The position numbers and the translations under genes are program-made. A stretch of 58,934 nucleotides of DNA from a virus. Below are positions 1 to 58,934 of this stretch, piece after piece. The DNA is taken from positions 1 to 58,934 of the IMG/VR virus record IMGVR_UViG_3300044643_000090; one strand, given 5' to 3'. Every line of letters begins with the position of its first letter. Position 1 is the first letter of the stretch. The notes below the pieces were generated by a model. The model was not told the origin of the DNA and searched no databases. It saw only the letters and a list, made by a program, of their open reading frames with translations.

Positions 1-286
1 GCAAAGGAGTTAGAGCTGTTCTGAAGAGCAACCTGCTGACGATTATTTAGGTTGGCGAGTTCCATACCTTGTTGTGCAGCAGCATTGGCCAGAGAGACCT
101 GTTGACGCCTGTCTACGTTAGACATCTCCATCTGCATGAATGCCTGAGCATCCTGAGCGGCGATAGGGGTTGCAGCCTCCATAGCAGCCTGAACAATAGC
201 AGCCCCAGCCATAGAGCTACCACCAATACCACGGGCAGACATAGCAGCATTGGCCGCACGGATAGCACCAGCAGCCCACGCAGGGG
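1..286. repeat. Left copy of the terminal overlap
   Basis: Bases 1-286 align without gaps to 58649-58934. About ten substitutions fall in 1-159 (the last at 159), and 160-286 are identical, exactly 127 bases. This is the pattern of a circular assembly closed on a 127-mer, with a variant branch at the contig start. It need not be a physical terminal repeat of the virion DNA. Confidence 0.9.
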
Positions 287-1763
287 TACCATTGTTGAAC
301 TGTTCCATCAGCTTGGCCATTTGACCAGAGACAGTAGCAGACACAGGAACATTGCCCAGTTCAGCCTTAGCCAGAGCAGCCTGAGAGAGTGTACCCGTCT
401 GGGCCACAGCGACAGAAGCAGAGTTGAGTGCAGTCATGGTAGCAGCCACTGCTTGCACAGCCTCTTCAGCCTTAACGATGTCCTTGGCATTCACCAGTTC
501 GTTAGCGCCAACCGTGCCCTGAGCAGCCTGCAGGGTTTGCTGGAAGGAACTCTTGGCAGCCTCAGCAGTTGGGAACTCTCCAGCCTTTGCCGCATCCTGA
601 ACGACAGTCTCGTTGAGAGTTGCAGCCTGAGTCGGGGGAAGGTTGTAGGAAGTCTTAGCATCAATCAGTTCGCCAGCCTCAACTTTACCCTGAGCAGCCT
701 CAAGGCTGTCCTCATACTCTGTCTTGACTGTAGTAGCCTGTTCTGCAGAGAGACCTGTACCCTGAGCACCTACGAGTTCCTGAGAACCAACCTGACCCTG
801 AGCAGTACCAGTCTCAATACCACGGTAGTCAGTGACAGCCTGAGCAGTGGGTGTGGCAGAGGTAAACTTTGCTGCAACAGCTTCTTTGGGTTGACCAGTA
901 ACTTGAGCAACAGCCTCTGGCATGGACATACCCTGATTAGCAAGGGTAGCAGCCTGAGCCAGTTGGTCTGGAGTTACTTTCAGATCACCAGTGTCCAAGA
1001 CCTGACGAATCTGATTAATCTGGGGTGCAGACAGACCAAGGGAAGCCAGTTGGTTAGCATCCATTGTCTGTGCAGTCACTTCGTCAGAGACTTTTCCCGT
1101 GGCAGCCTCAGTCCCTTCTGCAACTTTTTTAACTGCAGCCCCAACCTGAGTAGCCTGCATGAGAGAGGCGGGAGTTGGAGTGACAGTAGCAGCCTGTGCA
1201 GCCGCAGGAGCAGCAGTAGTGGTGGCTGTTGTTTGATCTGTAACTTGACCAGCACCTGCAGCAATCAGGGTTTCAGGAGTTACTGCAACCTTTGCTACGT
1301 CAGCCTCAGTGGTGAGAGAGGTAGGGTCTTTAATCAGAGCCTCTGAGAGCTCAGTTCCCCCACTCTTTGTAGGAGCAGGTGGAGTGGTTGGGGCAGTAGT
1401 AGTACCATTAAGCTTTTTTGCTTCAGCATCGGCCAGCGGTTTAGTCGTATGTGAGGATACGAGCTTATTATCTTTGTCGTATACCCCGAAACCTGTGGTG
1501 AGACCAAAAGTTTTAATTTCTTTAACAGTGAACCCACCTCCCGTAGTAGTTGGAGCAGTAGCTGGTTTGACAACAGAGCCACCAGCAGCCATGCCGCCAG
1601 TAGTTGTGCTAGTACGCTTCTGGAGAGCACGAGAGAACTTACCCATACGAGCAGCTACACCCGGACTAGATTGGATGAAAGCCTCCATGGCTGGACCTTC
1701 TGCAGGACCATTGTAACCCATCTTAGAAAGTAGGCTATATTTTTGATTGGTATCGAAATCCAC
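1..1763 (-). CDS. N-terminal part of a ~1185-aa repeat-rich internal virion protein (runs off the window start)
   Basis: The minus-strand frame opens at a GTG (1761-1763) with GGAGAG five bases upstream, begins MDFDTNQKYSLLSKMGYNG, and stays open to base 1. The N-terminal third is Ala/Thr/Pro-rich. The middle is helical with many AAQG and AQAV motifs. From about residue 510 it reads MSARGIGG and enters NLNNRQQVAL-type repeats identical in frame to the gene at the right end (56854-58934). Joining at the overlap gives 3558 nt with no frameshift, so both pieces are one gene. Position next to a transglycosylase and other internal virion genes suggests an ejection protein that travels in the capsid. 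Function is inferred; the repeat structure and continuity are seen directly. Confidence 0.85.
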   Translation of the reverse strand, partial: MDFDTNQKYSLLSKMGYNGPAEGPAMEAFIQSSPGVAARMGKFSRALQKRTSTTTGGMAAGGSVVKPATAPTTTGGGFTVKEIKTFGLTTGFGVYDKDNKLVSSHTTKPLADAEAKKLNGTTTAPTTPPAPTKSGGTELSEALIKDPTSLTTEADVAKVAVTPETLIAAGAGQVTDQTTATTTAAPAAAQAATVTPTPASLMQATQVGAAVKKVAEGTEAATGKVSDEVTAQTMDANQLASLGLSAPQINQIRQVLDTGDLKVTPDQLAQAATLANQGMSMPEAVAQVTGQPKEAVAAKFTSATPTAQAVTDYRGIETGTAQGQVGSQELVGAQGTGLSAEQATTVKTEYEDSLEAAQGKVEAGELIDAKTSYNLPPTQAATLNETVVQDAAKAGEFPTAEAAKSSFQQTLQAAQGTVGANELVNAKDIVKAEEAVQAVAATMTALNSASVAVAQTGTLSQAALAKAELGNVPVSATVSGQMAKLMEQFNNGTPAWAAGAIRAANAAMSARGIGGSSMAGAAIVQAAMEAATPIAAQDAQAFMQMEMSNVDRRQQVSLANAAAQQGMELANLNNRQQVALQNSSNSF

Positions 1764-1787
1764 AGAGACTCTCCAGTTTATTCGTCT

Positions 1788-1816
1788 ATATTATTACAAG
1801 CTTTACAGTTTTGCAA
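1788..1816 (-). promoter_or_regulatory. Sigma-70-like promoter upstream of the repeat-rich virion gene
   Basis: On the minus strand TTGCAA (1811-1816) is followed by a 17-base spacer and TAATAT (1788-1793). It lies in the short AT-rich gap between the endolysin stop and the GTG start at 1763, with 24 bases for a leader that contains GGAGAG. Prediction from sequence only. Confidence 0.5.
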
Positions 1817-1824
1817 GTACTATT

Positions 1825-2685
1825 TTACCCGAGCAACTTAGTCATAGTCTTAGGCCCAGCCACACCATCAGCGGTCAATCCGTTTGCAGTCTGCCACTTC
1901 TTCAGTGCAGCTTCAGTCCCCGGACCAAAGTCACCATCAGCAGTGAGACCAAGCTTAGCCTGCAGCTTCCTTACAAGATCACCCTTGGAACCACGACGCA
2001 GAGCCTGAGTTACTGCATCTGTAATCTGAGAATTGATAGAGACTTCGATCTTACCACCAAGAGCAGCCATTGCCCTAGCGTAACGAGCCTGACGATCAGC
2101 CAAACCAATGTCACCACCATTAATGATTTTGGTCAGTCTCACTTGGTCGCCAGTGTCAGCAACCTCATTCAGGTTACGGCTGTTCCAGAACCACAGAGCA
2201 CTCTCCAGAGCACCCTTCTTGGTCAACAGGTAAGCAGCAGCCTCCTCAGCAGTCATGCCAACAGTCTTACCAAAGGCAGTCGTATTTGCACGACCAGTGA
2301 CCTGTTTCAGACCTTTTCCAGAAAATAACCAACCGTCACCCTCGTTCACATTGCCTAAAGCACCAGCCTTGGAGCGATGCTTATCCATGTAAACATAGTT
2401 GGCGATCTTTTCAGGCTTACCTGCATACTCAGCAGCATTCTCTTTACCGGGACCAAAGTATCTTGGGAACACCTTGAGCAGGGTGGCTTCTTTGTAGTTC
2501 AGGTTCTCTTGTAGTACCCGGAAGTCCATGCTCTCGTGAGCACACTGGCTGATAAAACCTGCAATACGCTTGTCTGTCGTAATGTTGTACTTAGGCAACA
2601 TCTCGTTCAGGGCAGCACACCACTCTGCAACTTCTTTATTGGTGGGGATCATAGCCGCCAGTTGGGCTTCTGTCAGCAGACTCAT
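1825..2685 (-). CDS. Endolysin: GH19 chitinase-like lysozyme with C-terminal peptidoglycan-binding domain
   Basis: 286 residues. Residues ~1-205 match the GH19-type phage lysozyme fold: CAHESMDF carries the likely catalytic Glu, and a downstream NEGDGWLFSGKGLKQVTG block follows. Residues ~220-286 are a PG_binding_1 domain (LRRGSKGDLVRKLQ, GDFGPGTEAALKKWQ, ADGVAGPKTMTKLLG). It cleaves the glycan of host peptidoglycan at lysis. There is no signal peptide, so it needs the holin candidate encoded just upstream. It starts 4 bases inside the preceding gene (ATGA overlap) and closes the lysis cassette. Confidence 0.93.
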   Translation of the reverse strand: MSLLTEAQLAAMIPTNKEVAEWCAALNEMLPKYNITTDKRIAGFISQCAHESMDFRVLQENLNYKEATLLKVFPRYFGPGKENAAEYAGKPEKIANYVYMDKHRSKAGALGNVNEGDGWLFSGKGLKQVTGRANTTAFGKTVGMTAEEAAAYLLTKKGALESALWFWNSRNLNEVADTGDQVRLTKIINGGDIGLADRQARYARAMAALGGKIEVSINSQITDAVTQALRRGSKGDLVRKLQAKLGLTADGDFGPGTEAALKKWQTANGLTADGVAGPKTMTKLLG

Positions 2686-2912
2686 TTACTCTTTGCTCTC
2701 TTGGCTGGTGCCTTCTTGGTGATTGCACCCAACACAGCTTCCTTAGTCATGTCTTTGCCCATATCACCAAGCAAGTCTGTCGGGTTACCAGTGACAGCAG
2801 CCTTGATTGCATTCTCTACCGGATCAGGCAGGTTTACTTTGTCCAACACAGCATCAACTACTTTTTCCTTAGCCCGACGACCAAGCAGCATCCCAATTAT
2901 TCTCGTAATCAT
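2682..2912 (-). CDS. Small basic hypothetical protein of the lysis cassette
   Basis: 76 residues with an N-terminal hydrophobic/amphipathic segment (MITRIIGMLLG), a helical middle and a Lys/Ala-rich tail ending KKAPAKRAKSK. It overlaps both neighbours by 4 bases, so it is translationally coupled to the holin candidate and the endolysin. No family is recognised. Membrane-peripheral location is a guess from composition. Confidence 0.7.
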   Translation of the reverse strand: MITRIIGMLLGRRAKEKVVDAVLDKVNLPDPVENAIKAAVTGNPTDLLGDMGKDMTKEAVLGAITKKAPAKRAKSK

Positions 2913-3178
2913 TCCTTTGACTCCTCTTTCTCTTCATTCTTTCTACGGTTGTTACCTGCAGCCATCACGCCACCCAAAGCACCAGTGATGAAGCTGGCAA
3001 TGGGAGTAAGGATGGAAAACAGTGCACGGTCATTCTCACTCGATTCACCCAGAGGCTGTGTCACGAAGACCAGCGAATACAGGATGATAAAGATACTGCC
3101 ACCAAGGATTAGGGTTAATGAGACACCCACGAAGTATCGAAGCTTGGCCTCAAGAAAGTCAGGATCATTCTTACTCAT
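2909..3178 (-). CDS. Holin candidate, two transmembrane segments
   Basis: 89 residues beginning MSKNDPDFLEAKLRYF. I chose the ATG at 3178 because it overlaps the upstream stop as ATGA; a longer frame to 3244 is open but lacks support. Two hydrophobic segments are visible, VGVSLTLILGGSIFIILYSL and TPIASFITGALGGVMAA. A strongly charged tail (NNRRKNEEKEESKE) follows. Two membrane spans, a charged C-terminus and the place right before the endolysin fit a class II holin. Sequence similarity to a named holin family is not recognised. Confidence 0.7.
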   Translation of the reverse strand: MSKNDPDFLEAKLRYFVGVSLTLILGGSIFIILYSLVFVTQPLGESSENDRALFSILTPIASFITGALGGVMAAGNNRRKNEEKEESKE

Positions 3179-3366
3179 CGCGCAGCCCCTCCCGTTAAAT
3201 CTACAGCGCAGTTCCTTGTACGTAGGCAAACAGGTGGAGTGCATTCCAGTGCTGTCCAGTTCTTTGGGTCTTGACAGGGATAACGGTAAAAGCCATCTCC
3301 ACTAAAGTAAAACAGTGCACCTATAGCCACAGCAAAAGCAGGCCACACCCAGTGTTCTAGTACCAT
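3175..3366 (-). CDS. Small membrane protein with Cys-rich outer domain (spanin-like candidate)
   Basis: 63 residues from the ATG at 3366 (TGATG overlap with the upstream stop, AGGGAG ribosome site 7 bases before). One membrane segment (VWPAFAVAIGALFYF) is followed by a soluble part with four Cys (YPCQDP, ALECTPPVCLRTRNC). Similar small proteins are common in lysis cassettes of marine phages. A spanin-like role in disrupting the outer membrane is only a possibility, since no lipobox is present. Confidence 0.65.
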   Translation of the reverse strand: MVLEHWVWPAFAVAIGALFYFSGDGFYRYPCQDPKNWTALECTPPVCLRTRNCAVDLTGGAAR

Positions 3367-3857
3367 CACCATCTCCCTAAATAGACGCCCCAGAAGTATA
3401 AGCCAACACTGCAAACAGCCACTGCCACTAAGATTACACCTAACCAGAGTAAAAACTCTGTGATAGACTCAATGATCTCGCGGCGGCGGTACACTTGTTC
3501 TCTCTGTTGCTCTCTTACTCTACGCTCAATTGCTTGAAACTCCAACCAAGCGTCATTGCCATACGTGTAGCTGATGAGTTGGCGCAGTTCTTTACGTTGC
3601 TGTTCACACTGCTTCTGAGCGGCAAAGATATCAATAGCACTCTTCTGAGGTCCACCACCAAACAACGTCTTAAACACACCCGGAGGTTCATTTGCTTTCT
3701 CAGCAGCATAGGCAATATCTGAAACTGCTTTCCCCCACTCTGAGAGTTGAGATGCCATGTCTTGGATTTCACGACCAGCCGCAATGCCTTGTTTCAGTAG
3801 GCTAAAGGCTTTACTCCCAACACTGACGGCCATGCTGATCGAAACTGGGTCAAACAT
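3366..3857 (-). CDS. Membrane-anchored hypothetical protein with coiled-coil region
   Basis: 163 residues. The N-terminus is MFDPVSISMAVSVGSKAFSLL. A helical charged middle (EQQRKELRQL, RRVREQQREQVYRRRE) is probably coiled coil. A C-terminal membrane segment (FLLWLGVILVAVAVCSVGLY) ends in a short tail. The same architecture recurs next to fibre and lysis genes in marine podoviruses. Its start directly abuts the TAG of the 47-aa gene. Role unknown; membrane attachment via the C-terminal anchor is well supported. Confidence 0.8.
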   Translation of the reverse strand: MFDPVSISMAVSVGSKAFSLLKQGIAAGREIQDMASQLSEWGKAVSDIAYAAEKANEPPGVFKTLFGGGPQKSAIDIFAAQKQCEQQRKELRQLISYTYGNDAWLEFQAIERRVREQQREQVYRRREIIESITEFLLWLGVILVAVAVCSVGLYFWGVYLGRW

Positions 3858-4001
3858 CTAAAAGCTCCAGAAGGGTGGGCAGAGAGAGTGCGGGTGTATT
3901 GCCAAGGCCACATCCATAGTGTATCTGCAAACCTTGACAAATGTGTTGGTGTCGTTGATCCAGATGTGCGTGTAGCCCACCCAGATCAGGGGGAGCTTCA
4001 T
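3858..4001 (-). CDS. 47-aa conserved-looking small protein
   Basis: ATG at 3999-4001 overlaps the TGA of the 74-aa gene (ATGA) and the TAG abuts the next ATG, so it fills the gap exactly. It begins MKLPLIWVGYTHIWINDTNT and ends HPHSLCPPFWSF, rich in Trp, His and Pro with an HPHSLCPP motif near the C-terminus. The perfect coupling with both neighbours is the main argument that it is real. No function is recognised. Confidence 0.75.
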   Translation of the reverse strand: MKLPLIWVGYTHIWINDTNTFVKVCRYTMDVALAIHPHSLCPPFWSF

Positions 4002-4222
4002 TTCCGTAGTGCCTGTTCGATGTTATCTAACTTGGACATTACGTTCTTGAAGTTTTCCCGCATCTCTTTGAACTCCCTGTCGTAAGCCTCTTTGTTGGCA
4101 TCATGTACAGCAGAAAGAACTGCCAGCTTTGTAGCATGATCCTGTTGAGTTCGATAGATCAAGAATACAAAGCCAGCAACGGGAGCTACAATCCACTGCA
4201 TGATGGTGTTTAAGACTTCCAT
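3998..4222 (-). CDS. Small membrane protein with coiled-coil tail
   Basis: 74 residues. One hydrophobic segment near the N-terminus (IVAPVAGFVFLIY) is followed by about 45 charged residues predicted as coiled coil (DREFKEMRENFKNVMSKLDN). This N-in, one-span plus coiled-coil layout is frequent in phage lysis regions (inner-membrane spanin or holin-like). The exact role cannot be decided from sequence. Confidence 0.7.
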   Translation of the reverse strand: MEVLNTIMQWIVAPVAGFVFLIYRTQQDHATKLAVLSAVHDANKEAYDREFKEMRENFKNVMSKLDNIEQALRK

Positions 4223-4247
4223 GGCTTACTCCCTCAGCCTTATTATT

Positions 4248-4550
4248 TTACCACGGTGTTCCTGTCAGGGTAGCAGGAGCCTTTTGAGCGTCGATCTGGC
4301 TCTGCAGAGAGGCCTCCGTCTCGGCCTTGTCCACCGAACCCCAGACCCATCCCAGCACGTCGGCTTCGGTGAGGCTGTCGTAGGGCTTGAAGCCCGCTGC
4401 AGTGGCGTCAGGAGTGAAGCCTGCGGTGCCGTAGGACGAGGCGCTGTGTTCCCCGTCAACGGCAGTCACGGTCCAGTGGGCAACCGTCACACCACCATCA
4501 GCGGCATTGCGGTCAAGCTGGGCGATGGCCCAAGTGATAGTCGCGGTCAT
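4248..4550 (-). CDS. Conserved phage protein of the tail-fibre region
   Basis: 100 residues: MTATITWAIAQLDRN, then HWTVTAVDGEHSASSYGTAG and ADVLGWVWGS, ending TLTGTPW. The pattern of a beta-rich N-terminus, a conserved LGWVW helix and a QKAPATLTGTPW tail is common in small proteins encoded right after phage tail fibres. It overlaps the upstream gene by 4 bases (ATGA). A role in fibre assembly or as a fibre-associated protein is inferred from position only. Confidence 0.75.
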   Translation of the reverse strand: MTATITWAIAQLDRNAADGGVTVAHWTVTAVDGEHSASSYGTAGFTPDATAAGFKPYDSLTEADVLGWVWGSVDKAETEASLQSQIDAQKAPATLTGTPW

Positions 4551-4759
4551 TCTTCGGTTCCTTCCGCCAGAGATTCGGTCAGCATGTTCATGAAGGCGTT
4601 GCGGCCCACCTGAAGTTGGTCGAGGTTGAACTGAGCGGAACCCATCTTGCGGTCCAGATCAGCGATGTGATTGATGAGCATCTTCTGCTCGTCCGTCAGT
4701 TGGTCTTCGGTGTAGTCTACGTCATTGATCGTGATGGTTTGGGTTTGTTTCTGTGCCAT
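4547..4759 (-). CDS. Small DUF6447-like protein after the tail fibre
   Basis: 70 residues. A short beta segment (TITINDVDYTEDQLTDEQK) is followed by a helical coiled-coil stretch (LINHIADLDRKMGSAQFNL). The layout resembles the DUF6447 family of small phage proteins found beside fibre genes; the family assignment is from memory of its pattern. AAGGAAA lies upstream of the ATG. Probably co-expressed with the fibre. Confidence 0.75.
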   Translation of the reverse strand: MAQKQTQTITINDVDYTEDQLTDEQKMLINHIADLDRKMGSAQFNLDQLQVGRNAFMNMLTESLAEGTEE

Positions 4760-4798
4760 CTTGATTTTCCTTTCTTTAAGAGTTGCGGGGGTTAGGGG

Positions 4799-7700
4799 TT
4801 AAGAGATGCGGTAGATAGTGTACGTGTTAAGAGCGGTCTTACGCACCCGGAACATGCCCGAGGCAGCAGCAGCAACAGTCATGCCACCAGTAAGGGTGAG
4901 TCCAGCGGCTGTCCCAAGAGTAACCACACCAGCACCAGTGTTGATGACGGAGAAGTCGAAGGACATGTCCGTCGGGAAGGTAGCTGGAACGCCGCCCTCA
5001 ATGGCTGTGCCTGTCGGCATAGTCAGCGTGGCCAGAGCGCCCGTGTACTGGATAATGCCCGTCAGCAGTTCTGCAATGGTGAGCGTTGCTGCAGCACTTT
5101 CTACAGTCTGGGCTGGCTGGTTCTTGTAGACCACACCAGTAGTGACGGTAGCGCCAGTAACATGGAGCGGGGTGATAGGTGTGGTGTTCCCAATCCCCAC
5201 GTTGCCTGTAGTCGTGATCCTCATGCGTTCGGTATTATTCGTCTGAAACACTATTCCGCTTGTCTCAGAAGCTAGCTGGATAGCCCCATTAGTGTTCCTG
5301 ATTTCAGTGAGGCCCCCTGAAGAATAGCGCCGGAAGATCGCACTATCGGTTGTCCCGCTACGAAGAATGACACTATAATCCCCAGCAACGGTACTAGACC
5401 CGCCCCGAATATCCCCAATCACGTCAAGAGGAACTCCGGGGCTGGTCGTCCCAATCCCTACGTTACCCGCAGAGGTGATCCGCATACGTTCACCCTCAGT
5501 GCCAGCGTTGGACGTGGTGAAGGTGAAGAACGAGCTTCCACCCGAGGTCGCACCAACCGCGAGGCGGGCTTCTCTGGTCGAGGTGTTGTAGTCAAGGATC
5601 ATCCCGTCGTAGTTGATGCCGCTTGCCACGTTACCAATGAACACGCCGCCACGGACATCGAGCTTTTCGATGGGGCCCGTTGTCCCGATCCCCACGTTGC
5701 CCGAGGAGTCGATCCGCATACGCTCTGTAGCAGCGTTGAGGGTGGTACCCGTGGTGCCTGCTGGAGAGGTGGAGAATGTGATCGGACCACCAGCAGCAGA
5801 GCCAGTGCTTCGACCGCCCCAAATGAGCATGGAGGCACCAGCGATGTCCGTTCCAGAGCCTCCCGTCGCGAGCAAGAAGCCGTTTGCTGGGGTTGTCGAA
5901 AACTCACCGTTGCCGATGTAGACTGCGCCTGCAGGGGTGATCCTCATACGCTCAGTAGCAGCGTTGAGGGTGGTTCCTGTGGTGCCTGCGGCAGCCGTGG
6001 AGAATACCAGAGGTCCACCAACAGCAGAGCCAGTGCCTCTACCAGCTTGGATAGTCATGGTGGCACCAGCGATGTTGGTGCCGTTGCCATTCGTCGCGAA
6101 CAAGAAGCTGTTTGCTGGGGTTGAGGAGCTTGCGCCGTTGCCTAGGTAGACTGTGCCATCAGTTTCGATCCTCATACGGTCGATGTTGTTGGTCCTGAAA
6201 GTAACAGCTGTGCTAGTGGTGGACCCCAAGGCAAATGCACCGTTGACAGCAGCGACCAGACCAGTAACAGCCGTTGCATCGCTCCTTTGGAACAGAATAC
6301 CGCCACCAGCAGTGCCGTTGACAGCTACAGTCGTGATACCTGTGCCAAGGGGGGTAATGGTCGTCGTACCAATTCCTACGTTGCCCGAGGAGTCGATGCG
6401 GGCGTGTTCAGACCCCATGCGAGAAAAAGTGAGGGCGGAAATCGGATTTAGACCTACGTCCCAGTATTCTCCAAGCGTATCGGATGCACCGCTTTCTGCA
6501 AAACGTATTCTGGCATTTGCGGTATTTGTCGAAGTATCTGTGTCGCGGATGGTCAGAATGGGGTCAGCGCCGACAATCTCCAACAAGGTGTCAGGAGAAC
6601 TCGTCCCGACCCCTACGAAGCCCGAGGAGTCGATCCTCATGACCTCCGCGCCACCCTCTGCGAAGGCGATGGTATCCGCAGCCGGGAAGAACATACCCGT
6701 GTTCAGGTCACCAAAATTCGTGATCGACGGAGCAGCAGCAGAGCCGTCTCCAAAGGAGGCCACGCCGTTTACGGACAGGAGGGCGTCTGGCGCTGTCGTC
6801 CCAATCCCCACGTTGCCCGATGAGTCGATACGCATACGTTCGGTGCCATTGGCGTTAAGGATAAAACTCTCCCCGAAAGCGCCAAGAGTGACACCATTTA
6901 CTGAGGTGGAGCCTAGAAGCGAAATAAGTGAGGTGGCGCTTGAATTGTTTTTAAAGATTGCTGGGACGCCACCTGTTGCAGATGTAAAACGCGCGGCAGA
7001 CCCAGACACACTGACAGCATCAATAGGGTGAGCAGGAGATGCAGTTCCAATCCCTACGTTGCCTGCAGAGGTAATACGCATACGCTCGTTGGCATCAACA
7101 CCGACAAAAGCAGAATCCCGAGTACCAAAGACTAGGGAGGTGTCGGGCAGTGTCTGCTCACTCACGGCAGAGATATAGGCCCCAACACCCGCGCCGGGAG
7201 CAGAACCATCGGTCCCGAAGAACTCGATTGTGCCAGACGGCTGACCTGCGAGTGACGTGGTGTCCGTATCAGCAATTCTGATCGTGGCGGCGGTTCCAGA
7301 ACCAGTGTACATGGTCCCAGATGCCACTGTCTGCAGTACGCTGACTGTGTAGGTGCCCGTAGTGCCAGTGCCAGTTCCCAGTGCGGTGATCTTGGTGACC
7401 GGGGAGACTCCCGTCCCGTAGACAATGTTGCCCACAGCCAGCGTTCCAGAGGCCACCGCCGTGACATCCATCGTGGTGTCAGTGATGGAGGCAGTAAACT
7501 GGGCCGTGTTGTTGGTGGTTCCAGAGACATGAAGCTGGGTCGCAGGGGCCGTCGTCCCAATACCTACGTTGCCTGTAGGGTCGATACGCATACGCTCTGT
7601 AGCAGCATTGAGGGTGGTACCCGTAGTGCCTGCGGCGGAGGTGGAGAACGAAATAACGCCGCCAGCAGCAGAGCCAGTACCACGACCACCTTGGATGTTT

Positions 7701-9700
7701 AGAGCTGCCCCGGTGATGTCTGTGCCGGAGCCGCCAGTGGCCTGCAGGATGCCGTTGGTGGGGGTTGCAGAGGTGTCACCATTGCCGATGACGACGTTGC
7801 CCCCACCAGTGATCCTCATGCGCTCTGTGTTAGTCGTGCCAAAAATAAGTGGAGTAGAACCGTTCGTGCCGATAGTAGCAGCAGCCGTATTCAAGAACCG
7901 CAGTGAGCCGAGGTTTGCCCTTGAGATACCAAACTGGGTTCCTGTCGAGTCAATCGGCCAATACTCAAGCGCGGTGGCCCTGAAATTATCAGAATAGTTG
8001 ACTTCGGTCAGAAGCACATTGGCGATAAGGGAAGAAGACCGTGCGGATGCTTGTAGACTGGCAGCGGGAGATGTTGTGCTAATCCCGACTAGGCCATCAG
8101 AGGTGATACGCAACCGCTCAACCCCATTCGTCTCCACCGTCACGGTATCAGCCGCAGGAAAACGGATCGCAGTGTTGGTGTCGCCAGCGTGGACAATCTT
8201 GTCGGCAATGGTCACATCGCCAGTGGCCGTGATGGTCGTTCCGGTTATGGCTGCGGCAGACGATCCACCAATGACAGCGCCGTCCACAGTGCCGCCGTTG
8301 ATGTCCGTTGTGGTCAACACAGAGGAAGCCAGAGTGACTACGCCCGTCGAGTCCGCAATGGAACCAGCAGAGGTGCCATCCTTGGCCTTGATGGTGGTGA
8401 CTTCGATGTTGGTGGTGTCTACAGTAGTAGCATTCACCGTAGTGATGTTACCAGTAGTAGAACCAAGCGTGTTGATGGTGATAGCATTAATTGTGCCACC
8501 CTCAACCTTATCACCACTGATCTGATTATCGGCAAGGGTCAGAGTTCCTGCAGACACATTGAGTGTTTTGCCTGCCCCTACTGTAATGTCAGAGGTAGCA
8601 ATGGTAGCGTTATCAACCGTACCTCCATTGATGTCTGCAGTGGTAGCAACAAGAGAAGCAACAGTCATAACACCAGTAGTGTCAGCAATAGTGGCTGATG
8701 CTGTGCCATCCTTGGCTTTGATATTAGTGACTTCAATATTAGTGGTGTCAACGGTGGTAGCATTGACGGTCGTAATGTTGCCTGTAGTGGCTGTAGCAGT
8801 GGTGAAGGTACCAGCAGCAGCAGATGCCCCACCAATAACAGCACCATCAACAGTACCACCATTAATGTCCGTAGTGGTCAATACCGAGGAAGCAAGAGTA
8901 ACAACACCAGTTGAATTGGCGATAGAGCCTGCAGCAGTACCATCTTTAGCCTTCAGGTTAGTTACTTCAAGATTGGTTGTGTCAACAGTGGTCGAGTTTA
9001 CCGTAGTGATGTTACCAGTTGTAGAACCAAGGGTGGTGATTGTGATGGCATTGATCGTACCACCCTCAACCTTGTCACCGGAAATTTGGTTGTCAGCGAG
9101 AGTCAGTGTCCCAGCAGATACGTTCAGGGTTTTACCCGACCCAACTGTGATGTCAGAAGTAGCAATAGTGACCCCATCAATCGTACCACCATTAATGTCT
9201 GCGGTAGTCAGAACTGAAGAAGCCAGAGTGACTACGCCTGTAGTGTCAGCAATAGAACCAGCCGAAGTACCATCTTTAGCCTTCAGGTTAGTAACTTCAA
9301 GGTTTGTAGTATCAATGGTAGTGACGTTTACGGTACCGAGGGTTGTCGTGCCAGTGACATTCAGAGTGCCAGTGACAGAGGCATTCTCGTCAACAGTCAG
9401 TGTGTCTACCTTGGCAGTACCATCCAGATAGAGGTCTTTGAACTCCAACGTAGAAGTACCAAGATCAACCGCATTGTCAGTCTTGGGACGGATCACTGAG
9501 GTTGTGATGACAACATCCTGAGCAGGCCCAAGCGTCCTGATGGGTGCACCCCCACCAACCGTACCATCATGGTCATGGCCAGTAGTTACATCGTAGGCGG
9601 CTTGAATAGCGTCGAACTCACCATCCAAATCGGCAGCATTGATGATGTTACCGTTGGCAATGTTGTTTGTAGTGTCGTTGCGGATATAGCCTGTTGCCAT
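4799..9700 (-). CDS. Long tail fibre protein with two tandem repeat families
   Basis: 1633 residues. The N-terminus ([20 protein letters not shown]) is the type that anchors phage fibres to the tail. Residues ~95-490 carry at least four near-copies of a block containing [25 protein letters not shown] and [14 protein letters not shown]. Residues ~520-1560 carry about a dozen ERMRI-(T/D)-S-x-GNVGIGT modules, a beta-helical stalk motif usual in fibres. The C-terminus ([19 protein letters not shown]) lacks a recognisable S74 chaperone. It binds the host surface. It is followed by two small genes that may assist folding. Confidence 0.95.
5000..8200 (-). repeat. Coding repeats: ERMRI/GNVGIGT fibre stalk modules
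   Basis: Roughly twelve modules spaced irregularly, each with the core ERMRI(T/D)S(S/A)G-N-V-G-I-G. At DNA level they read CCAATCCCTACGTTGCC and close variants on the plus strand, for example near 5450, 5690, 6370, 6800, 7050 and 7560. They are typical substrates for recombination and length variation in fibres. Confidence 0.85.
8260..9340 (-). repeat. Coding tandem repeats in the N-terminal shaft of the fibre
   Basis: At least four imperfect copies of a segment encoding [13 protein letters not shown] ... TTADINGGT, with an intervening [14 protein letters not shown] block. Copies differ mostly by synonymous or conservative changes, so they are old duplications still under selection. Confidence 0.8.
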
Positions 9701-9701
9701 T

Positions 9702-11675
9702 TTACTGCCTGTCGTTGTTAAGATACTCTATGGTAATAGCATCCAAAGAGAAGGGGGGTGTAATGCTCTCAAAAGCATACTGGAGACTGATAGTAAGCCC
9801 AGAACCAATCATCTGAGCAGAGAAGGAGTAGGTAAGTTTTCCACCATACTGAGCGGTTCCAAAGACAGCGGAGCCATAAAAGAAGGGACTGTCTGCTGTA
9901 TTCTCTAGCCCGATAGTTGGAGGCTGGATTGTACCTATCTGGTCGAAGTTTAACTTTGGTGCCACTGTGCCAGAAATAGAACCCTCTGGGTTGAGGTATG
10001 TTGTCAGTTTGTAGAAAGTCTTTCTTACTCTGGGATCAGTGAGTGGTAGGTGTGGGGTAAAGTACTGGGCACGGATAGCCTCACCATCAAAGCTGTTGCC
10101 AGACTCCATTCGGTAGGTGTAGCCATCTCTGTTTGCAAAAAGGACTCTTTCAGAGTTGTCTGCAGCGGAGTAGATACTGTCTGCAACGTAGGCCAAGATG
10201 CCGTTGACTTCAGCCCAAGCCATTCCTTGTGCAGTCTGGTCTACAAACTGTGTAGCAAGAACTCCAAGAGAAGTCTCAGGTGTTCTGCTTGCAGAATAGC
10301 CAAACATTCTGTACTGATTTTTACCACGGATCACGCAAGAAGTAAAGCTGGTATTCCCAGAAACGAGAGAGTCTACTTCAGATTGGATGGGACGAGAAGC
10401 CACAGCAAAACCAAAGTCACCAATACGATCCGTAGCACTCAGGAGTCTTACACCATCAGGACCAAGGAAAGCAATGTCGCCACCGACTTCCTGAATAGTG
10501 TCTGTTCTTACACAACCAATGTCCAGTGAGATGGGCTGTAGTTGGAAGTCTGCGATAGTGTTGCCCACCAGTCTGTGGATTTGGTTGGTACTGAAAATAA
10601 TCAGTTGCTCTCTAAAAACAATCAGACCAGTGATTACATGCGGTGTGGTAATAACGCCTGAACCGAGAGCGACAGAAAATTCAGTGTCTGTATAGGGTGC
10701 GGTAAATACAAGAGCGTTGTCTTTTGCAAAGAAGAGTTGGTTCTTGAACTCAGCAACATGAGTGGCACCAAGGATGTCTGATGGCGCACCAGTCATTACT
10801 GTAAAGGTAGTTCCATCATACTTGAATGGGTAGTTAGAGCCATCAACACCAGCAAGAGTAGAAGTCCCAGTAAAGGAGTAACGCTCAAACCGCATCTTAC
10901 CGCCGAGAGACCTGTCTGTACTCAGAAAGGTAATTGCAGCGTTGTTTGCAGGAGAAGAAGCCAGTGCGGGGGTAATGGTAAGAGTTGCCCCACCGGATGT
11001 CACTGTGACACTGCTGGTGATAGTGTAGACTTTTTGAATACCTGCAACAGTAAAGGTATCACCCTGTTGAGGGGTTCCAGTGAGACCATCAATGACGAGG
11101 CTTGTACCTGTTTGGCTTCCACCATTGACAAGGACAGTGCCGTAGACAGGCTTATTAATCCTAATCCAACCAGTGCCGTCTGATTCCCAGATGTTTCCAC
11201 CGCGAGACACCAAAGCTCTTTGACGATAGTAAACAATACCCTCTATCAGGCTCTGTGTGTTGGAAAAAGTTACTGCTGCCCTGTCTGCAGGGGAGGATGC
11301 CAAAGAAGCACTCAGCGTCAGGGTGGCATTCTTAGAGGTGCTGTTAAAAGTAACTTCGACAATAGTGTATGTCCCAGTCACACCTGCAACAGTAAAGGTA
11401 TTCCCGATGGCTGGGGTTTCAAAGATGTTTGCGATAACAAGAGTTGTGCCTGTCTGACCACTACCCTGTACAACAGGTTCACCATAAGGTGGAACAAAGG
11501 CACTGTCAAACTTAGTATAGCCCAGAATACGTTTATAACCACCCTCAATGGATGGCTCAAAGTTGTTCAATCGTCTGGCTGTTCCCGGTGCAGTAATACC
11601 CTGTTGGAGAGGAGAAATGTTTGTGACAAGACCCCCCTTAATTTCAATAGGAAAAGTTTCCCATGTCGTTGGCAT
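9702..11675 (-). CDS. Large tail/stabilisation protein (P22 gp10-like beta-propeller type)
   Basis: 657 residues from the ATG at 11675, just after the TAA of the adaptor gene; a TTG in frame at 11684 is less likely. The N-terminus ([12 protein letters not shown] ... [17 protein letters not shown]) matches the start of packaged-DNA stabilisation proteins of podoviruses. Two inserted [13 protein letters not shown] and [13 protein letters not shown] modules precede a beta-rich domain. In such virions the protein closes the portal-adaptor channel and links it to fibres. The place between adaptor and fibre supports this. Family assignment is from motif resemblance. Confidence 0.75.
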
Positions 11676-11676
11676 A

Positions 11677-12399
11677 TTACCCAACCCGCATGTTGTTAGA
11701 AATGTTTCTCATAACACGGGTGTCTCTTACATAGTCATAACGATTGATGTAGAGGGTTCTCATGTCCTTAATGCCTTCCTCAAACTTTTGCAAGTGCAGG
11801 GTAGCATCCTGAGTGTTGCCACGGAAGGTGTACGCGTAGTACATAGCACCATCTACAATAACAGAGCGAAACTGTTCTGGCAGTGTGGGCACATCTGTGG
11901 CGTTAGTTAGATCGACTGAGATTCTGTAGTATTCGTACACCAACTCATATGCGTAGTTTGGTGCGGGATGAACCCCAAATTTCTGGTCGGGAGTTCTGAA
12001 CACTCTCTGGGGAAGGCTCCTGATGGAGGTATTTGCAGTGTTATACTCATCATCTACATAGTTTTCTAGGTAGTCTTCGTAAGAGATGATACGGAGCTTC
12101 TGGGTAGTGTTACTGAAAGTATCGTTACGCTTAACCCTGAAGGTGTCAAAGTCAATCGTCTTTGTGTCGCTGGGGTATGCGTATCTGATTGTACCGGGAG
12201 TCAGGGTTACCTCTTGCAACACGTGGTTGAAGGGCCACTCAAACTGACTCTGACCAATGTACTGAATGGCAGAGTTAATGGAGTCTTTAGCGGAAGAATA
12301 GAAGCCAACAGCAGAAGCAAAGTTGCTGGATGTCAACTCTACTTCATTGAGCCTACGATTTACATCATTCACAAGGCCAAGAAAATTGTAAGCTGACAC
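11677..12399 (-). CDS. Head-tail adaptor (portal-connecting tail protein)
   Basis: 240 residues starting MSAYNFLGLVNDVNRRLNE. Helical N-terminus, central aromatic-rich segment (HPAPNYAYELVYEYYRIS) and a C-terminal helix. Small helical proteins of this length and starting pattern, encoded between capsid and stabilisation protein, form the adaptor ring below the portal in podoviruses. Role inferred from family pattern and gene order. Confidence 0.75.
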   Translation of the reverse strand: MSAYNFLGLVNDVNRRLNEVELTSSNFASAVGFYSSAKDSINSAIQYIGQSQFEWPFNHVLQEVTLTPGTIRYAYPSDTKTIDFDTFRVKRNDTFSNTTQKLRIISYEDYLENYVDDEYNTANTSIRSLPQRVFRTPDQKFGVHPAPNYAYELVYEYYRISVDLTNATDVPTLPEQFRSVIVDGAMYYAYTFRGNTQDATLHLQKFEEGIKDMRTLYINRYDYVRDTRVMRNISNNMRVG

Positions 12400-12427
12400 G
12401 TTGCCTATCCTTCACAGATAAAAGTGA

Positions 12428-12451
12428 AGGGTGCCCCCTAGAGGACACCCT
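12428..12451 (-). terminator. RNA hairpin after the capsid accessory gene
   Basis: AGGGTG (12428-12433) pairs with CACCCT (12446-12451), extended by CC/GG with a short loop. On the minus-strand transcript the one non-Watson-Crick position is U-G, whereas on the plus strand it would be C-A. A T-rich stretch follows. It could be an attenuator/terminator or 3' mRNA stabiliser. A sister hairpin lies after the major capsid gene. Confidence 0.6.
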
Positions 12452-12461
12452 AATGTTTTAA

Positions 12462-12950
12462 TTATGCGAGAGTGTCGCGGTCAACTTCTGCAGCGGTTTT
12501 ACGTGCATCAATGTCCATCAGAACTGCGAACACACGAACCACACCCGAGGTCGGGGCAGTCGTAGCGGTGGCAATCGTCAGGTCAATGGTGTCAGCAGTA
12601 CCACCAACCACGAGGGGCTGGAAGGCAGCAGCGTTCTGAGCGTAAGCGCCAGCAGCAGCAGCGTCAAGGTCGAAACCGTCAACAAAAACGTCAGCATCCG
12701 CACCAGTGCCGAGGTCCAGAGTGTTGTCGTTCGACTCACCACCAGCAGCGGTGATAACCTCGAAGCCAGCATTCAGGATCATGGTATTGGTGGGGACCGA
12801 GATAGCTTCGATCACGTCCGTAGCAGCCAGAGCCGAACCCTTGGCGGTAGCAGCGGCAGCGAAGTCAATCAAGACTTCTTTGAAGTAGGGCATACGACCA
12901 GCGGTGAAACCATCCACCGAGCCACGAGCCAGAGTAGTAATAGTAGCCAT
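12462..12950 (-). CDS. Capsid accessory (decoration-like) protein
   Basis: 162 residues, Ala/Thr/Asp-rich and beta-predicted: MATITTLARGSVDGFTAGR, then LDLGTGADADVFVDG and a C-terminal GVVRVFAVLMDID. Similar proteins sit immediately after the major capsid gene in marine podoviruses and are found in virions. A decoration/cement role is inferred. It is bracketed by two related RNA hairpins, which suggests its dosage is set separately from the capsid protein. Confidence 0.7.
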   Translation of the reverse strand: MATITTLARGSVDGFTAGRMPYFKEVLIDFAAAATAKGSALAATDVIEAISVPTNTMILNAGFEVITAAGGESNDNTLDLGTGADADVFVDGFDLDAAAAGAYAQNAAAFQPLVVGGTADTIDLTIATATTAPTSGVVRVFAVLMDIDARKTAAEVDRDTLA

Positions 12951-12985
12951 AATAGAATCCTTTCCTAAGAGCTATGGCAGAGGAA

Positions 12986-13005
12986 GGTGCCCCGAGAGGG
13001 ACACC
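12986..13005 (-). terminator. RNA hairpin after the major capsid gene
   Basis: GGTGCCCC (12986-12993), loop GAGA, GGGACACC (12998-13005). As minus-strand RNA the stem is 8 bp with a U-G wobble; on the other strand it would contain a C-A mismatch. It lies between the capsid stop (13023) and the next ribosome site and has no strong T-run, so partial termination or mRNA protection is more likely than full termination. Confidence 0.6.
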
Positions 13006-13022
13006 CTAAGTTCACCTACCAA

Positions 13023-14099
13023 TTAGGCGAGGTTATAACGGGCAACCGTCAGAGCTTCCGGGCGCAGAATCTTACGACCGTACAGGTGCATACCACGCAC
13101 GATGTCAGCGAACGAGTCCGGGTCACGGTAGGTCTCGGTCTTGTTGATCTGCTCAGCGGTAGCCACTGCCGAGTCATGACCAGCAACGATCACACCGTAG
13201 TTCGTGGACTGAGCGCTGGAGTTACCCACGAAGGACGAACCGCTACCGACCTGCGGCAGGTTGTTCGACACGTAGACGCGGAAGCCATTCCAGTTCGTCA
13301 GAACCAGACCGTTACGCAGAGCACCCGACTCGCCCTGATCTGCATTCAGGAAGCGCGAATCTTCATCCATCAGGACTTCCATCATCACGGGATCAATCAC
13401 CAACCAACGGCCAGACTTGTCCACGTTCTGCTGGTCGAGCAGACGGCCCATGCGGTTAATCAGCATGACGGGCGAGACGTGAGTGGTCGGAAGCGAGGAA
13501 GCACCCGGAAGACGAGCAGCAACCGGGATCGAGTCCCCAGCGCTACCAGCCGTGGTGATGTTGCCGAACGAGGGGCGCGAGAGCTTCATCGAAGTCAGCA
13601 GTTCGTCCGAGCCAGCCGTGGTGATAGCTTTGGTGCCATTCACAACGTCATTCACGGTACCAGCATTGGTGTGCAGAGCGGTCTGCTTGTAGCCCGACAG
13701 GTAGCCCAGAACTTCTTGGTCATGCTGGTCAGCCAAGCGGTAAGCCGCACGGTTGGTAGCAAGGTCCATGAAGTTGACGTGCGAGTGAGCTTCTTCGATG
13801 TCATCAACTTTGAAGGCGAAGTAGTTGGCCTTGTCGATAACCAGCGAGAAGTCTTCGTCGTCGAGGTCTTGAGCTTGAATCTGGGTGCCACGAGCATAGG
13901 CCGAGACCGAGATTTCCGGTTCTTTGATGATACGGACGGTATCACCCTGAGCCGAGATTTCACCGAAGTAATCCGAGTTAGTGATGTCACCAACCACAGT
14001 TGCTTTACGGAGAGCGAGTTGAACTTTCTTCGAGTAGATGACCGAAGAGAAGTTACCATTGGGAAGCGAGCCGTAGCCCGATGCAGTTTGAAAAGCCAT
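13023..14099 (-). CDS. Major capsid protein
   Basis: 358 residues from the ATG at 14099, which has AAGGAGAT seven bases upstream; an upstream in-frame ATG at 14144 lacks such a site. It begins MAFQTASGYGSLPNGNFSSV and contains KVQLALRKATVVGDITNSDY, VDDIEEAHSHVNFMD and a C-terminal YGRKILRPEALTVARYNLA. This pattern is that of HK97-fold capsid proteins of T7-like and marine podoviruses. Gene order scaffold - capsid agrees. The strong ribosome site and a consensus promoter upstream (14677-14704) fit high late expression. Confidence 0.93.
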   Translation of the reverse strand: MAFQTASGYGSLPNGNFSSVIYSKKVQLALRKATVVGDITNSDYFGEISAQGDTVRIIKEPEISVSAYARGTQIQAQDLDDEDFSLVIDKANYFAFKVDDIEEAHSHVNFMDLATNRAAYRLADQHDQEVLGYLSGYKQTALHTNAGTVNDVVNGTKAITTAGSDELLTSMKLSRPSFGNITTAGSAGDSIPVAARLPGASSLPTTHVSPVMLINRMGRLLDQQNVDKSGRWLVIDPVMMEVLMDEDSRFLNADQGESGALRNGLVLTNWNGFRVYVSNNLPQVGSGSSFVGNSSAQSTNYGVIVAGHDSAVATAEQINKTETYRDPDSFADIVRGMHLYGRKILRPEALTVARYNLA

Positions 14100-14160
14100 A
14101 GTGTATCTCCTTTGCATGGCTATTTGTTGAGCACTTTCGTGCAAAACGATATAACCACCT

Positions 14161-14170
14161 TAAGAGGCCA
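14161..14170. repeat. TAAGAGGCCA flank, capsid side of the HNH gene
   Basis: The ten bases TAAGAGGCCA occur here and again at 14652-14661, on either side of the HNH gene, in similar surroundings (CAAAT and GGGTGTCA nearby). They may mark the edges of an inserted element. Confidence 0.5.
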
Positions 14171-14214
14171 ATTGCATTTGGGGTGTCAAAGAAGGGATCA
14201 GCTTCTTGAGGCCC

Positions 14215-14634
14215 TTACTCTTGGGTAATCTCAGATTTGTTATTCGTTATCTTCTCGCAAAGAGACAAGAAAAATTCTTCTGAAAACTCTTGTTTCATGC
14301 GATTCACAGAAGCGGATACCAATTGCAGGTTGCCTTTGACGTATCCTTGCTTACTGTCTTTTCGATCAAGCGAGATAGTGTGCGGGTGGTTAATCTCTGT
14401 GGAGAGAGGCAATCCGCTATAAATGCACTTGCCGTTTTGATTGCACCAAATGTCAAAAAGGTATTCCCAATCGACATCCGGGTCAAATTCTTTTGTCCTG
14501 AGTCTTGCTTTTGTGACAAGGTTCTTTAGCTTAGAGAAGAGTGCGAGGTCTTCGTCAGAAAATCTCTCTTTCCACCACAAGCTACTGAATCTAGTATCCC
14601 TACCACTGACAAGCAAAATCAAACTCCTGAACAA
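14215..14634 (-). CDS. Free-standing HNH endonuclease (homing type) between scaffold and capsid
   Basis: Up to 139 residues. The frame opens at TTG 14634, but TTG 14616 has AGGAG six bases upstream and is the better start. The nuclease core is in the C-terminal half: NGKCIYSGLPLS (first Cys/strand), TISLDRKDSKQGYVKGN (Asp/Asn metal site) and LVSASVNRMKQ. It resembles HNH homing endonucleases that interrupt phage operons and cut unoccupied alleles to spread. It is flanked by the short repeat TAAGAGGCCA and splits the usual scaffold-capsid pair. A second gene of the same general type is at 43920. Confidence 0.75.
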   Translation of the reverse strand: MFRSLILLVSGRDTRFSSLWWKERFSDEDLALFSKLKNLVTKARLRTKEFDPDVDWEYLFDIWCNQNGKCIYSGLPLSTEINHPHTISLDRKDSKQGYVKGNLQLVSASVNRMKQEFSEEFFLSLCEKITNNKSEITQE

Positions 14635-14651
14635 ATAGCTATGGGTGTCAC

Positions 14652-14661
14652 TAAGAGGCCA
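14652..14661. repeat. TAAGAGGCCA flank, scaffold side of the HNH gene
   Basis: Second copy of the ten-base flank at 14161-14170. GGGTGTCA sits immediately left of it (14643-14650) and near the other copy (14181-14188). Confidence 0.5.
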
Positions 14662-14676
14662 CAGCTATTTGAGGTA

Positions 14677-14704
14677 GTTATATGAAGAAGTCCTTACTTG
14701 TCAA
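14677..14704 (-). promoter_or_regulatory. Strong sigma-70-like promoter for HNH/capsid genes
   Basis: Minus strand TTGACA (14699-14704), 16-base spacer, TATAAC (14677-14682). Both hexamers are near consensus. It sits at the end of the scaffold gene and would give a separate transcript for the HNH gene and the major capsid protein. Its distance to the capsid gene is probably enlarged by the HNH insertion. Confidence 0.65.
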
Positions 14705-14707
14705 GAA

Positions 14708-15565
14708 CTATCTTGCACCGCCAGAGAGATCGTACACAAAATTACCCTTACGGATAGCTTCCATGATCTTGCCCTCATTCTTGGCGTATTCATCCATGTT
14801 CATCTTAGCAACACGGGATTCGTAAATTTTCTCACCGTCCTTATCAAAGTCCACATTGGCTTTGGTCTTAGTTGGGATGAGAGACGCAGCTTCCTTGTTT
14901 TTTGCTTTGAGGGCCGAGGGAGTAAGACCCTTATCAACCTTATAGAGATCAAGAACACGGACTACTGCACGGGCATCTTCTTCGTTCTCGTAGAGGGCGT
15001 CCTGAACCCACTTGGGTTGTTCTTCTGCCCAATCATGGAACTCGTCAGACTTACGAAGAGCATCAAAATCAGGGTGAGACACTCGGATAGCATCAAGAGC
15101 TTTATTCCGTGTAGCCTCAACAGATAACTTCTCATACTCATCAAACTTATTCTTGTACTTCGAGAGCTTTTCTTCTGCTTTCTTAGTTGCAATTGTTTCA
15201 ACAATAGAGGCAACGTCAGGGTACTTTCTTGCCCAAGCTGCAATATCTTCATCAGACTTTGGTGGCAAGATACGTGCACTGGGTGACACAGAGTTTTTCA
15301 ACTCCTCAAACTTTGCTTCCCACTCTTTTTCTTTTTCAGAAAGATGCCTACGCAGATCACCATAGCGCTTCTTAAAAGACTTCTCTTCCGGGTCGTTAGG
15401 TTCAGGCTCAGCCTCTTGGGACTTAACCCTTACTTCTTCCTTAGGCTCTTCTTCTGGGGCCATTGTTTTATTGATAAGCTCTTCAAGTTCTTTTTCTTCA
15501 GCTTCGATACGTTTACGGTTACGGCTGCTGAAAGAGGAATCAACGTAGACTTTAGTTACAGACAT
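14708..15565 (-). CDS. Capsid scaffolding protein
   Basis: 285 residues, highly charged and helical. It has an acidic N-terminal region (RIEAEEKELEELINK, EEEPKEEVRVKSQE) and LSEKEKEWEAKFEELKNS coiled coil. A central segment (DEDIAAWARKYPDVASIVE) and a basic/aromatic C-terminus (RKGNFVYDLSGGAR) follow. Composition, length and the position directly before the capsid gene are those of podovirus scaffolds that line the procapsid and leave before DNA fills it. AAGGATAAAG precedes the ATG. Confidence 0.88.
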   Translation of the reverse strand: MSVTKVYVDSSFSSRNRKRIEAEEKELEELINKTMAPEEEPKEEVRVKSQEAEPEPNDPEEKSFKKRYGDLRRHLSEKEKEWEAKFEELKNSVSPSARILPPKSDEDIAAWARKYPDVASIVETIATKKAEEKLSKYKNKFDEYEKLSVEATRNKALDAIRVSHPDFDALRKSDEFHDWAEEQPKWVQDALYENEEDARAVVRVLDLYKVDKGLTPSALKAKNKEAASLIPTKTKANVDFDKDGEKIYESRVAKMNMDEYAKNEGKIMEAIRKGNFVYDLSGGAR

Positions 15566-15614
15566 TCTTTATCCTTTATGTTGGGGCCAGCCTTAGCTGG
15601 GTAGCCTTATTGTT

Positions 15615-15643
15615 TGTATATCACAGTCTTGGTTAAGAGGCAA
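15615..15643 (-). promoter_or_regulatory. Sigma-70-like promoter upstream of scaffold
   Basis: Minus strand TTGCCT (15638-15643), 17-base spacer, TATACA (15615-15620). It lies in the gap before the scaffold gene with ~49 bases of leader. Confidence 0.5.
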
Positions 15644-18600
15644 GACCTTTTCTACTACGAACAGTTTTTTGGGGCTTGCTAATCAAACCACCCTCTGCAC
15701 GACGGGTTGCATTCGATCCGCCCTGACCATAATTACCAGAACCTACGTTACCGGGACCACCAGTACCTGTACCTCCACCGGGAGTACCACCAGACGTATT
15801 TCCGCTAGAACCTACATTACCGGGACCACCTGTTCCAAAGCCTCCGCCGGGAGTTCCACCAGAAGTTCCAGTACCTCCGGGCTTGTCTTTATCTTTATCT
15901 GCAACGGCAGCAGCAAGACCCGGATCAACTTTACCCTCGCCGTAACCCACACTGACGTTGGCACCCTTGTCAGAAGATTTAGAAGGTGTTGCAGTGGTTC
16001 CAGAAGGTTTACCTGCCAGACCTGTGCTGGGGGTTGTGTCAGTAGTTCTACTTAAAGCAGCAGAAGCATATCCAGTGCCTGTAGCTACAACACCAGTGCG
16101 AACAGCCATTCTTTGGGCAGCAGGAAGATCGTCAATCTTAGTCTCAATACGAGCCTCTAGGTCATTGTACTGAGTAGTACCTTTTAAACCTTGGGCTTCC
16201 ATTACTCCAAGAGCAGCCCTTGCTTCTGCAATGTTTTGTACTTCAGAAGTAGCACGTGTACCGAGACCCAGACCACCAAGAACAGCACCAACAGGCCCAC
16301 CGACAATAGCACCAGCAAGACCCAATCCTTTGCCGACAGTGGTACCTTTTTTGTCAGAGAGAGCATCTACGCCAAAGCTGTATGGGTCTGAAGTGATAGC
16401 TTCTGAGTTTTTCTCTGCCCACCTATCATAACTTAAAGACCCTTCGCCAGTGCTACCAGTCGTGGGAGTTTGATCCATATCTCTTCCACCACGTTCAACC
16501 TCTACAGGTTTTACACTAGGAATCTGGGTTGTAGGGGTCTGAGTACCACTCTGAAGCTGCTCTGCAAGGGCAGGGGTCCACGGAACAAACCCTTCAGGCA
16601 CAAGGCCCATTGGAATACCATTAAGGAACTGGACTGTTTTTTCTTCTCCAGTTGTGGGATTAATGTACTTGCGAGACTCAAAAGCACCTGAAGATTCTGG
16701 GAGAGTAAATTGAGTGCGGTCAAAAGTAGAAGTGCTGTCTCTTGTTAAGCCACCCTCTTGCATACCCATAGGGCCACCCATACCTTCAGGCATCTGGTAC
16801 ATGGTAGCTTGATCTTGGTAGGGGGTAGTAGCAGGCTGTTGAACCATACCACCGTAGGCCATTCCAGAGCCTCCCAGAACCTCATTCAACATCTGCTCTT
16901 CCTCAGGGGTAAGCTCTTCATCTTGGCTTTCCATGGGCACTCCCTGAGCGTTTACGGGGGTACCACCGATACGACCATCAGCTTCCATCTCCATCATGCC
17001 CTGCTTAGCCTGAGCACGAAGGTCTTCGAAGAATCTTACACCGTAGTAGCGCAACACGTCTGCAGGGATAACATACTCACCCTCAGAGAGTTTAACGTCA
17101 ATGTCATCACGCACTTCCGAAGCCAAGGAACCCGGAGGGATTTCGTTACCAGTGACAGGCTCACGGTTCATTCCGTCATCAGCCATGCCACCTTCTTGCA
17201 TCAGTCTATTCATTTGGTCATCCTCTACCATGCCACCTTGGGCAAATCTAACCTTTTGTGTTGCAGGGTCAAAATTAAAATCTGTGATATCTAACTCTTT
17301 TGCAGCCGAAGTTCTTTTTCCTGATTTTTGTGTCAAGTCCTTGTACTCAAGGTTGCGAGTCCCAACTTTAATTTTGTTTCCGTACTCACTGTTTAGGGTG
17401 TTTACAGCCTTTTTTACAGCATTTTCGTAAGTTGGTCTCAAAGCTTTTTTAGCAGCTTCAAACCCACCCTCAAAGTCCTCGGCCCTCAGTCTTGCAATTT
17501 CATCAAGATTAGGTATTACAAGCTTGTTCACACCTTCTTGTTTTGCCCTAGCAATGTTTGCAAGCAACAGGTTTTTTACGTAAGCTGAAGTGGATTCAAA
17601 GGGAATATCCTTAGGACTGTACCCAGCTTCTGCTTGTTTTAACTCTACTTGATAACCTGCAAAATCTTTTAAAGCATAGTCGATTTTAGATTCAAGATAG
17701 GTAAGGTCACCCTCTGATATATCAGAGTCTACAGCTTTTCTTAAAGCATCTTTATGTATTTGACCTACATCTCTTCCTTCAGCGGTAATTCCAAAAGTGT
17801 TTTTGTAAGCCTCTTTAAGAGCTGCTTTATCAAGGGTAGGTTTAAGTGCCTCTTTTTCAAAGAAATCAAAAACCCTTTCATTGTAACCTACCCTAGCGTC
17901 TAAGCCCAAAAAAGCTTTTATGTCACCTACGTTTTCCACCGGATCAGGGACAGAAAATGATTTTCCTACGCTTTGTAATGCGTCACTCTGAAGCTCATTA
18001 AGGACAAAATATTTTTCCCCGGAAGCGTCTACATGGGCAGTTGTGCGAGAGTGAGCCAAAGTTTCAGACCCAAAGTGCGTATTAACCTTACCCGGCAAAG
18101 CTTTTGCATCTAGGGTAATTTCAAAGTAGTCTGTCGGCTTGTCCACGTAGTTTTTAGGAATCTGTTGACCTTTAAAGATGGTTTTTTTACCGCTCCTAAT
18201 TTGTGCAACTGTACCTTCTAAACTGTACTCAAGATTTTCTAAGAGTTCTTCTCTGGAGTATTTTTTATCTGGGTCCAAATTCAAACGACTAAATTGAAGC
18301 TCTCCTTTAGAGACATTTGGTGCCCTTTTATTAAGGTATGCCATAATGTCTCTGCCACTCTTACCTTTAGCACCAATATCCATAGAACCGATTGCAGATA
18401 CAAGCGGACTATAAAAAGAGACAAGGTTGGGGTCTTCAGTGTCTTTAGGCTTAAAAAGGGGATTGATCTGAGATTTAGGTTTTGAAGGGCCAGCACCACC
18501 AGAACTCAGAATGGTATCGTCCAAAGGTTTACCAATGCGTGTGGCTGCACCTGTCATACTTACTGGGAGGACTTCTGAGAGGTCACCATATGTGGGGCTA

Positions 18601-18932
18601 TCACCAGAGGCAATCTTACGGAAAGGCTCATAGGCACTTTTTGCAGTCTCTTTTACAAACTCAGAAGTTTCTTCAAGGGAAGGCAGAGATGGGTCAGACA
18701 GATACTCTCCTACAGCCTTGGCTGCGGTTACAATAGGACGCTCTTGTGGTGTCTTGGTCTCTGGGTAGAGAGTGTACTCTTCTCCTGTCTTTGATCTATA
18801 GACAGTGCCGCCGATCTCATCAAAACCAACTACAGTGTCATCAGGGCCTGCAATCAGAGGGACGTTCTGTGCACTGATGTCTTTAATGCGGGTAAAGGGC
18901 AAACCTTTTTCTGTCTGTTCGTCTTCGGTCAT
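15633..18932 (-). CDS. Large virion-associated protein with an LQSD motif domain and Gly-rich tail
   Basis: 1099 residues. N-terminal ~150 residues are unstructured-looking. Residues ~240-540 hold a globular region with KYFVLNELQSDALQS; LQSD motifs of this kind occur in large multi-domain phage proteins that may be delivered with the DNA. Residues ~560-700 hold AQGGMVEDDQMNRLMQEGG and KLSEGEYVIPADVLRYYGV, a block frequent in marine podovirus virion proteins. The last ~350 residues are low complexity with GTGGPGNVGSS repeats. It lies between portal and scaffold. Likely packaged in the head; catalytic role unknown. Confidence 0.75.
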   Translation of the reverse strand: MTEDEQTEKGLPFTRIKDISAQNVPLIAGPDDTVVGFDEIGGTVYRSKTGEEYTLYPETKTPQERPIVTAAKAVGEYLSDPSLPSLEETSEFVKETAKSAYEPFRKIASGDSPTYGDLSEVLPVSMTGAATRIGKPLDDTILSSGGAGPSKPKSQINPLFKPKDTEDPNLVSFYSPLVSAIGSMDIGAKGKSGRDIMAYLNKRAPNVSKGELQFSRLNLDPDKKYSREELLENLEYSLEGTVAQIRSGKKTIFKGQQIPKNYVDKPTDYFEITLDAKALPGKVNTHFGSETLAHSRTTAHVDASGEKYFVLNELQSDALQSVGKSFSVPDPVENVGDIKAFLGLDARVGYNERVFDFFEKEALKPTLDKAALKEAYKNTFGITAEGRDVGQIHKDALRKAVDSDISEGDLTYLESKIDYALKDFAGYQVELKQAEAGYSPKDIPFESTSAYVKNLLLANIARAKQEGVNKLVIPNLDEIARLRAEDFEGGFEAAKKALRPTYENAVKKAVNTLNSEYGNKIKVGTRNLEYKDLTQKSGKRTSAAKELDITDFNFDPATQKVRFAQGGMVEDDQMNRLMQEGGMADDGMNREPVTGNEIPPGSLASEVRDDIDVKLSEGEYVIPADVLRYYGVRFFEDLRAQAKQGMMEMEADGRIGGTPVNAQGVPMESQDEELTPEEEQMLNEVLGGSGMAYGGMVQQPATTPYQDQATMYQMPEGMGGPMGMQEGGLTRDSTSTFDRTQFTLPESSGAFESRKYINPTTGEEKTVQFLNGIPMGLVPEGFVPWTPALAEQLQSGTQTPTTQIPSVKPVEVERGGRDMDQTPTTGSTGEGSLSYDRWAEKNSEAITSDPYSFGVDALSDKKGTTVGKGLGLAGAIVGGPVGAVLGGLGLGTRATSEVQNIAEARAALGVMEAQGLKGTTQYNDLEARIETKIDDLPAAQRMAVRTGVVATGTGYASAALSRTTDTTPSTGLAGKPSGTTATPSKSSDKGANVSVGYGEGKVDPGLAAAVADKDKDKPGGTGTSGGTPGGGFGTGGPGNVGSSGNTSGGTPGGGTGTGGPGNVGSGNYGQGGSNATRRAEGGLISKPQKTVRSRKGLAS

Positions 18933-19120
18933 TCTGCATTCACCTTGTCACGGAGTTTCATCAGGTTCTTCAAGGCTTGAATCTCTCCTTGAGTCCGGTA
19001 AATATCTACAGTGTCTGTGACCTGTTCGAGCTTCTTATAGCAGGCTTGGATTCTGTTGCCCAACTCCTGCTGGAAGTCAGTCCAGAGTTCTTTGTTGTTG
19101 ACGAAAGGCTTCAGGTTCAC
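18929..19120 (-). CDS. Small helical protein between portal and large virion gene
   Basis: 63 residues, all-helical: MNLKPFVNNKELWTDFQQEL, then RTQGEIQALKNLMKLRDKV. It overlaps both neighbours by 4 bases, so it is coupled in the portal operon. Small proteins with a similar LWxxFxxEL start are found next to portal genes in other marine phages. No function assigned. Confidence 0.75.
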   Translation of the reverse strand: MNLKPFVNNKELWTDFQQELGNRIQACYKKLEQVTDTVDIYRTQGEIQALKNLMKLRDKVNAE

Positions 19121-21210
19121 TGCTGGCCCTCACCAGTATTGGCTGAAAATCCTTGCTCACCCGGAGTAGGGACAGAGCCAGTACCCATGTTACCTCCACC
19201 AGAGCCTGTCGTATCCTGAGCCTGAACCCCTGCAGGAGCGGCAGGAGGCTGTCCGGGTTGTTGCCCTTGCTCAGGAGCGGGAGGCTGAGTTGCTTGGAAG
19301 CTCTTGAGGATTTCAGCTTGGATGGCTGCACGTTGCATGGAGTTTGCAACCTTATCGGGATCAAGGTCCATAGACTTAGCAATCTCACGGACGATGTAAT
19401 CCATACGAGCAAACGGAGCGAGGACAGGGTTCTGAACAACACCAAGGAACTGCATCAGACGCTGCGAACGAACTTCATTGGCCATCAGAGATTCAGTACC
19501 AGCAGCCTTAACTTCCAAGTCACCCTTGATCTCAGGGTCAAAGTCAAACTGCATGTTGAAGCTGAACAGGGCTTTACCAAGAGGTGCAAGCAGATAGTCA
19601 TCAATGTTCTTAACCACAGTACGGATAGAACCGTTAGCGGCAGACATCAGCATAGAGATGCCAGAGGCTGTACGACCAACACCAGAGATACCCGTCTGAC
19701 CATGAGCAAACGACGGGAAGCCAGTGGATTCATCGGCCAATACTCTGGCTTTATCAAACATCTGCATGTTTTCGTTGGAGACGTTAGGAAACTTTGTGCC
19801 GAAGATAGCCTGACCCGGAGCGCCACCCTGACGCCGGAAGACTTTACCGGGGTACACACTCAGGTCTTGGCCCGGAACAAGGTTTGTCTCATCTACTTCA
19901 ATAATCAGGTTGCCACTCAGAGCAGCGTTGTCAACTGCCATACGCATGAACCCGTTCATTAGGGTCTGAGTGTCGTCCATATTCTCTGCAACACCAACGC
20001 CCCATATCGAATAGGGATTGATTTCGTAGGGGACAACATAGAAGGGGATAATTGTGGGTGTGAAGGGGTTCATCACAAGGCGGAGAACTCTGCCATTGCA
20101 AATCCAGATATTGACCGAGATTTGAGGCTTTTTCTTGAGTTCAGTAGGGATAGTTACGTTGTGGTTCTCAAGAATGTCTCTGTCCACATTGCCCCAGAAC
20201 TCCAGAACCTCATAACGCTCTGTGCTGGGCTGTTGAGCATCATCTTCCATGACCTGTTCCCACCACTCTTTGATGTAGTTGGGGCCAAACTTGATTGCAG
20301 TTTCAATCTCATTCTTACGGAAATAGGGACGAGTAGCAAGCTTACGGAGATCACTGCGAGACATCTTGTGACGCTCAATAGCAAACTCAGACTCTTCCAT
20401 GTTGTTGGCATCTGGGTCCGGGTAGAAGTTCCAGATGGACACGTTAGAGACCATAGGGACAGTCTTAATCACCGGATCGTAGTTGCCCGTATCATCCCAG
20501 CGAGGATACTCTTTATCGACTGCAAACGGACCCTTCATTACGCCAGTGCCAAACAAAGAACACTCAAAGGCAGTGGACCGCAGGTGCTTAGAGGCATGGG
20601 ACTCTTCAAGCTGGTCGTGGATTTTCTTTTCCATCTTCTTGGCTGCAATCATAGCAGGCTCAAAGGTAATCTGAGATGGAGTCATGCCGGGGCCGGGACG
20701 AATGTCTTCGATAGGCTCAAGCTCTTTCTTGAGTCCACCAAGACGCTCACGGTAGTCCTGCATAGTCTCGCCGGGAAGCAGAGGCTCAATACCAGCAGCC
20801 TGCTCTGCCTGCTTCACTTGGTCGTTAGTCTCAATGTGTACGGTATCTACCACACCCTCAGGGAGCGTAGTAGGATCAATAGTGATAGGAAACTTATTAC
20901 CACCGAAGAGCACCTCGGTCATCTGCCCAAAGGCAGCAAGCACTTTAGTTTTAGTAACTTTCACAAAAACTCTGGACTTCTCGGTGTCAGTAAATTTGAC
21001 ATCAGGGCCATACAAACCGCGATAATTGCGGTAGGCCATAATCCAACGCTGCTCCTCCGTCTCTCTTGCAGTCTCAGCCTTAGAGAAACGCTCTTCCACA
21101 TAGGAGACAATCGTACCTGCTTTTTTATCAGTGTTCGTGTCGCCAGAAGTATCCTCGACTGCAAGCATCTTAATGCTATCGGGGGAGATGTTGTCTTCTT
21201 CCATTCTCAT
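19117..21210 (-). CDS. Portal protein
   Basis: About 697 residues; ATG at 21210 chosen (in-frame TTG at 21216 is weaker, ATG at 21204 also possible). Features include EEQRWIMAYRNYRGLYGPD, a long central domain with WNFYPDPDANNMEESE and YGIWGVGVAENM-like segment, and FPSFAHGQTGISGVGRTASG. This matches the large podovirus portal type. The C-terminal ~80 residues are Gln/Pro/Gly-rich (PAPEQGQQPGQPPAAPAG). It forms the twelve-subunit ring for DNA entry and exit. Position directly after the large terminase supports the call. Confidence 0.9.
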   Translation of the reverse strand: MRMEEDNISPDSIKMLAVEDTSGDTNTDKKAGTIVSYVEERFSKAETARETEEQRWIMAYRNYRGLYGPDVKFTDTEKSRVFVKVTKTKVLAAFGQMTEVLFGGNKFPITIDPTTLPEGVVDTVHIETNDQVKQAEQAAGIEPLLPGETMQDYRERLGGLKKELEPIEDIRPGPGMTPSQITFEPAMIAAKKMEKKIHDQLEESHASKHLRSTAFECSLFGTGVMKGPFAVDKEYPRWDDTGNYDPVIKTVPMVSNVSIWNFYPDPDANNMEESEFAIERHKMSRSDLRKLATRPYFRKNEIETAIKFGPNYIKEWWEQVMEDDAQQPSTERYEVLEFWGNVDRDILENHNVTIPTELKKKPQISVNIWICNGRVLRLVMNPFTPTIIPFYVVPYEINPYSIWGVGVAENMDDTQTLMNGFMRMAVDNAALSGNLIIEVDETNLVPGQDLSVYPGKVFRRQGGAPGQAIFGTKFPNVSNENMQMFDKARVLADESTGFPSFAHGQTGISGVGRTASGISMLMSAANGSIRTVVKNIDDYLLAPLGKALFSFNMQFDFDPEIKGDLEVKAAGTESLMANEVRSQRLMQFLGVVQNPVLAPFARMDYIVREIAKSMDLDPDKVANSMQRAAIQAEILKSFQATQPPAPEQGQQPGQPPAAPAGVQAQDTTGSGGGNMGTGSVPTPGEQGFSANTGEGQQ

Positions 21211-21222
21211 TTCCAATTTGTG

Positions 21223-22806
21223 TTAGTAACCGAAGGTACTGTCAGCGATCTGAAAGCCAGTTCTGCCAGAGTTAGGGTCCAGATCGAATAGACCACTTCT
21301 TGGGCGAGTCATAACCCCATATCTCAGGGCATCGTACAGGTGATCTTCTGCCTTAGTGTCCACATCTTCTGGGTTAGTTTTATCTAGGGGAAGAGATGGC
21401 AGTTGAGAGATCAGGTTCTTACAAGTATTGAAGATAACCATTCTGGGTGCATCTGTGTAAGTATCGTGCTGCAAACGTCTGTGGATTTCGTTCTTACCTG
21501 CAATACGAGAACCTTTACTCCTGTCTGCAGGACGCCAGCGGCATCCCTTGAGGATCATGCGTTCAGCAATGCTAGGGCCAGTATCACCACGCTTGTGCCA
21601 GAGGGAGGAGTCAAGTACACCGTAGCGCATCTTTTCCCCAGACTCTTCTTCAAGAACTCTCTCTGCCAAATCTTCTGCAAGAACCTTGGAGACGTACAAC
21701 TCACGGTACACAATCAACTGCTCATCAGGAGCCACAGCAAACCAGAGAACACCAGTATAAGAACTGTAGCCGTAGTCAGCCGCACGAAACCTTGGCCAGC
21801 TAGTAGGGATTTCAAACGGGTCAATGACATGCAGTCTACGATTAAACTCTGGGAAAGCAGCACCCTCTGCAGTGTCCCAGTTACCTTCTAGAAGCTGCTT
21901 CCTCTGGTGCTCAGGGAGAGACAAGAGGTTGGCTTCGTACATACCATCGTCGGCCAAGTAGGGGTTATCGAAGAGGGTTGCAGGGATAAAACGTCTTTGT
22001 AGGAGAGGCTCACCCTCACGAGAATGACCCTTGGGCCACTGGAGGGTTTCACCTGTCTCCGGGTCGATAGCCCAGAAAGCTTTACCGGGAGGTGAGGGAT
22101 CAATGAAGGCTTTCTTAACCCAGTGATGTCCTGCCCCTCCGGGGTTGGTTGTAGCTCTCTGATACAGTTTTAGGCCGCTATCACGAGTTGTTCTGAGACG
22201 AGAACGCATGTAGTTCCAAGCGTAGGGACTAGACCACTGAGTAAGTTCGTCGAACCCAATCCAGTTATATGCTTGACCCTGATAGCGAGTAACGTCATCA
22301 TCTGCGTCTAGGTAGCTCATCCAGAGTGTTGCTCCAGACGGTGCTACCCAAGTCTTGTCTCTTTCTAAAAACTTAATCCCCGGAATGGCTCTGGGGTACA
22401 ACATCTTTGAAACAGAAACCAGTTCTCGAAGTTCTTCTGTAGACTTACGCACCAAGAGCATCTTGGCATGTTCGTTGTTCAGGTAGCGTACTGGGTCTGC
22501 CAACATGGCGTAAGACTTACCACCACCCGCTGCACCACCATAGAGAACCTCTTGCTCATCTGCAGACAAGAACTCTGTCTGAGGTCCGGGGTTGGGTTGG
22601 AAGATAACTTCCCTAGCCTTCTCAACATCAAACTTCGCTGGAATCGCTTGTGCGTAGGTTTTGCTCTCCGCTGGAACTACTACTACTGGTTCTGACTGCA
22701 CTTCCACCGATTTTTGCTTCAAGTCTTTCGGCTTTTTCGAGGGCCGCTTTGTATTTCTCGGCAAAGAAGCGTTGGTTTGCAGCGTCTGTCTTACGTTTGT
22801 ACTCAA
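21223..22806 (-). CDS. terL: Terminase large subunit
   Basis: Up to 527 residues. ATPase: Walker A GGAAGGGKSYAM and Walker B NWIGFDELTQW with the catalytic Glu. Nuclease: FRAADYGYSSYT supplies the first Asp, GVLDSSLW a second acidic site, and TKAEDHLYDALRYGVM the C-terminal Asp. It packages the genome into procapsids. The listed start is a TTG giving a 179-base overlap with the preceding gene. The first ~33 residues are Lys/Thr/Pro-rich and unlike a conserved domain, so a GTG at 22707 may be the true start. Confidence 0.95.
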   Translation of the reverse strand: MSTNVRQTLQTNASLPRNTKRPSKKPKDLKQKSVEVQSEPVVVVPAESKTYAQAIPAKFDVEKAREVIFQPNPGPQTEFLSADEQEVLYGGAAGGGKSYAMLADPVRYLNNEHAKMLLVRKSTEELRELVSVSKMLYPRAIPGIKFLERDKTWVAPSGATLWMSYLDADDDVTRYQGQAYNWIGFDELTQWSSPYAWNYMRSRLRTTRDSGLKLYQRATTNPGGAGHHWVKKAFIDPSPPGKAFWAIDPETGETLQWPKGHSREGEPLLQRRFIPATLFDNPYLADDGMYEANLLSLPEHQRKQLLEGNWDTAEGAAFPEFNRRLHVIDPFEIPTSWPRFRAADYGYSSYTGVLWFAVAPDEQLIVYRELYVSKVLAEDLAERVLEEESGEKMRYGVLDSSLWHKRGDTGPSIAERMILKGCRWRPADRSKGSRIAGKNEIHRRLQHDTYTDAPRMVIFNTCKNLISQLPSLPLDKTNPEDVDTKAEDHLYDALRYGVMTRPRSGLFDLDPNSGRTGFQIADSTFGY

Positions 22807-23086
22807 GCTTAATCCTCTTGTAGAGACCTACGTGAGAGATGGGTCTACCACTCTGCTCACTCAACCAAGCTGCAACTGCTCTGTAGGAGTACTTCTTGAG
22901 GTGCTTCTTTGCTTGCTCAAGGAGTTCTAACTCTTCTGGAATGGGGAGCAGTACATCAGGGTCGTTGGGGTCTTCTTTGTACCCGAAGGGCATAATCCTG
23001 CCGCTTCTGACAACAGGCTTCCACTCAAAGTGGTCACCGTGGTCGATGGGTTTTGGGAGTTTCCATTCTGTTTTGATTTTTGGCAT
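22628..23086 (-). CDS. HTH-like protein upstream of large terminase (possible small terminase or packaging regulator)
   Basis: 152 residues. The middle (KKYSYRAVAAWLSEQSGRPISH) looks like a helix-turn-helix, followed by VGLYKRIKLEYKRK and a coiled-coil helix (KYKAALEKAERLEAKIGG), then a Ser-rich tail. DNA binding plus a helical oligomerisation segment is the layout of small terminases. Its 3' end overlaps the large terminase frame. A consensus promoter lies directly before it, with only six bases between the -10 hexamer and the ATG. Confidence 0.65.
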   Translation of the reverse strand: MPKIKTEWKLPKPIDHGDHFEWKPVVRSGRIMPFGYKEDPNDPDVLLPIPEELELLEQAKKHLKKYSYRAVAAWLSEQSGRPISHVGLYKRIKLEYKRKTDAANQRFFAEKYKAALEKAERLEAKIGGSAVRTSSSSSSGEQNLRTSDSSEV

Positions 23087-23092
23087 GAGTTA

Positions 23093-23121
23093 CTTATACT
23101 ATCAACGACACAAACTGTCAA
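23093..23121 (-). promoter_or_regulatory. Consensus sigma-70 promoter before the HTH-terminase genes, probably leaderless
   Basis: Minus strand TTGACA (23116-23121), 17-base spacer, TATAAG (23093-23098). Only six bases (23087-23092) separate the -10 from the ATG at 23086, so transcription would begin at about the A of the ATG. No Shine-Dalgarno sequence is visible. Confidence 0.65.
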
Positions 23122-23480
23122 TCACTTTTCTTAGAAGGGAGAATAAAGAGTGGGACATCAGACTCCACCTTGACTTCATCCTTGGCCTTGAAACCACCAC
23201 GATCAAGCAAGTCCTTAGCTGCAGCCATCTTCTCTTTGTTGCCGAGTGCAGTAGGGTCAACAATCACTTCGTACATGCTGTATGCAGCCTTCACACCAAC
23301 ACGGGTAATGAACTTCTTGGTGAGTTCTGCAATCTCATCCTCAATGGACTCAACGATGTGCTTGGTGGAGTATGTGTCGCTGTAGCCAGCCAGCTTCTTG
23401 GCCTTAACGTAGTCACCCCGAGCCTCTTCGAAGAGGACATCAAGGAACTTCTGCTGCATCTCGGTAAGCTGTTTAGTCAT
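23118..23480 (-). CDS. Terminase small subunit-like protein
   Basis: 120 residues: MTKQLTEMQQKFLDVLFEEA and GDYVKAKKLAGYSDTYSTKH form a helix-turn-helix of the kind at the N-terminus of small terminases. AAYSMYEVIVDPTALGNKEK and MAAAKDLLDRGGFKAKDEVK follow. The tail VESDVPLFILPSKK is typical of the group. It probably recognises phage DNA and hands it to the large terminase. It overlaps the upstream gene by 4 bases. Between this and the 152-aa protein, this one has the better small-terminase pattern. Confidence 0.75.
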   Translation of the reverse strand: MTKQLTEMQQKFLDVLFEEARGDYVKAKKLAGYSDTYSTKHIVESIEDEIAELTKKFITRVGVKAAYSMYEVIVDPTALGNKEKMAAAKDLLDRGGFKAKDEVKVESDVPLFILPSKKSD

Positions 23481-23863
23481 TTGCGGAACCTCGCTGTTTT
23501 CTTTGCAACACTTTCGGGCTGCTTGGAGAACTGCTTCCCTTTCTTGGTGTCTTCTCTTTTCTTCGCACTGGTACGGGCATACTCTTCTTTAGAAAGAGCT
23601 TCTCTGGCCTTCTTAGGCAGATACCGTTCCCCAGTAGCTTTTGGGCCTTGAGTAGAGGGTTTGCCAGACTTAGTGCCCCACTCTTCTTTTGTCCACTTGG
23701 TCAAAGATTTCTGGGATTCAGTCTTCTCTCCAGTGTAGCCACCACCCTTTTCTTTGTAGATTTTACCTGCCAGTTGCATGGCTCTTGCTGAGTGTTTGCC
23801 ACCCATCTTGGCCTTTGCCTGCGCCTTAGAGGCTTCCCAAAGCTTTTCGTTAGTCCTCGTCAT
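23477..23863 (-). CDS. DUF5872-like basic protein
   Basis: 128 residues, very Lys-rich. Conserved blocks: NEKLWEASKAQAKAKMGGKH, SARAMQLAGKIYKEKGGGY, LTKWTKEEWGTKSGKPSTQG and GERYLPKKAREALSKEEY. I recognise this series as the DUF5872 pattern seen in large DNA viruses and phages. Nucleic-acid binding is likely from charge. It overlaps neighbours on both sides by 4 bases. Confidence 0.8.
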   Translation of the reverse strand: MTRTNEKLWEASKAQAKAKMGGKHSARAMQLAGKIYKEKGGGYTGEKTESQKSLTKWTKEEWGTKSGKPSTQGPKATGERYLPKKAREALSKEEYARTSAKKREDTKKGKQFSKQPESVAKKTARFRK

Positions 23864-24213
23864 GACTGTGGCCTTGTAGTGTTGGCAGTAAAGAGTTCTT
23901 CTGCAGTGCAGAGTGCATCCACAACACCACTGGACCCCAAGACAATCTCTAGACGATCTTCAGGGTCCAGTACAATGTAGCTCTGAGAGAGTTGTATAAA
24001 CTCCCCTGTGCTCATATTCTTACCACCAATGATATAGTAGGTAGCATTGTCAGCTTTTCTGTACCACTTCAGTGAGACTGTGTTTGTACTGCCAGCATTG
24101 GTAAAGAAAACTAGGGGAATCTTTGACCTACAATTGAGCGGACAGCTATACAGGACATGAGTTCCTGCAGTTGTACACGCAATTAAGTGGGAGATCGCCC
24201 TAATTTCTGCCAT
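23860..24213 (-). CDS. Beta-rich hypothetical protein in the packaging-side cluster
   Basis: 117 residues: IRAISHLIACTTAGTHVLYS, LVFFTNAGSTNTVSLKWYRK, YIVLDPEDRLEIVLGSS. It is predicted to be mostly beta, with a series of short strands like small phage virion accessory proteins. The start overlaps the preceding stop as TAATG. No function is recognised; virion location is possible because it is encoded among head genes. Confidence 0.75.
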   Translation of the reverse strand: MAEIRAISHLIACTTAGTHVLYSCPLNCRSKIPLVFFTNAGSTNTVSLKWYRKADNATYYIIGGKNMSTGEFIQLSQSYIVLDPEDRLEIVLGSSGVVDALCTAEELFTANTTRPQS

Positions 24214-24317
24214 TACTTAGACTTCTTCTTGGCCATGCAGGAACCCATTGCCTTACACTTGGCTGGTGCAGGGCAAGACTTGCAGGGAGTGAATTTGGGT
24301 GCAGGTTTCTTAGCCAT
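24213..24317 (-). CDS. 34-aa Cys-rich, Lys-rich small protein
   Basis: ATG at 24315-24317, TAA at 24213-24215 overlapping the next ATG. Sequence begins MAKKPAPKFTPCKSCPAPAK and has four Cys in two pairs (CKSC, then C-x5-C), which could bind a metal. The tail MAKKKSK is basic. Coupled arrangement and typical codons support a real gene. Confidence 0.7.
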   Translation of the reverse strand: MAKKPAPKFTPCKSCPAPAKCKAMGSCMAKKKSK

Positions 24318-24319
24318 GA

Positions 24320-24538
24320 TTATTTGCCTTTACCTTGAGCGGGTTTCATCGAAGCACCACAGTTGGCCATGCCGCCTTTAGCCATGCCCTTTTTGGTCAT
24401 GCCACCTTTGGCCATTTTACCAATGCCATCTGCAGCAAATGCGGGAACCTTCTTGCCATCTTTATTGACCATAGGCATTCCACCCTTGGCCATACCCTTT
24501 TTCATACCATTGCCGTCGCTTGACTTGCCGTACATCAT
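24320..24538 (-). CDS. Small Gly/Met/Lys repeat protein
   Basis: 72 residues with five near-copies of KGMAKGGM (GMKKGMAKGGMPMVNKDGK, KMAKGGMTKKGMAKGGMANC). Such MAKGGM-repeat small proteins occur beside terminase genes in marine phages. Role unknown; basic low-complexity composition suggests DNA or RNA contact. It overlaps the upstream gene by 4 bases. Confidence 0.75.
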   Translation of the reverse strand: MMYGKSSDGNGMKKGMAKGGMPMVNKDGKKVPAFAADGIGKMAKGGMTKKGMAKGGMANCGASMKPAQGKGK

Positions 24539-24675
24539 TTCTTCTTACCCTTCTTGGTGACACCCTTAATGGTGCCCTTGTTCTCTGTGGCGTAGAAGAC
24601 TTGTTCACCCTTCTTCTTGCCGTATTCCTTGGCCATAGCAGCCTTGATCTTTTTACCCTTGGAGGTAAGAGGCAT
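24535..24675 (-). CDS. 46-aa basic small protein
   Basis: ATG at 24673-24675, TGA at 24535-24537. It begins MPLTSKGKKIKAAMAKEYGK, continues KKGEQVFYATENKGTIKGV and ends in a Lys run. The block KKGEQVFYATENKGTIKG is a recurrent small phage protein pattern. Coupled by an ATGA overlap to the next gene. Confidence 0.75.
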   Translation of the reverse strand: MPLTSKGKKIKAAMAKEYGKKKGEQVFYATENKGTIKGVTKKGKKK

Positions 24676-24677
24676 GA

Positions 24678-25196
24678 TTACGAACCATTACGTTCACGGA
24701 GGGTCATACCACGCTTTACTGCGCTACGATCCTTCTGCATTGCGAGTTCACCCTTGAGGCGCTTAAGCTTTGCACTGTCTTCAGGCTTCTTCTTGGCAGC
24801 AGTTCTTGCAGCAGTGGCAGCAGCATCCTTGGCTCTACGGTCAGCACGACGCTCAGCCTCAGTCATGCCCTTACGGGATTCTGCAACAGAAGCAGCCTTA
24901 GCACCGGGACGCACATCTACTCTGGCAGAGGCACTAGCACTGGCAGTAGCAGGCTTAGCAACAGCAGAAGTAGCTTTAAGAGCCTCCTTCATGGAAGCCT
25001 TCTTAGCCATTTCAGTCTTTGCTTTTACTTCACGAGCACTAGCTTCCACAGAGGCGGGACGAGCTTTGGGCTTAGGGGCAGCTTTCTTGCCCTCCTCTGC
25101 ATAGTCAGTCGTGTAAGATTTACCATTCCAAGTGAAGGTCTTACCTGCGCCAAGTTCTTTACGCGCCTTAGCAAACGCCTCTTTAAATGTTGCCAT
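24678..25196 (-). CDS. Ala/Lys-rich hypothetical protein
   Basis: 172 residues. The N-terminus (FKEAFAKARKELGAGKTFTW) with FTWNGKSYTTDYAEE is a short conserved motif at the ends of phage structural polypeptides. The rest is Ala/Lys/Arg-rich helix (MTEAERRADRRAKDAAATAA), ending SAVKRGMTLRERNGS. No enzyme motif. A head-located DNA-binding role is a guess from charge and location. Confidence 0.7.
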   Translation of the reverse strand: MATFKEAFAKARKELGAGKTFTWNGKSYTTDYAEEGKKAAPKPKARPASVEASAREVKAKTEMAKKASMKEALKATSAVAKPATASASASARVDVRPGAKAASVAESRKGMTEAERRADRRAKDAAATAARTAAKKKPEDSAKLKRLKGELAMQKDRSAVKRGMTLRERNGS

Positions 25197-25200
25197 AGTC

Positions 25201-25467
25201 TTAGTCCTTTGGGTTTTTCTTGGCTGCAGTCTTTGTTCTAGGGAAAGACCGATTGGCAGTCTTAGTGACTACACGAAGGTTTTTAGGTTTTCCGTTCTTA
25301 GGGTTTCCATCTTTGTGGTCGATGTCTTTACCATCCCCCTTAGACACTGTACCCTTCTTCTCCAAGTCATAACGAGCACGTTTACGAGCATTGTTACGCT
25401 CCCGCTGTTCGGGCTTCGCGTGATAGTTAGCATACTCTGACTTGTAATTTCTTGTTTTATCTACCAT
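25201..25467 (-). CDS. Small HNH-family protein
   Basis: 88 residues. The N-terminus is basic helix (RERNNARKRARYDLEKKG). The C-terminal half holds DIDHKDGNPKNGKPKNLRVV followed by TKTANRSF, an HNH core with His, Asn and the second Asn/Arg strand. HNH proteins near terminase genes in other phages assist packaging nicking. Here the neighbours make that more likely than homing. Overlaps the upstream gene by 7 bases. Confidence 0.8.
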   Translation of the reverse strand: MVDKTRNYKSEYANYHAKPEQRERNNARKRARYDLEKKGTVSKGDGKDIDHKDGNPKNGKPKNLRVVTKTANRSFPRTKTAAKKNPKD

Positions 25468-25760
25468 TTTTCTTTATCAGCCCAGTATGCAGCAGACATT
25501 TTGCCCTTTGCAATATTCTTGGCGTGTCTTGCCTTGAAGGAGGCCCTCTTTTTGGTCATTTTGTCACCCTCACCAGCCTTAGGAGCACCTGCAGTACTGG
25601 CACCCTGCTCACCAAACCTGATGGTTTTGACCTTATCACCCTCTTTTGCTACCACAATGTGTGATTTCTTAGGATGATCTGGGGTTCTCTTGGGCTTATT
25701 GAAGCCTGCAACACCTGCTCTGGCCAGTCTGGGGTCTTTTTCACTGGGCATTATTCCCAC
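25461..25760 (-). CDS. Conserved small basic phage protein
   Basis: 99 residues with the block GDKVKTIRFGEQGASTAGAP, then KMTKKRASFKARHAKNIAKG and KMSAAYWADKEKW at the C-terminus. The KARHAKNIAKGKMSAAYWAD ending is widespread in marine phage genomes, near terminase or structural genes. Function not known. Overlaps the upstream gene by 10 bases. Confidence 0.8.
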   Translation of the reverse strand: MGIMPSEKDPRLARAGVAGFNKPKRTPDHPKKSHIVVAKEGDKVKTIRFGEQGASTAGAPKAGEGDKMTKKRASFKARHAKNIAKGKMSAAYWADKEKW

Positions 25761-25993
25761 TCTCTCTTACGATCTGGCTCAAAAACGTCACTCTTCCTCA
25801 GGTGACCCTCTAGGTACATGGCTCTCTCAATCCTGTCTAGGGAGTATCTTTCCCCAGTCCTCTGGAAGATGGCCTCACGAACGTAGAACACATCAGATCG
25901 GGGTATGTGAACCCTCTTAAGTCTACCTTCATCCTTGTCTGCAAGGGCATTGTAGAAGTTGGTGAGCACATCGTCGTCTGCGAAGTATTTCAT
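25751..25993 (-). CDS. First gene of the late arm, hypothetical
   Basis: 80 residues: MKYFADDDVLTNFYNALADK, then IPRSDVFYVREAIFQRTGER and RIERAMYLEGHLRKSDVFEP. Acidic N-terminus, helical. No family recognised. A sigma-70-like promoter ends six bases before its ATG, so the mRNA may be leaderless; only a weak AAGGA lies 12 bases upstream. Confidence 0.75.
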   Translation of the reverse strand: MKYFADDDVLTNFYNALADKDEGRLKRVHIPRSDVFYVREAIFQRTGERYSLDRIERAMYLEGHLRKSDVFEPDRKREWE

Positions 25994-25999
25994 TTGCTA

Positions 26000-26027
26000 G
26001 TTATATCCTTAGGCTTCTTGGAGTCAA
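26000..26027 (-). promoter_or_regulatory. Sigma-70-like promoter at the head of the late arm, probably leaderless
   Basis: Minus strand TTGACT (26022-26027), 16-base spacer, TATAAC (26000-26005), then six bases to the ATG at 25993. Same geometry as the promoter at 23093-23121. Confidence 0.6.
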
Positions 26028-26079
26028 GCCTTATCTTGTACTTTCAAGGAGAAAGTTGTAGTTTGAGAGGAACGACAGA

Positions 26080-26300
26080 AAAAATTACCTTAGGGTACTT
26101 GAAATTCTGTTTTTCCTTTCTACGTATATACTTTAAGAGATACATAAAGCTACTACCTTAAGCTATACCTTGTTTTTATATAATTACTTAAAGGTAATAA
26201 GTACTTAAGTATACCTTAAGGTACTCTTGAAGCTATCTCATCAGGCTTCATTATGAGATACATCAAGCTTCTTGAAGCTATACATCATGTATCTCTTAAT
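26080..26300. promoter_or_regulatory. AT-rich inverted-repeat cluster (TACCTTAAGGTA family)
   Basis: Non-coding AT-rich stretch with related short palindromes: TTACCTTAGGGTACTT near 26086, CTACCTTAAGCTATACC near 26153, TACCTTAAGGTA near 26212, and a GAGATACAT ... ATGTATCTC inverted repeat at about 26255-26296. AAGCTTCTTGAAGCT lies inside the last. TACCTTAAGGTA occurs again just before the integrase. Possible operator/arm-site array or replication origin. Confidence 0.6.
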
Positions 26301-26571
26301 GTAATATACCGCCTTCCTGTCGTTTGTCAAGAGGTCTTCTCATCTTTTTCTAGAAATATTTATACCTCCCCAAGCTCTCTACCCCCAGAATCACCCCACT
26401 CGGGAGTAACACCACGAACATAGCTAAAAGAGCCTCATAGAGAGCCGCCAGATGGGCATCTCACCTTTTTCTAGGTCACCATAGCCAAGACAAGAGATCG
26501 CTCTGTAAGGGCCTTTCTAGAGCCTCTACAACTATCTCCCATTTTTGACCAACTGGTAAAGAAATACATGT

Positions 26572-26602
26572 TGTTAACCACTGAGGCTTTTTCTGGTTAA
26601 CA
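26572..26602. repeat. 9-bp inverted repeat TGTTAACCA / TGGTTAACA
   Basis: TGTTAACCA (26572-26580), 13-base spacer, TGGTTAACA (26594-26602), perfect arms. TGTTAACCA also occurs once at 33008-33016 inside the promoter before the tRNA genes. Could be an operator or recombination core. Confidence 0.55.
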
Positions 26603-26718
26603 GAACTACAAAAATCCCCCCGCTGTCATTGTGGGTATACGTTATCAGGCACCCCCCCGGTGGCCCATGCCCGCCCCCCTCTGCCTGCTATGCCTAGGTA
26701 GGTAGGCGCATTATGCAA

Positions 26719-26880
26719 GGCGTGATGTATATCATGATGCCTAACATGTTGATTCCAAAAGGAATCCCAGAGAATGTAACTTTCCTGACTCTGCTAAAGC
26801 AGAAAGAAATTGGTCAGTATTTCTTACCAATCGGCAGACGGCAAAGAGGATGCACCCTAAGGGAACCTTAGACTTGCCGA
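26719..26880. other. Consecutive hairpins: candidate structured RNA or origin
   Basis: Stems in order: GGCGTGATG/CATGATGCC (26719-26741, one mismatch, one wobble), GATTCC-AAAA-GGAATC (26751-26766), TCTGC-TAAA-GCAGA (26790-26803), ATTGGT/ACCAAT (26809-26831), and TCGGCA/TGCCGA (26831-26880) enclosing CTAAGG-GAA-CCTTAG (26857-26871). No gene covers them. Confidence 0.5.
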
Positions 26881-26988
26881 AAAGACCAGCTGCCAAACCC
26901 TAGACTTTTTGTTGCCCGCGCTCAGGCATTATGCTCAGCCCCGCTCAGGAAAAGTTTCGCCGTCTTTACCCTTTAGGGTAACTCATTA

Positions 26989-27001
26989 TCGGACCGTCCG
27001 A
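26989..27001 (+). promoter_or_regulatory. Palindromic control element, copy 1
   Basis: TCGGAC-C-GTCCGA preceded by CATTA and followed by GGATAGA. AGGATAG (27001-27007) also pairs with CTATCCT (27020-27026). It leads the first early gene, 131 bases before its ATG. Confidence 0.75.
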
Positions 27002-27041
27002 GGATAGATTTTCTCGACCCTATCCTACGGATAAAAAAGCC

Positions 27042-27074
27042 TTGACAACCCCGATTCGATCCGGTCCTTATAGA
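27042..27074 (+). promoter_or_regulatory. Possible promoter upstream of the first early gene
   Basis: A perfect TTGACA (27042-27047) is followed 19-20 bases later by CTTATAG. The spacing is longer than usual for sigma-70, so strength is doubtful or an activator may be needed; copy 1 of the palindrome lies 41 bases upstream. Confidence 0.35.
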
Positions 27075-27132
27075 GAGGCCAAACAACGGCACTAATCGAA
27101 ACCGCCCTAAAGGGCTTGCTGGAGAAAACACC

Positions 27133-27717
27133 ATGTCGAATATTGCTAACGTAGTTATCGCCGCTGATGCCACCGTCAAGGTCGGCAAGAAATCCTTCAC
27201 CATTGCTGAAGCAATCAAACATGCTTCCGCCGTCTACGACACCATGTGGCTGATGCAAGAGCAGATGCTCGACCACTATCGTGAAATCGGAACGATTTTG
27301 CTGGGGCTTCAGGCTCTGTTTGCCGATAACCGTAAGGCCTTCGGCCAGTATCTTGCCGGGACCGATCTTGGTTCCATGTCCTTTCAGGACCGTTCTGATG
27401 CAATGTTCCTTGCGGCAAACTGGACTAAGGTCCAGAAACTGAACAAAGACGGTGCCCTTGACACCCTTGGTGTTTCGGCAATCCGGAAGCGTATCAAAGC
27501 TGCCGAAGGCAAAGCCTCGAACGGTGCCGGAAAGCGCAAGATGGACCAGAATGTTTCCCCTAAAGGGGAAGGTGAGGCTGCACCGAAGGCCGAAGCCAAA
27601 GCACCGAAGGTGCAGAATGAAACCGAATTGGCTGATCTTGTCTGGACCCTTATCGCAGATAATGGCTTGGATTTCGCCGCCTTCACCAAGGCACTGATGG
27701 CCAAGCGTAAAAAGTAA
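27133..27717 (+). CDS. First early gene, hypothetical
   Basis: 194 residues. The N-terminal ~120 are helical (SFTIAEAIKHASAVYDTMWL, LLGLQALFADNRKAFGQYLA). The middle is an Ala/Lys/Glu linker (EGEAAPKAEAKAPKVQ) and the last ~40 form another helical unit (LADLVWTLIADNGLDFAAFT). GGAG precedes the ATG. The layout recalls DUF3102-like phage/plasmid proteins, but I cannot assign it. It is alone between palindrome copies 1 and 2 and ends in a strong terminator, so it is a single-gene unit, possibly a regulator. Confidence 0.85.
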   Translation: MSNIANVVIAADATVKVGKKSFTIAEAIKHASAVYDTMWLMQEQMLDHYREIGTILLGLQALFADNRKAFGQYLAGTDLGSMSFQDRSDAMFLAANWTKVQKLNKDGALDTLGVSAIRKRIKAAEGKASNGAGKRKMDQNVSPKGEGEAAPKAEAKAPKVQNETELADLVWTLIADNGLDFAAFTKALMAKRKK

Positions 27718-27731
27718 CCCTTCGGGGTTAC
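27714..27731 (+). terminator. TTCG-tetraloop hairpin at the stop codon
   Basis: GTAACCC-TTCG-GGGTTAC, a perfect 7-bp stem beginning within the TAA of the preceding gene. No T-run follows, so it may act with the next hairpin or protect the mRNA end. Confidence 0.6.
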
Positions 27732-27753
27732 ACCATCATCAAAGCACATTGAG

Positions 27754-27775
27754 AGGCCCCTTCGGGGGCCTTTTT
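27754..27775 (+). terminator. Intrinsic terminator
   Basis: AGGCCCC-TTCG-GGGGCCT followed by TTTT: strong GC stem, stable tetraloop and T-run. It isolates the first early gene from the next operon. Confidence 0.85.
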
Positions 27776-27813
27776 GCATTTCGTTTCCCCTTTAGGGGAT
27801 GGCCAAGGTAATC

Positions 27814-27826
27814 TCGGACGGTCCGA
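27814..27826 (+). promoter_or_regulatory. Palindromic control element, copy 2
   Basis: TAATC-TCGGACGGTCCGA-GGATAGG. A TTCCCC-TTTA-GGGGAA hairpin (27834-27849) lies between it and the AAGGAGAG ribosome site of the next gene. Confidence 0.8.
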
Positions 27827-27864
27827 GGATAGGTTCCCCTTTAGGGGAAAAGGAGAGAAAAACC

Positions 27865-27951
27865 ATGATCGAATTGAGCGTGATCCTGTTTGCCTTTGTG
27901 GTGGGTGCGTTGATCCTGATCTGTGCGCCGCAGGATGATGATGAGGTGTGA
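27865..27951 (+). CDS. 28-aa membrane microprotein
   Basis: Starts ATG 27865 with AAGGAGAG seven bases upstream, the best ribosome site in this stretch. It reads MIELSVILFAFVVGALILIC followed by APQDDDEV: one membrane span with an acidic tail. It is the first frame after palindrome copy 2. Function unknown; small phage membrane peptides often act on host defence or membrane proteins. Confidence 0.6.
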   Translation: MIELSVILFAFVVGALILICAPQDDDEV

Positions 27952-28210
27952 TGTGTGGCATGAGCGTGACCACAAGCCCGACAGGGTGAGCAAGCGTAAG
28001 CGTATGGCGCAACGTGCGGACAAGTGGTGGCGCAGCGTGTGGCATGTGCAGATGTGTATGTCCCCGCATGGGTGCAACGATGTGGACCTAGGTTCTGCCA
28101 AACCATTGACAGTCGATGTGGGCCGTGCTTTTCTAAAGGCTCAGTCACCGCAACAAACCAAATCTAATCTCGGACGGTCCGAGGATACAAACGATGGAGA
28201 TACACGATGA
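27935..28210 (+). CDS. Doubtful basic ORF before palindrome copy 3
   Basis: About 91 residues from ATG 27935 (other ATGs at 27938 and 27941 and a GTG at 27923 are in frame). Basic and Trp/His-rich (HERDHKPDRVSKRKRMAQRA, DKWWRSVWHVQMCM). The last ~15 codons run through palindrome copy 3 and the next ribosome site, which is unusual for a real gene. Overlaps the microprotein's end. Either a real gene or an open frame by chance. Confidence 0.35.
   Translation: MMMRCDVWHERDHKPDRVSKRKRMAQRADKWWRSVWHVQMCMSPHGCNDVDLGSAKPLTVDVGRAFLKAQSPQQTKSNLGRSEDTNDGDTR
28170..28182 (+). promoter_or_regulatory. Palindromic control element, copy 3
   Basis: CTAATC-TCGGACGGTCCGA-GGATACA, 24 bases before the ATG at 28207, with GATGGAGATACACG as leader. 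Confidence 0.8.
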
Positions 28211-28416
28211 CGATGATTGCATACTACCCGAGCAAGAAAGAACTCAAGGCATGTGTGGGTAAGCCTCTGCGCTACGTAGAGACGAGCATGTTTGGTCCTG
28301 AGTATGTGGACAACGGCACCATTGTGGTGGCCAATCGTCCTCACATCACGGGGATGGGGCGTGAGTTCTTCGCTGAGGTGAAGATGAAGGATGGCCTGAT
28401 TGTGGGGGTGAAGTGA
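28207..28416 (+). CDS. Small hypothetical early protein
   Basis: 69 residues: MTMIAYYPSKKELKACVGKP, LRYVETSMFGPEYVDNGTIV, then MGREFFAEVKMKDGLIVGVK. Compact alpha/beta, no motif recognised, looks like a conserved phage early protein. TGGAG lies before the ATG. First gene after palindrome copy 3, followed one base later by the 143-aa gene. Confidence 0.8.
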   Translation: MTMIAYYPSKKELKACVGKPLRYVETSMFGPEYVDNGTIVVANRPHITGMGREFFAEVKMKDGLIVGVK

Positions 28417-28417
28417 G

Positions 28418-28849
28418 ATGGAATACCTGAGCGAGACGTGTCCGATCTATTCCCGTGAGGTGTCACCCGGAATGACGTATGAGCGCCAGCACAATGAGGT
28501 GGAGTGGGACGATTACTACGAGTGCTACACGGGTCTCGACGTGAAGGGCAGGTTTGAAAAGACGAGTGAGCGCCCTGCACTCTGGTGGTGTGTCGCTGTG
28601 TATACCAGTGACCGTGCCTATGGTGGACCCGAGGAGGGTGGCTGGTGGTATAACTGTGGTGGCCTAGTCGAACACGCCAAGATCAAGTTCTTCGACAAGT
28701 ATCAGGATGCCTACGACTACACGCAAGAGTTGTGGGGCTACTGCATGGAAGAGAACAAGGACAGGGGCGACGAGAAGCTGGTGGTCCGTGCCTTCACTGA
28801 GCAACTGCCTGACACGCACTACCCCAAGACGCGACCCTTCTACTCGTAG
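28418..28849 (+). CDS. Hypothetical early protein, acidic and Trp/Tyr-rich
   Basis: 143 residues: EVEWDDYYECYTGLDVKGRF, LWWCVAVYTSDRAYGGPEEG, KFFDKYQDAYDYTQELWGYC. Strongly acidic with many aromatic residues, as in some DNA-mimic or host-inhibiting phage proteins, but that is only a compositional hint. Its stop lies in a TTCTACTCGTA sequence duplicated 24 bases downstream. Confidence 0.8.
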   Translation: MEYLSETCPIYSREVSPGMTYERQHNEVEWDDYYECYTGLDVKGRFEKTSERPALWWCVAVYTSDRAYGGPEEGGWWYNCGGLVEHAKIKFFDKYQDAYDYTQELWGYCMEENKDRGDEKLVVRAFTEQLPDTHYPKTRPFYS

Positions 28850-28873
28850 CGCAGCGAGAACCTTCTACTCGTA
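28838..28873. repeat. Short direct repeat CCTTCTACTCGTA
   Basis: CCTTCTACTCGTA occurs at the end of the 143-aa gene and again 24 bases later in the gap, separated by GCGCAGCGAGAA. A recent local duplication or slippage event. Confidence 0.6.
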
Positions 28874-28887
28874 ACTGAAATCTAATA

Positions 28888-28900
28888 TCGGACGGTCCGA
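28888..28900 (+). promoter_or_regulatory. Palindromic control element, copy 4
   Basis: TCTAATA-TCGGACGGTCCGA-GATTAA, 20 bases before the ATG at 28921, with AAAGGAGAAAC as the ribosome site. Confidence 0.8.
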
Positions 28901-28920
28901 GATTAACCCAAAGGAGAAAC

Positions 28921-29187
28921 ATGATGACGTGGACTACGTGGACTATCACTAACGCCAATGTTGCCAAGAGCTACACCTGCATCACGTGGGAGAGGGAGTG
29001 TGGGGGTGTGAAGCAGACACTCACAATCATGGCATGGAAAGAGGACATGACCCTCTTGGGCCGCTCTGTGTGGGAGCAGGTGACTGTGGAGAAAAGCATC
29101 TCCGGCCATGCTCGTGAGTACATTGACACTGACGACGAAGTCACCCACCACTTCAACAAAACCATGTTCCTAGGAGACGCAGCATGA
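28921..29187 (+). CDS. Hypothetical early protein
   Basis: 88 residues: MMTWTTWTITNANVAKSYTC, TLTIMAWKEDMTLLGRSVWE, ISGHAREYIDTDDEVTHHFN. Beta-rich with many Thr and Trp. No family recognised. Good AAGGAG. First gene of the operon controlled by palindrome copy 4; overlaps the next start by 4 bases. Confidence 0.8.
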   Translation: MMTWTTWTITNANVAKSYTCITWERECGGVKQTLTIMAWKEDMTLLGRSVWEQVTVEKSISGHAREYIDTDDEVTHHFNKTMFLGDAA

Positions 29188-29504
29188 TCTTTATCCGCAC
29201 CTCAATCCTGTCTGGTATCACTCGCACTAAGGAGTTTGATGTGACCGAAGAACAATACAATGCGTGGAAGTATGGCGCTCTGATCCAGAACGTGATGCCC
29301 CACCTGAGTGATGATGACCGGGAGTTCCTGATCTCAGGTGCCACCGCAGAAGAGTGGGAGGCTTTCAATGAGGAGGCTGACTACTCTAGCTACGACGACG
29401 AGGTGGAGGATGACTACGAATACCTGACACCACGCGAGAAGGAGACGAATGACCGTCTTGACATGGGCCGCAACGATGCTGGCGAATACTTGGGGTATAT
29501 GTGA
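29184..29504 (+). CDS. Conserved early phage protein (acidic)
   Basis: 106 residues: EFDVTEEQYNAWKYGALIQN, MPHLSDDDREFLISGATAEE, then an Asp/Glu/Tyr-rich region and a NDRLDMGRNDAGEYLGYM tail. The TxEQYxxWxxGALIQ and LSxDDREFLxSG motifs recur in early regions of many phages. Biochemical role unknown. ATGA overlap with the gene before. Confidence 0.8.
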   Translation: MIFIRTSILSGITRTKEFDVTEEQYNAWKYGALIQNVMPHLSDDDREFLISGATAEEWEAFNEEADYSSYDDEVEDDYEYLTPREKETNDRLDMGRNDAGEYLGYM

Positions 29505-29505
29505 C

Positions 29506-29700
29506 ATGAAATACCACGTGATCCTGACTGACGAGTGTGGTGACGAGTTCTCTGTGGAGATTGAAGCCCGTGATCGTGATGATGCGTGGGACACTGTGCA
29601 GATGGACTACCCTGAGAGTGGGGTGGTGGCTGTGATGGAGTCCCGAGGCTACCGCACTGAGGCTAGAAACAGAACCTTCAATGAGATGTGGGAGAACTGA
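29506..29700 (+). CDS. Small early protein
   Basis: 64 residues from ATG 29506, directly after the previous TGA; an upstream in-frame ATG at 29449 would overlap that gene heavily. Sequence MKYHVILTDECGDEFSVEIE, ARDRDDAWDTVQMDYPESGV: ferredoxin-like alpha/beta pattern seen in small phage proteins. Function unknown. Confidence 0.75.
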   Translation: MKYHVILTDECGDEFSVEIEARDRDDAWDTVQMDYPESGVVAVMESRGYRTEARNRTFNEMWEN

Positions 29701-29701
29701 G

Positions 29702-29860
29702 ATGATCCGTGAACTGGAATACTTCGACACTGAGATTGAGGCTATCGCAGAGGGTGATCGCTGCAAGGCCCTGCTGTATGGGTATGGATACAGATACCGT
29801 GTATACTACGCTGATGGTGCATGGGTTCTGGATTCAGAACGCTACTCTTCCTGCGATTGA
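29702..29860 (+). CDS. 52-aa early protein
   Basis: ATG 29702 follows the preceding TGA by one base. Sequence starts MIRELEYFDTEIEAIAEGDR and continues LLYGYGYRYRVYYADGAWVL, rich in Tyr. Stop at 29858-29860. Tight packing and codon use like neighbours support it. Function unknown. Confidence 0.7.
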   Translation: MIRELEYFDTEIEAIAEGDRCKALLYGYGYRYRVYYADGAWVLDSERYSSCD

Positions 29861-29871
29861 AAGGACACAGC

Positions 29872-30021
29872 ATGGCTGACGCAAGAGACTTCTTTATCAT
29901 CATGTGGATCGTGATGCAGGGTGCAAGCTGGATGATGCCTGATGCCTATGGCAACTTCAAAGCCTTGGAAGAGGTGGCATACATGGAAACCTTGGAGATT
30001 CTGGGGGTGTGGGATGAGTGA
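29872..30021 (+). CDS. 49-aa early protein
   Basis: ATG 29872 with AAGGA ten bases upstream is preferred to the longer open frame. Sequence MADARDFFIIMWIVMQGASW, then EVAYMETLEILGVWDE: a hydrophobic first half (possibly membrane-associated) and an acidic end. It overlaps the next gene by 8 bases. Confidence 0.65.
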   Translation: MADARDFFIIMWIVMQGASWMMPDAYGNFKALEEVAYMETLEILGVWDE

Positions 30022-30235
30022 GACAATAACCAAGCTGGATCGTTTCCTTGCCCGTGATCCCTACCTGTTCATGGAGATTGAGGGTTACAAACTCTGGGAA
30101 CACCCCACATACGGGGACACAGCACCCATCTACATGTCTACCCCCGGTGGTAGGCTCATCAACACAGGCTTCTACGATCTGGACGACTTCGATCTGGACC
30201 TCTGCGTAGAGCTTGACAGAGACGCCAAACACTGA
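30014..30235 (+). CDS. Small early protein, last gene of palindrome-4 operon
   Basis: 73 residues from ATG 30014. Sequence MSETITKLDRFLARDPYLFM, PTYGDTAPIYMSTPGGRLIN, YDLDDFDLDLCVELDRD. Beta-rich with an acidic end. No family recognised. Confidence 0.75.
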   Translation: MSETITKLDRFLARDPYLFMEIEGYKLWEHPTYGDTAPIYMSTPGGRLINTGFYDLDDFDLDLCVELDRDAKH

Positions 30236-30244
30236 CACTTAATA

Positions 30245-30257
30245 TCGGACGGTCCGA
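30245..30257 (+). promoter_or_regulatory. Palindromic control element, copy 5
   Basis: TTAATA-TCGGACGGTCCGA-GAATAGA, 20 bases before the ATG at 30278, with ATGGAGAGACGC as leader. Last copy found on the map. Confidence 0.8.
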
Positions 30258-30277
30258 GAATAGAATGGAGAGACGCA

Positions 30278-30868
30278 ATGACTACCGAAGTTCGCAACAT
30301 CCTCAGGGTGTATCGCCAAGCAACCCTGCAGGAACATGATCGTGGCACCAAGTGGTATGCTGATGCCAAGGCACAGGCTCAGTCCATCGCCAACCTGCAT
30401 GATGTGCCACTGCGTATTGTGGTGGGTGTCATTGCTGCACTCTCTCCCAACAACAAGTGGGAACGCAACGTGATGGATGCCAGCAACATGATCGCTGTGT
30501 TCCTGCGTGGTGATCCTGTCGATGTGTGCAAGCCCTGCACCTACAGCAAGATGCGTGACAAGGCATGGTCAGTGATCGAACAGATGCCAGAGGATGATGA
30601 TGCAGTCATGCGTATCCTCAACGGCCAGAAGATTGTGTCATTCTTCTGCAACATCATGGGCCACGACAACTGCACCATTGATGGTCACGCATACAACATC
30701 GCCAAGGGCAAGCGTGTGACCCTGACTGACAACGAGACGGGCATGGGTAAGGCTGAGTATCAGAAGATGCAGGCTGCTTACTACCGTGCTGCTAAGCGTA
30801 TCGGGTTGAAGGTTTATGAACTGCAGGCTATCACTTGGGTAGTCTGGAAGCGCATCCACAACATCTGA
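30278..30868 (+). CDS. Conserved phage protein with DNA-glycosylase-like (HhH-GPD) pattern
   Basis: 196 residues, all-helical. VVGVIAALSPNNKWERNVMD is a conserved block. ILNGQKIVSFFCNIMGHDNC-TIDGHAYNIA resembles the hairpin-plus-(V/I)D-x-H region of HhH-GPD glycosylases, and YELQAITWVVWKR ends the fold. I recall this as a DUF7178-type family of phages. A DNA-base repair or base-modification-related role is inference; no catalytic Lys/Asp pair can be fixed. First gene after palindrome copy 5. Confidence 0.75.
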   Translation: MTTEVRNILRVYRQATLQEHDRGTKWYADAKAQAQSIANLHDVPLRIVVGVIAALSPNNKWERNVMDASNMIAVFLRGDPVDVCKPCTYSKMRDKAWSVIEQMPEDDDAVMRILNGQKIVSFFCNIMGHDNCTIDGHAYNIAKGKRVTLTDNETGMGKAEYQKMQAAYYRAAKRIGLKVYELQAITWVVWKRIHNI

Positions 30869-30882
30869 ACAGGAGCAACAAC

Positions 30883-31107
30883 ATGTTCATCATTCTCGCC
30901 GCAACCAAACCCCTGAATGATCGCACTCAGGGTTTCCGCTTCAACTTCTTCAACCAGAAGGGGCTGTATCGTAAGCGCAAGTTCAAGTCCCGCCCGCTGT
31001 CTGTCACCAAGGATGCCTGCATGGTGGGCATCCACTGGGGCAAGCGTTCCCTCTACCTTGAGCGTCACAACACTGGCACTCGTGCTCTCTTCCACTTTGC
31101 AGGATAG
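30883..31107 (+). CDS. Small basic early protein
   Basis: 74 residues from ATG 30883 with AGGAG ten bases upstream. MFIILAATKPLNDRTQGFRF, NQKGLYRKRKFKSRPLSVTK, then HWGKRSLYLERHNTGTRALF. Strongly basic beta-rich protein, possibly nucleic-acid binding. No family recognised. Confidence 0.7.
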   Translation: MFIILAATKPLNDRTQGFRFNFFNQKGLYRKRKFKSRPLSVTKDACMVGIHWGKRSLYLERHNTGTRALFHFAG

Positions 31108-31111
31108 CCCA

Positions 31112-31240
31112 ATGAAAGCTGCACTCGAACTGAAACTGCTGGACATGTGTGAGAAACTCTTGCCCAAGACTACTGAACGTAGTAACCCTGAACTCAAGAA
31201 ACTCTTATCAGAGATCAGGAAAAGTTTGGAGGGAGCATGA
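31112..31240 (+). CDS. 42-aa helical protein
   Basis: ATG 31112. MKAALELKLLDMCEKLLPKT then SNPELKKLLSEIRKSLEGA: amphipathic helices with Leu periodicity. Stop overlaps the next ATG as ATGA (31237). Function unknown. Confidence 0.7.
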   Translation: MKAALELKLLDMCEKLLPKTTERSNPELKKLLSEIRKSLEGA

Positions 31241-31626
31241 TACCAGAGGATACGCCTGCCGGGATGGACAACTGTGGCATTGTCTCTGTCGCCACTCTGG
31301 CAGGCATACCATACCGAGATGCTGAGAGGGTGTTCATCCTCCTGCATAAGAGACGAGACTTCACGAGTGTGTGGGAGAGGCTTGATGCCTTTGCTCACTT
31401 GGGCATGAGGGTGCGTGAAGAGATGCACTACCGCAGCCCCAAGCCCACACTCAGGAAGTGGCTGACCACCACGTATGACCCTGCCCACAACTACAGTGTG
31501 ACGATCACAGGCCACGTGCTCACCATCAAGGATGGTCTTGTGCTGGATCAGGTGTATCGCATAGGCATACCAACTGCACAATCACCCTACAAAAGGAAGC
31601 GTGTGCAGTCACACATCAAACTCTGA
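31237..31626 (+). CDS. Papain-like fold protein with Cys/His/Asp (C39-like peptidase candidate)
   Basis: 129 residues. MDNCGIVSVATLAGIPYRDA places a Cys at the start of a helix, as in papain-like and C39 peptidases. YSVTITGHVLTIKDGLVLDQ gives the His and a following Asp, the usual H ... D order. Middle region helical (RVFILLHKRRDFTSVWERLD). The C-terminus is basic. It could cleave a protein, deamidate or be inactive; substrate unknown. It sits in the early operon among presumed host-directed genes. Confidence 0.65.
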   Translation: MIPEDTPAGMDNCGIVSVATLAGIPYRDAERVFILLHKRRDFTSVWERLDAFAHLGMRVREEMHYRSPKPTLRKWLTTTYDPAHNYSVTITGHVLTIKDGLVLDQVYRIGIPTAQSPYKRKRVQSHIKL

Positions 31627-31635
31627 GGAGACAGC

Positions 31636-31797
31636 ATGGACTCATTCATCAAACACGCAGGGCTGATCTGGCAGCAGGACGGATGCACTGTGGACCAAGC
31701 AAGGTTCAAGGCATGGTGCGAGGGGCCAGAGGGCTACAAGAAACGACTAGAAGCACAGAAAGAAAACCTATCTCAAGTCGAGGAGACTGACGAATGA
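31636..31797 (+). CDS. 53-aa early protein
   Basis: ATG 31636 with GAGGAG eight bases upstream. MDSFIKHAGLIWQQDGCTVD, then QARFKAWCEGPEGYKKRLEA and an acidic tail. The stop overlaps the next ATG. Function unknown. Confidence 0.7.
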   Translation: MDSFIKHAGLIWQQDGCTVDQARFKAWCEGPEGYKKRLEAQKENLSQVEETDE

Positions 31798-32147
31798 CCG
31801 CTAATGAAACACGTTTCTTTACTTACGGCCAGAACAACTCTGGTGGTGTATTCGATCTGACAGATGATGTGACCCACTGGGTTATCATTGAGGCGGAAGA
31901 TGCAGCCGAAGCCAATGCCAAACTTGAGCATCTTGGTGGCTACTTCGATGGTTGTGAGGCTGACATTGATTGTTCCTGCTGTGGTGATCGTTGGTATGCC
32001 CAGATGGATGAAGACGCAGGGGAGCCAGAGCCTATGATCTACGGGCATACACCCTCTGAGTATGTGACAGACAGACCTTTCATGTGGATGCCAGAGGGCA
32101 AAGAGGTTGTCGTTCACTACGCTGATGGTCGGAAGGAGTGGTTCTGA
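31794..32147 (+). CDS. Conserved early phage protein with CSCCGDRW motif
   Basis: 117 residues: RFFTYGQNNSGGVFDLTDDV, WVIIEAEDAAEANAKLEHLG, DIDCSCCGDRWYAQMDEDAG. The FTYxQNNSGG and DCxCCGDRW motifs are found in small proteins of many phages (DUF7296-like, from memory). The Cys cluster may bind metal. Role unknown. Overlaps neighbours on both sides (ATGA and TGATG). Confidence 0.8.
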   Translation: MTANETRFFTYGQNNSGGVFDLTDDVTHWVIIEAEDAAEANAKLEHLGGYFDGCEADIDCSCCGDRWYAQMDEDAGEPEPMIYGHTPSEYVTDRPFMWMPEGKEVVVHYADGRKEWF

Positions 32148-32218
32148 TGAACACCTGCCCACCCTGTAACAACAACTGCAACCAAGGCCGTGACTGCCCA
32201 AAGAGGAAGCCGAAATGA
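32147..32218 (+). CDS. 23-aa Cys-rich microprotein
   Basis: ATG 32147 overlaps the previous TGA, and its own TGA overlaps the next ATG. MNTCPPCNNNCNQGRDCPKR has five Cys in a knuckle-like arrangement; NCNQGRDCP-type microproteins occur in many phages. Likely metal-binding. Function unknown. Confidence 0.65.
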   Translation: MNTCPPCNNNCNQGRDCPKRKPK

Positions 32219-32403
32219 GTGAGCCTTCACATGACGCACAGCAAGTTTGCATCCATCTCAAGTGGGGGTGGCTCCCTGTCGTGATGGTGCGGAAGTCGTA
32301 CCCAGAGGATCGATACAGTTGGGTGTGGGGGAGATGGCGCATGGCGAGGCTTGGTGAAGTTGTACATCTGAACTCGCTGTTGATGAAGACATGGAGAGAC
32401 TGA
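32215..32403 (+). CDS. Small Trp-rich early protein
   Basis: 62 residues: MSEPSHDAQQVCIHLKWGWL, YSWVWGRWRMARLGEVVHLN. Basic and rich in Trp. Its start overlaps the microprotein and it ends one base before the next gene. No family recognised. Confidence 0.65.
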   Translation: MSEPSHDAQQVCIHLKWGWLPVVMVRKSYPEDRYSWVWGRWRMARLGEVVHLNSLLMKTWRD

Positions 32404-32404
32404 C

Positions 32405-33004
32405 ATGACTGACGAAGAACTGGTGAAGCGGCTGCGGGAGTGGGATCATTGCTGGCCAGCGCGATGGCTTGAAAGTGCTGTTGCTGAAGCCGCCGACCGC
32501 ATTGACGAACTCGAAGTCAGTCTTCAAGCAGTGCTGGACCGTGAAGCTGAAACCACCGCCCGGTATGACGCGAAGCTGGAAACCCTGACCGAGCAACTCG
32601 AAGCCGCCCGTGCTGACGCCAAGGAGGCCGAGGGTTATGCGGAGGGGCTGGAACGTGACCTCAAGACCTGCTGCATGGAGCAGGGTGTGATGGATAACAC
32701 CGTTGCTGAGTTGGAGAAGCAGTGCGAAGGCTTGATGCAGGCCGGAATGAACAATGGTCAGGCGCTTATTCTTGCCGAGGCCAAGCTGGCGAAGGCGGTG
32801 GAGGCGGTAAGTTTGACTGTTAGAGCCGACAACTTGCGAGAAGCCTACCACGCACTGCCTAACGATCATAACCGCATCGGGGACAAGAGATCGCGCAAGG
32901 GCCATGCGCGTGAAGCGTGGCTGCGTGCCTTTAGAAAAGCAGCGAAAACATCACGCGCCGTGCTGGCCGAGATTGAGGGTTTAGGTGTTAAACAAACTGG
33001 TTGA
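32405..33004 (+). CDS. Coiled-coil early protein with Ead/Ea22-like N-terminus
   Basis: 199 residues. MTDEELVKRLREWDHCW and AAEAADRIDELEVSLQAVLD are typical of a widespread, modular phage early family. A long coiled coil follows (TLTEQLEAARADAKEAEGYA) and a basic end. Base use is visibly GC-richer than in neighbours (many GCG, GCC and CGC codons), a hint of recent acquisition. Its stop lies inside the tRNA promoter. Function unknown. Confidence 0.75.
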   Translation: MTDEELVKRLREWDHCWPARWLESAVAEAADRIDELEVSLQAVLDREAETTARYDAKLETLTEQLEAARADAKEAEGYAEGLERDLKTCCMEQGVMDNTVAELEKQCEGLMQAGMNNGQALILAEAKLAKAVEAVSLTVRADNLREAYHALPNDHNRIGDKRSRKGHAREAWLRAFRKAAKTSRAVLAEIEGLGVKQTG

Positions 33005-33030
33005 CACTGTTAACCAATAGGGTGTAGAGT
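33001..33030 (+). promoter_or_regulatory. Promoter for the tRNA genes
   Basis: TTGACA (33001-33006), 18-base spacer, TAGAGT (33025-33030), about ten bases before the first tRNA. The spacer contains TGTTAACCA (33008-33016), identical to one arm of the inverted repeat at 26572. Confidence 0.6.
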
Positions 33031-33039
33031 GTAGAGATA

Positions 33040-33116
33040 CTACCCGTAGCTCAGTTGGAGAGAGCAAGTGCCTTCTAAGCACTGGGTCGGGCGTTCGAGT
33101 CGCTCCGGGTAGGCCA
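33040..33116 (+). tRNA. tRNA-Arg (anticodon TCT)
   Basis: 77 bases, cloverleaf by eye: acceptor CTACCCG/CGGGTAG, D-arm GCTC/GAGC, anticodon stem AGTGC/GCACT with loop CTTCTAA, T-arm GGGCG-TTCGAGT-CGCTC, discriminator G and encoded CCA. Reads AGA codons. Lies 1 base from the next tRNA. Confidence 0.92.
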
Positions 33117-33117
33117 T

Positions 33118-33193
33118 GCTGGTGTAGCTCAGTTGGTAGAGCAGTTGCCTTGTAAGCATCAGGCCGGGGGTTCGAGTCCCTCCACCAGCACCA
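33118..33193 (+). tRNA. tRNA-Thr (anticodon TGT)
   Basis: 76 bases: acceptor GCTGGTG/CACCAGC, D-arm GCTC/GAGC, anticodon stem GTTGC/GCATC (one mismatch), loop CTTGTAA, T-arm GGGGG-TTCGAGT-CCCTC (one G-T pair), encoded CCA. Reads ACA. Confidence 0.9.
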
Positions 33194-33209
33194 TTTCACA
33201 GGGTTTTCA

Positions 33210-33392
33210 ATGGGTTATGAACCAGACGATTGGGACTACATACTGTCCACAGTGTGTAATGCCTACTTCTCAGACTTGAGGTTCGAGGAACTGGTTGATT
33301 GTGTTATGCTATCCTCGAACAAGGAAGAACTTGACGCCGCTGTAACAGCAACCATCAGACTATGGGAGATAGTCAACCATGAAGAGCAATAG
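33210..33392 (+). CDS. Small acidic protein before RIIA
   Basis: 60 residues: MGYEPDDWDYILSTVCNAYF, FEELVDCVMLSSNKEELDAA. Acidic, helical. It overlaps the RIIA-like gene by 14 bases and so is translationally linked to it. Function unknown. Confidence 0.7.
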   Translation: MGYEPDDWDYILSTVCNAYFSDLRFEELVDCVMLSSNKEELDAAVTATIRLWEIVNHEEQ

Positions 33393-35328
33393 CACACTGC
33401 GTGTCGTAGAGACCAACAGCCAGACGACCAAGGACTTCACCATCCAAGCATCAGGCAAGATGTTCCACATGGTGATCTCTGGCCTCTACTCAGACAAGCC
33501 CAAGTCCATCACCCGTGAAATCTGGTCCAATGCCTTTGATGCACACGCTATGGTGGGCAAGGAGACTGTCCCATTCGAGGTGACTTTCCCTACTGCCATC
33601 ACACCCACCTTCACCTGTCGTGACTTCGGGCCGGGGATTGCACACGATGACATGGAGGGTTTCTACACTGTGCTGGGTCACTCCACCAAGGAGAATACCA
33701 ACAAGGCTGTAGGTAAGTGGGGCGTTGGGCGTATGTCCCCCATGTCTTACACTGATACCTTCTCTGTCGTTTCCCGTCACAAGGGCAGGGTCAGCTACTA
33801 TGCGGTTCAACTCGGTCCTGACGGATCGCCACAACTCCATGTCCTCGCTGAGCCTCAACCCACCAACGATCCTGATGGTCTTGAGGTATCCTTCCCTGTG
33901 AAGCGTCAGGACATTCAACAGTTCCAGACCGCAGCCAATGTTATCTCTGTGGGCTTCGATGCTCCACCTCTTGTCACCAACTCCAAGGAGAAGTCTTTCA
34001 GCCCCCTCAAGAAGCTGTACGAGGGTAAGGACTACTACCTGTACGAACATGAGTCGATGTCTGGTGCCTTTGCTCAGATGGGCTGTGTCCTCTACCCTAT
34101 TCCATACGAGTACCTCCCAAAGACCTCGTGGTCCTCACGCTGCATCGTCTACAAGTTTGACATTGGTGATCTGGAAGTCACTGCATCCCGTGAAGCCCTG
34201 TCCTTCGGTCCCAATGATCCTACTGCTGGCAGCATCAGGGCCAAGACTGAGGTAGTTGAACAGCAACTGTTTGATGCACTACAGGCTGAGGTTGACGCAC
34301 AGCCCAAGCTGTTCCTTGCAGCCAAGCTGGCACCCAGACTGCATAGGTTCATTCGTAGTGGTGAGTTCAAGTGGAAGGGTATGCAAATCCCGAAGGTGTG
34401 GAACCTTGCGAAATACCAGAAGGTCTCACTGCACTGTGGCTACAAGGGCTACCGTCAGAAGACTGCGGGGTTTGGTATTGACAGAGACCTGAGTGTGACC
34501 GAGGACCACACCATCTTTATTCAGGACATATCAGACAAGAAGGGCTGTGCTCGTGCTGCAACACGTATCTGTAGTGCTATTGACAGCTACAAGTACTACG
34601 TCTGGGTCAGGGCTGATCTGACAGACAAAGAACAGAAGGCCGAGGTTGATGCCCTGATTGCAGAGCTTGACTTCCCTGTGCTGTATGTGAAGGACTTGCA
34701 GGATGATGGCCCCAAGCAGTCTGGTCCTCGTGCAAAGGTCATGGTGTATCGCCTAACCCACAACGACAAGGAGAAGTGGGACATGGAGGATGCTACCTTC
34801 CAAGCTGGTGGCTACTACGTTCCCATGACCAACAATGATTACCCCCGCATGTTGCACAGGGTTATCCCCTTCATCAAAGAGAAGTTTAGCATCACAGACA
34901 TCGTGATGGTGCCTAAGACCCTCTGGAATAAGTTTGAAGGTAACAGCGAGTGGAAGCTGCTAGAGCCTGCACTGAAAGAGGCTGTCATTAAGGAGGAAGC
35001 CAATGCCCGCCTCGCACTGGGTAAGCAGTACAACATCTACCCCATGAACCACTTCGGTGTACTTGAACTTGCTGGTGGCCCTGTGGGAGAGTTTGCCAAG
35101 AAGGTGAATAACCCTGCCCCCAACACCTACAGGGGTATTGACAAGTCCTCTTGGAATGCTGTACTGGGTAGCTACGGAAAAGATGAGATTGGCAACTCGG
35201 TGGCTGAGAGTGAGCATAAAGCTATCCTTACCAAGTACCCACTGTTGAAGATTTTTCTTGATAACCGTAGGTTGGTTCCAGAGTTCATCCAGTACATCCA
35301 ACTGATCGACAACGCAGCAAAGGAGTAA
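33379..35328 (+). CDS. rIIA: RIIA-like GHKL ATPase
   Basis: 649 residues. Bergerat ATP-binding fold: N-box SITREIWSNAFDAH (Glu, Asn, Asp), G1 box RDFGPGI and G2 box KWGVGRMSP, as in T4 rIIA, Hsp90 and MutL. The remaining ~450 residues match the long C-terminal part of RIIA-type phage proteins in size only. In T4, RIIA with RIIB protects infected cells against RexAB exclusion and affects lysis timing. The gene right after it is RIIB-like, as in T4. Activity here is inferred from family. Confidence 0.88.
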   Translation: MKSNSTLRVVETNSQTTKDFTIQASGKMFHMVISGLYSDKPKSITREIWSNAFDAHAMVGKETVPFEVTFPTAITPTFTCRDFGPGIAHDDMEGFYTVLGHSTKENTNKAVGKWGVGRMSPMSYTDTFSVVSRHKGRVSYYAVQLGPDGSPQLHVLAEPQPTNDPDGLEVSFPVKRQDIQQFQTAANVISVGFDAPPLVTNSKEKSFSPLKKLYEGKDYYLYEHESMSGAFAQMGCVLYPIPYEYLPKTSWSSRCIVYKFDIGDLEVTASREALSFGPNDPTAGSIRAKTEVVEQQLFDALQAEVDAQPKLFLAAKLAPRLHRFIRSGEFKWKGMQIPKVWNLAKYQKVSLHCGYKGYRQKTAGFGIDRDLSVTEDHTIFIQDISDKKGCARAATRICSAIDSYKYYVWVRADLTDKEQKAEVDALIAELDFPVLYVKDLQDDGPKQSGPRAKVMVYRLTHNDKEKWDMEDATFQAGGYYVPMTNNDYPRMLHRVIPFIKEKFSITDIVMVPKTLWNKFEGNSEWKLLEPALKEAVIKEEANARLALGKQYNIYPMNHFGVLELAGGPVGEFAKKVNNPAPNTYRGIDKSSWNAVLGSYGKDEIGNSVAESEHKAILTKYPLLKIFLDNRRLVPEFIQYIQLIDNAAKE

Positions 35329-35332
35329 CCCC

Positions 35333-36112
35333 ATGCGTGTCCCCTACACCCTCTCTGCCGAAAGCATCACCGTATTTGTTAGCGGCAAGATGCGTACCGT
35401 CCTCTCTGGCAATAAGAACTTCGAGAAGCTGCGTGAGCATCTTCGTGGGCCTGAGCATGATGCTGCCACCATCCTCACCCTGTCTGATCGTGAAGAGACT
35501 ATCCGTCAGTCTGCTGGCAAGTCTGTTGAGGTTATCAACGGCACGGTCTACTACAAGGGCGAGGAGCTTCACAACGCTCTGACCAACAAGTTGCTGAACC
35601 TGCTGGACGATGGCTTCGATGCTACCCCTTGGATCAAGTTCCTTGAGAAGCTGATGGATAACCCATCGTTCCGCTCTCGCAACTGCCTCTACGGGTTCCT
35701 TGACCACTTCAATGCCCCGATCACCCCAGAGGGCAACTTCATCGCCTTCAAGCGTGTTGGTTCCAACTGGAAAGACCTGCACACTGGCACGATGGACAAC
35801 AGCATTGGTAAGGTGGTGAAGATGGACCGCTCCAAGGTTGATGATGATCCCCAGCACACCTGTTCGTCTGGCCTTCATGTCTGCGCTGACGAGTACCTCA
35901 AAGGCTATGCCACTGGCGCAGACAATCGCACTCTGGTGGTTGAGGTGAACCCTGCCAACGTGGTTGCTGTTCCCTACGACTACAACTTCTCGAAGATGCG
36001 AGTGTGCGAGTACAAGGTTCTTGAGGAGATTGAACCCAAAGAAATCCCTGACATTCTTTCCGAGGAAATGTACGACTTTGATACCAAAGAGGAATTGGAT
36101 GATTGGGTTTAA
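35333..36112 (+). CDS. rIIB: RIIB-like protein
   Basis: 259 residues. Features of phage RIIB proteins: GNFIAFKRVGSNWKDLHTGT, CSSGLHVCADEYLKGYATG and VVEVNPANVVAVPYDYNFSK followed by MRVCEYKVLEEI. The N-terminal 90 residues are a separate domain that may bind nucleic acid. It starts 4 bases after the RIIA stop with AAAGGAG. Acts as partner of RIIA at the membrane in T4; here inferred. Confidence 0.88.
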   Translation: MRVPYTLSAESITVFVSGKMRTVLSGNKNFEKLREHLRGPEHDAATILTLSDREETIRQSAGKSVEVINGTVYYKGEELHNALTNKLLNLLDDGFDATPWIKFLEKLMDNPSFRSRNCLYGFLDHFNAPITPEGNFIAFKRVGSNWKDLHTGTMDNSIGKVVKMDRSKVDDDPQHTCSSGLHVCADEYLKGYATGADNRTLVVEVNPANVVAVPYDYNFSKMRVCEYKVLEEIEPKEIPDILSEEMYDFDTKEELDDWV

Positions 36113-36113
36113 G

Positions 36114-36179
36114 ATGCCAGAGTTCGTAATGGGTCTTGCCTTCATCGCAGTCCTTGCAATGGTAATGCTTACGGAGTAG
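36114..36179 (+). CDS. 21-aa membrane microprotein
   Basis: ATG one base after the RIIB stop. MPEFVMGLAFIAVLAMVMLT ends in E: nearly all a single membrane span. Stop TAG followed at once by the next gene. Its linkage to RIIA/RIIB, which are membrane-associated in T4, is suggestive. No good ribosome site of its own, so coupled to RIIB translation. Confidence 0.5.
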   Translation: MPEFVMGLAFIAVLAMVMLTE

Positions 36180-36182
36180 AAC

Positions 36183-36398
36183 ATGTACCATGTCAGGGTG
36201 AGCGACAACGGAAAGGTCATTGCAAGTTCTCTCCAAGAGGGGTTGGCTGATGCAGTGGCTTACGGCAGGTCTTTGGGACAGAAAGGGAATCGTATCACCA
36301 TCCATGACTCAGTTCAAGATGCTACGGGAAAGATTCTGGACCTTGATGAAGTTCTCTCTACGTACATTCTTGAAGAGAACCATAAAGAGTATCCTTAA
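36183..36398 (+). CDS. Small hypothetical protein
   Basis: 71 residues: MYHVRVSDNGKVIASSLQEG, LADAVAYGRSLGQKGNRITI, HDSVQDATGKILDLDEV. Compact alpha/beta. No family recognised. Last gene before the AT-rich integrase promoter region. Confidence 0.75.
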   Translation: MYHVRVSDNGKVIASSLQEGLADAVAYGRSLGQKGNRITIHDSVQDATGKILDLDEVLSTYILEENHKEYP

Positions 36399-36508
36399 GT
36401 ATTATTACTCTTTAAGAAGTAAAAATACCTTAAGGTATACATAAAGAGATAGAGGGTAGCACAAGTCTTTCTTCATGGCAAGTGCTACCTTCAACAACAG
36501 AGGACGAC
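36399..36508 (+). promoter_or_regulatory. Integrase upstream control region
   Basis: AT-rich gap with CCTTAAGTATTATTACTC, then ATACCTTAAGGTATACATAA (TACCTTAAGGTA core, about 36426-36437) and AAGAGATAG, the same elements as in 26080-26300. Next comes an 8-bp inverted repeat GGTAGCAC (36455-36462) / GTGCTACC (36482-36489) just before the ribosome site. Confidence 0.6.
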
Positions 36509-37594
36509 ATGAAATACACTCGTAAAGTCAAGAACAAGGATGGGTCTGTCGTTCACAGGTTCGTCCCACCACCAGAGGTTTCTAAGGCTGGTGTCGTTAA
36601 GTCTCAGACCTTCAAGGACGGTAGGGCTGCACGCTACGAAGTCCCTCGTTTGATAGAAAAGGTTGATGCTTACCGAAGGGGGGAGATCAAGGAGGGGAAC
36701 GTAGGACCAAGCTCCAAGATCATCCATGTCATCAACTACTACCTGTCGTCCAAGCAGTTTGCCTCTCTCGCTAACAGGTCTCAGATCAAGTACGAGGCAG
36801 ACTTAAAGAGTGTTTCTCGTTCAGACCTTGGCCTAATCCCAATTAACAAACTGACTGCGAAGATATGCAAGGAAGCCTACGAGGATTGGGTTCAAGCACA
36901 CTCGGTTGCAAGGGCCAATGAGAGGGCGAGGATACTCTCCATCGTACTCAACTTCGCCCGATCTCTTGATCTTATCAACGACAACCCTATGTCCAAGGTG
37001 AAGAAGCTGAGGCACGAACCCAAGACACCGATCTGGACGAGGGATCAGGTTGAAGTCTTCCTCGACACTGCCTTCACCAAGTTCGAGTGGAGAAACGTAG
37101 GTCTTCTGGTGATGATGTGCTACGAGTGGGCGCAAAGACCTACAGACATCTGCCACCTCAAGTGGGACAACCTCGACCTCGACAATGCAAGGATGAAGGT
37201 CAAGCAATCCAAGAGAGGTGCAGAGGTAGAAATGCCCATTGAGGAACCCCTGCTGACCATGCTCAAGGAACAGAAAGAGGATTGGGGTTTCCAGAAGTAC
37301 GTGGTGCCACACCACAGGGCCAGCGATAATGCCTATGTTCCCTTGAAACCTGAATCGTTTGGACCTATACTTCGCCAGATAAAGCAGGCATGTGGCTTGC
37401 CAGAAGAGTTGAAGATTGGACACCTGAGAAAGACTGCCATCACAGAGTTTGTAGCAGCAGGAGTTGACAGCACAGGCATCATGCAGGTAACAGGACACAA
37501 GAACATCGCCAGCCTCAACCCATACATGAGGCACACATACGAGGGTGCTAAGACAGCACAGAACGTCAGGAAAGGGTACAAGGATGGAGCATAA
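36509..37594 (+). CDS. int: Tyrosine recombinase (integrase)
   Basis: 361 residues from ATG 36509 with AGAGGA upstream (an in-frame ATG at 36482 is inside the inverted repeat). N-terminal arm/core-binding domain with YEADLKSVSRSDLGLIPINK. The catalytic domain has WAQRPTDICHLKWDNLDL (Arg I), KQSKRGAEVEMPI (Lys), GHLRKTAITEF (His-x-x-Arg), TGHKNIASLNPYMRHT (His and Tyr nucleophile). It would integrate the phage into the host chromosome. No excisionase is recognised next to it and no tRNA fragment typical of attP is visible nearby. Confidence 0.93.
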   Translation: MKYTRKVKNKDGSVVHRFVPPPEVSKAGVVKSQTFKDGRAARYEVPRLIEKVDAYRRGEIKEGNVGPSSKIIHVINYYLSSKQFASLANRSQIKYEADLKSVSRSDLGLIPINKLTAKICKEAYEDWVQAHSVARANERARILSIVLNFARSLDLINDNPMSKVKKLRHEPKTPIWTRDQVEVFLDTAFTKFEWRNVGLLVMMCYEWAQRPTDICHLKWDNLDLDNARMKVKQSKRGAEVEMPIEEPLLTMLKEQKEDWGFQKYVVPHHRASDNAYVPLKPESFGPILRQIKQACGLPEELKIGHLRKTAITEFVAAGVDSTGIMQVTGHKNIASLNPYMRHTYEGAKTAQNVRKGYKDGA

Positions 37595-37775
37595 CAAGTA
37601 TGATCGCAACAAGGACTCATCCCTCGTCAGCATCCACACCCTGTTAAAGAAACTGGGGCAACAGGTGGAACAGGCTGAGTGGGATGGGAAACCCTGCGAA
37701 CACCTGAGGCAAGAGTACAAGACGGTATCTGAGTATCACAGCCACACAGGCAGCAACTTCTACCCAACCTTCTGA
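37584..37775 (+). CDS. Small protein overlapping the integrase end
   Basis: 63 residues from ATG 37584 (AAGGATGG region), overlapping the integrase by 11 bases. MEHNKYDRNKDSSLVSIHTL, LKKLGQQVEQAEWDGKPCEH. Charged, helical. Could be an accessory to recombination by position, but no excisionase pattern is evident. Confidence 0.65.
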   Translation: MEHNKYDRNKDSSLVSIHTLLKKLGQQVEQAEWDGKPCEHLRQEYKTVSEYHSHTGSNFYPTF

Positions 37776-37785
37776 GGAGACAGAC

Positions 37786-38079
37786 ATGACCAGAGAGAAA
37801 GACGTAGTGGCCTCCATCGTGGAGAAGCTCATCAACAATGGTGCTATGGACGAGATTGTCTTGGCAGTGCTGGAGAGTTCCTTAGAGACCAACTTCGAGG
37901 AGTTGGAGAAGCTGTCCCAGAGAAAGTACCTTGAGGCTCACCACTGGCAGGACTACGCTGATTGCTTGCAGTATGCTCACTCCTGCATCAAGGTTCTTCG
38001 GTACTTCTCTGTGAACGACTACACCGAAGAGCAAGTACGTGCTAATGAACACTCACTCAAAATTGAGGAACTCTACTGA
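37786..38079 (+). CDS. Helical hypothetical protein
   Basis: 97 residues: KDVVASIVEKLINNGAMDEI, VLAVLESSLETNFEELEKLS, DYADCLQYAHSCIKVLRYFS. Entirely helical and acidic. No family recognised. It shares a base with the next start (TGATG). Confidence 0.75.
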   Translation: MTREKDVVASIVEKLINNGAMDEIVLAVLESSLETNFEELEKLSQRKYLEAHHWQDYADCLQYAHSCIKVLRYFSVNDYTEEQVRANEHSLKIEELY

Positions 38080-38486
38080 TGAAAAAACTTCTCCTTGCTG
38101 CACCTGTACTCGCACTTATAGCCTGCGTACCTGATGCACAGATCGCCTCTGAAAACTTGTCCAAGGCCGCTGACATGTTCGAGATTGATCGTCGTGTGGT
38201 CTTCTACAATGGCATCACAGACACCTACATGTTGACCATTGAGGGGCGCTGTTCTATCGAAAAGGATGGTGCTGATGTGCAACTCGAAGTCACCTGCAAG
38301 ACTGGCCCAAACCAGTACAAGAAGCACTTCCTTGGTATCTCTGACAACGTGACGTACTTCGTTGAACAGCTTGAGACTGCTGATGTGAGTGTCTACCACT
38401 ACCGTGTAATCTTCAAACCCCAGTCAATCCTGCCTGATGTAGACTTCCGGGGTGATGCTGGTGAACTTCTGAGCACAGGAGAGTAA
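38079..38486 (+). CDS. Lipoprotein, beta-sandwich type
   Basis: 135 residues. Signal peptide MKKLLLAAPVLALIAC with a lipobox (ALIA-C) at residue 16. The mature part has NLSKAADMFEIDRRVVFYNG, ITDTYMLTIEGRCS and KKHFLGISDNVTYFVEQLET. I know this pattern as the beta-sandwich lipoprotein of many siphoviruses and podoviruses. Sent to the inner face of the outer membrane or to the periplasmic leaflet. Role in superinfection exclusion is an inference from lipoproteins of other phages. Confidence 0.85.
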   Translation: MKKLLLAAPVLALIACVPDAQIASENLSKAADMFEIDRRVVFYNGITDTYMLTIEGRCSIEKDGADVQLEVTCKTGPNQYKKHFLGISDNVTYFVEQLETADVSVYHYRVIFKPQSILPDVDFRGDAGELLSTGE

Positions 38487-38487
38487 G

Positions 38488-39258
38488 ATGATTAAGGCTA
38501 CTTACATAGACCACATGGGCAGTGATCTATCTGTCGTTAATGCTGCACGGGTCAGCTTTGGTAAGAAGAGTGAGTGGGAAGAAGGCACCTACCTCGACCA
38601 TCATATTGAAGAGTTGGGTAATGGTAGGTATGAAGGGGTAATCTTCTACTGGAAGCTATCATCTCGTGACACCGATCTGATCCACTACCTTGCCTCGCAC
38701 AAGCATATGTCCCCCTTCGGTCATGCCTTCGCATCCTTCCACGTTAAGGCACCCATCTTCGTAGCACGACAGCTTGTGAAGCATAAGTTCCTTCGGTGGA
38801 ATGAAATCTCTCGTCGTTACGTAGATGATGAACCAGAGTTCTATGTCCCTGAGGTATGGCGTGGGCGCAGCAAGGACAAGAAGCAAGGGTCTAGTTCAAC
38901 TGAAATCGTTAATGACGGATGGTACCCAGACAACTTCGGACGCTCTGAAAACCCAGCTTACAACAACTGGAGTGGAGAGTGGTTCCCTTGGGGTGATGCT
39001 ACAATGCAGTTGGGCCAGTACAACAAGATGATTGAAGCAGGTGTAGCTCCAGAAATGGCCCGTATGGTTCTCCCTCAATCGACAATGACTGAGTGGTACT
39101 GGTCTGGGAGCCTTGATGCCTTCGCAGATATGTGTCGTCTACGCTGCAAGGATGATACCCAGTACGAGACACGTCTAGTTGCAGTTACGATCAGTGCGAT
39201 AATGGAAGACCTATTCCCTGTATCATGGAAGGCTTTGGTAGATGCTGAACGAGGATGA
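38488..39258 (+). CDS. thyX: Flavin-dependent thymidylate synthase
   Basis: 256 residues. ThyX motif region KHKFLRWNEISRRYV corresponds to RHR-x7-S with the first Arg replaced by Lys, and FARQLV-like helix FVARQLVKHKF precedes it. Also AARVSFGKKSEWEEGTYLDH at the N-terminus and the C-terminal EDLFPVSWKALVDAE. Makes dTMP from dUMP with FAD, NADPH and methylenetetrahydrofolate, supplying replication. Followed by a gene overlapping 17 bases. Confidence 0.95.
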   Translation: MIKATYIDHMGSDLSVVNAARVSFGKKSEWEEGTYLDHHIEELGNGRYEGVIFYWKLSSRDTDLIHYLASHKHMSPFGHAFASFHVKAPIFVARQLVKHKFLRWNEISRRYVDDEPEFYVPEVWRGRSKDKKQGSSSTEIVNDGWYPDNFGRSENPAYNNWSGEWFPWGDATMQLGQYNKMIEAGVAPEMARMVLPQSTMTEWYWSGSLDAFADMCRLRCKDDTQYETRLVAVTISAIMEDLFPVSWKALVDAERG

Positions 39259-39460
39259 TCTGAATGGGCTGGCACCGGGATTTACAAGCATGAGATGGAA
39301 AGTTCTACCCTACGACTACGCAAGATGCTACACACAGGACTGCCCCCTAGAGAAGACGTGTATGCGTAAGACACCGGGGCATCCTACCTACCAGACAATC
39401 TTTCACCCTAAGCCAAGCAAAGATTGTGACTATTACATCCACAAGGAGGACGACGAATGA
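39242..39460 (+). CDS. Cys-containing small protein
   Basis: 72 residues: YDYARCYTQDCPLEKTCMRK, then KPSKDCDYYIHKEDDE. Cys pattern C-x4-C-x5-C and a later C, likely a small zinc or Fe-S binding site. Overlaps thyX by 17 bases and the next gene by 4. Function unknown. Confidence 0.7.
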   Translation: MLNEDDLNGLAPGFTSMRWKVLPYDYARCYTQDCPLEKTCMRKTPGHPTYQTIFHPKPSKDCDYYIHKEDDE

Positions 39461-39690
39461 TTGAAGATGGACCCTTCCGCATCATCGTAGACAAAGTATT
39501 GGAGCATGAAGATGGTGGTGCTACTTACACCTTCGACATGGACCATGCAGCTACACAATCTATGGCGAACTATGGCCTGCAGCTTATCCTTCTCTGTGCA
39601 GCATACGGGGTTGACATTCAGGATGCCTTCGATAGTATTCGCACCCTAAACAAGATAGAGGAAGACGAACGTGACGGAGCACCCACATAA
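39457..39690 (+). CDS. Small protein before primase-helicase
   Basis: 77 residues: FRIIVDKVLEHEDGGATYTF, SMANYGLQLILLCAAYGVDI, QDAFDSIRTLNKIEEDE. Acidic, with a hydrophobic helix in the middle. No family recognised. Its end overlaps the primase start by 20 bases. Confidence 0.75.
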   Translation: MIEDGPFRIIVDKVLEHEDGGATYTFDMDHAATQSMANYGLQLILLCAAYGVDIQDAFDSIRTLNKIEEDERDGAPT

Positions 39691-41242
39691 ACCTTGCCCC
39701 TTCGAGAATTGCAAAAGCTCTGACGCATTCTCTTGGAACGACAACGGGTACGGACAGTGCAAATCTTGTGGACAGAGTTACCCATCTAGGGGTATGAAGG
39801 GACTGAAAGATTGGGCAAAGGAGACCTACCCTGTGAAGCAACAAGTCGATGTGAGAAGTCTGTCAGTCTCCAAGGTTAGCTACGATGGTATTCGTGGGCT
39901 GGACCCTGATGTGTGCAAGCTGTATGGTATTCAGCTTCACCTTGACGATAATGACAAACCTGTGCGCTATGCCTTCAAGCATACGGACAATGTGAAGTAC
40001 CGTGGCTACGACGAGAAGGTGTTCTGGACCAAGGAGAAGGGCAAGCCTTTCGAGGATTTGTTTGGACCTGAGTTCAATGCTGGCACATCCAAGCGTATCT
40101 ACATCACCGAGGGGGAGTTCGATTCTGCTTCCCTCTACCAAATCCTTGGCAAGACCTATCCAGTTAAGTCACTTCCCAGTGCTGGCATTGGGGAGAAGTT
40201 CGTCAAGAAGAACTACGCCTACCTCAACTCCTTCCAAGAGGTTGTGTATGCAGGTGAACTTGATGAGGCAGGTAAGAGAGCCGCAGAGGTTCTGTATGGT
40301 GCCTTCCCCCAGAAGTTCTGGTATGTCCCCATGTCCCAGCACAAGGACGCCAATGAGTTCCTGATGGCTGGCAATGGGGATGCACTCAAGTGGGCTGCAA
40401 TCAAACCCCAACGCTACACCCCAGACAACTTCTTCTGTTCGTCGTTGGATGTGGAGAAGGCAATCCTCACCGAGAACCCCTACGAGTATGTTCCCACAGG
40501 ACACACTGGGATCGACGAGAAGTGCAGGGGTCTAATCAAGGGTGGCATCACATTCATCAAAGCCCCTCGTGGCACTGGTAAGACAGAGGTGATCCGTTAC
40601 TTCGAGACTGCCATGCTGCGTGATCCTGATGAACGCATTGCCCTGCTGCACATGGAAGAGATGAAGTCCACCACCTACCGTGCTATGGCCACCTACGAGT
40701 TGGGTGTTAATGTTCGTACTAAGGACGATGCCAAGTACAACGCTGTGGACGAGAAGGAGGTCATTGAGGCAGCAATCAAGGCCACCAAGGGTGAACGCAC
40801 CATCATCTTCGAGATGCGTCTCCACGACGATCCTATGAAGCTGTTGGAGTATGTGCGTCTTGCTGCCTCAGTCTATGGTGCAGGCTTCATCTTCATCGAC
40901 CACGTTCAGCGTCTGGCATACTTGTCTAGTGCTGGTGTTGATGGTGCTACTTCCCTGCTGACCGCTCTTGGTTCTCAGATGGCACAGCTTGCCAAAGAAC
41001 TGAACATTGGTGTGATCTTTATCTCACAGGTGAACGAGGATGGTCGGACAAAGTATGCTGCAGCCTTGGAAGAAGAGGCTATCATCTGCATAAAGATTGA
41101 GCGTGACGTAGAGAATGAGGATGAGGTGGAGCAGAACACTACCTACTTCCACGTTGACAAGAACAGGCCGTTTGCTAAACTTGGCGCAGCAGGTTCCCTC
41201 TTCTGGGATTCTGAAACCACACTTCTTCGAGAGGGCTTCTAA
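39671..41242 (+). CDS. T7 gp4-type primase-helicase
   Basis: 523 residues from a GTG with AGAGGAAG upstream. Zinc ribbon CPFENCKSSDAFSW ... CKSCGQSYP (four Cys or His). TOPRIM primase with IYITEGEFDSASLYQIL and EVVYAGELDEAGKRAAE. The helicase has Walker A FIKAPRGTGKTEVIRYFE, LLHMEEMKSTTYRAMATYE and Walker B GFIFIDHVQRLAYL, then VIFISQVNEDG (sensor). It unwinds DNA and makes primers at the fork. Adjacent to the DNA polymerase as in T7. Confidence 0.95.
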   Translation: MTEHPHKPCPFENCKSSDAFSWNDNGYGQCKSCGQSYPSRGMKGLKDWAKETYPVKQQVDVRSLSVSKVSYDGIRGLDPDVCKLYGIQLHLDDNDKPVRYAFKHTDNVKYRGYDEKVFWTKEKGKPFEDLFGPEFNAGTSKRIYITEGEFDSASLYQILGKTYPVKSLPSAGIGEKFVKKNYAYLNSFQEVVYAGELDEAGKRAAEVLYGAFPQKFWYVPMSQHKDANEFLMAGNGDALKWAAIKPQRYTPDNFFCSSLDVEKAILTENPYEYVPTGHTGIDEKCRGLIKGGITFIKAPRGTGKTEVIRYFETAMLRDPDERIALLHMEEMKSTTYRAMATYELGVNVRTKDDAKYNAVDEKEVIEAAIKATKGERTIIFEMRLHDDPMKLLEYVRLAASVYGAGFIFIDHVQRLAYLSSAGVDGATSLLTALGSQMAQLAKELNIGVIFISQVNEDGRTKYAAALEEEAIICIKIERDVENEDEVEQNTTYFHVDKNRPFAKLGAAGSLFWDSETTLLREGF

Positions 41243-43116
41243 TGATCGTGTTTGACGTGGAGACTGATGGGTTCCTTGAGAAGGCCACGAAGGTCCACGT
41301 TCTGTCTTGGACACGTGACGGCAAGGTCTTCAACTCTACCTGTTCCTACAAAGACATGCGTGACCTTCTTGAGGAGGAGACGATCCTGATTGGGCACAAT
41401 ATCTGTCGCTTTGATGCTCTTGTCTTGGAGAAAATCCTTGGCATCAGTATCAGGGCTAAGCTGTACGACACGCTGCCTATGTCTTGGGTCATGTACCCCC
41501 AACGTCAACTCCACGGGCTTGAGTCCTTCGGGGAAGACTTCGGAGTACCTAAGCCTGAGATCACTGACTGGGAAGGTCTGACCTACGAGCAGTACAAGCA
41601 TCGTTGTGAAGAGGATGTGAAGATCAACTGGCTCCTCTGGAAAGACCTCATCAAGCGTTTCAAGATTGTCTATGGCAACGACAAACAGTCTATGGACAAG
41701 TTCTTCCAGTACCTGACCTTCAAGATGAAGTCTGCTGCTATGGCTGAACAGGCTGGCTGGCGCATCAACAAGGAGCTTGTAGAGCAATCTCTGGCAACCT
41801 TGGAGAAGGCTCAGGAAGAGAAGGTCGAGGAACTGCGTCAGGTCATGCCACCTGTGACCAAGTATGCTGAGAAGACCAAGCCAGAGAAGATGACCAAGAA
41901 GGATGGAACACACACTAAGGCTGCTATCGACTGGTTCAATCTTCTGGAAGAGCACGACCTACCCCTCTTCCACGAAGACCCTGTGCGTGTCGTTAAGAGT
42001 GTCGAACAGCCCAACCCCAACTCGTCCGATCAGGTCAAGGACTGGCTCTTCTCTATGGGCTGGGAACCTTGCACCCACGACTACAAGAAGAACGAGGATG
42101 GCACTGAGCGTATGATCCCTCAGGTCCGTAAGGATGGAGAGCTTGCACCCTCAGTCAAACTCCTGATTGAGAAGAACCCCGGAGTGGGATTGCTTGATGG
42201 GTTGACCGTGATCCAGCACCGCAAGTCCATCTTCGAGGGTATGCTTGAGTCTGAGGTGGGTGGCTACGTGAAGGCTGAGATTGCTGGCCTGACCAACACA
42301 CTACGCTTCAAGCACAAGAAGCCTCTGGTCAATCTCCCCGGTGTTGATAAGCCTTGGGGCAAAGAGATCAGAGGTTCACTCATTGCTGACGATGGCACTA
42401 TACTATGCGGTGCTGACATGGTGTCTCTTGAGGCTACCACCAAGCGTCACTTCATCTTTCCCTACGACCCAGAGTATGTTGCAGAAATGTCTGTCCCCGG
42501 CTTCGATGAACACTTGGACCTTGCTGTTCGTGCAGGTTACATCGACAGTGACGACTATGACTTCTACACACGGGCAGATGAAGATACGGTCAACGACAAG
42601 GACCGCTTCAAGAAGATCAAGAAGACCCGCAAGAAGTTCAAGCCTGTGAACTATTCTGCAGTCTATGGTGTTGGTGTCCCTAAGCTGTCTCGCACCACTG
42701 GCATGTCCCCTGCAGAAGCCAAGGTTCTTCTGGAAGCATACTGGGAACGTAACTGGGCTGTGAGACAGTTCGCCAAGGATCAGGAGGTCAAGACTGTGAA
42801 CGGGCAGATGTGGGTCAAGAACCCTGTGAATGGTTTCTGGTACACGCTGCGTTACGAGAAAGACATCTTCTCAACCCTCAACCAAGGCACAGGTGCATAC
42901 TGCTTCGATCAGTGGGTTGCACACTACCTGACCAAACGTCCAAACATTGTTGGACAGTTCCACGACGAATCCATCAACAGGGTCAAGAAGGGTGAAGAGA
43001 AGGAACACGAATCGGTTCTTCGTTGGGCAATCAACAAGGTCAACGAGAAGCTGAAACTCAACATCAAGCTGGACATCGACGTGCAGTTTGGTCACAGATA
43101 TTCCGACATCCACTGA
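41242..43116 (+). CDS. DNA polymerase, family A with 3'-5' exonuclease
   Basis: 624 residues. Exonuclease: MIVFDVETDGF (DxE), LIGHNICRFDAL (Asp) and YKHRCEEDVKI. Polymerase motif A CGADMVSLEATTKRHF, motif B TRKKFKPVNYSAVYG, motif C IVGQFHDESINRV. In motif B, Arg, Lys, Tyr and Tyr fall at the positions of E. coli 754, 758, 762 and 766, so residue 762 is Tyr as in T7. No DnaJ-like Cys domain is seen. Start shares a base with the primase stop (TAATG). Confidence 0.95.
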   Translation: MIVFDVETDGFLEKATKVHVLSWTRDGKVFNSTCSYKDMRDLLEEETILIGHNICRFDALVLEKILGISIRAKLYDTLPMSWVMYPQRQLHGLESFGEDFGVPKPEITDWEGLTYEQYKHRCEEDVKINWLLWKDLIKRFKIVYGNDKQSMDKFFQYLTFKMKSAAMAEQAGWRINKELVEQSLATLEKAQEEKVEELRQVMPPVTKYAEKTKPEKMTKKDGTHTKAAIDWFNLLEEHDLPLFHEDPVRVVKSVEQPNPNSSDQVKDWLFSMGWEPCTHDYKKNEDGTERMIPQVRKDGELAPSVKLLIEKNPGVGLLDGLTVIQHRKSIFEGMLESEVGGYVKAEIAGLTNTLRFKHKKPLVNLPGVDKPWGKEIRGSLIADDGTILCGADMVSLEATTKRHFIFPYDPEYVAEMSVPGFDEHLDLAVRAGYIDSDDYDFYTRADEDTVNDKDRFKKIKKTRKKFKPVNYSAVYGVGVPKLSRTTGMSPAEAKVLLEAYWERNWAVRQFAKDQEVKTVNGQMWVKNPVNGFWYTLRYEKDIFSTLNQGTGAYCFDQWVAHYLTKRPNIVGQFHDESINRVKKGEEKEHESVLRWAINKVNEKLKLNIKLDIDVQFGHRYSDIH

Positions 43117-43128
43117 GGAGTAAGACAG

Positions 43129-43263
43129 ATGGAAAAGAAGACTAAGGGACTAAAGCAACTCACGAAACCCTACAGCATCCCAGTGCGTCTGGCCAAGGGT
43201 GGTAAGGAGTACGAGAGGGACAACAGCAAACAACGCAAATACAGGGTGGCTGGTGAGAAATAG
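43129..43263 (+). CDS. 44-aa basic protein after the polymerase
   Basis: ATG 43129 with GAGGAG upstream. MEKKTKGLKQLTKPYSIPVR and KEYERDNSKQRKYRVAGEK. Strongly basic, probably binds nucleic acid. Its stop is just ahead of the SSB promoter. Confidence 0.65.
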   Translation: MEKKTKGLKQLTKPYSIPVRLAKGGKEYERDNSKQRKYRVAGEK

Positions 43264-43266
43264 TTC

Positions 43267-43296
43267 TTGCCTCTGCTTTGAAGAATCTGCTACAAT
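43267..43296 (+). promoter_or_regulatory. Sigma-70-like promoter before SSB
   Basis: TTGCCT (43267-43272), 18-base spacer, TACAAT (43291-43296), 24 bases before the SSB ATG with AAGGAG. Confidence 0.55.
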
Positions 43297-43320
43297 ACCC
43301 GAATAGCAAAGGAGCTAAAC

Positions 43321-43845
43321 ATGGGAACTCGTAAAGTAAAACTGACTGGCTACGCATACTGGGCCAAGGTGTTTGAAGACAACCGCGACAAGACTGGCTT
43401 CGAGAATGCGCTGGTTGAGATTGGTGGTCAGACCTCTATTGACGTGGACCTCGACAACGAAAGCATGGAAAAGCTCAAGAAGTCCAAGTCCATGAAGCGC
43501 GGTTCGCCAAGCAACGACAACGACGGTATGACCCGAGTGCGCTTCACCCGCAAGTGGACCGAAGAGTATGGTGGAGGTGAACCCACCGTGGTCAAGGCTG
43601 ATGGCACCAAGTGGGACTACGACGAGGATGGTCCGATTGGGAATGGTTCGACTGTGGAAGTTGTCCTCTCTGTCTACGACACATCCCGCAAGGCCATCGT
43701 GGGTACTCGTCTCGACAAGGTTAAGGTTCTGGAACACAAAGCCTACAACCCTGATGGTGACGACGATGAGGAAGAAGAGGTGAAGCCCGCAGCCAAGGCC
43801 AAAGCACCTGCCAAGATGGAACTTGAGGATGAGATTCCGTTTTGA
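43321..43845 (+). CDS. Single-stranded DNA-binding protein (T7 gp2.5-like)
   Basis: 174 residues. OB-fold-like strands (VKLTGYAYWAKVFEDN, TRVRFTRKWTEEYGGGEPTV, STVEVVLSVYDTSRKAIVG). The linker is acidic and Lys/Ala-rich (DDDEEEEVKPAAKAKAPA), and the tail MELEDEIPF is acidic with a final Phe, as required in gp2.5 and SSB for contacts with polymerase and helicase. Located directly after the polymerase, with its own promoter. Confidence 0.85.
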   Translation: MGTRKVKLTGYAYWAKVFEDNRDKTGFENALVEIGGQTSIDVDLDNESMEKLKKSKSMKRGSPSNDNDGMTRVRFTRKWTEEYGGGEPTVVKADGTKWDYDEDGPIGNGSTVEVVLSVYDTSRKAIVGTRLDKVKVLEHKAYNPDGDDDEEEEVKPAAKAKAPAKMELEDEIPF

Positions 43846-43866
43846 GTAAAGTGTGTAGATACACCA

Positions 43867-43895
43867 TTGACTGTGTAGACTGACTATGGTATAAC
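43867..43895 (+). promoter_or_regulatory. Consensus promoter of the second HNH gene
   Basis: TTGACT (43867-43872), 17-base spacer, TATAAC (43890-43895), 24 bases before the ATG. Among the best promoters in the window and points only into the HNH gene and the nucleases after it. Confidence 0.7.
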
Positions 43896-43896
43896 T

Positions 43897-43914
43897 CCTC
43901 CAGCTTTAGGGAGG
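43897..43914 (+). promoter_or_regulatory. Hairpin masking the ribosome site of the HNH gene
   Basis: CCTCC (43897-43901) pairs with GGAGG (43910-43914), which is the Shine-Dalgarno sequence of the ATG at 43920; loop of eight bases. In the mRNA the ribosome site would be closed, limiting translation. Confidence 0.55.
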
Positions 43915-43919
43915 TATCC

Positions 43920-44390
43920 ATGAGAGTTTATCAGAGCCTATGTAAGCACTGTGGGGTGCCAGTCTTATCAGGAAGAGTTGATAGGTCTTTGCACCCCCAG
44001 TGTCACAAAGTGTATCACTCTAACATGCAAAAAGTCTGGTACAATAAAAACCTCTCTAGAGAGAGGGAAAAACGCAGGGCCAGCACCCAAAGATACAGAG
44101 AAGAAAAACCCAAAGGCAGGATGTTATCATCTGCAAAAAACAGGGCAAAAAATGACTCTGTACCCTTTGACCTTGCCTTGGAGGACATTCCAGATTGGGA
44201 CATCTGCCCAGTGCTTAGGGTAGAAATGAAAAAAGATACACGGTACGCACCTTCGCTTGACAGGATTGTGCCAAGTTTAGGGTATGTGCGAGGTAACATC
44301 CAAGTCATCTCCCATAAGGCCAATGCCATGAAGCAGGATGCAACCCAAGAAGAGTTGGAAAGGTTTGCAAAATGGGTTCTAAAGAGTTAA
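43920..44390 (+). CDS. HNH endonuclease (homing type)
   Basis: 156 residues. A Cys-containing N-terminus (YQSLCKHCGVPVLSG) is followed by a basic helix (SREREKRRASTQRYREEKPK). The nuclease core is WDICPVLRVEMKKDTRYAPS, LDRIVPSLGYVRGNIQVISH and KANAMKQDATQEELERFAKW. It is the same superfamily as the gene at 14215 but not a close copy. It sits between SSB and the Cas4-like nuclease, overlaps the latter by 19 bases, and carries its own promoter and a masked ribosome site, as seen for phage homing genes. Confidence 0.88.
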   Translation: MRVYQSLCKHCGVPVLSGRVDRSLHPQCHKVYHSNMQKVWYNKNLSREREKRRASTQRYREEKPKGRMLSSAKNRAKNDSVPFDLALEDIPDWDICPVLRVEMKKDTRYAPSLDRIVPSLGYVRGNIQVISHKANAMKQDATQEELERFAKWVLKS

Positions 44391-45229
44391 GCAATCTTGT
44401 AGAGGACATCTACAGGGTTGTCGAAGGGAAGGGAGGGTGGTATGCAACTGTCACAGAGTTCTTCTCGTCCTCCCTTTCTAGTATCGCAGAGGCTAGGTTT
44501 TCTCAGGAGCAAGTCCCCCGAGATTACCTCAGTCTCTCTGGCATAGGCTCACCCTGTGACCGTAGACTGTGGTACAAGATCAACCAAACCGAATCCTCAG
44601 AGCCACTCACTGCCGAGGCTCTTGGAACCTTCTTCTACGGAGACTTGATCGAAGCCCTCGTACTGTCACTGGCAAAGGCAGCAGGACACAACGTCGAGGG
44701 TATGCAGGACAGAGTTAGTGTCTTCGGTATCTCCGGCTCTCGTGACGCTGTGATTGATGGGGTGACAGTCGATGTGAAGTCTGCATCCAAGTATGGGTTC
44801 GAGAAGTTCCGTAAACACAACCTGCGAGAAGACGATCCCTTCGGGTACATCAGCCAGTTGAGTTCGTATGTCTACGCAGGGAAGGATGATCCTCTGGTGA
44901 AGAACAAGACCGAGGGTGCTTTCCTTGTCGTTCAGAAGGACAGGTTCAAACTCTGCTTGGATCGTTACGACTTCACAGAAGAGATTGCCAAGAAGGAAGA
45001 AGAGATTGAGAGAGTCAAGAAGCTGGTTGCTGGGTCAATCCCAGAGGATCGTATTCCACCTGTCCCTCAATCTAAGACTTCTGAGAACACGGTGCTCTCT
45101 ACTACTTGTGGATACTGCGACTTTAGGAAGGTATGTTGGCCAGAAGCCAGAACTTTTCTATACTCTACCGGACCAGTGTTCATGGTTGATGTCGTTAATG
45201 AACCCCGAGTGACGGAGTTGATTGAGTGA
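44372..45229 (+). CDS. Cas4/RecB-like PD-(D/E)XK exonuclease with Fe-S Cys set
   Basis: 285 residues. N-terminal SLSGIGSPCDRRLWYKI supplies the first Cys. FFYGDLIEALVLSLAKAAGH, SGSRDAVIDGVTVDVKSAS (Asp ... Asp-x-Lys catalytic set) and GYISQLSSYVYAG (conserved Gln) follow. The C-terminal STTCGYCDFRKVC gives three more Cys, together the layout of Cas4/AddB-type 4Fe-4S nucleases. Likely the phage recombination or host-DNA degrading exonuclease replacing T7 gp6. Followed by endonuclease I with a GTGA overlap. Confidence 0.88.
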   Translation: MGSKELSNLVEDIYRVVEGKGGWYATVTEFFSSSLSSIAEARFSQEQVPRDYLSLSGIGSPCDRRLWYKINQTESSEPLTAEALGTFFYGDLIEALVLSLAKAAGHNVEGMQDRVSVFGISGSRDAVIDGVTVDVKSASKYGFEKFRKHNLREDDPFGYISQLSSYVYAGKDDPLVKNKTEGAFLVVQKDRFKLCLDRYDFTEEIAKKEEEIERVKKLVAGSIPEDRIPPVPQSKTSENTVLSTTCGYCDFRKVCWPEARTFLYSTGPVFMVDVVNEPRVTELIE

Positions 45230-45675
45230 GAAAGAAGGTATCCCCAGAGGCTAGGGGGTATCGGTCGGGTCTAGAGGGAAAGGTTGCACAGCAGCTAGAG
45301 ACGTTGGGGATCAAGGTTGAGTATGAAGCCTACAAAATCCCCTACGTCATTCCTGAAAGCTCACACAAGTATACCCCAGACTTCGTTCTTCCCAATGGTA
45401 TCATCGTTGAAACCAAAGGGAGGTTCGTACTTGCAGACAGAAAGAAGCATCTACTCTTGCAATCCCAGAGGCCAGAGTTAGATATTAGGTTTGTGTTCTC
45501 CAACAGTTCTGCAAAGATCAATAAGGGATCACCCACCTCTTACGCTGACTGGTGTAACAAGTATGGCTTCATCTTCGCAGACAAACTCATCCCAGAGTCT
45601 TGGGTCTCAGAGAAAGGCGACAAGAATGTTAAACTGGCTACGAAAGAAGTTCTCAAAAGAAGAAGAAAAGCCTGA
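45226..45675 (+). CDS. Endonuclease I (T7 gp3-like Holliday junction resolvase)
   Basis: 149 residues from a GTG overlapping the previous TGA. RSGLEGKVAQQLETLGI (Glu20 equivalent), YTPDFVLPNG (Asp55), GIIVETKGRF (Glu65, Lys67) and LDIRFVFSNSSAKINKGSPT match T7 endonuclease I through its length. Resolves branched DNA before packaging and breaks host DNA. The nuclease pair with the Cas4-like gene is typical of T7-like replication modules. Confidence 0.95.
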   Translation: MRKKVSPEARGYRSGLEGKVAQQLETLGIKVEYEAYKIPYVIPESSHKYTPDFVLPNGIIVETKGRFVLADRKKHLLLQSQRPELDIRFVFSNSSAKINKGSPTSYADWCNKYGFIFADKLIPESWVSEKGDKNVKLATKEVLKRRRKA

Positions 45676-45898
45676 CCAAACGCTACTCTGGGGTGTCGTA
45701 GAGGGACCATTCTCTGCAAAAGACATTCCAGACTGCGGTTTCCCACCCGAATCGACGATGCTGGTTCTGAAAGTTTCCCGTGGTGAAGATGTGTTTGATG
45801 CAGAGTTCTGGTTTGATGATCTCGACGAGGCATATGTCTTGATGAAGCACTTCCAGACCAACCTGAACCCAATCGTTCTCAACAACAAGGAGCCTTAA
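45626..45898 (+). CDS. Small hypothetical protein overlapping endonuclease I
   Basis: 90 residues from ATG 45626, overlapping the endonuclease by 50 bases. MLNWLRKKFSKEEEKPDQTL, STMLVLKVSRGEDVFDAEFW, YVLMKHFQTNLNPIVLNNKE. Alpha/beta pattern common to small phage proteins. A long upstream extension of the frame is not supported. Function unknown. Confidence 0.75.
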   Translation: MLNWLRKKFSKEEEKPDQTLLWGVVEGPFSAKDIPDCGFPPESTMLVLKVSRGEDVFDAEFWFDDLDEAYVLMKHFQTNLNPIVLNNKEP

Positions 45899-45899
45899 T

Positions 45900-46679
45900 A
45901 TGGCTACTAAAACAGTCGTAGTATTCTCGTGTGCACATGCCGACCCTGCAACAAGCAGCCTGCGGTTCAAAGCACTAGGAAATTTCCTCTATGATCTCAA
46001 GCCAGACATGGTGTTTGATTTGGGTGATGGAGCAGACATGAGGTCTCTCAACAGCTATGATGAAAGATACCCCAAAGCACTGGCTTCACAGAGCTATGAG
46101 AAGGATATTGAGTCCTACAACACAGCCCAAGAACTCCTCCGACATCCGTTCAGACATCACCGGAAGAAGCGACCTTTTTGGGTGGGATTCGAAGGAAACC
46201 ACGAGAACCGAATTAAAAAGTACCTCGCCCTTAATCCAAGGAATGAGGGAGAAAAGTACGGGGTTTCCTTTAGCCATCTTCAAACAGACCACTACTTCGA
46301 CGAATACCACGAGTATGAAAACAGTGGACCAGCCATCGCCCTCTACGACAAGGTGGCCTACGCGCACTACTTCACTTCTGGTAATTCTTCTACTGCTACT
46401 AGCGGCATCCATCACGCTTATACGATGGTGAATAACCTTGGCTGTTCTGCCACCTGTGGGCACTCTCACAAGCGTGACATGTACTTCAAGGATGGTGGGC
46501 TACCTCATGGCAACATTGGCCTCGTGGTGGGCTGCTATAAGGGCGCAGAGGAGCACTGGGCTGGGCAAGCAAACAGACAGTGGTGGCACGGTGTGGTAGT
46601 GAAGCGTGAGTTGGAGGATGGCATGTACGAGCCTGAGTTTGTTTCCCTCAACCAGATCATGCGAGAGTATGCTGAATGA
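45900..46679 (+). CDS. Metallophosphoesterase
   Basis: 259 residues. Calcineurin-like metal sites in order: FSCAHADP, DLGDGADM (GD), FEGNHENR (GNHE), AYAHYFTSG (His), TCGHSHKRDM (GHxH). First motif is C-x-H in place of D-x-H, which may alter metal preference. Phage proteins of this type act as DNA or cyclic-nucleotide phosphoesterases; the substrate here is unknown. It lies between endonuclease I and the MazG-like gene and couples to the next by ATGA. Confidence 0.88.
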   Translation: MATKTVVVFSCAHADPATSSLRFKALGNFLYDLKPDMVFDLGDGADMRSLNSYDERYPKALASQSYEKDIESYNTAQELLRHPFRHHRKKRPFWVGFEGNHENRIKKYLALNPRNEGEKYGVSFSHLQTDHYFDEYHEYENSGPAIALYDKVAYAHYFTSGNSSTATSGIHHAYTMVNNLGCSATCGHSHKRDMYFKDGGLPHGNIGLVVGCYKGAEEHWAGQANRQWWHGVVVKRELEDGMYEPEFVSLNQIMREYAE

Positions 46680-46840
46680 ACTACGAAGTGACAATCCTTG
46701 TTGAAGTCCATCCCGAAGCAGCCTTTGCTGGTACCGACGACGAGATGGAGAATGTCTACAGCTTGATTGAATCAGCAGTGTTTGATATTGACGATCTGAC
46801 GCTGCACACACTGGATGTAATGGAGGCAGGAAATGGCTAA
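46676..46840 (+). CDS. 54-aa acidic protein
   Basis: ATG 46676 overlaps the phosphoesterase stop. MNYEVTILVEVHPEAAFAGT and ENVYSLIESAVFDIDDLTLH suggest a small ferredoxin-like fold. Stop at 46838-46840 within the next gene's start. Function unknown. Confidence 0.7.
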   Translation: MNYEVTILVEVHPEAAFAGTDDEMENVYSLIESAVFDIDDLTLHTLDVMEAGNG

Positions 46841-47219
46841 GTGGAAAGACACAGGACTAGACTACTTTGAACAAGAGAGGCACTACACCCCTTCCGCTAT
46901 GGTGAGGGAGTTCTCTAAAGTTCTGGATCAAAAACCTGACGTGGCCCTGTACCAGAGATTGATCTGTGAGGAGTACGAGGAGTGGTGCAAGGAGTTGCCA
47001 CACACCGTAAAGGACTTGAAGGAGCTTGCAGACCTTGTGTATGTGATCTACGGCTATGCCCATGCCGCTGGCTACAATCTGGACGAGGCTGTAGAGCGTG
47101 TGCATGACAACAATCTCGGTCGTTGTGTGCAACCTGATGGGACCGTCAAGCGAAGGGAGGATGGGAAGATTATAAAGAACCCTGACTACCCTGCGGTCTA
47201 CTTGAAGGATTTGATTTGA
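46833..47219 (+). CDS. MazG-like NTP pyrophosphohydrolase
   Basis: 128 residues. All-alpha NTP-PPase pattern: ICEEYEEWCKELPH (E-x2-E-x2-E-like) and LKELADLVYVIYGYAHAAGY (E-x2-D), then VERVHDNNLGRCVQPDGTVK, a conserved end of phage MazG proteins. Hydrolyses non-canonical or alarmone-type nucleotides in relatives; here it may tune nucleotide pools together with thyX and nrdJ. Confidence 0.85.
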   Translation: MAKWKDTGLDYFEQERHYTPSAMVREFSKVLDQKPDVALYQRLICEEYEEWCKELPHTVKDLKELADLVYVIYGYAHAAGYNLDEAVERVHDNNLGRCVQPDGTVKRREDGKIIKNPDYPAVYLKDLI

Positions 47220-47383
47220 TGGCAAGCTTCATCTACCTCTTGACAACTCTCTTCATTGGACTAAAACTACTCGGTTCGATCACATGGTCTTGGTGGTGGG
47301 TTCTTAGCCCTCTTTGGATTGGTATCCCTAGTATTATCCTTGTTGCCTACTTGGCGGCACTCGCTGCGAGGAGCCTCAAATGA
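47219..47383 (+). CDS. 54-aa membrane protein
   Basis: ATG overlaps the MazG stop (TGATG). MASFIYLLTTLFIGLKLLGS, ITWSWWWVLSPLWIGIPSII, LVAYLAALAARSLK: two membrane segments. The WSWWWVLxPLW motif is widespread in tiny phage and bacterial membrane proteins. Role unknown. Confidence 0.8.
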   Translation: MASFIYLLTTLFIGLKLLGSITWSWWWVLSPLWIGIPSIILVAYLAALAARSLK

Positions 47384-47544
47384 CAGTGCAAGAGCTTATA
47401 GACAAGCTGCAGAAAGTGCAGGACAAGGGGGTTCCAGTTGTATTGGTTGACTGGTCCATCCAGAACCCACTGACAGCCAAGCATGACCTCAGCACAAACC
47501 GTATCGTGGTGCAAGCACATCGCGTTGCAATCATAATGAGCTAG
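47380..47544 (+). CDS. 54-aa protein before nrdJ
   Basis: ATG 47380 overlaps the previous TGA. MTVQELIDKLQKVQDKGVPV, VLVDWSIQNPLTAKHD and VVQAHRVAIIMS. MTVQELIxxL start is common in small phage proteins. Function unknown. Confidence 0.75.
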   Translation: MTVQELIDKLQKVQDKGVPVVLVDWSIQNPLTAKHDLSTNRIVVQAHRVAIIMS

Positions 47545-47580
47545 ATCGTGATCGAACTGGCCTCAAAAGAAAGTGAAAAA

Positions 47581-49527
47581 ATGAGTAACCACCTACCTAC
47601 TGACTACCAAGCATTCATTCACACATCACGCTATGCTCGTTGGCTCGAAGAGTTTATGCGGCGTGAGGGTTGGTTTGAGACCGTCTCTCGCTACATGACC
47701 AATGTTGTCGTCAAGAAAATCCGTGACGAGATCGTACTGGATGAAATCGAAGAGGCTATCCTTGGTCTTGAGATTATGCCTTCGATGCGGGCTGTGATGA
47801 CTGCTGGTCCTGCCTTGGAGCGCGATAACACGGCTGGCTACAACTGCTCCTACCTGCCTGTGGACGACCCCAAATCCTTTGACGAGGCTATGTTCATCCT
47901 TCTGTGTGGCACTGGTGTTGGCTTCTCTGTTGAGCGTCAATACATTAGTAAGCTGCCAGAGGTTCCTGAGCAAATGTTTACCTCGGAGGACGTGATCGTG
48001 GTCCACGACAGCAAAGAGGGTTGGGCTAAGTCTCTGCGTAAGCTGATTGCTATGCTCTATGCAGGGGAAATCCCTAAGTGGGACGTGTCTAAGGTTCGTC
48101 CTGCTGGCGCTAAACTCAAGACCTTTGGTGGTCGTGCATCTGGTCCCGCCCCTCTGGTGGAATTGTTCCAGTACACGATTGAGAAGTTCAAGGGTGCTGC
48201 TGGTCGTAAGTTGTCTTCGATTGAGTGCCACGACATCATGTGTAAGATCGGTGAAGTTGTTGTGGTAGGCGGTGTTCGTCGCTCTGCAATGATCTCTTTG
48301 TCGAACCTGTCTGATGATCGTATGCGCCACGCTAAGTCAGGTATGTGGTGGGAAGGTAATGCTCAACGTGCTTTGGCTAACAACTCTGTGGCCTACACTG
48401 AGAAGCCTGACATGGAAACCTTCATGCGTGAGTGGCTCTCTCTGGTGGAAAGCAAGTCTGGTGAGCGAGGTATCTTCTCTCGTCAGGCATCTAAGAAACA
48501 AGCTGCAAAGAATGGTCGTCGTGATGCTAACCAAGACTTTGGCACTAACCCGTGCAGTGAAATCATTCTTCGCCCGTACCAGTTCTGTAATCTCACGGAA
48601 GTCGTGGTCCGAGCTACGGATACACTTGAGGACTTGGAGCGGAAAGTAAAGCTGGCTACGATCCTTGGCACTATCCAATCGACGTATACTCACTTCCCCT
48701 ATCTGCGTAAGATTTGGCAGAAGAACACTGAGGAAGAGCGGCTGTTGGGTGTGTCGTTGACGGGTATCATGGATCATGAAGCCTTGTCTGGTGCTATGGA
48801 TAGGGATGCTGGTATTGCATACTCGTTCTCTGGCAGCGAAGATATGAACCTAGATCAAGTTTTGGAGCATCTGAAAAATGTCGCTGTTACTACTAATGCT
48901 GAGTGGGCTAATCATCTTGGTATTCCTGCTAGTACGGCCATTACTTGTGTCAAACCAAGCGGAACTGTTAGCCAGCTTGTGGATTCCGCTTCTGGTATTC
49001 ATGCTCGTCACAGCCAGTATTATATCCGCACCGTAAGGGGAGATAACAAAGACCCTCTGACGCAGCTTATGAAGGATCAGGGTATTCCGAGTGAGCCATG
49101 TGTGATTAAGCCTGAGACTACCACAGTCTTTAGCTTCCCACAGAAGTCTCCCGAAGGTGCTATTACCCGTAACGACATGACGGCTATCGAACAGTTGGAG
49201 TTGTGGTTGATCTATCAGCGTCACTGGTGTGAGCATAAGCCTTCTATCACGGTGACTGTTCGTGATAATGAGTGGATGGAAGTTGGTGCTTGGGTCTATA
49301 AGTACTTCGATGAAGTATCTGGTGTGTCTTTCTTGCCGCACTCTGACCACAGCTACCAACAGGCACCCTATCAGGAGATCAACCAACGGGAGTATGAAGA
49401 GTTGCTTGCTACCATGCCACCGAAGATTGATTGGACTAAGCTGAGCGACTACGAGAAAGAAGACACTTCCAAAGGGACTCAAACCTTTGCCTGTGTTGGT
49501 TCTTGTGAGATCGTTGACCTGACTTAA
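47581..49527 (+). CDS. nrdJ: Adenosylcobalamin-dependent (class II) ribonucleotide reductase, monomeric type
   Basis: 648 residues from ATG 47581; a GTG at 47548 is also in frame. NCSYLPVDDPKSFDEAMFIL, LCGTGVGFSVERQY, TNPCSEIILRPYQFCNLTEV (active-site Cys, Asn, Glu region) and TCVKPSGTVSQLVDSASGIH are RNR barrel motifs. The C-terminal FACVGSCEIVDLT holds the Cys pair used for re-reduction. It makes deoxynucleotides using B12, without oxygen or a small subunit. Slightly shorter than the bacterial enzyme. Confidence 0.93.
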   Translation: MSNHLPTDYQAFIHTSRYARWLEEFMRREGWFETVSRYMTNVVVKKIRDEIVLDEIEEAILGLEIMPSMRAVMTAGPALERDNTAGYNCSYLPVDDPKSFDEAMFILLCGTGVGFSVERQYISKLPEVPEQMFTSEDVIVVHDSKEGWAKSLRKLIAMLYAGEIPKWDVSKVRPAGAKLKTFGGRASGPAPLVELFQYTIEKFKGAAGRKLSSIECHDIMCKIGEVVVVGGVRRSAMISLSNLSDDRMRHAKSGMWWEGNAQRALANNSVAYTEKPDMETFMREWLSLVESKSGERGIFSRQASKKQAAKNGRRDANQDFGTNPCSEIILRPYQFCNLTEVVVRATDTLEDLERKVKLATILGTIQSTYTHFPYLRKIWQKNTEEERLLGVSLTGIMDHEALSGAMDRDAGIAYSFSGSEDMNLDQVLEHLKNVAVTTNAEWANHLGIPASTAITCVKPSGTVSQLVDSASGIHARHSQYYIRTVRGDNKDPLTQLMKDQGIPSEPCVIKPETTTVFSFPQKSPEGAITRNDMTAIEQLELWLIYQRHWCEHKPSITVTVRDNEWMEVGAWVYKYFDEVSGVSFLPHSDHSYQQAPYQEINQREYEELLATMPPKIDWTKLSDYEKEDTSKGTQTFACVGSCEIVDLT

Positions 49528-49589
49528 GAGCTTGCTACATCCTGAGCATGATGATAAACTGCTCACAACAAACCCTCGTGGAGCATACA

Positions 49590-49760
49590 GTGACCGTTGA
49601 AATAGCTATCCTAGCTGGACTCACAGCGAACGTCTTACTCTCTTGGTTGATTAAAAGGGACTTAGATGAAATAGAACAGGTCGTGGTGCAGATGCTCCTT
49701 GATCTGGGTAAACAAGGTATCTTAAACGTGGAGGTTGATGATGACTCTGGAGAAGCCTAA
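49590..49760 (+). CDS. Small membrane protein before phoH
   Basis: 56 residues from GTG 49590, which has GTGGAG seven bases upstream (frame open from 49548). MTVEIAILAGLTANVLLSWL is a membrane segment, followed by IKRDLDEIEQVVVQMLLDLG and an acidic end. Overlaps the phoH start by ~20 bases. Function unknown. Confidence 0.65.
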   Translation: MTVEIAILAGLTANVLLSWLIKRDLDEIEQVVVQMLLDLGKQGILNVEVDDDSGEA

Positions 49761-50445
49761 GGGCAAACGGGTATCACGCTACAAGAACGCTGAACAAGAA
49801 GGCGCAATGCGTACTGTTACCATTAAGCCACTCAACGACAATCAAGCACTCTACCTCAAACATCTGGATGGCTCAGATCAAGTGATTGTCTGTGGGTTTT
49901 CTGGCACAGGTAAGACCTTCATGGCAGCCACCTATGCAGCCAACATGTACGCCAACAGAGAGATCACCAAGATTATCCTGACTCGTCCCAATGTCTCTGT
50001 GGGTAAGGACTTGGGCTACTTCCCCGGTACACTCGAAGAGAAGTTTGCTCCTTGGGCTGCACCTGTGCTTGATGTTCTCAATGAGCAGTTGGGCAAAGGT
50101 ACGGTAGAGACTGGGATCAAGAACGGCAACATCGAAATGGCACCCCTATCTACTATGCGGGGAAGATCATTCAAGAACGCTTTCATCATTCTGGACGAAG
50201 CACAAAACACTTCCGTCGCTGAGATCAAAATGTTCTTGACTCGGATCGGAAAAGACTGTAAAGTTGTAATCAACGGTGACATAAAGCAGTCAGATATTGG
50301 TGGTAGATCGGGCCTAGCAGCGATCATCCATCTTGTTAAGAAGCACAATCTGCCTGTGCCTATCGTTGAGTTCGGAGTGGATGACATTGTTCGCAGTGAC
50401 ATCTGTAAGCAGTGGATCGTGGCATTCGAGGAAGAGAAGCTATGA
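49738..50445 (+). CDS. phoH: PhoH-like ATPase
   Basis: About 235 residues (ATG 49738 or 49741, GGAGG just upstream). Walker A IVCGFSGTGKTFMA, IILTRPNVSVGKDLGYFPGT, MRGRSFKNAFIILDEAQNTS (Walker B with DEAQ), INGDIKQSDIGGRSGL. Very common in marine phages; the bacterial relatives are RNA-linked ATPases or nucleases. The role in phage is unsettled despite the phosphate-starvation name. ATGA overlap with the next gene. Confidence 0.93.
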   Translation: MMTLEKPKGKRVSRYKNAEQEGAMRTVTIKPLNDNQALYLKHLDGSDQVIVCGFSGTGKTFMAATYAANMYANREITKIILTRPNVSVGKDLGYFPGTLEEKFAPWAAPVLDVLNEQLGKGTVETGIKNGNIEMAPLSTMRGRSFKNAFIILDEAQNTSVAEIKMFLTRIGKDCKVVINGDIKQSDIGGRSGLAAIIHLVKKHNLPVPIVEFGVDDIVRSDICKQWIVAFEEEKL

Positions 50446-50678
50446 CAGCAAGTCAGACGACAGACATGGTGAATAGCCCTGCACATTATGGTCAAGGGAA
50501 AATTGAATGTATCGACTACATTGAAGATTTCCTCAGCCCAGACGAGTACATCGGTTACCTGCGTGGGAACATTGCTAAGTACAATCATCGCTGGCGTTAC
50601 AAGAATGGTCTAGAAGACTTGCGTAAGGCAGAGTGGTATCACAAGCGGCTCCTAGCTTTCATGGAGAAGCAAGTATGA
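50442..50678 (+). CDS. DUF3310 protein
   Basis: 78 residues from ATG 50442 overlapping the phoH stop. DMVNSPAHYGQGKIECIDYI, GYLRGNIAKYNHRWRYKNGL and EDLRKAEWYHKRLLAF are the full DUF3310 pattern found in many phages, often called nucleotide-kinase-like. Biochemical function not established. Confidence 0.88.
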   Translation: MTASQTTDMVNSPAHYGQGKIECIDYIEDFLSPDEYIGYLRGNIAKYNHRWRYKNGLEDLRKAEWYHKRLLAFMEKQV

Positions 50679-50743
50679 CTGAGGGTTTACTGCTCTTAGC
50701 ACTGGTAGTATTTATAATCTGGGCGCTCAATGGAGACGACTGA
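50675..50743 (+). CDS. 22-aa membrane microprotein
   Basis: ATG 50675 overlaps the previous TGA and its TGA shares a base with the next ATG. MTEGLLLLALVVFIIWALNG ends in DD: one membrane span with acidic end. Function unknown. Confidence 0.6.
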   Translation: MTEGLLLLALVVFIIWALNGDD

Positions 50744-50934
50744 TGAACGCATTTGAACAAGGATACAAAGATTTTGGCAAAGGGCAGACCACAAACCCGT
50801 ACCACAAGGACACAACAAAGTACAGAGATTGGGAGTTTGGATTCAACAAAGCCTATTCTCGAAACTTGGAGTGGGTCAGAGACAATGAACATCGAAGAAG
50901 AGGCCAAGGAGTTCAGAGCAAAGAAGAGGCATAG
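50743..50934 (+). CDS. Ribosome-modulation-factor-like small protein
   Basis: 63 residues: MNAFEQGYKDFGKGQTTNPY, HKDTTKYRDWEFGFNKAYSR. The order GY-x-D-x2-KG, NPY, then a W-x-x-GF helix resembles RMF, which binds 30S ribosomes and dimerises them. The rest is a charged tail. Such RMF-like phage proteins are known but poorly studied. Assignment by pattern only. Confidence 0.65.
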   Translation: MNAFEQGYKDFGKGQTTNPYHKDTTKYRDWEFGFNKAYSRNLEWVRDNEHRRRGQGVQSKEEA

Positions 50935-51079
50935 TGTACCTCCTAAGCCCATGACTTCCAAAATCTACTTGATGGGAATGGCCATGAATGCACTCCTCTC
51001 AAGGTCTACTGGCCTCGTAAGGAGGGAAGAGATCAAGAGGGAAGCCGAAGAGTGGGCTGACTACATGCTTGAAGATTGA
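50885..51079 (+). CDS. Small helical protein, last gene of the early arm
   Basis: 64 residues from ATG 50885, overlapping the previous gene by 50 bases. MNIEEEAKEFRAKKRHSVPP, MGMAMNALLSRSTGLVRREE, EEWADYMLED. Charged helical protein. Stop is 13 bases before the terminator hairpin. Confidence 0.7.
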   Translation: MNIEEEAKEFRAKKRHSVPPKPMTSKIYLMGMAMNALLSRSTGLVRREEIKREAEEWADYMLED

Positions 51080-51092
51080 ACCTAATGAAAAA

Positions 51093-51119
51093 GGGGGCCT
51101 CGCGGCCCCCTCTCTCTTT
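51093..51119. terminator. Bidirectional terminator between convergent arms
   Basis: GGGGGCC-TCGC-GGCCCCC (51093-51110) followed by TCTCTCTTTTT on the plus strand and preceded by an A-run (AATGAAAAA) that reads as T-run on the minus strand. Ends early transcripts, and late transcripts after the 1170-aa gene. Confidence 0.85.
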
Positions 51120-51122
51120 TTG

Positions 51123-54100
51123 CTATTGCTTGGTGATAAACTCTTCTCGGAACTTAAGAGCGTTCTCTAGGGTATCCAACTCATCCTCAGATAGCTTATC
51201 AACCCCACGATCAAACCCTAAGTCTTCAAGAGTGCGCTGGACCTTGAGTTTGGGGTAAGAACGAGAGATGTTAATCATCTTCATCAAGGCCCTGTCACCA
51301 CCATTAGAGGCAACCCTGCCCATGTACCCGAGCGTTGCCTTACGTGCTTCACTCAAAAGCTTAGTGACTTCCCCCTGCTTGACTTCAAGAGTCCCTTCAC
51401 GGAAACGCTTGGACTTGAACAATACACCTGCCTGATCTTCCACAATCTCGTTGAAGATTTCGTTGTAGCGGTTGTCTGCAGCCTCAGACTGAGAAGCCAT
51501 GCTGGCCAAGTAGGTAGGTCTACCGATCTCGTTCATAACCCGCTCAGTGTTAGTGAGCCTTGATCCTCTGGTCGTTGAAACAAGTTTAGAGGCTTGAACA
51601 GTGGGTTGACCTTCTGCAGCAGACTGCTTAGGGGGAGCAAGATTCTCACCAGTTATAAGAGCAATTGCTTGATCCATGTAACGCAGAGAGTTGTTCACCC
51701 ACGCAGTACCTTGCTTACGATCAGGAACATAGAACTCCTCATCACGAGCAAGACCAGCAAGGACGTTGAGGGGTTCTAGAGGACGTGTTGCAGCGGAGAT
51801 TGCTTGTGGTACAATTGCTCCAAGGGCATCAAGCAGGGTCTTACCCAAACCCGGACCTTCATCAGAGAGTGCTGCAGTGGCGATGTTATTCAAACCTGAT
51901 CCAGCCTCTCCAAGCTGACGAGTAAGCTGACCAAAGAACTGGTCTCCCATCTGGAAGAGCAATTCCTCAGGAGGAGCTTCCCCTCTGGCATGGTGAGCGA
52001 AGAGTCTTGCAACAGCCTTGTAAGCCCCATAAGGGAACTCATAACGCTCGTCAATAACCTCACCAGTCTCTTCGTCGATCTCTTCACTCCACCCAAGCCC
52101 TTGGTCAATATAATCCATCTCTCTCTGGGCAAGCATACCGATCAACGACCAAGAGACGAGACCTCTGGACACCAATTCAGACATAGGCTTAGATTGATCC
52201 CCAAGACCAATAGACTTTGCAATCAGAGGTCCGAAGCCAGTAGTCTGGTAGGCGAAGGCTACAGTGTTGTTGAAGAAGCGACCAAACGGAACCAGAAGAC
52301 CGATACCCGGAAGGTTACGAGCATCTTCGATCATGCCTGCCACTTCACCCAAGAAGCCTCTGCCCTTGAAGGATTTGGAGAACACAGAACGGAGTGTCTC
52401 ATCCACAGCCTGAGCCTCAAGCAGTGCGTATCTTTCTGAGACCATCTTGGAGTGGTGATCTGGTGCAGCAAAGAAGTCATTCCAAGACATGCCAAAGCCA
52501 CCCTTCTCAGGAGACCTACGGAGCAATTTATCCAACTGAGAAGTAAACTCAATGGCCTTGGTGTAACCATCCTGAGCACTCACTAGAGACAACCTCTGGA
52601 TAACGTCTACAGCCTGATTAGACCTGAGGGTGAGTAGGGGTGTGCTTGGATCAAAACCCTTGGCCAGTTTATCCAGAGACTCAATACCACCGGGAAGCAC
52701 TGCAGTGAGTTGGCGCATGGCCTCAGGTCTCACCTGTGCATACTGCAAGAAGGTCTCGTAGGTGGCATTGGGGTCCAGAGTATTCTTGGCTTTAGTGACT
52801 TGGTTCTGCAGGAGACTAAAGGCTTCAATGCCCATCTTCTTGGCTTCTTTGGGGTTGATAGCCATGTACATACCCGCCTTGCCCCCCAGAAGGACAGCAC
52901 GAGTAACATCTGTTGCGGTATTTAGACCTGTAGCGGCAGCATAACCAGTGACGTTGAGGGCTGTGGTTGAGAGGTTAGACACCATCAGACGGATAATATT
53001 GTTCTGGAAATCGGGGAGATCACGACCAATGAAATCACCAACAGCCTTACCAATCTTGTTAGAGCCACCACCAACAACTGTCTGAGGGGTAGTAGCACCA
53101 CCACCAAGAACAAACTCTGCATAGTCATCCACAGTAATACTCTTGGGATCACGACCTAGAATCTTAGCAACCTGAGAGGCTGCATTCAGAACCTTACCAC
53201 TGTCGCTCATCTTCTTTTTGAAAGTATCTGCAAAACCCTCAATAGTGAGTTTCTTTCCTTCATTCATCTTGATGCCAGTGGCCTTGGTAAAGTCATCAAT
53301 GAACTGCTTGGCATCCTGAGGATCAGCATTCTTGATAATATCGCCAATCCAGTTGGATACCTTGTCGTCAGGGGTTCTTCTTTTCCAGACGTAACCATCC
53401 TCAACAAGGATTTGAGCCAGACCCTTGAGACCCTTCTCACTGTTACCCAGCAACATTGTGTTAAAGAACTCTGTGTCCTGATCTTTAAGCTCCTTACCCT
53501 TGGCGATATCCTTGAGCCAGTTCCCCGTAGGAACAGCAGGACCACCAGCAGGTGAAGCGGGGGTAGTAGGAGCCTGATTGACCAGTTTACTTACAGACTT
53601 GGAACCCTTCGTAGAGGTCTTGAGAGCCTCAGGAGGAAGCAAGCCAGAGGCACCAGTACGCACGTTGCTGAGAGCACCAGACAGGCCACCAGCGACCAGA
53701 CCAACGACAGCAGAGAGACCTGTTTGGTAGACGTTGTACTCTTCCTGAACCTTGGTACGGAGCATTGCATCCTGATACAAGTAGTCTGTACCAGCAGCCA
53801 TAGCAGCCTCAAAGCCACCAACAACAGCAGCCTCTTTGACCGCAGTGGGGGTAGACATTCTCTGCAAGAAGGTTGTTGCTGCTTTCTCCGCAGCCTGTCT
53901 TGTAGCAATCTGCTTGTTGGTTTCAGTAACAACTCTGGAGGTCTGCATACGAAGAACACGCTCAGCAACTTTCTGAGCAGCCTCTTCGGTAGCACCCTTT
54001 GCCAACTGTTTCTTATAAGCATGTTTAGCAGCAATCAGAGTGGCCTGAGAACCAGCCTTGAAGCCCACACCAGATGCAACCTTACCAACACCAAGACCCA

Positions 54101-54635
54101 GTACGTTTGCAGGGTCAAGGACAGCAGAGCGGGCATAGTCGAGAGAGCCACTAAGAGTTTCTCCCCAAGTGGTATCTCCACCAAAGATGGGTTGCAGACC
54201 TTCAAAGATTTCATACGCCCTGCCAGCCTTAGCAAGACGTTCTTCATCCTCACCCACTTCATTCAAGTAAGTAATCTCGTTGATTGCACGGACAGAGTTA
54301 CCACCAGAGAAACCACGCAGGTTGTTGGTGAACTTTGTGACGATCTCTTCCTTGTCCATGTCCTGAATGTGGGTGCCGAAGCGGTCAACCATGTACTCTT
54401 GAATAGGGATAAAGAAGTCATCCTGCAACAAGTCACTCTCAGAGTAACTCATCTGAGAGTATTCGACTACAGGTTTTTCTTCCGGTTGCTTGAGGGCTTC
54501 CGGCACAGGCGTCATGCCAACTTTTTTGTCAAGCTCTTGTAGCAGAGTCCCGTACTTACCAGCAATAGCAGGTGTCTTTGGTACAGGGATACTTGCCTCT
54601 AGGCTTTGGAGGTACTCTGAGTATTTACCATCCAT
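51123..54635 (-). CDS. Large internal virion (ejection) protein
   Basis: 1170 residues, mostly helical. The N-terminus MDGKYSEYLQSLEASIPVPK and AGKYGTLLQELDKKVG is a short repeat. A central region with Gly/Ala-rich helices (LGLGVGKVASGVGFKAGSQA, VGLVAGGLSGAL) could insert in membranes. Later segments include GMSWNDFFAAPDHHSKMVSE and LLVPFGRFFNNTVAFAYQT. Size, composition and location after transglycosylase fit the largest ejection proteins of podoviruses such as T7 gp16 (without its enzyme domain). It likely forms the channel for DNA entry. Confidence 0.8.
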   Translation of the reverse strand: MDGKYSEYLQSLEASIPVPKTPAIAGKYGTLLQELDKKVGMTPVPEALKQPEEKPVVEYSQMSYSESDLLQDDFFIPIQEYMVDRFGTHIQDMDKEEIVTKFTNNLRGFSGGNSVRAINEITYLNEVGEDEERLAKAGRAYEIFEGLQPIFGGDTTWGETLSGSLDYARSAVLDPANVLGLGVGKVASGVGFKAGSQATLIAAKHAYKKQLAKGATEEAAQKVAERVLRMQTSRVVTETNKQIATRQAAEKAATTFLQRMSTPTAVKEAAVVGGFEAAMAAGTDYLYQDAMLRTKVQEEYNVYQTGLSAVVGLVAGGLSGALSNVRTGASGLLPPEALKTSTKGSKSVSKLVNQAPTTPASPAGGPAVPTGNWLKDIAKGKELKDQDTEFFNTMLLGNSEKGLKGLAQILVEDGYVWKRRTPDDKVSNWIGDIIKNADPQDAKQFIDDFTKATGIKMNEGKKLTIEGFADTFKKKMSDSGKVLNAASQVAKILGRDPKSITVDDYAEFVLGGGATTPQTVVGGGSNKIGKAVGDFIGRDLPDFQNNIIRLMVSNLSTTALNVTGYAAATGLNTATDVTRAVLLGGKAGMYMAINPKEAKKMGIEAFSLLQNQVTKAKNTLDPNATYETFLQYAQVRPEAMRQLTAVLPGGIESLDKLAKGFDPSTPLLTLRSNQAVDVIQRLSLVSAQDGYTKAIEFTSQLDKLLRRSPEKGGFGMSWNDFFAAPDHHSKMVSERYALLEAQAVDETLRSVFSKSFKGRGFLGEVAGMIEDARNLPGIGLLVPFGRFFNNTVAFAYQTTGFGPLIAKSIGLGDQSKPMSELVSRGLVSWSLIGMLAQREMDYIDQGLGWSEEIDEETGEVIDERYEFPYGAYKAVARLFAHHARGEAPPEELLFQMGDQFFGQLTRQLGEAGSGLNNIATAALSDEGPGLGKTLLDALGAIVPQAISAATRPLEPLNVLAGLARDEEFYVPDRKQGTAWVNNSLRYMDQAIALITGENLAPPKQSAAEGQPTVQASKLVSTTRGSRLTNTERVMNEIGRPTYLASMASQSEAADNRYNEIFNEIVEDQAGVLFKSKRFREGTLEVKQGEVTKLLSEARKATLGYMGRVASNGGDRALMKMINISRSYPKLKVQRTLEDLGFDRGVDKLSEDELDTLENALKFREEFITKQ

Positions 54636-54637
54636 TA

Positions 54638-55573
54638 TTAAAACCTCGCCAACAACTCTTGAGCCTTAGCTTTTTCTTCTTCTGTCGCCTCTGGATCAGC
54701 AATCACACGATTGAGTTGATACACAGTGGAGTAGCGAGAGAGTTGAGGGTCTTGCTCAATATTCTGGACGTAGGGATTACCAGTCTCTGCAAGAGATACA
54801 AAAGCTTGTTGGCCAAACATATCCATCAGTGCAAAGCGTTCTGCACTGCCTTGTGTGGCGTAGCCATCAATCAAAGATTTAATATCACTCGACTTGTCTG
54901 CGTCCCCTGCAGCATCTGTGAGGGCCTGATTCGCAAGGCTGAGAACCTCTTGGTCAAATGCCTTACGACCCTCTTCAAGGGTTTTAGGATCGTACTTGCG
55001 GTAAGCCTCAGGGTTAATCTTGACATCAATTCTGGGTGTGGGTTGAGACAGTGCAGCAGCCGTCTCGTAGTAAGTCTCAGTATTAGAAAAATCTCCTGAC
55101 AAGAGTTCGTCAAAAGTAACCTGCACTGGTGCGACAGTCTTAGTGCCAGAGTCATACACTGTAAGAAGGTCAAGCAACGACTCACCCTGCAGCGGAGGAA
55201 GTTCTACACCAGACTTTGCAGCATCAATCTCAATGGCTCTGATCTGATCTTCCAGTTCTGCGGCAGTACGGGGGTCACCAGCAAGAGCAGCAACACGGGG
55301 GTCTTCTGAGTCACCAAGACGACCAAGAAAACTCTGAGCCTTCCCGGTCAGCGCCCCTGCTTCAGCCCTCTCCTGTTCTTTCTTAACGTACAGTGCCAGA
55401 AGGGTGTCCCTGCGACCCTCGGCAGTCTGCAGCATGAACGTCTCGCGCTCATACTTGCGTTGCTCTTCACGCTCAGCTTTACGAAGATCAAGTTCTTCTT
55501 GACGTTCTCTCTTGCGAGTCTTCTCTTCTTGTACTGCAGCGAAGCCTCTATTAATACCCTGCCAGAAACCCAT
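54638..55573 (-). CDS. Virion-associated coiled-coil protein
   Basis: 311 residues. MGFWQGINRGFAAVQEEKTR is followed by charged coiled coil (RERQEELDLRKAEREEQRKY), then KKEQERAEAGALTGKAQSFL. The C-terminal part is globular with SLIDGYATQGSAERFALMDM. The N-terminal helix style is shared by internal core proteins of marine podoviruses. Starts on the last base of the upstream gene. Ejection-core role inferred. Confidence 0.75.
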   Translation of the reverse strand: MGFWQGINRGFAAVQEEKTRKRERQEELDLRKAEREEQRKYERETFMLQTAEGRRDTLLALYVKKEQERAEAGALTGKAQSFLGRLGDSEDPRVAALAGDPRTAAELEDQIRAIEIDAAKSGVELPPLQGESLLDLLTVYDSGTKTVAPVQVTFDELLSGDFSNTETYYETAAALSQPTPRIDVKINPEAYRKYDPKTLEEGRKAFDQEVLSLANQALTDAAGDADKSSDIKSLIDGYATQGSAERFALMDMFGQQAFVSLAETGNPYVQNIEQDPQLSRYSTVYQLNRVIADPEATEEEKAKAQELLARF

Positions 55574-56130
55574 TACATTGCCCCCCGAGACATCAGACCT
55601 TTTGATTCAACAGGAACTTCCATGGGCACCTCTTCCATAGCTCCCATACCCTCTACCTCTGCAGGCTCTTCCATTGAGATTTCTTTTACATCTTCTTTAG
55701 GTTTCACACCCATGTCAGCCAACATCTTTCTGGCTCTCTTAGCAACGGCGTACTGCCTCTGTCTTTCTTTAGCAGCCTTGTCCTCGAAGCCATCCTCAGC
55801 CTCAATGCCAGTAGCTTTAGCAGCCTGCTTGATGTACTCATGGACAATGGGGGCGACAATAAGACCTACGTCAACAGAGTGTATTCCACTGGCCACAGCG
55901 CCACGCATGATGCCCGTAACGAGTGTCTGAATATCTAGTTCTTCCAGTTCAAGGAGATCAAGAACACTGCCAAGCATATCTGGATCAGAGAGTCTGGAGA
56001 TGTGCATCTGGATTGCTTCTTCGGGATCATTGATCTCCGGGGGTCTCTCCCAAGCGTAGTTCTTAGGAGGGTTGGTCAAGGACTGACCGGGAATAGGGCC
56101 ACTAAACTGTTTCACTCTCTCAGCCTCCAA
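55573..56130 (-). CDS. Virion-associated hypothetical protein
   Basis: 185 residues: NDPEEAIQMHISRLSDPDML, LLELEELDIQTLVTGIMRGA and KERQRQYAVAKRARKMLADM. The acidic Met/Glu-rich C-terminus (EPAEVEGMGAMEEVPMEVP) is unstructured. It overlaps the transglycosylase end by 11 bases. Core protein role inferred from location. Confidence 0.7.
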   Translation of the reverse strand: MEAERVKQFSGPIPGQSLTNPPKNYAWERPPEINDPEEAIQMHISRLSDPDMLGSVLDLLELEELDIQTLVTGIMRGAVASGIHSVDVGLIVAPIVHEYIKQAAKATGIEAEDGFEDKAAKERQRQYAVAKRARKMLADMGVKPKEDVKEISMEEPAEVEGMGAMEEVPMEVPVESKGLMSRGAM

Positions 56131-56854
56131 GCATCTTATTGTATCTTCTCATCCAGTCGTTCTGGTACTCTGCGGGTGTAAGGCCATCGTTGATGTCCAG
56201 TGCCTTCTGGCTGATCTCACCCCGAGGATTACCAGTGTACCACACAAGGGGGACTTTGGTAACATCATTGTCATTCTCAAGCAGGATTTCCCTGACGTTA
56301 TTTGCAGCAACCATGTCTTGAATTTCAGGTGGTGCATCCTTCGCAGACTTGTACTCAGTGCCAATCCCATACTTTTCAGTCATCATGCGCCACGTACCGT
56401 CTGTGTACCCGTATCCACCCGAGGCAGTCTGACCCGGAGTTTGGTTCTGTACAGTGTAGTCTCCACTAGACTCTTTTGACTTAAGGGTTTCAAGGATGGC
56501 CCTCACGTTCTCATCAGTCTCAGCAGCACTAATGGGGGCAAGGAGTGGAGCAGTCTTCCAGTACTCAGGGTTTCTCTTGGGCATGGGGACACCCTCACCG
56601 TAGGCAAGGTAATTCTCAATCTCTGACTTCCTGTCTTCCTGTGGCGGGATTACGTCAGAGAACATGTTTCTGATGTCGTTGAAGTAGCCAGCACGGATGG
56701 TCTCAAAGTCTGCATCACCCTCAAGGCGAGTCTTCTTTCTTTCTTCACGTGCACCAAGACCACCAGCAGCCTTCAGGGACTTACCCTCTGCAACTGACTC
56801 ACTGATACGATCTGCAAGGTTTGCAGTATTAAGGTAGTTCTTAGCGTACTTCAT
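56120..56854 (-). CDS. Virion lytic transglycosylase
   Basis: 244 residues. The C-terminal half has the lysozyme-like fold with ESSGDYTVQN (catalytic Glu context), ASGGYGYTDGTWRMMTEKYG and AANNVREILLENDNDVTKVP, as in phage SLT-type enzymes. The N-terminal ~110 residues are helical and probably anchor it in the core. It would open peptidoglycan locally for DNA entry. Start overlaps the preceding stop by one base. Confidence 0.82.
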   Translation of the reverse strand: MKYAKNYLNTANLADRISESVAEGKSLKAAGGLGAREERKKTRLEGDADFETIRAGYFNDIRNMFSDVIPPQEDRKSEIENYLAYGEGVPMPKRNPEYWKTAPLLAPISAAETDENVRAILETLKSKESSGDYTVQNQTPGQTASGGYGYTDGTWRMMTEKYGIGTEYKSAKDAPPEIQDMVAANNVREILLENDNDVTKVPLVWYTGNPRGEISQKALDINDGLTPAEYQNDWMRRYNKMLGG

Positions 56855-58934
56855 TATCCCCAGCCTCCAAAGATGGCACGTACAAGTAGTTCTGCTTTTG
56901 CACCCTTCTCAGCCTGAGATGCTTCCCACTTAGTGAGGTCTTCCCTCTTGTCAGCAAGCAGGAGTTCAACCGCACGATCCTTCTCAGACTCAAGAGCAGT
57001 AAAGGCGTATGCAAGAACATCCCTCTCCTTCTGCCAAATCTGGTCAAGGGCCTTTGCGGTCAGGGCATTCTCAGTACGAGCAGCTTCCATGTTGGCTTCA
57101 TTCTGTGCAGCAGTGTTCACAGTAGAAACATTCTGTCTCCAGACAGCGTTGGCCTGAGCAATCACCAAGGAGTTGTTGGCATTAAACTGGTCTCTAGCAG
57201 CCTCAATCTGAGCATTGAAACGAGAGGTAGCGTTGGTCTCACCAGCATTGAACTGGTTGATTGCATTTTTCTGTTCAGTGTTGAACCTAGAAATGTTGGA
57301 CGACAGATCAGCAAAGAACTGGTCAGTCTGGTTCTTACTGGCAGAGTTAAATTGTGCAGCAGCATTGACAGCAGCCTGATCCGACAGCATCCCGTTGATA
57401 ACCGACTGGCTCGTAAAGATTGCAGTCTGTTGCTCGTTGTCTAGGTTGGCGAGGTCCATCTGCAAGAAGTTCTGAGCGTTCTGGACCTGAGCCTGCTGAC
57501 GGTTATTCAAGTTAGTAATGTCAACATTGGCCATTGCAGCGGCATCAGCAAGAACCTTGGCAGAGCGAGAGTTCAGGTTCTCAATGTCAACAGTCTGTGC
57601 CAGCCTTGCATTCTCCATAGCTCTCTGCTGGTCTGCAGTAAAGTTAAGGTTAGCAATCTCACCGATACGGGCAGCATTGAGTGTGCCAGTCTGTTGAGCA
57701 TTTGTCAATTCCTGACCACGAATAGCAGCCTCAATCTGAGCATTAGCAAGGGCAGTCTGTTGACGATTGCTCAGGTTAGCCAGATCGACATTGACAGTAT
57801 TTGTCATATTAAAGAGGCGAGTCTGCTGTTCATTAGACAACTCAAGACCACGCTCCTGAACAAGGTTGGAGACGTTAAAGATAGCGGTCTGTTGCTTGTT
57901 GTCCAGCACCTTACCTTCCATAGCAGCCTTGATGTTGGCATCCTGCAGGAGGGCTTGTTGCTTGTTTGTCAGGTTAAGATTGTTCACCTCAGCATAACGA
58001 GCAGCATTGAGTACTGCTGCCTGCTGTTTGTTGTCCAGAACCTTACCCTGCAGTGCCGCTCTCAGTTGGGCATTGGCAAGAGCAGTCTGAGATTCGGTCG
58101 AGAGGTTAGCAAGATCAACCTGAAGGTTTTCTGCACTACGCTGTAGGGTGACTTGCTGTTCATTGGTCAGGTTAATGTCATTGACAGAGGCCACACGGCT
58201 TGCGTTAAACATAGCCGTCTGCTGAGTGATGTCCATCACCTTACCTTCAAGGGCAAGACGTGCAGCAGCATCCTGCAGGAAGGCCTGTTGCTGAGCATTA
58301 GCACCAAACTCTGCAGACTGGAATGCCTGAGTAGATTTAAGCATTGCAACTTGTTGTTCACCAGTCAACTCTTGGCCACGGAGTGCAGCCTGAACCTGAA
58401 GGTTGGCAAGGGCAGTCTGTTGGGTAGCATCAAGGTTAGTCAGTTCAACTTGGAGAGCCTGAGCACTACGCTGCAGAAGAACCTGCTGTTCGTTCGTCAG
58501 GTTGATGTTGTTGACTTCTGCATAACGTGCAGCATTTGTGATTGCTGACTGAGCAACAATACCCAAGGCCTGACCCTGAAGAGCAGCCTTCATCTGAGCA
58601 TTGGCTAGGACCACAGACTGTTGGTTGGACAGGTTTTGAGTCTGCAAAGCAAAGGAGTTAGTGCTGTTCTGCAGAGCAACCTGCTGACGATTATTCAGAT
58701 TGGCAAGTTCCATACCCTGTTGTGCAGCAGCATTGGCCAGAGAGACCTGTTGACGCCTGTCAAGGTTAGACATTTCCATCTGCATGAATGCCTGAGCATC
58801 CTGAGCAGCGATAGGGGTTGCAGCCTCCATAGCAGCCTGAACAATAGCAGCCCCAGCCATAGAGCTACCACCAATACCACGGGCAGACATAGCAGCATTG
58901 GCCGCACGGATAGCACCAGCAGCCCACGCAGGGG
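56854..58934 (-). CDS. C-terminal part of the ~1185-aa repeat-rich internal virion protein (continues into 1-1763)
   Basis: The frame is open through the window end, so the Met at 58890 (MSARGIGG) is internal, not the start. About 18 tandem ~22-residue helical repeats with core NLxNxQQxAL-x-N-A cover roughly residues 60-470 of this piece, for example LTNEQQVLLQRSAQALQVEL and LSNRQQTALANAQIEAAIRG. They are followed by NQFNAGETNATSRFNAQIEA and a C-terminal YAFTALESEKDRAVELLL. Long regular helical hairpins suggest a tube-like core or ejection component. Joined length with the left piece is 1185 residues. Confidence 0.85.
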   Translation of the reverse strand, partial: PAWAAGAIRAANAAMSARGIGGSSMAGAAIVQAAMEAATPIAAQDAQAFMQMEMSNLDRRQQVSLANAAAQQGMELANLNNRQQVALQNSTNSFALQTQNLSNQQSVVLANAQMKAALQGQALGIVAQSAITNAARYAEVNNINLTNEQQVLLQRSAQALQVELTNLDATQQTALANLQVQAALRGQELTGEQQVAMLKSTQAFQSAEFGANAQQQAFLQDAAARLALEGKVMDITQQTAMFNASRVASVNDINLTNEQQVTLQRSAENLQVDLANLSTESQTALANAQLRAALQGKVLDNKQQAAVLNAARYAEVNNLNLTNKQQALLQDANIKAAMEGKVLDNKQQTAIFNVSNLVQERGLELSNEQQTRLFNMTNTVNVDLANLSNRQQTALANAQIEAAIRGQELTNAQQTGTLNAARIGEIANLNFTADQQRAMENARLAQTVDIENLNSRSAKVLADAAAMANVDITNLNNRQQAQVQNAQNFLQMDLANLDNEQQTAIFTSQSVINGMLSDQAAVNAAAQFNSASKNQTDQFFADLSSNISRFNTEQKNAINQFNAGETNATSRFNAQIEAARDQFNANNSLVIAQANAVWRQNVSTVNTAAQNEANMEAARTENALTAKALDQIWQKERDVLAYAFTALESEKDRAVELLLADKREDLTKWEASQAEKGAKAELLVRAIFGGWG
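57400..58740 (-). repeat. Coding tandem ~66-bp repeats (NxQQ helical repeats)
   Basis: Multiple degenerate copies encode (T/N)NxQQ-T/V-AL-x-NA. On the plus strand they show recurring GTCTGTTG, TTGTTTGTC and CAGCAGCATTG words at a spacing of about 60-70 bases. The repeats continue to the overlap and contribute to the terminal variant branch. Confidence 0.75.
58649..58934. repeat. Right copy of the terminal overlap
   Basis: Aligns to 1-286; the last 127 bases (58808-58934) are identical to 160-286. Upstream of that the two copies differ at ten sites, mostly third codon positions of the repeat-rich virion gene. Confidence 0.9.

Follow-up and report, generated by a model that had tools for sequence, protein, structure and literature searches.

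The intergenic region that separates the packaging and replication genes of the viral genome analyzed here probably holds the pac site of an HMO-2011-type podophage that packages by the headful mechanism. The window, meaning the whole stretch of DNA analyzed, is a 58,934-base virus record from IMG/VR and derives from a marine relative of phage HMO-2011. The putative site is a pac-like element of about 90 nt (26593..26680, + strand), identified by a profile match, that is conserved over 32 distinct sequences and follows the large terminase subunit (TerL); most likely, it adds a further example to a known class of packing signals. HMO-2011-type phages have been described as widespread and dominant oceanic phages (PMC9038755). 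In the literature searched, no packaging signal sequence is described for phages of this type, and only the position of pac in phiM6 is given. A defined element would allow genome starts to be set consistently and the packaging mode to be predicted from sequence, and would make recognition of pac by the small terminase subunit (TerS) testable across a family with swapped packaging and replication modules.

The element lies in a 1.1-kb gap that also contains a series of hairpins (26719-26880), and the placement of these hairpins between divergent arms by an earlier sequence-only reading is confirmed. The leftward arm begins at 25993 and carries the terminase, portal, and structural genes, and the rightward arm begins at 27133 and encodes a primase-helicase, DNA polymerase, ribonucleotide reductase, and ThyX. 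Within the leftward arm, TerL is encoded at 21223..22806 and a candidate TerS at 23118..23480 (PHROG 2538, E 1.2e-4), both on the - strand. The N-terminal domain of TerL has its own ORF (22628..23086, - strand), which overlaps TerL in another frame. HMO-2011 also has this separate ORF and many relatives likewise give matches in two overlapping pieces, while phiM6, CRP-3, and CRP-212 each have one fused TerL ORF of about 635 aa; the split is possibly due to a programmed frameshift or a split gene. The TerL of the window matches the HMO-2011-type phages CRP-13, CRP-2, CRP-9, CRP-603, CRP-1, and HMO-2011, whereas the phages matched by its DNA polymerase are different ones (PA11, CW02, CRP-6, and phiM6). 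As side observations on the gene content, tRNA-Arg(TCT) and tRNA-Thr(TGT) followed by an rIIA-like gene are found at 33040-33193 and 33379-35328, and an integrase-like gene at 36482-37594. In a related contig of 59,108 bases (L002), the DNA polymerase gene at 46991-49314 is split into two parts, covering residues 3-443 and 454-624, that are about 485 bases apart, which suggests an inserted element.

Identification of the element started from homologues of the right-flank gene in six contigs, the intergenic gaps of which were aligned. Conservation in this alignment is strongest to the left of the hairpins and not within them. A pattern scan of viral contigs then returned 27 loci, and a profile was refined over three rounds. 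The element of the window reads ...GTTAACA...CTGTCATT..GTATACGTATACG.ACACCCCCC...TGGCCCATGCCC and is made up of a GTTAACA box, an A-run, a C-run, CTGTCATT, an alternating GTATAC core, CCCCCC, and TGGCCCATGCCC; the consensus of the 32 sequences is tgTgGTTaaCa....aaaa..cccc.c.cTGtcatt..g.gTATAc..ataCg.a.acCCCCC...TGGCcCatGCCC. The profile finds the element in CRP-1, -2, -3, -9, -13, -207, -212, -235, -345, and -603, in HMO-2011 and ctYwJ313, and in more than 20 metagenome contigs, with one confident match in the window genome and one per locus examined. The match is partial in CRP-738 and weak (4.8-9.0 bits) in the three rhizobiophages phiM6, RHph_N3_13, and RHph_N3_19. No convincing element was found in the pelagiphages HTVC115P and HTVC033P or in Aeromonas phage MQM1. 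Among approximately 85,000 host genomes, the element pattern has only three matches, two of them weak ones in Meiothermus and the third in a MAG contig that lacks the flanking genes of the window.

The distribution of the element follows that of the terminase rather than that of the replication genes. Although element records were collected by DNA pattern and profile alone, 24 of the 25 contain both the TerL of the window and its N-terminal domain, and the one remaining record is a contig that breaks off 4.8 kb from the element, on the side of the terminase. The DNA polymerase of the window occurs in 7 of these 25 records and in 2 of the 15 named phages; some of the metagenome records without it are fragments, but this polymerase is also absent from 13 of the named phages. 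Across the 25 records, the element does not track the replication module. Phages CRP-9 and CRP-13, in which replication genes of cobavirus type are reported to be combined with packaging genes of HMO-2011 type (PMC8528129), both carry the element. The orientation of the element relative to TerL is constant in all records checked, including phiM6, in which both are inverted; its distance from TerS is variable (0.5-8 kb). A gap of 770-860 nt within a one-way block of genes holds the element in CRP-3 and CRP-212, away from the divergence, indicating that it is not tied to divergent promoters. Eight element contigs end less than 0.9 kb to the right of the element and, apart from two wrap-around contigs, none does so to the left, an asymmetry that is weak evidence because the selection of viral contigs favors the terminase side.

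The link to packaging comes from the HMO-2011-like Sinorhizobium phage phiM6, for which PhageTerm predicts a terminally redundant genome and the predicted pac cleavage was set as position 1 of the record (PMC6256558). The TerL of phiM6 is 57% identical to that of the window, and its element occupies nt 52-95 of the record in the expected orientation, and 500 shuffles of the gap never reached its score. For the two Rhizobium phages RHph_N3_13 and RHph_N3_19, one of 500 shuffles scores as well in each case, and both records start inside the element. Alignment places phiM6 position 1 at approximately 26726 of the window and the starts of the two other rhizobiophage records at approximately 26636-26640, which together outline a predicted packaging-initiation cleavage zone at 26636..26740. 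Transferring the element-to-cut distance of phiM6, the first cut in the window phage would be expected near 26726, at the left edge of the hairpins. Headful cuts are known to scatter. Counting against the pac reading are the weakness of the three rhizobiophage matches, the variable distance from TerS, and the fact that the deposited HMO-2011 and CRP phage records begin elsewhere than at the element.

The resemblance to the phiM6 pac region extends to the element, its orientation, the terminase family, and a pac cut about 50 nt away as predicted by PhageTerm. The phiM6 element has, however, diverged in sequence and lies 0.5 kb from the terminase genes, compared with 3.2 kb in the window; in addition, pac was reported for phiM6 as a genome start, and the announcement describes no recognition sequence. 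Likeness to the headful pac sites of P22-type phages and SPP1 consists of a unique site, expected recognition by TerS, and headful packaging in one direction. The pac site of P22 is short and lies within the small-subunit gene, whereas the element described here is about 90 nt long, lies between genes, and can be as far as 8 kb from TerS. The candidate TerS of the window phage (23118-23480) is predicted to bind the element at 26593-26680, after which TerL would make the first cut on the replicated concatemer about 50 nt to the right of it. DNA would then be pumped leftward, taking in the packaging and structural arm, until a headful is reached, and the hairpins would lie on the side left behind by the first cut.

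It is very unlikely that the element is instead a cos site producing fixed cohesive ends or lies at the edge of fixed direct terminal repeats. Its C-rich, partly symmetric core upstream of the terminase genes would suit such a site, and two contigs of about 54.7 kb break at the element, but the overlaps between contigs are an exact, k-mer-like 127 nt and strain-variant, in contrast to fixed ends. The L007/L115 contig start was considered as a physical terminus and rejected because of an exact, assembly-like overlap of 127 nt. The report of phiM6 as terminally redundant with a pac site (PMC6256558) also argues against fixed ends, as does the likening of TerL of this type to the TerL of the circularly permuted HK639. 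No direct terminal repeats were found in the records of phiM6, CRP-1, CRP-9, HTVC115P, and HTVC033P.

To the right of the pac-like element, the hairpins described in the sequence-only reading are all present: at least five stems lie within about 160 bases (26719-26880), and no ORF of at least 60 aa covers them, the neighboring ORFs ending at 26161 and starting at 26973. On the + strand, these are GGCGTGATG(TATAT)CATGATGCC (GGCGT...ATGCC; 26719..26741), GATTCC(AAAA)GGAATC (26751..26766), TCTGC(TAAA)GCAGA (26790..26803), ATTGGT...ACCAAT (26809..26831), and an outer TCGGCA/TGCCGA stem (26831-26836 and 26875-26880) enclosing the inner hairpin CTAAGG(GAA)CCTTAG (26857-26871). The feature is wider than was initially described, as additional stems occur at 26692-26707, GCCTA(GGTAGG)TAGGC on the + strand, and at 26966-27033, and a palindrome, GCATTATGC, is found at 26708..26716 with a second copy at 26926-26934. 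The sequence-only reading was right to treat the region as a special control region outside the genes, and its structure exceeds chance. The + strand of 26719-26880 has a predicted RNA fold of -47 kcal/mol (z -3.13; 1 of 200 shuffles as good), the - strand has a z of -1.84 (11 of 200), and 26683-26905 contains five perfect hairpins compared with 0.9 in shuffles, a number reached in none of 300 shuffles. The sequences of the hairpins differ from one another. A genome-wide family of hairpins with a loop of 4 and a stem of 6 was rejected, since 13 were found against 16 expected, and scans for exact patterns of the described hairpins produced only a few or unrelated matches (one at an unrelated locus, L133).

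Comparison with relatives indicates that the hairpins, although real, are limited to certain lineages. In the three closest homologues, which are all that align reliably, 6 of 53 consensus pairs show compensatory change. The outcome that the sequence-only reading had named as refuting, a lack of compensatory changes together with folding energy no better than in shuffles, was checked for and did not occur, so the structure stands. ATTGGT...ACCAAT is kept in L002 and L003; L003 has lost the outer arm of the 26719..26741 hairpin, and in the hairpin enclosed by the TCGGCA/TGCCGA stem it has CTGATG/CATCAG instead of CTAAGG/CCTTAG, with two compensatory pairs. L004 and L005 have different stems in similar places, such that GATTCC(AAAA)GGAATC corresponds to GATATCC(CTT)GGATATC in L004, and TCTGC(TAAA)GCAGA to TTGTGC(TTTA)GCACAA in L004 and CAGAGGT(TTT)ACCTCTG in L005. 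An excess of perfect hairpins to the right of the element is also seen in L004, L005, L006, L119, L097, and HMO-2011, the last of which has 13 in 503 nt (1666-2168 of the record) compared with 2.3 expected; two small ORFs annotated in this stretch of HMO-2011 may be spurious. In CRP-9 and CRP-13, palindromic GTTTAAnnTTAAAC iterons are spaced 31-33 nt apart, and L107 has a 14-nt tandem iteron. CRP-1, -2, -3, -207, -212, -345, and -603 carry the element with no hairpin excess beside it. The idea that the hairpins move with the divergent promoters was rejected, as there is no excess at that location in CRP-3, CRP-212, CRP-235, and CRP-738. The array is probably a lineage-specific control array, for replication or early genes, located beside pac and outside its recognition sequence. 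A more specific proposal, in which a hairpin array at the cut that is conserved in structure and free in sequence, acting as DNA or as a small RNA, helps the concatemer to switch from replication to packaging, is quite improbable.

The remaining alternatives concern in part the hairpin array alone and are not exclusive of a pac role for the element. Tentatively, the array, with or without the element, may be a replication origin at which the palindromes bind an initiator or expose primase sites. As the sequence-only reading had anticipated for an origin, the cumulative GC-skew minimum (27243) falls within 0.4 kb of the hairpins, but it coincides with the switch of gene direction and consequently does not discriminate an origin. 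The CRP-9/CRP-13 and L107 iterons and the HMO-2011 hairpins are lineage-specific, origin-like arrays at the same place, and such palindrome or repeat arrays beside the element recall known iteron or palindrome-array origins. Unlike in those origins, the hairpins of the window differ mutually, and the element does not track the replication module. The element tracks terminase and not polymerase type and matches the phiM6 pac, which argues against an origin at the element itself, and the seven CRP phages without a hairpin excess beside the element weaken the case further. An origin thus remains a candidate role for the array, and an origin and pac may possibly lie side by side.

A structured non-coding RNA transcribed rightward across 26719-26880, also suggested by the sequence-only reading, is unlikely. 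The excess of structure (z -3.1 to -3.8 on the + strand), the six compensatory pairs, and the replaced stems in L004 and L005 are in its favor, and this part of the suggestion holds. Compensatory changes are also expected of DNA palindromes, however, so six pairs in three homologues fit either DNA or RNA, and three alignable close homologues are a small sample for this comparison. In most relatives, both strands fold about equally with no clear strand preference, as palindromic DNA would, and many relatives carry the element with no hairpin excess. An Rfam search of the hairpin region at gathering and permissive thresholds returned nothing credible. Furthermore, the region lies between two outward-facing candidate promoters. 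One is a promoter-like TTGACA-16-TATATT facing the packaging arm (26303..26330, - strand), which matches 11 of 12 consensus positions by pattern only. The other is TTGACA at 27042..27047 (+ strand), a candidate rightward early promoter that is invariant in 6 of 6 homologues, although its 20-nt spacing to TTATAG is not canonical.

Also unlikely is a purely transcriptional role, in which the hairpins would be operators or other regulatory palindromes that control divergent early and late transcription and take no part in packaging or replication. Repeated sites of this kind do occur in the early right arm, where the palindrome TCGGACCGTCCGA (TCGGACNGTCCGA) is present in five copies, one of them in the gap (26989-27001) and the others at 27813-27831, 28169-28187, 28887-28905, and 30244-30262. 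The TCGGACCGTCCGA pattern has eight matches on both strands compared with none in shuffles, and this palindrome is probably an operator. The hairpins of the window, in contrast to repeated operator sites, differ in sequence, and CRP-3 and CRP-212 retain the element at a place other than the divergence. Sites of the TTTGTGATCACA type recur as palindromes in CRP-13 (2577-2588, 2621-2632, and 2652-2663), and the same motif was seen by eye in CRP-1 and in one further contig (L118).
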